Origin: Caldifarciminota bacterium
GTDB taxonomy: Bacteria > SDB-A
Direction: 5' to 3'
DNA length: 33,517 nucleotides
Assembly: GCA_016929715.1 (NCBI GenBank)
Contig: JAFGIG010000096.1
Span: 1-33,517 of the forward strand
The notes beneath the pieces are model-generated. The model was not told the origin of the DNA, ran no database searches, and saw only the letters and a program-made list of their open reading frames with translations. The translations under genes were made by a program, and so were the position numbers. Positions 1-33,517 of the stretch are shown piece by piece (positions within the stretch are counted from its first letter, which is position 1; every line of letters begins with the position of its first letter).

Positions 1-735
1 AAATGCGCAGATAAAGTTATGATAGCGAAATACATAATCAGGAATGTATGTCATAAAAGAGGAAAATCAGCGACTTTCATGCCCAAGCCGATTTTCGGAG
101 AACCGGGCAACGGACTTCATTTTCACCAGAAACTCCATAAAGACGGCAAGAATCTTTTTTATTCCCAAGGAGGGTATTTTGACCTGAGCGACGAAGCCCT
201 TCATTACATAGCCGGTCTCGGAACGCACGGACAGTCGGTAATGGCTTTCACCAATCCTTCCACGAATTCATACAGAAGGCTCGTGGAAGGGTATGAAGCG
301 CCGACGAGATTTTTCTTTTCAGTGGCAAACAGGAGTTCGGCAATAAGAATTCCTAAATCAGCCGTTTCACAGGATCAAAAGAGAATAGAATTTCGAATGC
401 CCGACGCCACATGCAATCCCTATCTGGCAGTTTCGGCTATGCTGATGGCGGGTATAGACGGCATCAATAAAAATATTTCATCTTCAAAATTCGGACCACT
501 CGATAAAAATCTTTTCGAACTTCCCCCTCGTGAGCAGAAAAGATTTATTTCCATCCCTTCATCTTTCGAAAAATCCCTCGAATCTCTTCAGCAAGACAAC
601 GAGTATTTGAAAGAGGGTGGTGTGTTCGACGAAGAACTAATAGAAGTATGGAGGCAAATCAAGACGGAAAACGAAATCATACCTCTGAAAATCAGGACTC
701 ACCCCTACGAAATTGAACTCTATTACGACATCTGA
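1..735 (+). CDS. glnA: Glutamine synthetase type I, C-terminal part (5' end outside window)
   Basis: This is the C-terminal half of a type I glutamine synthetase, which makes glutamine from glutamate, ammonia and ATP. The frame is open from base 1 (codons read K-C-A-D-K-V-M), so the first ATG at 19 is internal and the true start lies upstream. Visible family signatures are KPIFGEPGNGLHFHQ (ATP/metal site), NPSTNSYRRLVEGYEAP (substrate loop), NRSSAIRIP and the conserved end of the form HPYEIELYYDI. At 514-516 the adenylylation-site Tyr of the enterobacterial enzyme (KNLYDLPP) is Phe in KNLFELPP, so control by adenylylation is not expected. The next gene starts inside its last codons. Confidence 0.95.
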   Translation, partial: KCADKVMIAKYIIRNVCHKRGKSATFMPKPIFGEPGNGLHFHQKLHKDGKNLFYSQGGYFDLSDEALHYIAGLGTHGQSVMAFTNPSTNSYRRLVEGYEAPTRFFFSVANRSSAIRIPKSAVSQDQKRIEFRMPDATCNPYLAVSAMLMAGIDGINKNISSSKFGPLDKNLFELPPREQKRFISIPSSFEKSLESLQQDNEYLKEGGVFDEELIEVWRQIKTENEIIPLKIRTHPYEIELYYDI

Positions 736-1666
736 GCGCTTTAAAAAAACAAAGACCGGCCTTTTCATATACGATTCGGTCTGGATAGCGGCGGGTTCAT
801 TTCTTGCCGGCGCCGGCATATCGCTTTATCTTATCCCGCACAGAATAGCTCCCGGAGGAATAAGCGGGCTCGCTCAGGTCCTGCATATCCTCTTCGGGTT
901 TCAGACCGGAATTGTCATGCTATTATTCAATGTTCCGCTTTTTGTCCTCGGCGTTATATTCATCGGAAAGACATTCGGAGTCAAAACCGCGTGGGGAATT
1001 TTGACGCTGTCTTTCTTTGTTGATCTTTTTCAGCCCTGGAACGCTTTTACAACAAAGACAATGTCGTCTTTCCTCGTCGGGATTCCGCAATACAGCGGTT
1101 ATTTTTCTCTGACCGATCAGACTCTCCTGGCATGCCTTGCCGGCAATGTTCTTCTTGGTATAGGATTGGGAGTGATTTTCAGGCACAGAGGCTCTACCGC
1201 GGGAACGGACATACCTGTAGCTCTCATAAAAAAATACACAGGACTGCCCATGGGTATGGGGTTCATGCTGGTTGATACCGTCATAATACTCGTCGCCTGC
1301 CTCGCTTTCAAAGATCTCAATTTACTCGTCTGGGCTATGTTTGGACTTTTCATATCCGCAAAGACATGCGATCTGGTCATGCAGGGGCTGTCAATAGCCA
1401 AGACTGCCTATATAATTTCAGACAAATACGAAGAGATAAACGAAAAATTAATGTCCTCTCTCGGAAGAGGCACCACTTTGATGAGGTCGGAAGGGGGCTT
1501 TACAGGCGCTGAAAGGCGTGTAATTTTCTGCGTAATTTCGAGGAATCAGGTGTTTCAGCTCATAGACATTGTCAAAGAGATTGACAAAAATGCCTTTATA
1601 GTCCTCTATGACGCCTTCGATGTCCTGGGTTCAGGTTTCAGAAGAATTGACAGAACGACTTTGTAG
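713..1666 (+). CDS. YitT family membrane protein with C-terminal DUF2179
   Basis: A polytopic inner-membrane protein of the YitT family, whose transported substrate is not established. The N-terminal two thirds hold about five to six hydrophobic segments, with the typical G-x-S-L-Y-L-I-P-H-R-I-A-P-G-G-I-S-G pattern near residues 35-52. The last ~80 residues form a soluble DUF2179-like domain (GRGTTLMRSEGGFTG followed by a beta-alpha-beta pattern). The only usable start in frame is TTG at 713, which overlaps the end of glnA by 23 bases, and no strong Shine-Dalgarno is visible. This suggests translational coupling to glnA. It is followed at once by a strong hairpin terminator. Confidence 0.85.
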   Translation: MNSITTSERFKKTKTGLFIYDSVWIAAGSFLAGAGISLYLIPHRIAPGGISGLAQVLHILFGFQTGIVMLLFNVPLFVLGVIFIGKTFGVKTAWGILTLSFFVDLFQPWNAFTTKTMSSFLVGIPQYSGYFSLTDQTLLACLAGNVLLGIGLGVIFRHRGSTAGTDIPVALIKKYTGLPMGMGFMLVDTVIILVACLAFKDLNLLVWAMFGLFISAKTCDLVMQGLSIAKTAYIISDKYEEINEKLMSSLGRGTTLMRSEGGFTGAERRVIFCVISRNQVFQLIDIVKEIDKNAFIVLYDAFDVLGSGFRRIDRTTL

Positions 1667-1668
1667 GG

Positions 1669-1696
1669 AAAAGGGGGCAAAAGCCCCCTTTTTTTT
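1669..1696. terminator. Bidirectional intrinsic terminator
   Basis: Stem GGGGGC (1673-1678), loop AAAA and GCCCCC (1683-1688), flanked by A4 on the left and T8 on the right. On the plus strand it ends the glnA-yitT transcript. On the minus strand it overlaps the serA stop codon, and its U-tract there is shorter (4), so it can end the convergent operon as well. Confidence 0.9.
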
Positions 1697-2609
1697 ATCC
1701 TTTCTCGTATGCGATTATTATGTCGGCGACTTCTCCTCCGACCCTTTTCTGAGCTTCGGCTGTCAGAGCGCCTATATGAGGCGTCAGTGAGACATTGTCG
1801 AGCTCAAGAAGAGGATTGCCGGGTTTGACCGGTTCCCCGGCGAATACGTCGAGACCCGCGCCGAAGAGATGCCCGCTCTTGAGGGCTTCGGCGAGTGCCG
1901 CTTCGTCTATTATTCCTCCCCGGGCGCAGTTTATCAGGACACTGCCCTTTTTCATTTTCGATATCATTTCTTTGCCGAAGAGGTTTTTCGTTTTTTCCGT
2001 CATCGGCATGTGAAGGCTGATTATGTCTGCTGTTGAAATTGCCTCATCAATATCTTTTAGCACAATGACTTCAGTAAATGGAGGTTTTATCTCGACAACA
2101 TCATATGCTTGAACTTTCATGCCAAGAGCGTGGGCTCTTATGGCGAGTTCGGAACCGATCCTACCGAAACCGATAATCGAAATCGTCTTTCCAGAAAGCT
2201 CTTTTCCCTTGAGGTCTTTTTTCTCCCATTTGCCGTTTTTTATGCCGCTTGTCGCTCTCGGAATGTATCTGTAGAGGGCGAAAATATGAGCCAAAGCGAG
2301 TTCGGCAACTGAAGCGGAGCTCGCCGCAGGAGTGTTTTTCACCTCCATCCCCGCCGCTTTTGCCGCATCGACGTCTATGTTGTCGACACCGACTCCACCC
2401 CTAACTATCAGCTTTAGAGAGGACTTCGCCGCTTCTATCACGTCTTTGGTTATCTTTGTACCCGAGCGGACGACGCAGGCGTCGTATCCGGGAATGGTCT
2501 TAAGAAGTTCGTCGGGTTTCATTTCTGTTTTGACATCGACAGTCACTCCGGCTGATCGCATTTTTTCAACTGCTTTTTCGTCCAAAGGGTCGCAGACTAA
2601 TACTTTCAT
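1695..2609 (-). CDS. serA: D-3-phosphoglycerate dehydrogenase, short form without ACT domain
   Basis: First enzyme of the phosphorylated serine pathway: it oxidises 3-phosphoglycerate to 3-phosphohydroxypyruvate with NAD. The 304 residues carry the D-2-hydroxyacid dehydrogenase layout: a lid/catalytic N-terminus, a nucleotide-binding motif IIGFGRIGSELAIRA near residues 145-160, the catalytic Arg in NCARGGIIDE, Glu in DVFAGEP and His in LTPHIGA. The C-terminal ACT or ASB regulatory domain of longer SerA proteins is missing, so allosteric serine inhibition by ACT is not expected. A GGAGG lies 4 bases before the ATG. Only 9 bases separate it from the aminotransferase upstream, which fits a serine synthesis pair. 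Confidence 0.93.
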   Translation of the reverse strand: MKVLVCDPLDEKAVEKMRSAGVTVDVKTEMKPDELLKTIPGYDACVVRSGTKITKDVIEAAKSSLKLIVRGGVGVDNIDVDAAKAAGMEVKNTPAASSASVAELALAHIFALYRYIPRATSGIKNGKWEKKDLKGKELSGKTISIIGFGRIGSELAIRAHALGMKVQAYDVVEIKPPFTEVIVLKDIDEAISTADIISLHMPMTEKTKNLFGKEMISKMKKGSVLINCARGGIIDEAALAEALKSGHLFGAGLDVFAGEPVKPGNPLLELDNVSLTPHIGALTAEAQKRVGGEVADIIIAYEKG

Positions 2610-2618
2610 AGCGCCTCC

Positions 2619-3686
2619 TTAAAGTCCGAGAATTTCATCGACAGCTGTTATCAGTTCTTTCATGTCTTTCATTGTCAGATCGCCCATATGGGCTATTCTG
2701 AAAGTCTTTTCCTTCAGATCGCCGTAGCCGTTGGATAAAGTCATGTCTTTTTCGGCGAGTTTTTTATTCAGGTCAGCGACGCTTATGCCTTTCGTGTTGT
2801 TTATGCAAGTGAGAGTCACGGATTCATAGCCGGGCTCGGGGAAGAGAGCAAAATTCTTTTTCGCCCAATTCCTTATGTAATCTGCCATCTCCTGGTGTCT
2901 TGAGAACCTGTTGTCGAGGCCTTCTGCGAAGAATTTGTCGAGTTGTTTGTTGAGGGCGAAGATATGCGAAATTGCCGGTGTTGACGGCGTCTGGTTCTTC
3001 TCCTGATATTTTTGAAATTCGACGAAATCGAAATAATAGCCCTTGTTTTCAGCTTTAGCTGATTTCTCGAGCGCTTTCTTGCTTACAGCCGCGACTGCCA
3101 GTCCCGGCGGCAGAGCGAAGGCTTTCTGAACACCTGCAAGGCAGACGTCAAGGCCGAGTTTGTCCACTTCGATTTTCACGCCTGTCATGGACGAGACGGA
3201 ATCGACGCAGAAGATGACGTCGGGGTATTTCTTCAGGACGTCGGATATCTCTTCGAGTTTATTCATAACTCCGGTGGAGGTTTCGTTGTGGACCACGAGA
3301 AAACAATCGTATTTGCCCGTTGAAAGCAGTTTGTCTATTTCTTTCGGGTCATGACCTTTTCCCCATTCGACTTCGTATTTGTCCGCTTCAACTTTGTTCG
3401 GCGCAGCAAGTTGAAACCATCTTTTTGAAAAAGCGCCGTTTACGCAGGCGAGAATTCTCTTGTGTCCGCAATTTCTGATGGCGGCTTCCATCCATCCGGT
3501 CGAAGAATGAGTGCCGAGATAGACCTCATTTTCGGTGAACAGGAGTTTTTTAAGTTTCGAAACGACTTCTCCGTGAAGTTCCGAATATTCTTTGCTCCTG
3601 TGACCGACCATGAAATGCCCCATTTCATCTAAAATGTCCTCAGACACTTCCACGGGACCCGGGATGAACAGTTTTTTGTGTTTCAC
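2619..3686 (-). CDS. Class V aminotransferase, probable phosphoserine (or serine/alanine-glyoxylate) aminotransferase
   Basis: A PLP-dependent class V aminotransferase of 355 residues from the alanine-glyoxylate / serine-pyruvate branch. The start MKHKKLFIPGPVEVSEDIL matches the usual opening of that branch. The PLP lysine is in GVQKAFALPPG, preceded by the cofactor-binding Asp in VDSVSSMTG. It lies directly upstream of serA with 9 bases between, so the likely job is transamination of phosphohydroxypyruvate to phosphoserine. In this branch that role is usually assigned by context rather than by motif. The start is GTG, with AAAGGAGG five bases upstream, a strong site. The alternative reading is a glyoxylate- or pyruvate-linked serine transaminase. 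Confidence 0.88.
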   Translation of the reverse strand: MKHKKLFIPGPVEVSEDILDEMGHFMVGHRSKEYSELHGEVVSKLKKLLFTENEVYLGTHSSTGWMEAAIRNCGHKRILACVNGAFSKRWFQLAAPNKVEADKYEVEWGKGHDPKEIDKLLSTGKYDCFLVVHNETSTGVMNKLEEISDVLKKYPDVIFCVDSVSSMTGVKIEVDKLGLDVCLAGVQKAFALPPGLAVAAVSKKALEKSAKAENKGYYFDFVEFQKYQEKNQTPSTPAISHIFALNKQLDKFFAEGLDNRFSRHQEMADYIRNWAKKNFALFPEPGYESVTLTCINNTKGISVADLNKKLAEKDMTLSNGYGDLKEKTFRIAHMGDLTMKDMKELITAVDEILGL

Positions 3687-3714
3687 GAAAACCTCCTTTA
3701 AAATTAAAAAGTTT

Positions 3715-4872
3715 TTAGAGTCTCGTATAGGGCTCGAACAGCCGCGAATATTCGTCCATAGCGTATCTGTCAGTCATTCCCGCGATGTAATCGCAGATAA
3801 CTCTTTTTTTTCCTTCATTTTGAATTCTCGACTGATGAAACGGAGGAAGCTGGCGAGGTTCTCCGAGGTATGATTCGAAGAGCCTTGTGACGAACCTTTT
3901 GGCTTTGTCCTGCATTTTCACAACTTTATAATGCTGATACAGATTTTGATACAAAAATTCCTTCAAAAGGCGGTTGTCGCCTTTCATTTTCTCTGAAAAG
4001 TCTATGAGAATGGGATTTTCCCTGACATCTTCGACGCTTTTAACTCCGCTTTTTTTTATATTTTCTTCAGATGTCATGATGACGTCTTCTATTTGTCTTC
4101 CTATAAGCTCCCGGACGGCTTTGATTCTGAGCAGTTTTTCATTTTTTTCATCAGAATCGGAAACGGAACTAAGGGTTTCTTTCCAAAGCGGGATTTCGTT
4201 CATTTGAGGTAGAGATAAGAGCCCGGATTTTAGTCCGTCGTCTATGTCGTGATTGTTGTATGCTATTTCATCGGCGACATTTACTATCTGTGCTTCGAGA
4301 AAAGGGCTCTTTCCGGGGAGAAAGGCTTTGCTGAATTCATCATCGGGGCTGTCGTATTCGCTGCTGTGCTTGACTATCCCTTCTCTTGTCTCGACAGTAA
4401 GGTTCAGTCCGTTGTATTTGTCTGTTCTGAATTCAAGTTTTTCGACTACCCTGAGACCCTGACAATTGTGCTCGAATCCGCCGTCTCCCGCCATGAGTTC
4501 TCTGAGGGCTTCCTCACCGGCGTGGCCGAAAGGGGTATGTCCTATGTCGTGGGCTAGCGAAATAGCTTCTGTCAGATCTTCGTTCAGCATCAGCGTTTTG
4601 GCGACTGATTTGGCTATTTGAGCCACTTCGAGAGTGTGGGTGAGTCTTGTCCTGTAGTAGTCTCCGACATGGTTTACGAAAACCTGCGTCTTGTATTCCA
4701 TGTGCCTGAAAGCTCTGGAGTGGATTATTCTGTCTCTGTCACGCTGAAAGACTGTTCTGAATTCGCTTTCGGGTTCGGGAAAATCCCTTCCGGAGCTCAT
4801 TTTCGAAGAAAAGGCGCAGTTTGCCAAAAATTTCTCTTCGAAATCTTCCAAATCTTTTCTGTGTCTCAACAT
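3715..4872 (-). CDS. dGTPase-like HD-domain triphosphohydrolase
   Basis: A deoxyguanosinetriphosphate triphosphohydrolase-like protein of 385 residues that probably cleaves dNTPs to nucleoside and tripolyphosphate. The metal-binding HD signatures are clear: H79 in RTRLTHTLEVAQIA and H108-D109 in SLAHDIGHTPFGHAGEEAL. An N-terminal DRDRIIHSRAFRHMEYKTQVF block and a later NVADEIAYNNHDIDDGL block are typical of the bacterial Dgt type-2 group. It sits 3 bases after purH with no Shine-Dalgarno before its ATG, so it is probably coupled to purH. The purine context fits control of nucleotide pools. A distant second HD protein lies at 25585-26874. Confidence 0.92.
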   Translation of the reverse strand: MLRHRKDLEDFEEKFLANCAFSSKMSSGRDFPEPESEFRTVFQRDRDRIIHSRAFRHMEYKTQVFVNHVGDYYRTRLTHTLEVAQIAKSVAKTLMLNEDLTEAISLAHDIGHTPFGHAGEEALRELMAGDGGFEHNCQGLRVVEKLEFRTDKYNGLNLTVETREGIVKHSSEYDSPDDEFSKAFLPGKSPFLEAQIVNVADEIAYNNHDIDDGLKSGLLSLPQMNEIPLWKETLSSVSDSDEKNEKLLRIKAVRELIGRQIEDVIMTSEENIKKSGVKSVEDVRENPILIDFSEKMKGDNRLLKEFLYQNLYQHYKVVKMQDKAKRFVTRLFESYLGEPRQLPPFHQSRIQNEGKKRVICDYIAGMTDRYAMDEYSRLFEPYTRL

Positions 4873-4875
4873 TAT

Positions 4876-6387
4876 CTAATGGTAGAAGTGCCTTCTTTTG
4901 CTGTGTATCATAATCATACCACACTTTTCGGCGCATTCAAGGACTTTGTCGTCCATCTTTGAACCTCCGGGCTGAACGACGGCGCAGATTCCTTTTTCGC
5001 TCGCGTATTCGATACTGTCCGGGAAAGGGAAGAAAGCGTCAGATGCCATCACCGATCCTTTCGATTTTTCTCCCGCTTTTAGGCAAGCCATTGCAACTGA
5101 ATCTATCCGGCTGACATTTCCGCCTCCTATGCCGATTGTTTTGGTCGAATCGGCGAGGACAATGGCGTTGGATTTAACGGACATAACGGCTTTCTGAGCG
5201 AAGACGAGAGATCTTAAAGTCTCATCGCTGGGTTTTTTAGACGTTACTGTCTCCCATTGGGAGACATCTTCGAAAATATCGTTGGTCTGAACAAGAAATC
5301 CTCCCGTTACAGATCTTATGGAAACGTCATTTTTCAGGGAAAAAAGAGTTTCGCTTAAAACGATTAACCTCTTTTTCTTTTTTGAGAGGATTTTCGAGGC
5401 GTTTTCTTCTGCTGACGGAGCTATTATCATGGTCAAAAACGGCGTTTTGTCTATTATTTCCGCCAGTTCAGGGTCAATTTTTCTGTTGATGGCGAATATG
5501 CCGCCAAAAGCGGAGTCAGGGTCCGTATCATAAGCGTTTTTATACGCTTTTATGATGTCTGAGTCTTCTGCGAGGCCGCAGATGCTCTGATGTTTGACTA
5601 CTGCGACTGCAGGTCTGTCGAAAAGCTTCACCGCTCTGAGGGCTGATTCAGCATCGAGTATGTTGTTATAGGACATACCTTTAGATAATTCCGAGAAAGA
5701 AACTTCGCAAAGGGGGTTTTTAAGAAAGAACGCATTTTGGTGAGGGTTCTCGCCGTAGGTGAGAGGGGTCGAGAGGATAAAAGGAAAACTCGACTCCCCT
5801 TCATAGGGCTCTTCTTCGAGCGATGCCGCTACGACGGCGTCGTAGTTAGATGTCAGACGAAATGCTTTTGCCGCGCATTTTTTTCTGAAACCAAGTGTTG
5901 TGTCTCCGTTGTTTTTTTTTATCTGGTCTAAAAAATCTTTGTATTGTGAATTCGATGTCAGAACTGTCACCCATCGGTGGTTTTTCGCCGCTGAACGGAC
6001 GAGGGAAGGACCTCCTATGTCAATAAATTCGACTGCCTCATCGGTTGTGTCTGATTTTAAGCCTTTTTCGGTATAGGGATAGAAATTCACTATGACAAGG
6101 TCAATCGGACTGAAGCCCGCATCTTTCAGCTGTTCCATGTCTTTTGGGTTGTCACGCCTCGCCAGTATTCCAGCAAAGAGAGAAGGGTGAAGGGTTTTGA
6201 CTCTGCCCCCGAGAATCTCTTTTTGGCCTGTGACGGAGTCTGTTTCTGTAACGGGCAATCCATTGTCTTTTATGAATTTAGCTGTTCCGGAAGTCGCGAT
6301 TATATTTACTTTTCTTTCTGCAAGGATTTTTAAGATTTTTTCTGTGTCTTTTTTGTCTGATAGAGATACAAGTGCAGTTTTGATCAT
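4876..6387 (-). CDS. purH: Bifunctional AICAR formyltransferase / IMP cyclohydrolase
   Basis: Carries out the last two steps of purine synthesis: formylation of AICAR and ring closure to IMP. The length (503) is normal. The N-terminal cyclohydrolase/MGS-like domain shows TSGTAKFI, LGGRVKTLHP and an NFYPY block near 101-105, then IDIGGPSLVRSAAKNH. The transformylase domain shows LTYGENPHQNAFF and a C-terminal SDAFFPFPDSIE block. The catalytic region reads KHQSICG (residues 265-271) where KHxNPCG-type sequences are usual: Lys, His, Cys and Gly are kept, but Asn-Pro is replaced by Ser-Ile. An AGAGG lies about 7 bases before the ATG. It follows the WbaP-like gene by 10 bases. Confidence 0.95.
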   Translation of the reverse strand: MIKTALVSLSDKKDTEKILKILAERKVNIIATSGTAKFIKDNGLPVTETDSVTGQKEILGGRVKTLHPSLFAGILARRDNPKDMEQLKDAGFSPIDLVIVNFYPYTEKGLKSDTTDEAVEFIDIGGPSLVRSAAKNHRWVTVLTSNSQYKDFLDQIKKNNGDTTLGFRKKCAAKAFRLTSNYDAVVAASLEEEPYEGESSFPFILSTPLTYGENPHQNAFFLKNPLCEVSFSELSKGMSYNNILDAESALRAVKLFDRPAVAVVKHQSICGLAEDSDIIKAYKNAYDTDPDSAFGGIFAINRKIDPELAEIIDKTPFLTMIIAPSAEENASKILSKKKKRLIVLSETLFSLKNDVSIRSVTGGFLVQTNDIFEDVSQWETVTSKKPSDETLRSLVFAQKAVMSVKSNAIVLADSTKTIGIGGGNVSRIDSVAMACLKAGEKSKGSVMASDAFFPFPDSIEYASEKGICAVVQPGGSKMDDKVLECAEKCGMIMIHSKRRHFYH

Positions 6388-6397
6388 TGAGGACCTC

Positions 6398-7843
6398 TCA
6401 TTTATCGGCAGAGCCGGTTATCATTATGAAAAGAGTATTTAAGACAAGCTGAATGTCGAGCCATGGGCTGACGCTGTGGCAATAAATCATGTCCAGAAGA
6501 ATCGTGTCGGAAAAACTGAGCCCTTTTGATTTTGTGACCTGCCATATTCCCGTGCATCCCGGTTTGATTCTGTATCTTTTTTTATGCCACGCGTCGTAGG
6601 ATTCGTATTCCGACTCAAGGCACGGTCTTGGGCCTACAAGGCTCATGTCGTTTTTGAGGACATTGAAAAACTGCGGTATTTCATCCAGAGCGGTTGCGCG
6701 GAGAATTTTTCCTATCCATGTTACCCTCTTTTTATCGACTATTTTTTTCATTACTGAATTCTCTCGATTAATGGAATCAATGTAGGCGTCGTCTCTTTCT
6801 TTTATTTCGTTTCCGAGTGGCATTTTCATGGTTCTGAATTTATAGAACCTGAATCTTTTCCCGTTTAAGCCCACCCGGGGCTGAGAGATTATACCCGGTC
6901 CCCGGGAGGATATTTTGACGAGAAGCCATATTGTCAAAGTGAGCGGCAGAGAGAGAAGAAGAAACAGGGAGGAGAAAAATACATCGGCAAACCTTTTTAT
7001 GGATTTATACCAGAAAAAATAAGGCGAAACGCCGAGCGAAAAAACGGGGATGTCTCCGTATCTTTCGGTGTCTATGAACTCGGAGAGCCGTTCATACTGA
7101 TAAGAAGTGAATTCTATGTTCACTATGCTCCCTGAAAGGCCGGATATTACGGATATTGCTTTCTTTACGGATGTTCCGCTGACGGCGACGAGAAGATCGG
7201 TCGGAGAGAACCTGTCTATGAGGTCTTGAGCTCTTTCAAATGAAAACCCGCGAATTTCTACTTGTCTGCCTTTCTCTTCGTCGAGGCTGAAAAAACCGAC
7301 GACTTCGCATCCGTATTCTCCGTGTTTTTTCAATTCAAGAGCGCATATTTCAGAAATTTGGGTGTCTCCGACTATAAGAAGCCTTCTGGTGTTGAAAGGG
7401 GCTTTTGAAATCAGCCTGTGAATATAAGGATACAGAATCACTCTTAAGACTATTGAAGAGAAAAAAGCTATAAGAGGCCAATATATTAAGACGAGCCTGC
7501 TGTCTGTGAAATACTGATTAAGTTTAGTAATATAATTCATGAACGCGTATATCACGGCGGAGGATATAAGGGATTTTACTAGGCTTGTTATATGTTCCAT
7601 TCTGTTTGTAAGAACCTGGATTTTATACAAGCCGAAGAGGTGAAAAATGAAAATGGATAAAAAAGAGAAAATAAAAAAAACAGTGAAACTCAACGGGATT
7701 TTCAGAATGCCGAAAATACTGAAAGAAGGAAGCGGGTATTTTGAAAACCTTATTGCCTGCGCCAATACAAATGAAAAATTCAAAACGACAAGGTCAAGAA
7801 AAAAGAGATTATATTTGAAAAAGACGGCTCTTTGTCTTACCAT
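6398..7843 (-). CDS. Undecaprenyl-phosphate sugar phosphotransferase (WbaP/exopolysaccharide polyprenyl glycosylphosphotransferase family)
   Basis: An integral inner-membrane enzyme that moves a sugar-1-phosphate onto undecaprenyl phosphate to start O-antigen, capsule or exopolysaccharide repeat synthesis. The 481 residues follow the full-length layout: four hydrophobic segments in the first ~140 residues, a Rossmann-like domain starting at RRLLIVGD (~153), one more hydrophobic segment near 285-312, and the catalytic bacterial sugar transferase domain with FRFYKFRTMK (~331-340) and ALDEIPQFFNVLKNDMSLVG followed by PRP (~385-407). The sugar cannot be told from sequence. It is the first gene of the minus-strand operon ending in serA. 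A TGATATAAT extended -10 lies about 45 bases upstream. Confidence 0.93.
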   Translation of the reverse strand: MVRQRAVFFKYNLFFLDLVVLNFSFVLAQAIRFSKYPLPSFSIFGILKIPLSFTVFFIFSFLSIFIFHLFGLYKIQVLTNRMEHITSLVKSLISSAVIYAFMNYITKLNQYFTDSRLVLIYWPLIAFFSSIVLRVILYPYIHRLISKAPFNTRRLLIVGDTQISEICALELKKHGEYGCEVVGFFSLDEEKGRQVEIRGFSFERAQDLIDRFSPTDLLVAVSGTSVKKAISVISGLSGSIVNIEFTSYQYERLSEFIDTERYGDIPVFSLGVSPYFFWYKSIKRFADVFFSSLFLLLSLPLTLTIWLLVKISSRGPGIISQPRVGLNGKRFRFYKFRTMKMPLGNEIKERDDAYIDSINRENSVMKKIVDKKRVTWIGKILRATALDEIPQFFNVLKNDMSLVGPRPCLESEYESYDAWHKKRYRIKPGCTGIWQVTKSKGLSFSDTILLDMIYCHSVSPWLDIQLVLNTLFIMITGSADK

Positions 7844-7844
7844 A

Positions 7845-7873
7845 TTGAACGGCTATTCCTTTGATGTTAAATT
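7845..7873 (+). promoter_or_regulatory. Possible promoter for the DegT-GWxTD-nadB operon
   Basis: TTGAAC at 7845-7850 and TTAAAT at 7867-7872 with 16 bases between give a moderate sigma-70 match, about 36 bases before the DegT start codon. It overlaps the minus-strand wbaP start region, so the two operons may share a divergent control region. This is the best plus-strand match I see here. Confidence 0.35.
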
Positions 7874-7881
7874 AGAAACGA

Positions 7882-7897
7882 CATCAGTATTATATCA
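7882..7897 (-). promoter_or_regulatory. Extended -10 promoter for the wbaP-purH-dgt-aminotransferase-serA operon
   Basis: On the minus strand the bases 7897 to 7889 read TGATATAAT, a perfect TATAAT with the TGn extension. This places the start of transcription near 7882, about 40 bases before the ATG. The -35 region is only T-rich, which is acceptable for an extended -10 element. Confidence 0.5.
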
Positions 7898-7908
7898 CCG
7901 GAGGAAAA

Positions 7909-9030
7909 ATGAAAAAAATCCCTTTTCTCGATTTAAGTTCTCAATACTCCTCAATAAAAGATGAGATTGACGCGGCGATTTTTTCGGTAATCCATGATTC
8001 GGCTTTTGTCGGAGGAAAATACGTAGAGGATTTTGAAAAAAAATTCGCACTGTTTGCCCATAGAAAACACGCCATAGGAGTCGCAAACGGAACTTCCGCG
8101 CTTTTTCTCTCACTGAAAGCCCTTGGAATAGGCGAAAAAGACACTGTCGTCGTCCCTTCGATGACTTTCGTGGCTACAGCCGAAGCTGTGAGCTGGTGCG
8201 GAGCAAAAGTGTGTTTCGCAGATGTAAGGGAGGATGATCTTCTTATTGATACGGGAAAAATCACGTTAAAAGACGGCGTAAAAGCAGTAATACCCGTTGA
8301 TCTCTACGGAAAAATGGTCGCGCCCGAAGAAATACTTAAAATAGCCGAGGACAAAAACCTTCATGTGGTATGGGACTGCTGTCAGAGTCACGGCGCTCAA
8401 ATACTCGGCGAAGGAAAAATTTCCGGAGCCGGCTCTTTCGGCGATTCAGCATGTTTCAGTTTTTACCCGGGAAAAAATCTCGGCGCTTACGGAGACGGCG
8501 GAGCAGTTGTGACGGATTCACAAGACCTTTCAGACGCCGTCAGGCTTTTTTCTAATCACGGCAGGGAAGGCAAATACGAACATGCTGTTGAGGGATTCAA
8601 CGAAAGGCTCGACGGGTTGCAAGCCGCCGTCCTCGAAGTGAAGTTAAAGTATCTCGATTCATGGAACGATAAAAGAAGAAAAGCCGCTGAAATCTACAGA
8701 GAAAGGCTTGCCCCTAAAGGATTGTGGATGCAGAAAGTAAAAGACAGCGATTCTCCGTCTTTTCATCTTTTAGTGATACAGCATTCAAAGAGAGATGAAC
8801 TCTCTGATTTTCTGGGACTAAGAGGGATAGGGACAGGAAAACATTATCCTTCGGCAATCCATCTTCTGAAGGCTTATTCGGGTTTAGGGTATAAGAAAGG
8901 GGATTTCCCTGTCTCTGAAAAAGCCGCAGAAAGGGTTTTATCTTTGCCCGTTTATCCACAAATCAAGGAAGAGCAAATTCATTTCGTGTGTGATTCAGTC
9001 GAGGAATTTATAGCGGAAAAAGGGCTGTGA
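7909..9030 (+). CDS. DegT/DnrJ/EryC1/StrS family sugar aminotransferase
   Basis: A PLP-dependent aminotransferase of 373 residues in the family that aminates nucleotide-linked keto-sugars for polysaccharides, or related small molecules. The opening IPFLDLSSQYSSIKDEI is typical. Other marks are VANGTSALFLSLKALGIG (cofactor phosphate), VPSMTFVATAEAV and the PLP lysine K189 in FSFYPGKNLGAYGDGGAV. The cofactor Asp block reads DCCQSHGA where DAAQAHGA is common. GGAGG lies 4 bases before the ATG. Being divergent from a WbaP-like transferase it may serve the same surface polysaccharide, but no other sugar-nucleotide gene is present here, so this link is inference. Confidence 0.93.
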   Translation: MKKIPFLDLSSQYSSIKDEIDAAIFSVIHDSAFVGGKYVEDFEKKFALFAHRKHAIGVANGTSALFLSLKALGIGEKDTVVVPSMTFVATAEAVSWCGAKVCFADVREDDLLIDTGKITLKDGVKAVIPVDLYGKMVAPEEILKIAEDKNLHVVWDCCQSHGAQILGEGKISGAGSFGDSACFSFYPGKNLGAYGDGGAVVTDSQDLSDAVRLFSNHGREGKYEHAVEGFNERLDGLQAAVLEVKLKYLDSWNDKRRKAAEIYRERLAPKGLWMQKVKDSDSPSFHLLVIQHSKRDELSDFLGLRGIGTGKHYPSAIHLLKAYSGLGYKKGDFPVSEKAAERVLSLPVYPQIKEEQIHFVCDSVEEFIAEKGL

Positions 9031-9053
9031 TGCGGCTAAAAATATTTTTGTTA

Positions 9054-9069
9054 AAAACATGTATGTTTT
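9054..9069. repeat. Small inverted repeat in the DegT-GWxTD gap
   Basis: AAAACAT-GT-ATGTTTT is a perfect 7-base inverted repeat with a 2-base centre in the 54-base AT-rich gap. The loop is too short for a terminator hairpin. It could be a binding site for a dimeric regulator between DegT and the GWxTD genes. Imperfect promoter elements flank it (TTGTTA at 9048, TAAAAT at 9074, spacing 20). Confidence 0.35.
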
Positions 9070-9084
9070 GTTGTAAAATCTGAT

Positions 9085-10233
9085 GTGAAGATATTTTCCT
9101 TTTTACTGCCGATCTTTGCATTCGCGAGCCTGAGTTCCGCCGGATTTCAGATATACAGAGAACCGTTGTCTGAAAAAACCGCGTTCCTTGCCTTTTTCAG
9201 AGTGAGCTCCGCAGACCTTATTTTCGTCAGGGACGATTCGCTTTACAAAGCTTCATACGGGCTGATACTCGAAGTATTCGACGAAAATAACGACGTGATA
9301 CACGGCGAGATATTGCAGAGAAAGTGGACGCTGAGTGAATATGTCAAAACCCTTATGCGGTCGGTGACCGATGAATACGCCTTCTCTTTTTACGTGGAAA
9401 ATTTTACAAGGGGCAAAATTGTCATGACCCTTTCGGATAAAAATTCTTCTGCGGTTCAGCAGTTGTCCGTATCCTTAGAAAGACCGGTTAAGACAGCGGG
9501 AGAGATAATTCTGATGAAAAACGACACCATTGTTCTCGGCGACGTGACCGGAATAGGCGAAATCGTGAGTGTCTTTGCATCCTCCTCTGTTTTTCCTGGA
9601 AATTTTGTCCTCAAAAAAAATGGAATAAGAATATCAGAATATGAAGGGTCAGTTGTCGAGTTTCTCGGCATAGAAATGTTTTCATTCACTTTAGAAATCC
9701 CGCAAGATACAGGAGTCTATGTAATAGCCTTCGAAAATCCAGTTGACACTTCAGAAAGGGTTTTAATGGCGATTGACAGACTTCACGTCGATTCATTGAG
9801 AATCGAGAAAATGATTGAGGAACTCGTGTTCGCGGTTCCGCCGGAGGAATACAGATCTCTGAGGACTAGAAATATACAGAGAAAAAACGAATTTCTCAAT
9901 GATTTCTGGGCTTCCAAAGATCCCACTCCGAGCACGGAAAGAAATGAAGTGATGGAAACCTATTACAGGCGCATAAGTTTTGCTGAAGAGAGATTTGTCG
10001 AAGGCGTGAAAGGATGGAGAACAGACAGGGGCAGAGTGTATGTTTTGCTGGGTCTTCCGGATGAAATAGAGGATTATTCTTTTCAAATGGACAGGGAACC
10101 TTATCAGGTCTGGTATTATTATTCCAGAGGAATCAAGTTTATATTTGTCGACGAGCATTTGATAGGAGATTACGAATTAACAGAACCCAGGGGGTGGCTT
10201 GATGTTTGGCGCAGTTATTTTGACTATAATTAG
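9085..10233 (+). CDS. GWxTD domain-containing secreted protein (first of two)
   Basis: A 382-residue exported protein with the GWxTD domain, a family of unknown function common in FCB-related phyla. A signal peptide is clear: MKIFSFLLPIFAFASLSSA, with cleavage near residue 19. The C-terminal domain has the hallmark LNDFWASKDPTPSTERNE (~271-288) and GWRTDRGRVYVLLGLPDEIE (~310-329), followed by a YQVWYYYSRGIKFIFVDE strand. The middle looks beta-rich. The start is GTG at 9085. An ATG two bases earlier is out of frame and meets a stop at once. The next gene overlaps its end by 32 bases, so the two GWxTD proteins are probably translated together. Confidence 0.88.
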   Translation: MKIFSFLLPIFAFASLSSAGFQIYREPLSEKTAFLAFFRVSSADLIFVRDDSLYKASYGLILEVFDENNDVIHGEILQRKWTLSEYVKTLMRSVTDEYAFSFYVENFTRGKIVMTLSDKNSSAVQQLSVSLERPVKTAGEIILMKNDTIVLGDVTGIGEIVSVFASSSVFPGNFVLKKNGIRISEYEGSVVEFLGIEMFSFTLEIPQDTGVYVIAFENPVDTSERVLMAIDRLHVDSLRIEKMIEELVFAVPPEEYRSLRTRNIQRKNEFLNDFWASKDPTPSTERNEVMETYYRRISFAEERFVEGVKGWRTDRGRVYVLLGLPDEIEDYSFQMDREPYQVWYYYSRGIKFIFVDEHLIGDYELTEPRGWLDVWRSYFDYN

Positions 10234-11455
10234 CAGTCTTTTCTTTTCGGAAGGAGAAGTCAGATTTTACGTGTCCACTTCGAGGTATCTCGACAACGCA
10301 GGCGTAACCTGGCTTGAAATGTATATAAATATCCCTTCAGATATATCCTTCAGTTCATTGGATCTTGACTTTGAGGTCTTCAACATTGACGACAGCCAAA
10401 TGCTGTCGACAAACTGGCCTATAGAAATTCCCATGACCGAAGCCAGATATTCCGTGGTCGACAATTTCTCTTTTGACGTCACTGAAGAATATAGGGTTAG
10501 GATAACTCTCTCCGAACCCGTAAGCGGGAAGGAAGGGAGAATTTCTTTCCGCACGTCGCCGCTCGAGAGCGAGGTTATGCTCTCTGACATATTGTTTTCA
10601 AACAGCATTTCAGCTACGGAAGACACGGGATCTCTTGTGAAAAACGGGCTTTTGATATATCCCCTTTTCGACAGAGAGATGACTTTGACAAACCCTAAAC
10701 TAATAGCTTATTACGAAATATATCCCGGAAGCCAAGAGGACACCGTGAGCGTGATATCATCCGTGTTCGACAGCGAAGGAAACGAAATTTGGCGTTATGT
10801 GTCCTATGTAAACAGAGTTGAAACCGGTTCTTTTGTCGGGAAAGTCATAAACATACCCATAGGCGATTTTGAAGATGGTGAATATTCTTTTATGGTCAAT
10901 TCCGGGACAACTGAAAGAACCGAAAAGTTTTCAGTTTTATGGGAGCCTGTGGAGACTTCTTTCGCGGCAGGCGAGATGGAGATGTCCGAACTGGCTAAAT
11001 CCTATTATATGCAGATAGAAGCCGTCCTAAATGTTGCACAGCTTCAGGTATATCAGGCTCTCGACGCGAACGGGAAGGATAATTTCGCCAGAATTTTCTG
11101 GTATTCAAGGGATCCCAATCCGATGACCCCCGAAAACGAAGAACTCGAACTTTTTGCCCAGAGAATGGATTATGCCGACAAAAATTATTCAAGCGGCTTT
11201 GAAAAGGGGATATCTTCCGACAGAGGAAGAATTTATATCAAAAACGGCAAGCCTGAGGAAATTGTTTTTGTCCCCGCCGACGACAGATATGTTCCGAATG
11301 AAATATGGATTTATTGGAGATACGGCAGGAAGTATATTTTCGCGGACATTTCAGGACACGGATTGTTCAAACTTGTGTATTCAAACGACCCGAATGAAAC
11401 AAACTACCCCAATTGGGAAAGATACACGAATGAGAATCTCGGAGAGGTTTGGTGA
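10202..11455 (+). CDS. GWxTD-like secreted protein (second, with degenerate GWxTD motif)
   Basis: A second exported protein of the GWxTD type, 417 residues from the ATG at 10202. A TTG one codon earlier is possible, but GGGGTGG ends 4 bases before the ATG. The N-terminus MFGAVILTIISSLFFSEG is a plausible signal peptide. The C-terminal domain keeps FARIFWYSRDPNPMTPENEE and DRGRIYIKNGKPEEI, then a WIYWRYGRKYIFADISG strand. The name-giving motif is degraded to G-I-S-S-D in place of G-W-x-T-D. It overlaps the first GWxTD gene and ends in a GTGA overlap with nadB. Function is unknown; a tandem pair suggests the products act together in the periplasm or on the cell surface. Confidence 0.83.
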   Translation: MFGAVILTIISSLFFSEGEVRFYVSTSRYLDNAGVTWLEMYINIPSDISFSSLDLDFEVFNIDDSQMLSTNWPIEIPMTEARYSVVDNFSFDVTEEYRVRITLSEPVSGKEGRISFRTSPLESEVMLSDILFSNSISATEDTGSLVKNGLLIYPLFDREMTLTNPKLIAYYEIYPGSQEDTVSVISSVFDSEGNEIWRYVSYVNRVETGSFVGKVINIPIGDFEDGEYSFMVNSGTTERTEKFSVLWEPVETSFAAGEMEMSELAKSYYMQIEAVLNVAQLQVYQALDANGKDNFARIFWYSRDPNPMTPENEELELFAQRMDYADKNYSSGFEKGISSDRGRIYIKNGKPEEIVFVPADDRYVPNEIWIYWRYGRKYIFADISGHGLFKLVYSNDPNETNYPNWERYTNENLGEVW

Positions 11456-13014
11456 GGGAAAAGATAATAGTCGTCGGCTCTGGACTCGCCGGACTATTTT
11501 TCGCTCTTGAGATCAGTAAAAAATTTGATGTCCTCATTCTGACAAAAAAAGAAGGCATAGACGCCAACACGAATTATGCTCAGGGCGGAATAGCCGCAGT
11601 TCACGGGAAAGACGATTCCTTCGACATTCACTACGAAGACACTCTCAGGACGGGAGAAGGGCTTTGCAATGAAGAAGCCCTTAAAATAATGGTTGAAGAG
11701 GGTCCCGAATTAGTCAGAAAGCTTTTCTCACTTGGTGTCGAATTTTCACTTAAAGGCGATTCACCTGATCTGTGGCTCGAAGGAGGGCATTCGAGAAGAA
11801 GAATATGGCACTCCAAGGACAGCACCGGAAATGCAATCGAGAAAACACTCATAGACCTTGTGAAGAATAACAGCCATATTGAACTCAGAGAAAAGACAAT
11901 GGTGATAGACCTGATTTGCGAAGAAGGAAGGTGCAAGGGAGTTGAGGCTATAAGCTCCGACGGAAAGAGTTTGATTCAAGAGAGATCTGACGGCGTAATG
12001 ATGGCTTCAGGCGGCATAGGACAGGTCTATGAGTTTACGACGAACCCGAAAATCGCGACGGGTGACGGAATCGCTATTGCCTACAGGGCAGGAGCCGACA
12101 TTTGCAATATGGAGTTTATACAATTTCATCCAACTAGCCTGTATGAGGAAAACAAACCCGAAGACATGAAATCATTCCTAATATCCGAGGCAGTCCGTGG
12201 AGAAGGAGCGGTCATTAAATCCTTGTCGGGCGCCGATATAATGAAAAATGTCCATTCTCAGGGCTCGCTCGCCCCCAGGGATATTGTCGCGAGAGCTATT
12301 CAGGCTTACCTCTTCGAAACAAAAGAGAAATATGTTGTTCTCGACGCGTCAAAGATATCCAGGGATCGATTTAAAAACAAATTTCCTCATATCTACAGCG
12401 AATGCATAAGAAGGAAGGTGGACCTCAGAGACATGAAAATACCCGTGGTTCCCGCGGCTCATTATATATGCGGAGGAATCAAAATTGATATGGATGGCAG
12501 GACGCACTTGCCGGGATTGTTCGCGTCTGGAGAAGCGGCTTTTTCAGGCGTTCACGGTGCAAACAGACTCGCGTCCAATTCTTTGCTCGAAGCTCTCGTT
12601 TTTTCAAACAGAGCCGCCAAAATACTGCTGGATGGAAATTTTTTCGAATGGGAACCGGCTTCAGTCGAGCGCGGAAAAAAAGCAGGATTTATCCCCGATG
12701 AAAAAAAAGCGGAAAGAGCAAAATCAAGTCTGCAGAAGATAATGTGGGACAAATGCGGAATAGTGCGGGATCAGGAGAAACTCGAAGAAGCGCTCAGAGA
12801 GATAAGGGAAATGAAAAAAATCTGCTCAGAAAAAAGTGGAGATGTAAATACCGCCGGAGCTGAACTCGTCAATATGTTAGTTGTTTCCGAAGGGATAGTT
12901 CTTTCGGCAATTTCCAGAAAAGAATCGAGAGGTTTGCATTTTAGAAGAGACATGCCCCGGATGAGTGAAGAATTCGCCCGGGATACGGTTCTGTCAATCA
13001 GAAAGGAGGAATGA
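11452..13014 (+). CDS. nadB: L-aspartate oxidase
   Basis: A flavoprotein that oxidises L-aspartate to iminoaspartate, the first step of bacterial NAD synthesis. Features in order: FAD-binding IIVVGSGLAGLFFALEIS at the N-terminus, TNYAQGGIAAV, substrate-loop HSRRRIWHSKDSTGNAIE, MEFIQFHPTSLY, SEAVRGEGA, PAAHYICGGIKID and GLFASGEAAFSGVHGANRLA. The length (520) is slightly below the usual ~530-540. I chose GTG at 11452 over TTG at 11449 because GGAGAGG (11441-11447) then has a 4-base spacing and the start forms a GTGA overlap with the upstream stop. The partners nadA and nadC are not in the window. Confidence 0.95.
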   Translation: MREKIIVVGSGLAGLFFALEISKKFDVLILTKKEGIDANTNYAQGGIAAVHGKDDSFDIHYEDTLRTGEGLCNEEALKIMVEEGPELVRKLFSLGVEFSLKGDSPDLWLEGGHSRRRIWHSKDSTGNAIEKTLIDLVKNNSHIELREKTMVIDLICEEGRCKGVEAISSDGKSLIQERSDGVMMASGGIGQVYEFTTNPKIATGDGIAIAYRAGADICNMEFIQFHPTSLYEENKPEDMKSFLISEAVRGEGAVIKSLSGADIMKNVHSQGSLAPRDIVARAIQAYLFETKEKYVVLDASKISRDRFKNKFPHIYSECIRRKVDLRDMKIPVVPAAHYICGGIKIDMDGRTHLPGLFASGEAAFSGVHGANRLASNSLLEALVFSNRAAKILLDGNFFEWEPASVERGKKAGFIPDEKKAERAKSSLQKIMWDKCGIVRDQEKLEEALREIREMKKICSEKSGDVNTAGAELVNMLVVSEGIVLSAISRKESRGLHFRRDMPRMSEEFARDTVLSIRKEE

Positions 13015-13328
13015 TGGATGTCTCCGTTACAATCAGGAACGATGAATTGAAAGCTGAATACGCGAAGAACAAGGATAAAATTGACCAGAAAATCGGAAAA
13101 CTGAACCAATTCGCTGAGGAAATCCACAACGTCAAATTAGTGCTGGATAAAAGCGGCGTTGATACCATAGCGGAATTATCTCTACATTCCAGGGGAAAAG
13201 ATTTTTTTTCAAAGGCGAAAACCAAGAACTTAAAAGAGAGTTTCAATTCAGCCGTAAGTAAAATGCAGACACAAATGAAAAAGGAATACGGCAAATACAC
13301 AGCCAGAAGACATAAAGAATCTCAATAA
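13014..13328 (+). CDS. hpf: Short ribosome hibernation promoting factor / RaiA-like protein
   Basis: A small (104-105 residues) protein of the HPF/RaiA (S30AE) family, which binds the 30S decoding region in stationary phase and stalls or dimerises ribosomes. It shows the beta-alpha-beta-beta-beta-alpha pattern: VSVTIRNDEL, a helix ending in KIGKLNQFAEEI, strands VKLVLDK and IAELSLHSRGKDFFSKA, and a helix of the form SFNSAVSKMQTQMKKEYGK. The C-terminal dimerisation domain of long HPF is absent. ATG at 13014 sits 4 bases after AAGGAGG (13003-13009) and overlaps the nadB stop by one base. ATG at 13011 is one codon earlier but too close to the site. Confidence 0.82.
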   Translation: MDVSVTIRNDELKAEYAKNKDKIDQKIGKLNQFAEEIHNVKLVLDKSGVDTIAELSLHSRGKDFFSKAKTKNLKESFNSAVSKMQTQMKKEYGKYTARRHKESQ

Positions 13329-13334
13329 GCCATG

Positions 13335-13367
13335 CGCCGGCGTCAGAAATCATAAGTGACGTCGGCG
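13335..13367. terminator. Imperfect hairpin between convergent hpf and Omp85-like genes
   Basis: An 11-base inverted repeat with one mismatch, CGCCGGCGTCA (13335-13345) and TGACGTCGGCG (13357-13367), with an 11-base loop. It lies just after the hpf stop and covers the stop of the convergent barrel gene. There is no good U-tract on the plus strand, so it may be a weak terminator or an mRNA-end stabiliser. Confidence 0.35.
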
Positions 13368-14596
13368 TAAAAAACCGCCTCTTTATAGCTTGCCATTCTT
13401 GGGTTACCGGCAATGTAAACTTTTATGGACGAAATCTCAGTGCCTGCTGAAAAACCGGCTCCGAAACTGTATTCGCTCATTATTTCATTTAACGCGTTTT
13501 TGTAGCTGAGAAAGTCGAAAAATACAAATACATTGCTGTTTCTGCCTGTGAGAAGACGGGGCTCTATGAGAAAGAAAAAACCTTTTTCCGCTGGAATGGA
13601 CTCTTTTAGGTATCCCCTGGGACCTTTTTCGCCGCCGTATAATATTTCCAAATCATCAATTTCGGCGTCTGTCAGGCAAGCCTGAACTTCAGAAAATAAT
13701 CTTAGAGCAAAAGGCTTCTTTGGAAAGAAGAAGTCCACGGAAAAAATTCCGTAAAAATCATAATAATCCCTCTCGAGATAGTTCAGTTTTCCGTTTTTAA
13801 CTTCTATATACGATAAAATTCCCGAAGAAGGATTTCTCGGGTAGTCCAGCAAGTTGAAGACGACGCCTGTGATGTTCCTGTATGTTTTGTAAAAATAAGT
13901 TCTTGAAGAAAAGTCAATGTATTCGGCGCCTGTGAATATGTCAAAATCCCCAAGAGAGTAAAAAAGCCTGAAAAAGCCTGAAAATCTGTCTGAAAATTCC
14001 TCTGTTCTCACAGAGACGCTGATTTCGGAGTGAAGAGGTCTGGAAAAAAGCCATCGTGTCCTGAAGATGAAGGACCAGTAAGTTCTTTTTTCGTCAGGTC
14101 TATCCCAGTTGACTGACAGACTGTGCCCTCTGCCTGCGATGTTTTTAATGACACCGAAAATCTTTCCGCCCGTTGTATTTGTTTGAGCCAAATAAAAAAA
14201 CGAGCCTGAGACTGAATTTGATCTCCTTGTCCTGACAGGTATGATTAAATTCGCGTAATCGTCTCTTCCTGTGGTCCTGAGAAAAGTGCTGTCGCTGGCT
14301 TCAACAAAATCGAGTCTGTTGAGCTTTCTCAAGGCTTTTTGGATTTTTTCGTAGTCAAAGATAAATTCTCTCAGGGGAAGGCCTGATTCGAGATGAAGAA
14401 ATCTTCCTGAAGTTGAACCCCTCCCCTGAAAATCCACCCCTGTTATTTTAACAAAAGATCCCTCTTCGACGGCAAAAGAGACGGATATTCCCTCTTCCTC
14501 TAGAGCTATTTCTTCAACTCTTACTGATGCGAACGGTTTGCCGATGGAAAGGTAGAATTGAAGGATTTCCTGCGCCGCCAATGAGACGTCGTCCAT
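13343..14596 (-). CDS. Omp85/BamA-TamA-like outer-membrane protein (N-terminus probably frameshifted)
   Basis: An outer-membrane beta-barrel of the Omp85 superfamily, which inserts or exports proteins at the outer membrane. Residues ~10-125 look like one to two POTRA domains (GKPFASVRVEEI, SFVKITGVDFQGRG, then a helix and FVEASDSTFLR). The rest is a series of amphipathic strands ending in VFYADVTYDF, a Phe-terminated beta-signal. At ~417 residues it is shorter than BamA. The ATG at 14596 gives no signal peptide and its AGGAG abuts the codon. In the same frame upstream lies hydrophobic sequence back to 14686 with no start codon. TTG at 14690, which overlaps the upstream stop, joins this frame only if the 9-T tract is read as 8. 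Confidence 0.8.
   Translation of the reverse strand: MDDVSLAAQEILQFYLSIGKPFASVRVEEIALEEEGISVSFAVEEGSFVKITGVDFQGRGSTSGRFLHLESGLPLREFIFDYEKIQKALRKLNRLDFVEASDSTFLRTTGRDDYANLIIPVRTRRSNSVSGSFFYLAQTNTTGGKIFGVIKNIAGRGHSLSVNWDRPDEKRTYWSFIFRTRWLFSRPLHSEISVSVRTEEFSDRFSGFFRLFYSLGDFDIFTGAEYIDFSSRTYFYKTYRNITGVVFNLLDYPRNPSSGILSYIEVKNGKLNYLERDYYDFYGIFSVDFFFPKKPFALRLFSEVQACLTDAEIDDLEILYGGEKGPRGYLKESIPAEKGFFFLIEPRLLTGRNSNVFVFFDFLSYKNALNEIMSEYSFGAGFSAGTEISSIKVYIAGNPRMASYKEAVFYADVTYDF
13961..13980. repeat. 10-base tandem duplication inside the Omp85-like gene
   Basis: Two direct copies of AAAAAGCCTG. The unit is not a multiple of three, so loss or gain of a copy would shift the frame of the barrel gene. Confidence 0.5.
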
Positions 14597-14673
14597 CTCC
14601 TGTATTTTTTGTCTTGAGCTGTCAGGAAAAGAGAAAGCGCCTTCGATATTGAGATTTACGAAGGCGCAAACTG

Positions 14674-14682
14674 AAAAAAAAA
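14674..14682 (-). other. 9-base homopolymer that separates the Omp85 signal peptide from its frame
   Basis: On the coding (minus) strand nine T residues follow TTGATCTC. With nine the frame from TTG 14690 ends after about 22 codons. With eight it reads M-I-S-F-F-S-V-C-A-F-V-N-L-N-I-E-G and continues into the barrel. The tract could be a slippage or phase-variation site, or an error in the sequence. Confidence 0.6.
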
Positions 14683-14686
14683 GAGA

Positions 14687-15103
14687 TCAATGACGCAGAG
14701 GAGCATCTTGTTTAATATTTTTCAATTCAATATCGTGCTGAAAGACGAAATATCTGTTGAAGGGGATGTCAAGAACGTCACCGAGAAGGCGACAGCTGTC
14801 TTTGTAAGTGAATTTTATGGCTACACTGTCTCCTATTTCGCCTTTACCCTTGCGTCTTATGAATATGCTGTCGGGAGAGACAACTATGCCTTTCTCTTTC
14901 ATGAACTGGACTAATTTTGTTTTTATCACTTCGTTTTCATCGTATCTAATCTTTTCGTCAGCTTTTTTCTTAATTTCGTATTCGCGTATGGGAATTCCGA
15001 GGAATTGAAATCCTATGTATCCCAATATTAAAAGAACACAGAATATGAGGAGCGTCCATTTTTTAGCCGCTCCTTTTTTAATAAAATACTGTGTTTTTTG
15101 CAT
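14687..15103 (-). CDS. Small single-pass membrane protein of unknown function
   Basis: I do not recognise this 138-residue protein. It begins with a basic cytoplasmic stretch (MQKTQYFIKKGAAKKW), then one hydrophobic segment at about residues 17-37, then a soluble domain of about 100 residues with charged and beta-prone character (residues EKGIVVSPDSIFIRRKGKGE, then a strand FNRYFVFQHDIELKNI near the end). The topology would place the soluble part in the periplasm. It lies 5 bases after the TPR gene, and its TGA overlaps the presumed TTG start of the Omp85-like gene. This links it to an envelope role, possibly as an inner-membrane partner of the barrel, but no function is assigned. Confidence 0.72.
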   Translation of the reverse strand: MQKTQYFIKKGAAKKWTLLIFCVLLILGYIGFQFLGIPIREYEIKKKADEKIRYDENEVIKTKLVQFMKEKGIVVSPDSIFIRRKGKGEIGDSVAIKFTYKDSCRLLGDVLDIPFNRYFVFQHDIELKNIKQDAPLRH

Positions 15104-15108
15104 GATTA

Positions 15109-16263
15109 TCAGTAAATCTTTTTAAGTCTTGCCGCTTCTCTCAACTGCTGGACATTTAGCAGTTTTTGCTGAGCCTGAGTGACGTAAGAGCCGGAAGTGG
15201 CGTTTGAGAAGTATCCTATGGCTATGTCGCAGTTTGCAATGCAGTCGTCCCAATTCTGATTGTTCCATGCCTCTACGGCTGCCGCCTGATACCGCGTGCC
15301 GACGAGGACGTTGAGATAGCTGTCCGTGGAATAAGAAGAGAGCGCTTCCTGCGCGAACTGCATCGCAAGAGAAGTCTGTCCCGAGCTGTTGAGAAGTCCA
15401 ATTACCTGTTTGTAGGCTGAAAGGCCTCCTCCTTTGCTTATGGCCTCCCTGAACCTCGAGATGGCTTCGCTTGTTCTGCCGGCAGTCGCAAGGAGAGAGC
15501 CGAACTCCATAAGTCTCTGGAGCGACGAGTCCGTTTCTATGAGAATCTCCATGTGCTCTATTGCTTTGTTGTATTCCCGCATGCCTTTGTAGGCGTCGGC
15601 GAGCCACGCGTGAATTTCAATTCTGTCCGGATAAACCAGGAGAATTTCTTCGAGTAAATCAGCCGCGCTTTCCGGACACCCCGTCCCGACATAGCATTTT
15701 GCCATTCTCTGCTTGAGTGCTATTATGATGGCGGGATCTTCAGTGAAAGCGAGAGCCGTTTCGAGATAGGGCAGGGCTTCGGAAAATTTATCCTGTTTGG
15801 TGAGAATATCCGCCAAACCGAGTATTACGGTTGAATTTGTCGAGTCAATATCGTATGCACTAATATACATATATTCCGCTTTTTCGAGAGAGTCGTTTTT
15901 TGAAAGAAATGACGCATATTCAAGATATGTTTCAATTTTATCGGAGAATTTGGTCATCATTGTCTGCCATACTGAAAGAGCCGCATCAGTGGAATCGAGC
16001 TCCTCATAGAGGTTGCCGAGACCTACGTATGCCTCGCTGTAATCAGTCGAGCACGATATTGCCTTTTCGTAAAATTCTATTGCCTCTGCCCACAATCTGC
16101 TCCTCTGGTAGTTAATAGCGAGATTGTAGAATTTTTTGCATCCGTATTCATCGTCCGCAATGGAGCCTTCAGATCCGTTGAGAATCTGGCCTGTTGTCTG
16201 ACAGGTCATGATAAAGAAGAAAGCTAAAGGCAAAAACCCGGATTTTTTAAGAAACTTAAACAT
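15109..16263 (-). CDS. Secreted tetratricopeptide-repeat protein, possible lipoprotein
   Basis: A TPR-rich protein of ~384 residues that probably acts as a periplasmic scaffold for protein-protein contacts. I set the start at ATG 16263 because GGAGG lies 4 bases upstream. An in-frame ATG at 16299 adds 12 residues without a comparable site. The N-terminus MFKFLKKSGFLPLAFFFIMT is a signal peptide, followed by Cys21, so lipidation is possible although the lipobox (I-M-T-C) is poor. About eight TPR-like helix pairs follow from residue ~40 (for example AEAIEFYEKAISCSTDYSEA, then YVGLGNLYEELDSTDAALSV). It sits between a lipoprotein gene and the small membrane protein/Omp85 pair. A BamD-like helper role is an open guess. 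Confidence 0.83.
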   Translation of the reverse strand: MFKFLKKSGFLPLAFFFIMTCQTTGQILNGSEGSIADDEYGCKKFYNLAINYQRSRLWAEAIEFYEKAISCSTDYSEAYVGLGNLYEELDSTDAALSVWQTMMTKFSDKIETYLEYASFLSKNDSLEKAEYMYISAYDIDSTNSTVILGLADILTKQDKFSEALPYLETALAFTEDPAIIIALKQRMAKCYVGTGCPESAADLLEEILLVYPDRIEIHAWLADAYKGMREYNKAIEHMEILIETDSSLQRLMEFGSLLATAGRTSEAISRFREAISKGGGLSAYKQVIGLLNSSGQTSLAMQFAQEALSSYSTDSYLNVLVGTRYQAAAVEAWNNQNWDDCIANCDIAIGYFSNATSGSYVTQAQQKLLNVQQLREAARLKKIY

Positions 16264-16313
16264 CACCCCTCCGAATTGGATAAGTTTTTTTTGCATCATT
16301 TTAATTCAATATG

Positions 16314-17198
16314 TTAAAAGCCTTGATAAAGCGCTGGATCTATCGCATTTATGTTTTCCGGAGAGTAGTCGTATGAAGCTTTGGTTGTTTTTCTCGTCGT
16401 CACTGGAGTTCTGTTTCTGTCCGGTGAGTTGGCTGAGATGAAGTATTTTCTGTAGGGGTCGGATGTAATGTAAGTGAATCCTTCGAGGGATATAGCTCCC
16501 TTTATCTCGTTCAGGGATGATGTGTCTTCTATTGCCGCGAGAGAGTCGAAAAGCCAGAGCGAGTTTTCGCCGGAAGTCTCTTGGGCGGTATAGGAAGTGA
16601 AAGACAATTCGTATTCGCCGGGGACAAATAAAATTAATCCGCTGTCTTTGACTGTAAGTAGGTTTTTGGGATCAATATCGTAAATATGGTAAGGCTTGTC
16701 CATCCCTCCGTCTCTTATCGCGATTAAGAAGTTTGTATCCTTGACCCGGAGTATAGCGCCGAGATCTTCGGATTGGGCGAAAGGAATTGAAGCGTCGAGA
16801 GTGTCAGTTATCAGATGTCTGTCGGAAGATCTTATAAAATACACCCATCTTCTCAGCAAGAATTCATTGTTTTTGATTAATATGCTGTCCTGGGATTCGT
16901 TGAAAATGATTGTATCTTTTGTGAACGAAAGGGAAGCGCTCCTGTCTTCACAGTATAGAAAAATTCCGCTGTCACTTACCGTCAGTCTCGCGCTGCAAGT
17001 ATTCGGGATCAAATCCGATGAAAGGACAGGATAATGTCCTCTGACCTGGTAGAATTTGTCCATTGACTGTCTGAGATTCTTTAGAGCGAGATCGGCTCTG
17101 AGGATTTTGCCTGAAGCATCAGCTTCGGATTCAGAGACGCAGGAAAAAGAGCTCAGAAGTATAGCGACCGAAAAACAGCATATAAGACATTTCTTCAT
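16314..17198 (-). CDS. Putative lipoprotein of unknown function with a pseudopilin-like segment
   Basis: I do not recognise the family. The 294-residue protein starts with a lipoprotein-type signal, MKKCLICCFSVAILLSSFSC, with Cys20 as the likely lipid site. Residues ~35-65 (ALKNLRQSMDKFYQVRGHYP) resemble the region after the helix in type II secretion pseudopilins, where a K-Y/F-Y-...-G-x-Y-P pattern is common, but the usual N-terminal hydrophobic pilin helix is absent. The rest is beta-prone with many Asp and Ser, and repeated phrases such as TVSDSGIFLYC and TVKDSGLILFV hint at an internal duplication. A GGAGG lies 4 bases before the ATG. It is the first protein gene after tRNA-Ala with no terminator between. 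Confidence 0.7.
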   Translation of the reverse strand: MKKCLICCFSVAILLSSFSCVSESEADASGKILRADLALKNLRQSMDKFYQVRGHYPVLSSDLIPNTCSARLTVSDSGIFLYCEDRSASLSFTKDTIIFNESQDSILIKNNEFLLRRWVYFIRSSDRHLITDTLDASIPFAQSEDLGAILRVKDTNFLIAIRDGGMDKPYHIYDIDPKNLLTVKDSGLILFVPGEYELSFTSYTAQETSGENSLWLFDSLAAIEDTSSLNEIKGAISLEGFTYITSDPYRKYFISANSPDRNRTPVTTRKTTKASYDYSPENINAIDPALYQGF

Positions 17199-17227
17199 GC
17201 TACCTCCAAAAATTATTACCGATTATT

Positions 17228-17304
17228 TGGTGGAGCTGACGGGATTCGAACCCGTGGCCTATTGACTGCCAGTCAATCGCGCTAGCCAACTGCGCCACAG
17301 CCCC
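17228..17304 (-). tRNA. tRNA-Ala (anticodon GGC), CCA encoded
   Basis: The 77-base minus-strand sequence folds as a complete cloverleaf: 7-bp acceptor stem GGGGCTG/CAGCTCC with one G-T pair, D stem GCGC/GCGC, anticodon stem ATTGA/TCAAT around loop CTGGCAG with anticodon GGC (reads GCC, Ala), T stem ACGGG/CCCGT with loop TTCGAAT, and discriminator A followed by encoded CCA. Its 5' end is 2 bases after the stop codon of the Gx-transporter gene, and its 3' end is 29 bases before the ATG of the lipoprotein gene. Confidence 0.97.
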
Positions 17305-17306
17305 AC

Positions 17307-17825
17307 TTAAAGATTTATTTTATATACATCCTGCTTTGTGTCAAGGTTTTTTAGTGATATAAAAATAGCGTAAGCTGCCGTTCCCGTTAATATTCCCGAG
17401 AAAATGCTGAACACGAATATGAAAGGAAACAAAGACGAGAAAATGCCTTTTATGACTAATTCAGCTGATATTAAAACAATTGCATTGTGGGCGCAACTGG
17501 CAGGAACACTAGCTCCTATAGGTCCGGTTCGAAATACTTTGATGAAAATAACCATTACTGCGAAACTGCTCATAGAAGCGGCGGATATCGCCAAGAAAAC
17601 AGGAGATACTATAGATCCCGTAATGAATCCTGAGGCCGCGATCTTGAGAAGAACGGTCAAAAAAGCCGAAGAGACGTCTTTTTTCAATAAAAGATACAAT
17701 ATAAGGGCGTTTCCGAGACCCAACCTGAAAAAGGTAGGATTTATCAGGCTCTCTATCGCATGAAGAGCTATGATAAGGGTCGAGAAAAGAGACAGTTCAA
17801 TTATTCTTCGGAGTCCTATTTTCAT
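17307..17825 (-). CDS. Gx-transporter family membrane protein
   Basis: A 172-residue polytopic membrane protein of the Gx-transporter family (also labelled heptaprenyl diphosphate synthase component I), which resembles small-molecule S-component transporters. About five hydrophobic segments are visible. Family-like features are the start of the form LSLFSTLIIALHAIESLI and the F-R-L-G-L-G-N-A-L block near residue 35. The annotation as prenyl synthase is probably historical; the substrate is unknown, with a flavin or prenyl precursor being options. It follows the NusG_II gene by 2 bases, and the same pair next to ApbE recurs in other bacteria as I recall. Its last codons hold the tRNA-Ala promoter. 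Confidence 0.8.
   Translation of the reverse strand: MKIGLRRIIELSLFSTLIIALHAIESLINPTFFRLGLGNALILYLLLKKDVSSAFLTVLLKIAASGFITGSIVSPVFLAISAASMSSFAVMVIFIKVFRTGPIGASVPASCAHNAIVLISAELVIKGIFSSLFPFIFVFSIFSGILTGTAAYAIFISLKNLDTKQDVYKINL
17317..17344 (-). promoter_or_regulatory. tRNA-Ala promoter inside the end of the Gx-transporter gene
   Basis: On the minus strand TTGACA (17344-17339) and TAAAAT (17322-17317) are separated by 16 bases. Initiation would be near 17310, about 6 bases before the tRNA 5' end. Both boxes lie within the last dozen codons of the Gx-transporter gene. No terminator follows the tRNA, so this promoter may also serve the 17198-13343 envelope genes. Confidence 0.75.
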
Positions 17826-17827
17826 TT

Positions 17828-18211
17828 TCAGAATGTCACGGCGTCAATGCCGGTTTTTTCTCCCGTTATATAAAGCCAGACTCCATTGGGCAGGCAGGCT
17901 GAAGACTCCCAGGAAGCCGAAATCCATCCGCGTCTTTCGCATAATTTTCGCCGGCAGGGAGATGATAGTATTCTCGCTTTGCCTGCGTGAATTTCCACTT
18001 TGGTGATGCCTATTTTTCCGCGGACCTCCAAAACTGTATCATTAAATAAACCTATAACTTGTTTTTCGCCCGAAAAAGTTTCAACCACGGCGAAAAAAGC
18101 CATGGAAGTGTTTTTAAGTTTTTTCGCGAAAAAAAACACTGAAAGTGAAATAAAGAGCGCTATTACAATATAATCAGCGGGATAAGGGTATTTTCTAAAT
18201 ATTTTTCGCAT
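17828..18211 (-). CDS. NusG domain II-containing membrane-anchored protein
   Basis: A 127-residue protein with an N-terminal basic stretch, one membrane segment at about residues 14-31 (YIVIALFISLSVFFFAKK) and an extracytoplasmic NusG_II-like beta domain. The domain marks are GKIGITKVEIHAGKARILSS followed by PCRRKLCERRGWIS and ACLPNGVWLYITG, where the P-C-x(4)-C, W and C-x-P-N pattern is typical. Despite its name, this family is not the transcription factor NusG. The paired Cys residues could be structural or bind a ligand. It lies 13 bases after the radical SAM gene and 2 bases before the Gx-transporter gene. Functional link to ApbE is inferred from neighbourhood. Confidence 0.82.
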   Translation of the reverse strand: MRKIFRKYPYPADYIVIALFISLSVFFFAKKLKNTSMAFFAVVETFSGEKQVIGLFNDTVLEVRGKIGITKVEIHAGKARILSSPCRRKLCERRGWISASWESSACLPNGVWLYITGEKTGIDAVTF

Positions 18212-18224
18212 GGGTTATGGGACT

Positions 18225-19214
18225 TTAAGAGAGAAATCCTGTCTCTCTATTGCATTTTGAACATCTGCCTTCTTCGATACCGGTTGTCGTCACTTTGAAC
18301 GAGTTTCTGTCTATCCATAGATTACCGCAGTCCGGACAGTATGTATTCGACTTTTCCGGATCGTATAAGTTCCCGAGAAAGACAAATTTGAGATATTTTC
18401 TCGCTTCTTCATAAAAAACTTTGAGTTTTTTTTCGTCGGTAGGAGGGGCATTAAACTTGTAGTTTGGGAAATACCTCGATAGATGATAAGGGATTTCATC
18501 GTCAACTGAAGAGATGAATCTGGCGGCGTTTTTTATCTCTTCAGCCGAGTCGTTGAAACCTGTGACCACGAGAGTCGTCACCTCCACGTGGACAAGATTT
18601 TTTTTAAGAAATTCTATGGTTCGCAGGACAGAATCCAGGTCCCCTCCGAGAACTTTTCTGTATTTTTCAGCACTGAAGGTTTTTAAGTCGATGTTGGCGG
18701 CGTCTATCAGGGGGGCAATTCGGGCGAGAGGCTCGGGATTTATGACGCCGTTTGAAACTATTACGTTATATCCTCCGTTTTTTCTGACTTCCCTGCCGGC
18801 GTCCATGAGATACTCGAACCACACGAAAGGTTCTGTATAAGTGTAAGATATGCCTATAGATCCTTTTTGTCTTGAAAGTTTTCCCGCTTCCTCCGGAGTT
18901 AAGGTCATTGTGGGCGAGAAAGACTGGGAAATGGAATAATTCTGGCAGAAAGGGCAGTCGAGATTACAGCCGTTAGGAGCTATTGAAAGAATGCTGGATC
19001 CGGGTTTGAAATGATAGAGAGGTTTTTTTTCTATCGGGTCCAGTGAGACTGATACGGTTTCGGCATATCCGAGGCTGTATAGATCACCGTCTATGTTGCC
19101 CCTTATACCGCAAAATCCTTTTTGCCCCGAGGCTATTACGCAATTGTGAAAGCACAGGAGGCATTTTACGGAACCATTATCGAGTTTTTCGTAGAATTCC
19201 GCTTTTTTTTTCAT
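18225..19214 (-). CDS. amrS: AmmeMemoRadiSam-type radical SAM enzyme
   Basis: A radical SAM protein of the pyruvate-formate-lyase-activating type known as AmrS. The [4Fe-4S] motif is C83-x3-C87-x2-C90 in NGCNLDCPFCQNYSIS. Upstream is a four-Cys block (C18, C21, C25, C35 in CLLCFHNC and GFCGIRGN), and the C-terminus has a zinc-ribbon-like set (CPDCGNLW and CSKCNRETG). The family is named for its link to AMMECR1 and Memo proteins, neither of which is in this window; the reaction is unknown. The start is ATG 19214 in an ATGA overlap with the apbE stop. The 9-residue longer form from 19241 would overlap more. Placement between apbE and the NusG_II gene suggests a shared pathway. Confidence 0.88.
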   Translation of the reverse strand: MKKKAEFYEKLDNGSVKCLLCFHNCVIASGQKGFCGIRGNIDGDLYSLGYAETVSVSLDPIEKKPLYHFKPGSSILSIAPNGCNLDCPFCQNYSISQSFSPTMTLTPEEAGKLSRQKGSIGISYTYTEPFVWFEYLMDAGREVRKNGGYNVIVSNGVINPEPLARIAPLIDAANIDLKTFSAEKYRKVLGGDLDSVLRTIEFLKKNLVHVEVTTLVVTGFNDSAEEIKNAARFISSVDDEIPYHLSRYFPNYKFNAPPTDEKKLKVFYEEARKYLKFVFLGNLYDPEKSNTYCPDCGNLWIDRNSFKVTTTGIEEGRCSKCNRETGFLS

Positions 19215-20209
19215 TTGATTTCCATGTATGGAATTTTCCACTCAGAGACATTATCTGAAAAACCGGGCGATGCGTAAAAATATATCACGGTGTCTTTTTC
19301 AAAAGCTACGAGAAATTCGGCGCCTAAGATTTTTGCCGCTTTTGTGCATTCCCGGATATCCAATATCATGAAAGCCGTCGAAAGTGCGTCTGCGTCCTCT
19401 GCTCTGTCGCATATAACCGTCGCGCTGATAGCGCCCCGTGAAGGGTATAAAGTAAAGGGGTCAATTATATGATGATATCTTGTCCCCTCGATAAAACTGA
19501 AACGCTGATAGTCTCCTGATGTGCAGACAGCTTTGTCTTTAATGGTTATGACGGCGACGATTGTTCCCGGATCTCTCGGATGCTGAACCCCGATTTTCCA
19601 AAGATTTCCGTCTTCGCGGAAGCCTTTTACCGAAATGTCGCCCCCTGCGTCGACGAGAACTCCGTAAATACCCATTGAATCTGCTATCTCCGCGGCTCTC
19701 TGAATAGCGAAACCTTTGGCTATGCCGCCTAAATTGGGGGTTTTCCAGGGAAAAAGGACGAAATGTCCGTTTTGGATCAAGGTTTCGCCGCTTTTTCTTA
19801 TTCGGGTGACGGAGTCGAGAAACACAGAATCCGGGACGCATATCTCACCTGACGAAAAATCGCCCCAGAGCCGGATGACATCTCCGAGAGAAGGGTCGAA
19901 TGCGCCTGCCGTCAGCTCGGAAATTTCGTTTGATCTTTCCCAGAGATAAACTGAATATGGGTGAAGCCGAATATCTCCGAGAAAAAGGTTTTCCGGTCCG
20001 TAAAGTGAGTCGAAAAATTTAAAATTTTCCGAAGCCAGTTCGATGTATTCGAGAAGAATCTCTCTGTCACGACCCACAGCAGAAATAGAGATTTTAGTGT
20101 CCATACATACAAAAGTTGTCTCTTCCCTGAAAAGACATGAAGTTTTTTGTGAACAGGAAAAGGATACTAAGACGGCTGTAAAAGAGAAAAATAAAAAAAA
20201 TATCTTCAT
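19211..20209 (-). CDS. apbE: FAD:protein FMN transferase, probable lipoprotein
   Basis: An ApbE-family flavinyltransferase that attaches FMN from FAD to Thr or Ser of target proteins on the outer face of the membrane. Family marks: GAFDPSLGDVIRLWG, NLGGIAKGFAI, VDAGGDISVKG, CTSGDYQRF, YHHIIDPFTLYP and the Mg-binding block DADALSTAFMIL. The signal MKIFFLFFSFTAVLVSFSC with Cys19 suggests a lipoprotein. The start is ATG 20209, which overlaps the YkgJ-type gene stop as ATGA, in preference to ATG 20221. No protein with the FMN acceptor motif (D-x-S-G-A-T type) is encoded in the window, so its substrate lies elsewhere in the genome. Confidence 0.93.
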   Translation of the reverse strand: MKIFFLFFSFTAVLVSFSCSQKTSCLFREETTFVCMDTKISISAVGRDREILLEYIELASENFKFFDSLYGPENLFLGDIRLHPYSVYLWERSNEISELTAGAFDPSLGDVIRLWGDFSSGEICVPDSVFLDSVTRIRKSGETLIQNGHFVLFPWKTPNLGGIAKGFAIQRAAEIADSMGIYGVLVDAGGDISVKGFREDGNLWKIGVQHPRDPGTIVAVITIKDKAVCTSGDYQRFSFIEGTRYHHIIDPFTLYPSRGAISATVICDRAEDADALSTAFMILDIRECTKAAKILGAEFLVAFEKDTVIYFYASPGFSDNVSEWKIPYMEIK

Positions 20210-20637
20210 GCGAAACCGCATATTCTGGCTAAAAAATTCCTGTGTTCGACATACATTTCCCTGATTTTATCTGCTTCAATGATTTTACCCCTGCCGATAC
20301 CCGGACAGGCGAGAGAATTAAAAGCATTTTCGTCTTTAAGGAGTGTTGACCAGAAAGGAAAGGTTCTGCACTGGACAGGCCTGACCAAATGTATTTGGCA
20401 GGATTTTCGGTCTAAAAACCTGCATTTTGAGGGGTGATTGTCCTTTATCACGAGATTTTTATCTTCGTCCTCAGTCACATATTCTTCCATGAAAAGAGGC
20501 AGAGAAATTCCAAGAAAAGAAGAAATCTTCTGCAGGTCGCTTTCGAGGAGATAAACCATTCCTCCTTCGACATCGCAGCAAGCGCCGCATTTCTGACATT
20601 CGAATCTGATTCCGTTTTCAAAAAAACACTTTGACAT
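20206..20637 (-). CDS. YkgJ family Cys-cluster protein
   Basis: A 143-residue cytoplasmic protein of the YkgJ / Fe-S-oxidoreductase-like family that probably binds iron or zinc. The N-terminal cluster is FECQKCGACC (C14, C17, C20, C21), followed by CRFLDRKSCQIHLVRPVQCR and PFWS, the family's second Cys block, and LACPGIGRG. Its exact role is unknown; some members are linked to maturation of cofactor proteins. AAAGGA lies 4 bases before the ATG. It is the first gene of the operon that continues with apbE, amrS, NusG_II and Gx-transporter, with 4-base overlaps at the first two joints. Confidence 0.87.
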   Translation of the reverse strand: MSKCFFENGIRFECQKCGACCDVEGGMVYLLESDLQKISSFLGISLPLFMEEYVTEDEDKNLVIKDNHPSKCRFLDRKSCQIHLVRPVQCRTFPFWSTLLKDENAFNSLACPGIGRGKIIEADKIREMYVEHRNFLARICGFA

Positions 20638-20659
20638 ATTTTCCTTTCTCTCTTAAATT
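20631..20659 (+). promoter_or_regulatory. Promoter for the HAD phosphatase gene
   Basis: TTGACA at 20631-20636 with TTAAAT at 20653-20658 (spacing 16; TAAATT with 17). Initiation would be near 20666, leaving a 13-base leader before ATG 20679. The TTGACA contains the TTG that would otherwise look like an upstream start codon. It faces the minus-strand TATAAT at 20674, so the two transcripts start head to head. Confidence 0.6.
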
Positions 20660-20673
20660 CTCCGTCTGCGGTA

Positions 20674-20679
20674 ATTATA
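20674..20679 (-). promoter_or_regulatory. Possible -10 box for the YkgJ-apbE operon
   Basis: The minus strand reads TATAAT at 20679-20674, about 37 bases before the gene start, giving a start near 20667. The -35 region is poor, so the call rests on the perfect -10 box and position. Confidence 0.35.
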
Positions 20680-21332
20680 TGACAAAAAAAAGGATTAAAG
20701 CCATATTTTTCGATTTTGACGGAACGCTTGCCGACACAATATGGATTTGGGAATCCATAGACGAGCGGTTTCTCGGAGCTCACGGCATAAAAGTCCCCGC
20801 CGATCTGAAATCGAAAATAGAGGGTATGTCTTTTGAAAATACAGCAATGTATTTCAAGGAAAAATTCCTCATAGAAAAGTCTCCCGAAGAGATAGTTGAT
20901 GAGTGGTTTAGTCTTGCTAAAAAGCCTTATGAGGAAGAAGTCTTGCTGATGAAGGGCGCGGCGGAATCTCTTGAAAAGCTGAAAGAACTCGGCGTCAGAA
21001 TATTTCTTCAGACATCCAACAAGGAAAGCCTTGTGACGCCTGTTCTCAGAAAATACGAAATCAGCGGTTTTTTTGAAAAAATGTTTTTCTGTCAACACAA
21101 AGACAGAATCGATACATACCGCGAAATGCTCAGAGAGACTTTTAGCTCAGCTGAAAATTCAGTGTTGGTCGACGACGCTCCCGCGGCTCTCGAAGCGGCT
21201 GAGAAAGCCGGATTGACGACCGTGGACGTTCTAATCTATAAATCGGAAAAAGAAAAAGAAAAGGAAAAAAAACTAGGTTTCATAGATTATTTTATAGACC
21301 AAAGCCTTGAAGAAATACTGCCCCTGATGTGA
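20679..21332 (+). CDS. HAD superfamily hydrolase, beta-phosphoglucomutase-like subfamily
   Basis: A 217-residue HAD-type hydrolase, most likely a phosphatase on a small phosphorylated metabolite. Motif I is FFDFDGTLADT (nucleophile Asp and acid/base Asp), motif II is LQTSN, and motif IV is VLVDDAPAALEAAEKAG; a helical cap lies between motif I and motif II as in the phosphoglycolate phosphatase group. Motif III Lys is probably in CQHKDRIDTY. Near the end is a low-complexity KSEKEKEKEKK run at A-rich DNA. The start is ATG 20679: the in-frame TTG at 20631 is part of the promoter -35 box. No good Shine-Dalgarno is present, which fits a short leader. The substrate cannot be told. Confidence 0.87.
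   Translation: MTKKRIKAIFFDFDGTLADTIWIWESIDERFLGAHGIKVPADLKSKIEGMSFENTAMYFKEKFLIEKSPEEIVDEWFSLAKKPYEEEVLLMKGAAESLEKLKELGVRIFLQTSNKESLVTPVLRKYEISGFFEKMFFCQHKDRIDTYREMLRETFSSAENSVLVDDAPAALEAAEKAGLTTVDVLIYKSEKEKEKEKKLGFIDYFIDQSLEEILPLM
21243..21271 (+). repeat. A-rich low-complexity run
   Basis: Repeated GAAAAA-type units in the HAD gene encode alternating Lys and Glu. The run is prone to slippage, and it lies just before the last ~18 residues. Confidence 0.5.
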
Positions 21333-21344
21333 TTGCATGGGTTG

Positions 21345-21376
21345 AAAAAAAAGAGCGGCTCATGAGCCGCTCTTTT
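21345..21376. terminator. Bidirectional intrinsic terminator
   Basis: A perfect palindrome AAAAGAGCGGCTCA/TGAGCCGCTCTTTT (21349-21376) between the HAD gene and gdhA. On the minus strand it is followed by eight U residues and is a strong terminator for gdhA. On the plus strand four U residues follow. Confidence 0.9.
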
Positions 21377-21399
21377 AGGTTTTTAACAGAACTAAAAAC

Positions 21400-22863
<1,464 letters not shown>

Positions 22864-22917
22864 TCACGGATTTTTGAGGGTAAAATTAAAGCTGTTTTTC
22901 AACACGCGGAGGTATGA

Positions 22918-24192
<1,275 letters not shown>

Positions 24193-24197
24193 GAATT

Positions 24198-24530
24198 TTG
24201 AAGTTTAGAAAAATATACATATTGGTATTCGTTTTTCTCGCCGCGGCGCTGTCGGTAAAAACAGTGTTTATAGGTCAGGAAAGTTGTATGAACCTTTCGA
24301 GAATGAAAAACAGAAACGACTCTCTGAAAAATAAACTTGTCGAGCTGGAGATGAAGAGAATATTGATGAGATACAATCTTCAAAGGCTCGAGAAAGACAC
24401 TCTATACTGGGAAAGGGTTTTCAGACTTTCCGGTATGGGCAGAAAAGGGGAAGCGTTTTTTTTGATAAGAAACGACAGTTTGATACTCCTTTACGATTTG
24501 CTCGAAAAAACAGAGGATGTTTCGCCTTGA
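24198..24530 (+). CDS. FtsB/DivIC-type septum formation initiator protein
   Basis: A 110-residue bitopic protein of the septum formation initiator family, which joins the FtsL-FtsQ type division complex in the inner membrane. It shows a short basic N-terminus, one membrane segment (IYILVFVFLAAALSV, ~6-20), a coiled-coil stretch (LSRMKNRNDSLKNKLVELEM and onward, ~33-66) and the typical end pattern ERVFRLSGMGRKGEAFFLI, similar to the R-x-x-L-G-M-x-x-x-G-E motif of FtsB. The start is TTG at 24198, five bases after the eno stop, with no clear Shine-Dalgarno. The location after eno supports the FtsB call. Confidence 0.78.
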   Translation: MKFRKIYILVFVFLAAALSVKTVFIGQESCMNLSRMKNRNDSLKNKLVELEMKRILMRYNLQRLEKDTLYWERVFRLSGMGRKGEAFFLIRNDSLILLYDLLEKTEDVSP

Positions 24531-25588
24531 AAAGCACAGTCATTTATTCCGAGATAAAGAATCAGAACATCGGACAAGCTCTTGAAAAAATCACGGCTAA
24601 AATGAGCGGAGTATTTTCTAAAAAAGATGTCGTCGCTGTCAAAACGCATTTCGGAGAAAGAGGCAATACAACTTTTATTCCTTCTCATTATCTTAAAATG
24701 TTAGTCGCTTCTATAAAAAAGGCGGCAGGACCCGTTTTTGTCACGGACACTAATGTTCTCTACAGAAGCGAAAGAAGCGAAACCGTTTTGCATCTAAATC
24801 TCGCTTTTGACCACGGCTTCACTCACGAAAAGATAGGAGCGCCAGTAATAATAGCTGACGGATTCAATGGCGGAGATGTCGTCAGGGTTAAAACCGGAGG
24901 AAAACACTTCAGGGATTTTCCGGTGGCAGGAGCTATTCACAGAGCTGACGGACTCGCCGTGTTTTCACATTTCAAGGGACATCTGCTTGCAGGAGCCGGG
25001 GGAGCTATCAAGAATTTGGCAATGGGGGGAGCTTCGAGGGCGGGAAAACAGATGATGCACGCTGATGTCGTGCCTGAAAGAAGACGCGACAAAAAATGCA
25101 TTAAGTGCTCTAATTGCAGTGAAAAATGCCCTGAATCCGCGATAAGTTTCGATTACGAAGGCCCTGTTTTCAATATCGAGAAATGCGTGGGCTGTGGTGA
25201 ATGCATCGCTGCCTGCCCGGAGGGCGTTATCAAAATCCTCTGGAACGCGGACCCGGAAAATTTTTCACAGAAACTCGCCGAAGGCGCAAAAGCCGTTTTA
25301 ATGGGTAAAGAAAATTCATCCATTTTCATAAACGGACTTATTTCGATAACTCCGGAATGCGATTGCATAGCTGACGCAGGTAAACCCCTTGTCGAGGACT
25401 TGGGTTGGCTTTTTTCAACCGATCCTGTCGCGATAGATACGGCGAGCTACGACCTTGTCCTTAAAAAAAGCAAAGGGGAAGATCTGTTTCTCAGGTCTCA
25501 TCCGTCCACATGTTTCCAAAAGTGCCTCGATTATGCCGAACACATAGGGCTCGGCAGTAGAGACTATGTGCTGGAGAAAACGGAATGA
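24527..25588 (+). CDS. DUF362 domain protein with two [4Fe-4S] ferredoxin motifs
   Basis: A 353-residue iron-sulfur protein made of a DUF362 domain interrupted by a bacterial ferredoxin domain. Cys sets are C191, C194, C197, C201 (CIKCSNCSEKCPE) and C220, C223, C226, C230 (CVGCGECIAACPEG), enough for two [4Fe-4S] clusters. DUF362 marks include VAVKTHFGERGNTTFIP, FSHFKGHLLAGAGGAIKN and FSTDPVAIDTASYDLV. A redox role in the cytoplasm is likely, but the partner and reaction are not known. The start is TTG in a TTGA overlap with the FtsB-like stop, and the gene ends in an ATGA overlap with the HD gene, so translation is coupled. Confidence 0.9.
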   Translation: MKSTVIYSEIKNQNIGQALEKITAKMSGVFSKKDVVAVKTHFGERGNTTFIPSHYLKMLVASIKKAAGPVFVTDTNVLYRSERSETVLHLNLAFDHGFTHEKIGAPVIIADGFNGGDVVRVKTGGKHFRDFPVAGAIHRADGLAVFSHFKGHLLAGAGGAIKNLAMGGASRAGKQMMHADVVPERRRDKKCIKCSNCSEKCPESAISFDYEGPVFNIEKCVGCGECIAACPEGVIKILWNADPENFSQKLAEGAKAVLMGKENSSIFINGLISITPECDCIADAGKPLVEDLGWLFSTDPVAIDTASYDLVLKKSKGEDLFLRSHPSTCFQKCLDYAEHIGLGSRDYVLEKTE

Positions 25589-26874
25589 AGGTAATAAGGG
25601 ACGCAGTCTGGGGAGACATCGAAATTAATGCTCTCGAGAAGGAGATAATTGACACTCCGTCATTTCAGAGATTAAGAAAAATCCGCCAGCTCGGCTGTGC
25701 GCATCTTGTCTATCCTACAGCCCTTCATACGAGATTCGACCACAGCCTCGGCACTCTTCACTGCGCGAGCCTCATAATGCAGAGCATCGTGAAAAAAGGG
25801 TTTACTTTTGAGCCGGAAGATAAGCTGACGATAAGATTGGCGGCTCTGCTTCACGACGTCACGCACATTCCTTTCGGACATACGCTCGAAGACGAACGGA
25901 GAATATTTCCGAGACACGACATGACCCGCGAAAGATGGAAAAAGATTGTCTCTGAAAAAAGCATAGGTTCGATACTTGGCAGGGAAGGAGTAGATGAAAA
26001 AGTGGAATCTATTCTTTTCGGAGAAAGCGGCAGTTATCCGGAGGCAATCGTAAAAGGCGTTCTTTCAGCTGATCTTCTCGATTACCTGTCGAGAGATTCG
26101 TATTTCTGCGGGCTGAATGTAGGCTACGATATGAGAGTATTCAGGTATTTCGGAATAGAAGATAAAAAGCTTTTCATAGAACTCTTCAAAGACGGCATTT
26201 TCAGGCATGACGCATTTTCAGAGACGGTAAACCTTCTCAGAGCAAGGTATTTTATGACGGAGAGGGTCTATTATCATCATTCAAAAATAGCCTCTTCGGT
26301 TATGGTTTCAAAGGCAGTCGAAGAAGCGTTATCTTCGGGTTTCGATCCTGAAAAATTTCTTTACATGGGAGACGACGAAATAATTTTTGAAATTAATAAT
26401 AATACGCCGAATAATAAAGACGCAGCGAGAATTCTCTATTTGTATGACCGCAGAAGCCTCTACAAAAGATGTTTCATCCATCAGACCCGGGATCTGGATG
26501 ACGAAAGAGCGCGTGATCTTTATTTCGACAGCAGATCCGTCAGGAAAAAAGCCGAGAAAAAGATAGCGAAAAGGCTCAGGATAAAACCATCAGAGATAGC
26601 GCTATATTGCCCTCCGCCCGATATGTATTTGAAAGAAATCGACGTTCCGGTCAGCGTAAGGGGCAAAAAACTGATGAAGCTGAGCGAAATGGACAACCCT
26701 GATATAAAAACGCTTGAATACAAGCACAGACAGCTATGGAAAATCTGCCTTTTCATATCCCCTGATTCGGAAGACCTCGCGCAAAAAGCCGGAGAAATAT
26801 GCGCAGAAGAAATAGGCTTGAAAAATGAACTTCCGAAAGAAAAAACAGGACAGCTTTCTTTGTGGACGAGTTGA
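25585..26874 (+). CDS. HD-domain phosphohydrolase, dNTPase-like (COG1078 type)
   Basis: A 429-residue HD-superfamily hydrolase of the group that includes SAMHD1-like dNTP triphosphohydrolases. It opens with VIRDAVWGDIEINALEKEII and FQRLRKIRQLG, then has the metal ligands: His in TRFDHSLGTLHCA, His-Asp in LAALLHDVTHIPFGHTLED, and Asp in SADLLDYLSRDSYFCGLN. The last ~200 residues are poorly conserved to my eye. The likely substrate is a dNTP or related nucleotide. It begins in an ATGA overlap with the DUF362 gene and overlaps the next gene by 13 bases. It is a different branch from the Dgt-like protein at 3715-4872. Confidence 0.9.
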   Translation: MKVIRDAVWGDIEINALEKEIIDTPSFQRLRKIRQLGCAHLVYPTALHTRFDHSLGTLHCASLIMQSIVKKGFTFEPEDKLTIRLAALLHDVTHIPFGHTLEDERRIFPRHDMTRERWKKIVSEKSIGSILGREGVDEKVESILFGESGSYPEAIVKGVLSADLLDYLSRDSYFCGLNVGYDMRVFRYFGIEDKKLFIELFKDGIFRHDAFSETVNLLRARYFMTERVYYHHSKIASSVMVSKAVEEALSSGFDPEKFLYMGDDEIIFEINNNTPNNKDAARILYLYDRRSLYKRCFIHQTRDLDDERARDLYFDSRSVRKKAEKKIAKRLRIKPSEIALYCPPPDMYLKEIDVPVSVRGKKLMKLSEMDNPDIKTLEYKHRQLWKICLFISPDSEDLAQKAGEICAEEIGLKNELPKEKTGQLSLWTS

Positions 26875-27488
26875 AGACCGGACTTGTCAAATTCGTTTTT
26901 GATAAAGGCAGGGAACTCTTCGTCCAGAAGAGGTTTGTAACGGAAGAGGAGTATTCAATTTTCAAACCTGCTAAAACAGATTTGTATTCATCCCCGTCAG
27001 ACAAAGGAGGCAAAGGTTTTGCCTTTGATGTCAGTTTCATCGAGGCGGCGAATTATTGTAATTTATTAAGTGAATTGGATGGTTACAGACACGCTTACGA
27101 TATTTCAAGCAATCCTGTCAATCCTGTCAATCTTGACTCTGAAGGATACAGACTTTTCACTTTAGGCGAATGGGAGGAACTTCTCAAGGTTCAAATCATG
27201 GCTGAAAAAGAAGAGGTCGAATTTCTCAAGGGCGTCTATTGGCAGCTTACTGAGACTGAAATTTCTCTTCCTCATAAACCTGACGGTTCAAGCGACCCGG
27301 AACATCCGGAATTTATCTGGTCTTACAGAGTTGCCGTAGGCGGTTCAGCGGATTCTTCAGAAAAACTTCTCTCTGGAAAGCCCTTATCGCTCTTGTTGGG
27401 TTATGAAGGCAATTACAGAACCTGTTTCAGAATTGTGCGCGGCAATGCGGAGCAAAACGCGTGGTCAAGAAATATTTTTTCTTTCTGA
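26862..27488 (+). CDS. Short degenerate formylglycine-generating-enzyme-like (SUMF1/FGE) domain protein
   Basis: A 208-residue protein that I read as a reduced member of the FGE-sulfatase fold. Supporting pieces, in FGE order, are VSFIEAANYCNLLSELDGYR (like V-S-W-x-x-A-x-x-Y-C-N-x-L-S), DSEGYRLFTLGEWEEL (like G-Y-R-L-P-T-E-A-E-W-E), GVYWQLTETE (like N-V-W-E-W-T), RVAVGGSA (like R-V-x-R-G-G-S) and NYRTCFRIVRG (like G-F-R-x-V-R). The region that carries the catalytic Cys pair in true FGE has none, so oxidase activity is unlikely. No signal peptide is present. The start is GTG 26862 with AGGA upstream; TTG 26871 in a TTGA overlap is the alternative. Function unknown. Confidence 0.65.
   Translation: MDELKTGLVKFVFDKGRELFVQKRFVTEEEYSIFKPAKTDLYSSPSDKGGKGFAFDVSFIEAANYCNLLSELDGYRHAYDISSNPVNPVNLDSEGYRLFTLGEWEELLKVQIMAEKEEVEFLKGVYWQLTETEISLPHKPDGSSDPEHPEFIWSYRVAVGGSADSSEKLLSGKPLSLLLGYEGNYRTCFRIVRGNAEQNAWSRNIFSF
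27111..27137 (+). repeat. Three 9-base tandem repeats in the FGE-like gene
   Basis: AATCCTGTC, AATCCTGTC and AATCTTGAC follow one another and encode NPV-NPV-NLD. The unit is a multiple of three, so copy change would alter length but not frame. Confidence 0.6.
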
Positions 27489-27494
27489 ATAATT

Positions 27495-30400
27495 TCATCT
27501 GACCCTGCTTCTTATTTGGATGCCTGTTTGTTTTTCCCATGCCTCGGGGTTATCGAAATAAAGGCTGAAAAGTTTTTCTTCGTGAGAGTTTTTCGGCATA
27601 CCGTCGCCCGATCCGTGGCATTCCTTGTATTTCTTTCCGCTGCCGCAGGGGCAGGTGTCGTTTCTGCCGGGCTTTTTGAATTTCAAGACGACCGTCTGGG
27701 GTCTGGAAGAAGGTTTAGGCTGTCTTCCGGAGGTCCCGGAGGGTTGAGCATCCATAGCGAAATCCTTTTTGACGGTTTGAATTGACTGAGGACTTTTCCT
27801 CTGCTGAGGCTGGATTCTCGGATGATAAAGCCTTTTCACTATTTCTCTGTCTATTTCGAATATCATTTCGGTGAAAAGGGTCTGCGCTTCAATCGTGTAT
27901 TCGACGAGCGGGTCCCTTTGGGCGTATCCCCGAAGCCCTATGCCTTCCCTCAGCGCTTCCATTTCATAGAGATGGTTTCTCCAGTATTCGTCTATTATCA
28001 TCAGGCTTATAAATCTCTCTATTTCGCGCATCTTCTCTTCAGTTACAGTTTTTTCAAGATAGAGATAAATTTTTTCGGCTGAATCGATGAGTTCGGTTAG
28101 AACACTTTCGAAAGTTGAATCTTTCGTGAATTCAGAAACATGAACGGGCCCGAAATGCCTCGCTGTTTCCACACGAAAGCCGTCGTAGTCCCATGAGGAA
28201 GCATCTCCTGAAAGGTAATTTTCGACGAGAAAGGAAGCTATTTTTTCTCTCTTTTCTCTTATGAAACCTTTTAGGTCCCAGCCTTCGAGAACTATATTTC
28301 TCATTTCGTAGATAGTATTTCTCTGCTCGTTTAAGACGTCGTCATATTTGAGAACACGTTGTCTGATGTCGAAATGAAAAGTTTCGACCCTTTTCTGTGA
28401 GTTTTCGACGGTTTTGTTGACGAAAGGATGCTCTATCACTTCGCCTTCTTTGGCTCCCCATCTGTCCATTATTCTCGCTATCCTCTCCGAGCCGAAAAGC
28501 CTCATGAGATCATCCTCGAGAGAAAGATAAAATCTAGATGAACCGGGGTCTCCCTGTCTTCCGGATCTTCCGCGGAGCTGTCTGTCTATTCTTCTAGATT
28601 CGTGCCTTGAAGTTCCAATTATGTGCAGTCCGCAGGGCATTTCTTCCGAACATTTTTTCGCGCTTTTTGACGCGTCGCATTTTTCTTCGCCTTTGTGCTG
28701 AATCAGACAGCCCTTAGGGCTTTTAAGAACGCCTTCGCCGAGTTTTATGTCGGTTCCTCTTCCTGCCATGTTTGTAGCTATTGTCACTTTGCCTTTTTGT
28801 CCCGCAAAAGCTACTATTTCGGCTTCTCTCTGGTGCTGTTTGGCGTTGAGGACTTCATGGTTTATGCCTACTCTTTTGAGCATTCTCGATAAAGTTTCAG
28901 AAGTTTCCACTGAAGTCGTTCCGACCAGAATAGGTCTTCCGTTCTCGTGAATTTTTTGTATTTCGCCCAAGACAGCGTTGAATTTCTCGCTTCTCGTCTT
29001 GTAGATTTTGTCGTTGTAATCTATTCTCCGGATGGGTTCGTTTGTAGGTATTACCACAACGTCAAGTCCGTAAATCTTGTGAAATTCCCTCGCTTCTGTT
29101 TCGGCGGTTCCCGTCATACCTGAAAGTTTGGTATACATCCTGAAATAATTCTGAATCGTTATTGTAGCTATAACCTGAGTTTCTGCTTCAACCGGAACTT
29201 TTTCCTTCGCCTGCAGAGCTTGGTGAAGCCCGTCTGAAAATCTTCTGCCGGGTAGAATTCTGCCCGTGAACTCATCGACGATCATGACTTTCTTTTCGAC
29301 GACGACATATTCGTCGTCCTTGCTGAAAAGCGAATAGGCTTTAAGCAGCTGATTTACGGCGTGGATTTTTTCGCTTTTTTCGGCATAATTCCGGTGTATT
29401 TCATCTTCTCTCTTCACTTTTTCATCGAGAGACAAACTTTCGTCGGACTGGACTTTTTTAAGAAGAACGCTGATGTCGGGCAGGGTGAAAAAATCAGGAT
29501 CATTCGGAGAAATGGCTTTTCTGCCTTTATCAGAGATGTTTATTGTCTGTCCTTTCTCATCCAGAGTGTAATAAAGTTCCTCGAGGAGAACGGGAAGTTT
29601 TTTGGATTTGCTCATGCCGTCTTCTGACATGATTTTCTTTTCAGTGTCGTCTATAAGAGAGGTTATGCCTGTTTTCTGCTGAAGTTTCATCAGCCTCTTG
29701 AACTTTGGATTGCCGTTTTTTGCTATAAGCAGTTTTATTCCCGCGTTTTCTCTGTTGCCTTGTTCGAGAAGATTTTCTCCATCCGTAATCAGCTGATTCA
29801 AAAGAGAATTCTGAAGCCTGACGATTCTTTCAACTGAAGGGTTGAGATCCTGATAAAGAGTTTCTTTCTTATCCGATTCAACCAGTCCGGATATAATAAG
29901 AGGAGTTCTCGCTTCGTCAATTAAAACGGAATCGACTTCGTCAACTATACAGAAGTAATGGCCTCTCTGGACTCTGTTATCCGGGTGTATTGCGATGTTG
30001 TCCCTGAGGTAGTCGAAGCCGAACTCGTTGTTCGTCCCATAGGTGATGTCCGCGTCGTATTGGATTTTTCTCTCATCGAACGACATATTGCTCTGAATAC
30101 AACCCACGGACATACCAAGCTCCCTGTAAATGTATCCCATCCATTCACTGTCTCTTTTGGCGAGATAATCGTTGACTGTGACGAGATGAACCCCGTGACC
30201 GGGAATCGCGTTCAGGTATACAGGCATCGTCGCAACGAGCGTTTTGCCTTCTCCCGTAGCCATTTCGGCTATTTTGCCTTTGTGCAGGACCGCAGCTCCG
30301 ATAAGCTGGACATCATATGGGACCATTTCCCATGTTGTTTTTTGTCCCATCACTGTAACTTCGCGGTTTTTCAGCCTCCTGCAGGCTTCTTTTGCCATCG

Positions 30401-30731
30401 CGAAAGCAGTCGGCATTATATCTTCGAGATATTTCATTTCAATCTCGAATCTTTGTCTTTCGACACGCTTAAGGTCTTCTTTCAGTTCGGCGCGTTCCTG
30501 AGTATCTCCAGAATTTTTTATCTTTAATCTGATGCTGTCCACCGATGAGGACGAAGATGCGGTTCTCTTTTTGATTTCCGATTTGAAACTTTCCGTCATA
30601 GCGACAAGATCGCGGTCTTTGAGAGAATCGAAAATTTCGTTTATCTGCGGAACGAGATGGGAAATTTTGGAAACTTCTCTTTCATTTTTGGTTTTAATTA
30701 TTTTTCTCAAGAATTTAATTGACGGTTTCAT
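27495..30731 (-). CDS. secA: Protein translocase ATPase SecA, long form with a four-Cys insertion
   Basis: The ATPase motor that drives secreted proteins through SecYEG. At 1078 residues it is long. Visible parts: Walker A ATGEGKT (158-164), DEVDS (264-268), a long preprotein cross-linking region (~283-480) with an FCB-style NPKFKRLMKL segment, VDEFTGRILPGRR, SGMTGTAETE, ATNMAGRGTDIKLG and QLRGRSGRQGDPGSSRFYLS. Between LGEGV and GLHIIGTSRHES is an extra ~35-residue loop with C675, C685, C694 and C700. The SEC-C zinc site TCPCGSGKKYKECHG is followed by 39 more residues, while it normally ends the protein. The ATG overlaps the upstream stop as ATGA. Confidence 0.97.
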   Translation of the reverse strand: MKPSIKFLRKIIKTKNEREVSKISHLVPQINEIFDSLKDRDLVAMTESFKSEIKKRTASSSSSVDSIRLKIKNSGDTQERAELKEDLKRVERQRFEIEMKYLEDIMPTAFAMAKEACRRLKNREVTVMGQKTTWEMVPYDVQLIGAAVLHKGKIAEMATGEGKTLVATMPVYLNAIPGHGVHLVTVNDYLAKRDSEWMGYIYRELGMSVGCIQSNMSFDERKIQYDADITYGTNNEFGFDYLRDNIAIHPDNRVQRGHYFCIVDEVDSVLIDEARTPLIISGLVESDKKETLYQDLNPSVERIVRLQNSLLNQLITDGENLLEQGNRENAGIKLLIAKNGNPKFKRLMKLQQKTGITSLIDDTEKKIMSEDGMSKSKKLPVLLEELYYTLDEKGQTINISDKGRKAISPNDPDFFTLPDISVLLKKVQSDESLSLDEKVKREDEIHRNYAEKSEKIHAVNQLLKAYSLFSKDDEYVVVEKKVMIVDEFTGRILPGRRFSDGLHQALQAKEKVPVEAETQVIATITIQNYFRMYTKLSGMTGTAETEAREFHKIYGLDVVVIPTNEPIRRIDYNDKIYKTRSEKFNAVLGEIQKIHENGRPILVGTTSVETSETLSRMLKRVGINHEVLNAKQHQREAEIVAFAGQKGKVTIATNMAGRGTDIKLGEGVLKSPKGCLIQHKGEEKCDASKSAKKCSEEMPCGLHIIGTSRHESRRIDRQLRGRSGRQGDPGSSRFYLSLEDDLMRLFGSERIARIMDRWGAKEGEVIEHPFVNKTVENSQKRVETFHFDIRQRVLKYDDVLNEQRNTIYEMRNIVLEGWDLKGFIREKREKIASFLVENYLSGDASSWDYDGFRVETARHFGPVHVSEFTKDSTFESVLTELIDSAEKIYLYLEKTVTEEKMREIERFISLMIIDEYWRNHLYEMEALREGIGLRGYAQRDPLVEYTIEAQTLFTEMIFEIDREIVKRLYHPRIQPQQRKSPQSIQTVKKDFAMDAQPSGTSGRQPKPSSRPQTVVLKFKKPGRNDTCPCGSGKKYKECHGSGDGMPKNSHEEKLFSLYFDNPEAWEKQTGIQIRSRVR

Positions 30732-31366
30732 CTGATCTCTCCGTTTATTTCAGGAAACTCCGATTCCTGTATTATGCCGCTGACGGAATTCAGGAGCTTG
30801 CCGAGTTTTTTTCTGTCAAGGCATTCCGGTGCCGAAAGAGTAATCCAGCACCACCATTTACGAATTTCTTTTTCGTTTTCAAAATCAGTCCAAAGGGGAA
30901 CAGCCGAACCGATGCCGAAGCTCAGGGAAGAATAACCGTCTTCGAAACAGAAGTCAACACCGCTTCTGCCCGGGAATGAAACAGACACAGTGCCGTGTTT
31001 GCGGGCTGCCGTGGAAGGCTTGAAAAGGAGGTTGAGTTTGTCGATAAAAGATGTTTTTTCAAATTTTTTAAAGGACTCTTCATACCATTGATACATCGAG
31101 AATATTCCTGATTTTTCCGGATATTCTATTAAGCCTTTGTCTTCGACGGACAAAATAGGGATCGGAACATTTCTGAAAACGCAGTAATGCATTCCCAAAA
31201 GGTCATCATGGCCTTCAAGGGAAAGAGATATGGCTCTTAAAATAAAAACAGGCAAGGGAATTACAATGTCCTTTTTCAGGGCTATTTGGTTCTTCAGTGA
31301 AATTAACCCTGAAACATCGACAAACTTTGCTAAAAAAATCTTCTTGCATGGAAACATAATAATCAT
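30728..31366 (-). CDS. Hypothetical protein encoded just upstream of secA
   Basis: I do not recognise this 212-residue protein. It has no signal peptide or membrane segment and looks like a soluble mixed alpha/beta protein. Hydrophobic strands such as DIVIPLPVFILRAISLSL and a run rich in Trp (RKWWCWITLSAPE) stand out. It ends in an ATGA overlap with secA, so the two are probably co-translated. A perfect TATAAT on the minus strand (31370-31365) overlaps the first ATG. If that is the promoter, translation would more likely begin at the ATG at 31357, nearly leaderless. No Shine-Dalgarno is seen at either start. A role near protein export is only suggested by location. Confidence 0.7.
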   Translation of the reverse strand: MIIMFPCKKIFLAKFVDVSGLISLKNQIALKKDIVIPLPVFILRAISLSLEGHDDLLGMHYCVFRNVPIPILSVEDKGLIEYPEKSGIFSMYQWYEESFKKFEKTSFIDKLNLLFKPSTAARKHGTVSVSFPGRSGVDFCFEDGYSSLSFGIGSAVPLWTDFENEKEIRKWWCWITLSAPECLDRKKLGKLLNSVSGIIQESEFPEINGEIR

Positions 31367-31446
31367 TATATTTTAGTTTTTTTACGGCGATATAAAAAGC
31401 CCTTTTTATTGTCATCTAAAATAAACTTTTATAAAAGGAGAAACAA

Positions 31447-31665
31447 GTGGAATTCATCGAAAAAAACGCTCTCGAACAAATTCAAATAGAAATGAAAGAA
31501 TACAGAAAAAAGAAATATCTCGACATAAGAACCTACTACCAATCGGACGGAGAATGGAAGCCTTCAAAAAAAGGCGTCACTGTTCATCCAGAAAACCTCG
31601 ACAGGTTGATTGAAATTATTCAAAAAGTTAAAGGTGAATACGACAAGGAAGAACACGCCGAATAG
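31447..31665 (+). CDS. PC4/YdbC-like single-strand nucleic acid binding protein
   Basis: A 72-residue protein with the PC4 (transcriptional coactivator p15) signature: YLDIRTYYQSDGEWKPSKKG, then a helix DRLIEIIQKVKGEY. In known members this fold forms a dimer that binds single-stranded DNA or RNA. The length is normal for bacterial forms such as YdbC, and a charged N-terminal helix precedes the fold. The start is GTG at 31447 with GGAG six bases upstream. It is a stand-alone gene, divergent from the secA operon and convergent with the M48 protease gene. Its role is likely as a nucleic-acid chaperone or transcription modulator, inferred from family only. Confidence 0.82.
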   Translation: MEFIEKNALEQIQIEMKEYRKKKYLDIRTYYQSDGEWKPSKKGVTVHPENLDRLIEIIQKVKGEYDKEEHAE

Positions 31666-31674
31666 AAAAAAGGC

Positions 31675-32910
31675 TCATTCCTGATTCATCGCTTCCAGCC
31701 TTTTGATTACAGGCGGATGGCTGTAGTTGACCAGCACGTCAAAATAATGCGGAGTGAGATTGCCGAAGCTTGAGATGTAGATCTTCTTAAGGGCTTCTGC
31801 GAAAGCTTTTTCATTTCCGGTCGATTCGACGGCAAACCTGTCGGCCTGGTATTCGAATTTTCTCAATACAAAATTCATCAGGACGGATAGTATCAAAGAA
31901 AGCGGCATGTAGATAATGGCAAAGGCGGTCATTGCGCCGTAGATTGAGAAATTTTCAAAGCCGAGGGCGCTCGCCGCGGAGGGATCTCTGGTGAAAAGGT
32001 ATAGCAGAAAGAACATCAAAAAACTCTGACCCGACATTAAAAGCATATTCAAAAATATATGTTTTTTCCTGTAGTGTCCCATTTCGTGCCCGAGCACCGT
32101 TAAAATTTCTTCGTTGTTCAGTTTTTCCATGAGAGTGTCAAAAAGAACGATTCTCTTGGTCTTCCCGAACCCGGCGAAGTATGCGTTCGGCTTTGTCGTT
32201 CTTTTAGACCCGTCCATTTTATAAACTCCGCTGTATGAAAAGTTGAATTTCTTGGCGTAGTCCAAAATCATTTTTTTGAGTTCTTCGTCCTCTACGGGCG
32301 TGAACTTGTTGAAAAGAGGGGAGATGACGACAGGAAAAACCCAGTTCATGGCAAAAAGGAAAAGAGTTACGGCACCCCATGCGATCAGCCACGATAAATT
32401 TCCGATTTTGACAAAGCAGAAAAGAACAAAGCCCGTGACGGGAATTCCTATGACTATAGACAGCAAAAGCGCTTTTAAGAGGTCGAGAAAATAGGTTTTG
32501 TGGGTTGTTTTGTTGAACCCGTAATCGTTTTCTATTTTGAACTGCGAATAGTATGAAAATGGAATATTGAACAAGGATGAGGCAAAAAAGAGTGAAAAGA
32601 AAAAAATTACTCCCGTAAAAATTTCGTTGAGGTTAAAACTTCTGGCGAATACATCTACGAAATTTAATCCTCCGAAGATTATCAGGACCAAAACCGCTGA
32701 AGTGGATATTGTGTTGCTGAAGATTGAAAAAGCGGATGTTTTTTTCTTATACTGCCGGTACTTTTGCTGTTTTTCCTCGTCGAAATACCCTAAAAATTCA
32801 TCGGGTATCCGTTTTTTTGACGATTTAATCCTCAGGATATTCACCGTGAGTTCCAACAGCCACCCCGCGATAATGATTACCACGAACAATAAAAGATAAG
32901 CTGTTTTCAC
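31675..32910 (-). CDS. M48 family metalloprotease, Ste24/CAAX protease 1 type
   Basis: An integral membrane zinc protease of 411 residues resembling eukaryotic Ste24p. Zinc ligands are in LGHEMGHYRKKH (HExxH) with the third ligand Glu in RKFEYQADRFA. The conserved S-K-R-T-T-K-P-N-A-Y-F-A-G-F-G block precedes it. About six to seven hydrophobic segments surround the active site, and the NDYGFNKTT block is typical of this group. In bacteria it is likely to be a membrane-protein quality-control protease, not a prenyl-protein processing enzyme. The start is GTG, with AGGAG six bases upstream. A weak inverted repeat overlaps its 3' end (31668-31704). Confidence 0.94.
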   Translation of the reverse strand: MKTAYLLLFVVIIIAGWLLELTVNILRIKSSKKRIPDEFLGYFDEEKQQKYRQYKKKTSAFSIFSNTISTSAVLVLIIFGGLNFVDVFARSFNLNEIFTGVIFFFSLFFASSLFNIPFSYYSQFKIENDYGFNKTTHKTYFLDLLKALLLSIVIGIPVTGFVLFCFVKIGNLSWLIAWGAVTLFLFAMNWVFPVVISPLFNKFTPVEDEELKKMILDYAKKFNFSYSGVYKMDGSKRTTKPNAYFAGFGKTKRIVLFDTLMEKLNNEEILTVLGHEMGHYRKKHIFLNMLLMSGQSFLMFFLLYLFTRDPSAASALGFENFSIYGAMTAFAIIYMPLSLILSVLMNFVLRKFEYQADRFAVESTGNEKAFAEALKKIYISSFGNLTPHYFDVLVNYSHPPVIKRLEAMNQE

Positions 32911-32980
32911 GTATTTCTCCTAAAACCTTCCATAAAAACATGTGAGGCGGTTTTGAAATATAAAAACATACGCGATTATT

Positions 32981-33009
32981 ATCATATTTTTCAGACAAGA
33001 TAAACGCAA
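32981..33009 (-). promoter_or_regulatory. Possible promoter for the M48 protease gene
   Basis: On the minus strand TTGCGT (33009-33004) and TATGAT (32986-32981) have a spacing of 17. The -35 is weak. It would give a leader of about 65 bases. Confidence 0.35.
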
Positions 33010-33026
33010 AGATTTAGTACTGTTAT

Positions 33027-33055
33027 TTGACACACGTTTGTCCGGGTTCTATTAT
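33027..33055 (+). promoter_or_regulatory. Strong promoter for the methyltransferase gene
   Basis: TTGACA at 33027-33032 and TATTAT at 33050-33055 with exactly 17 bases between, a near-perfect sigma-70 promoter. Initiation near 33062 leaves a leader of about 94 bases. Confidence 0.75.
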
Positions 33056-33098
33056 TTTTAGTTAAACATCCTGAGTTTGCTGTTTATTTTTAATTGAC

Positions 33099-33113
33099 CT
33101 AACCAATTGTTAG
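33099..33113. promoter_or_regulatory. Candidate operator dyad in the methyltransferase leader
   Basis: CTAAC-CAATT-GTTAG is a perfect 5-base inverted repeat downstream of the promoter. The size and AT-rich centre would suit a TetR- or MarR-type dimer. No regulator gene is in view. Confidence 0.4.
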
Positions 33114-33155
33114 AGAGGAACTGAATCTATTCACACCCGAAAGGAGATTATCAAA

Positions 33156-33517
33156 TTGGATATTCCAAGGATTTTTAACATCACAGAGAGTGGTCACCGC
33201 ATCCACAACCCGATCACCTCGGAAAAACTCGTCACTCTCGGCGAAGCACTGTGTCTGAAATCGGGGGACCGAATACTCGATCTGGGAAGCGGTTCGGGTG
33301 AGATGCTGTGCACCTGGGCACGCGACCACGGTATCGTCGGTACCGGTATCGACATGAGCGAGTTATACACTGAGCAGGCGAAACTACGTGCTCAAGAACT
33401 CGGTGTCGCCGATCGGGTCAAGTTCATACACGGCGACGCCACGGGCTATGTATCCGACGAGAAAGTCAGTGTGGCGGCTTGTGTCGGTGCTACTTGGATC
33501 GCCGGGGGAGTTGCCGG
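33156..33517 (+). CDS. Class I SAM-dependent methyltransferase, 5' part (3' end outside window)
   Basis: The first ~120 residues of a class I SAM methyltransferase. Translation from TTG 33156 reads MDIPRIFNITESGHRIHNP, then the SAM-binding motif I RILDLGSGSGEML, an acidic strand end TGIDMSELYTEQ, and motif II region VKFIHGDATGYV. AAGGAG (33141-33146) lies 9 bases before TTG. The frame is open to the window edge. Codon use is unlike the neighbours: GC is about 58-62% in two rows that I counted, against about 45-50% in typical genes here. The family, as I recall, is common in Firmicutes and other Gram-positives. The gene may have been acquired, or the end of the sequence may be chimeric. The methyl acceptor is unknown. 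Confidence 0.88.
   Translation, partial: MDIPRIFNITESGHRIHNPITSEKLVTLGEALCLKSGDRILDLGSGSGEMLCTWARDHGIVGTGIDMSELYTEQAKLRAQELGVADRVKFIHGDATGYVSDEKVSVAACVGATWIAGGVA

Follow-up and report, generated by a model that had tools for sequence, protein, structure and literature searches.

The recoding sites known from bacteria mostly give rise to variant C-termini, as in dnaX, IS elements and phage tail chaperones, or to a release factor. Our search of the open-licence literature, including the full text of a large 2016 review of recoding, returned no case of a signal peptide split by a frameshift, and the mechanism that we propose below for an Omp85-type gene is one of a known kind in a use that we have not found described. 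The window analysed here (the whole stretch of 33,517 nucleotides) comes from one of the only four genomes that represent the phylum. These are the window's own genome (G000), two congeners (G001 and G002) and a more distant genome (G003), which represents a separate genus of the same family; all four are draft assemblies. G003 is filed under Desulfuromonas by NCBI (contig LKUE01000029.1 of the 'Desulfuromonas sp. SDB' MAG) and was grouped in this analysis with the family of the window's genome. When further orthologues were sought, genome contigs returned the G003 record alone and viral contigs gave zero matches. All four genomes have the same gene order, in which a TPR gene is followed by a gene for a transmembrane (TM) protein of 138–141 aa and then by the barrel gene, and identity to the 417-aa ORF of G000 is 58% in G002, 55% in G001 and 27% in G003; for the proteins read in the barrel frame it is 58% in G002 and 56% in G001. 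The features of the locus are collected in Table 1; inside the signal peptide of its BamA-like protein there is probably a programmed −1 frameshift site.

Table 1. Features at the start of the barrel gene (window coordinates).
Feature	Coordinates	Strand	Basis or remark
Upstream gene, 138-aa single-TM protein, family unassigned	14687..15103	minus	kept in three relatives
Leader ORF, ATG 14706 to TAA 14658–14656, MLLCVIDLFFFQFAPS then stop	14656..14706	minus	sequence
TTG put forward as start by the first-pass annotation, not conserved	14688..14690	minus	G002 and G001 lack an equivalent
9-T tract; last seven (14680–14674) form the in-frame U_UUU_UUU of the leader frame	14674..14682	minus	sequence
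Spacer CAGTTT, 6 nt, heptamer to hairpin	14668..14673	minus	from the sequence; G002 has 6 nt and G001 3 nt
Hairpin, GCGCCTTCG - 13-nt loop - CGAAGGCGC, proposed frameshift stimulator	14637..14667	minus	folding, conservation
First canonical start of the barrel frame, ATG	14594..14596	minus	within first POTRA; ACG in G001
−1 frame, SVCAFVNLNIEGAFSFPD..., signal-peptide end, POTRA-type region, Omp85-type barrel; 443 codons + stop	13343..14674	minus	in-frame conservation in G002, G001 and G003

A relationship of the protein to BamA is suggested by several profiles. The POTRA profile (PF07244) scores above its cut-off in G001, G002 and G003 and slightly under it in G000, the Omp85 barrel profile gives a match in G003 only, below its cut-off, and the NCBIfam BamA model TIGR03303 matches at 1.5e-14, far under its cut-off. 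Searched against the PDB, a profile of the four proteins matched POTRA 4/5 and the start of the barrel in BamA chains (E 8e-13), and all of its matches there were BamA or Omp85-type proteins; an AlphaFold2 model made from a two-row alignment had a mean pLDDT of 32.5 and was left out of the identity argument. Elsewhere the genome has four Omp85 matches above cut-off, and the protein would therefore be an accessory short member.

The stretch of the barrel frame that precedes its first canonical start is under selection as protein. The alignment of the four barrel-frame proteins begins at their very first residues and takes in the ordinary, TTG-started N-terminus of G003 (MLLLFIICSFQQINLQGAYHFPD). 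The predicted signal peptide has no positive charge, as is also the case in G003. Between G000 and G001, the 16 codons AFVN...PDS have seven synonymous changes and one nonsynonymous change in the barrel frame, and the synonymous:nonsynonymous counts in the other two frames are 0:8 and 0:7. Alignment and codon changes together show that the downstream −1 frame is under protein-level selection and that the sequence before 14596 is coding in the barrel frame. That frame reads open from 14686 to 13343 (minus), and a scan for ATG, GTG and TTG bore out the first-pass annotation in finding ATG 14596 to be the first start that remains in it; no such codon occurs before codon 30 in G000 and G002, or before codon 55, in mid-POTRA, in G001. 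Initiation at ATG 14596 was rejected, since the site lies inside the POTRA and is ACG in G001. Orthologues that begin at the equivalent of this ATG had been named as the case that would refute the earlier idea; the comparison of N-termini speaks against it, with that ACG in G001 and a G003 start that lies further upstream and opens a signal peptide. We also rejected readthrough of the stop of the upstream gene into the barrel frame, because the stops vary (TGA, TAA and TAG) and G003 starts independently in another frame. Translation must therefore come into the barrel frame no later than the hairpin, and the T tract is the only point in that region where it can do so from a canonical start.

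The upstream protein is 76–80% identical in the congeners and has zero family matches over cut-off; we take it to be possibly DUF4845-like. Its gene ends in TGA at 14689–14687 (minus), after which come TCTC and nine T's, the count given for 14682–14674 by the first-pass annotation. That annotation placed the start of the barrel gene at TTG 14690, which does overlap the upstream TGA and whose frame does stop after 22 codons, and restored the reading by shortening the tract to eight T's. From its last stop up to the tract, that frame has no ATG, GTG or TTG in G002 or G001, and so the change needed would be −1 from an ATG (one T read twice, or an extra U). The earlier idea of a signal peptide split by one base at the tract, with slippage required, is thus kept with a different start and a different base change. 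The actual start is most likely ATG 14706, which lies in the third frame and is present in both congeners; neither it nor the inverted repeat at 14667–14637 nor the frame shared by the barrel and upstream genes had been described in the first-pass annotation. This ATG has no Shine-Dalgarno sequence, as the TTG start of G003 has none, and is partly imposed by the Asp-Ala codons (GAT GCN) of the upstream gene. The leader ORF that it opens shares 20 nt with the 3' part of the upstream gene, to which its translation is probably coupled. ATG-started leader ORFs are found at the equivalent position in G002 (MLLYVTNLFFFLVAPS, then stop) and G001 (MHLCVSSLFFFLAPSST, then stop), and in all three congeners the leader is hydrophobic, has 16–17 codons and crosses the T tract. 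The barrel frame coincides with that of the upstream gene in all three congeners and is −1 relative to the ATG leader ORF in 3/3; the G003 barrel gene starts at an in-frame TTG, 2 nt past the upstream stop codon, in a frame that differs from that of the upstream gene.

The leader reads ATG CTC CTC TGC GTC ATT GAT CTC TTT TTT TTT CAG TTT GCG CCT TCG TAA in G000, ATG CTC CTT TAC GTA ACT AAC TTG TTT TTT TTT CTT GTT GCG CCT TCG TAA in G002 and ATG CAC CTC TGC GTA AGT AGC CTG TTT TTT TTT TTA GCG CCT TCG TCA ACC TGA in G001. The tract therefore has 9, 9 and 11 T's, respectively, and G003 has no tract. Tested against the X_XXY_YYZ pattern, U_UUU_UUU sits in the ATG frame in 3/3 congeners, and a slip back of one base yields ...LFFF-SVCAFVNLNIEGAFSFPD in G000, ...LFFF-SCCAFVNIEIEGAFSFPD in G002 and ...LFFFF-SAFVNLSIEGAFSFPD in G001. 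Tract plus nucleotides to the stem come to 9+6, 9+6 and 11+1 (G000, G002 and G001), so that tract and spacer together differ by three bases in G001; there have been indels, yet the offset is preserved. U_UU.U_UU.U falls within H_HH.U_UU.Y, the class rated most efficient in E. coli, and structures that stimulate frameshifting generally begin 5–8 nt downstream (PMC4066793). The distance from heptamer to stem is 6 nt in G000 and G002 and 3 nt, below the usual value, in G001; of the readings considered, ribosomal −1 frameshifting fits best.

The stem downstream of the tract is a perfect 9 bp and is identical across the three congeners, with a loop whose sequence varies. Each congener genome (3/3) has a single copy of the hairpin pattern, always at the T tract, and G003 has none. 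The predicted folds have energies of −16.3 to −16.6 kcal/mol, with z scores of −2.7, −2.2 and −3.2 in the three congeners and 0.06 in the equivalent region of G003, which has neither the hairpin nor a need for the shift. None of the five third-codon positions in the stem varies (probability ~0.001 given the rest of the gene), and when the same 15 residues were recoded synonymously the observed stability was reached in only 15, 30 and 21 of 5000 sequences (0.3–0.6%). We used a 361-kb sample of the genome, taken as stretches, as background for homopolymers and hairpins, and among its 613 runs of at least seven T's the present tract comes third by the fold behind it. A T7 run at L034 3361–3367 (+) is followed by the strongest such hairpin, at −21.9 kcal/mol. 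The best Rfam match around the site (E 0.15) was under the gathering threshold and not significant. Since the stem is invariant, there are zero compensatory changes in it among these three genomes of one genus; conservation and recoding together show that the hairpin is constrained beyond the protein sequence.

Our preferred reading is a programmed −1 frameshift within the signal peptide, which we think more likely than not. To its furthest-reaching form, in which a hairpin-stimulated −1 ribosomal frameshift at about codon 11 acts as an obligatory export throttle for an Omp85-type protein, we give a probability of roughly 0.55. Ribosomes would initiate at ATG 14706, probably re-initiating after the upstream gene, which ends at 14687, or coupled to it, and codons 1–11, the MLLCVIDLFFF part of the signal peptide, would take them into the U tract. 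There, with the hairpin 6 nt further on as stimulator, a fraction would slip back one base at the in-frame U_UUU_UUU and go on as SVCAFVNLNIEGAFSFPD... to a 454-aa exported Omp85/BamA-like protein; those that do not slip would end at TAA 14658–14656, in the hairpin loop, with a 16-aa hydrophobic dead-end peptide. As the export signal is split between two frames, the protein is most likely made only upon the one-base slip back. Because the shifted reading alone would yield protein, the site would fix a low ratio of barrel protein to upstream products, and the barrel protein is likely kept scarce relative to the upstream proteins. Against this reading stand the missing Shine-Dalgarno sequence and partly forced presence of ATG 14706, the 3-nt spacer of G001, the invariant stem with its zero compensatory changes, the uncharged signal peptide and the small base of three genomes from one genus. 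We infer the slippage itself, that the ribosome and not RNA polymerase slips, the start at ATG 14706, the efficiency and the regulatory purpose.

An alternative that we consider possible, with a clearly smaller chance, is programmed transcriptional slippage, in which RNA polymerase inserts an extra U at the tract or skips two. The resulting 10-U mRNAs (12 in G001) would encode the whole signal peptide from ATG 14706, and the hairpin would have another use or act jointly. Runs of nine T's have the length at which many bacterial genomes select against slippage, and some genes exploit it (PMC1088944); the tract is thus of a slippage-prone length, and it is G001, with the longest tract (11 T), whose hairpin spacing is least suited to the ribosome. 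A downstream hairpin would not help the polymerase, however, and its conservation is left unexplained, because the hairpin is not yet made while the tract is being transcribed; moreover, at least 8 ordinary long ORFs in the 361-kb sample contain a run of nine or more T's in sense orientation. Frameshifting by the ribosome is more likely than transcriptional slippage.

Homopolymer tracts are well known as switches of surface proteins, and the first-pass annotation had proposed such a contingency switch, with tract length varying from cell to cell and the sequenced majority OFF. We do not favour this idea and think it improbable: three species with tracts of 9, 9 and 11 T would all have to be OFF, in the same sense, the conserved hairpin would have no explanation, and nine T's are short for a switch that works at a high rate. 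Slightly less probable than a switch is initiation at a non-canonical codon, by which ribosomes from the upstream gene would restart in the same frame just past its stop, on CUU, GUU or similar; the barrel frame would be entered directly and a frameshift would therefore be unnecessary. The coincidence of the upstream and barrel frames in three congeners fits this, as does the position of the G003 TTG, but the codons after the stop vary (TCT CTT / CTT GTT / CCT GTT) with zero recognised efficient starts among them, the signal would be a very short hydrophobic stretch, and tract and hairpin are unexplained.

Attenuation of the leader-peptide kind, known from pil1 of Streptococcus gallolyticus (PMC3894217), would make the hairpin and its U-rich tail a terminator that ribosomes on the leader ORF open, with the barrel protein started at ATG 14596. 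The zero-frame leader ORF stops within the hairpin loop in G000 and G002 (TAA) and slightly further on in G001 (TGA), so that a ribosome completing the leader would open the hairpin and a link to attenuation is possible. After the stem comes a T-rich stretch, TTTCTCTTTTCC (14636–14620, minus), found in the congeners too, which encodes the conserved AFSFP and could be a weak terminator. Nevertheless we hold this explanation to be very doubtful, since G001 has no ATG at the required position, a start there forfeits the signal peptide and the first portion of the POTRA, the codons before it are conserved as protein, and 13 nt would make a long loop in a terminator.

The 361-kb sample also bears on the quality of the assembly. 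It contains 206 physical A/T runs of 8 or more, 59 of them in ORFs that are open for at least 60 codons on either side. A screen for long ORFs 3' of a tract without a nearby start returned seven sites including this one; on inspection by eye the remaining six looked like alternative frames or genes that start soon after the tract. The tract scan also picked up, at 18225–20221 (minus), a 9-A run where an ApbE-like and a radical-SAM gene (AmmeMemoRadiSam-like, by eye) overlap, with MKKK, which is an ordinary gene start. Although homopolymers are error-prone and all the assemblies are drafts, a wrong base count, the other option that had been raised, is most improbable, because in the sample we judged no ORF to be broken by any other A/T run of at least 8, and the same offset is present in the two other species.

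Splitting of the export signal itself has a practical consequence, since gene callers give a truncated protein that lacks the signal or the POTRA (391 aa in G001) and that as annotated would escape notice as an outer-membrane component. If our reading is true, recoding at about codon 11 decides whether a protein is exported, frameshift-controlled genes extend to envelope assembly, and an uncultured lineage offers a simple test case.

Compared with BamA/Omp85 proteins (TIGR03303, PF07244 and PF01103), this one shares the POTRA match and resembles the region of POTRA 4–5 and the barrel start, but has ~450 aa and about two POTRAs and is below family cut-offs. Like transcriptional slippage in Thermus dnaX, Shigella mxiE/spa13 and IS elements, the site has a homopolymer of at least 9 and a downstream ORF out of frame; unlike them, it has a conserved downstream hairpin at ribosomal-frameshift spacing. 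With the obligatory frameshifts of RF2 (prfB) and antizyme it has in common a functionless short zero-frame ORF and a whole protein that requires the shift, but those are +1 and subject to feedback by product or polyamines, whereas the shift here would be −1, and we know of no sensor for it. The bacterial −1 frameshifts of the dnaX and IS3/IS911 type likewise have an in-frame X_XXY_YYZ heptamer, a stable downstream stem-loop and a −1 product, with a spacer of ~6 nt as in two of the three species here; the present site differs in having U_UUU_UUU rather than A_AAA_AAG, in a proposed shift after codon 11, within the signal peptide, and in a zero-frame product that is a 16–17-aa peptide, so that the shifted reading alone would be useful.
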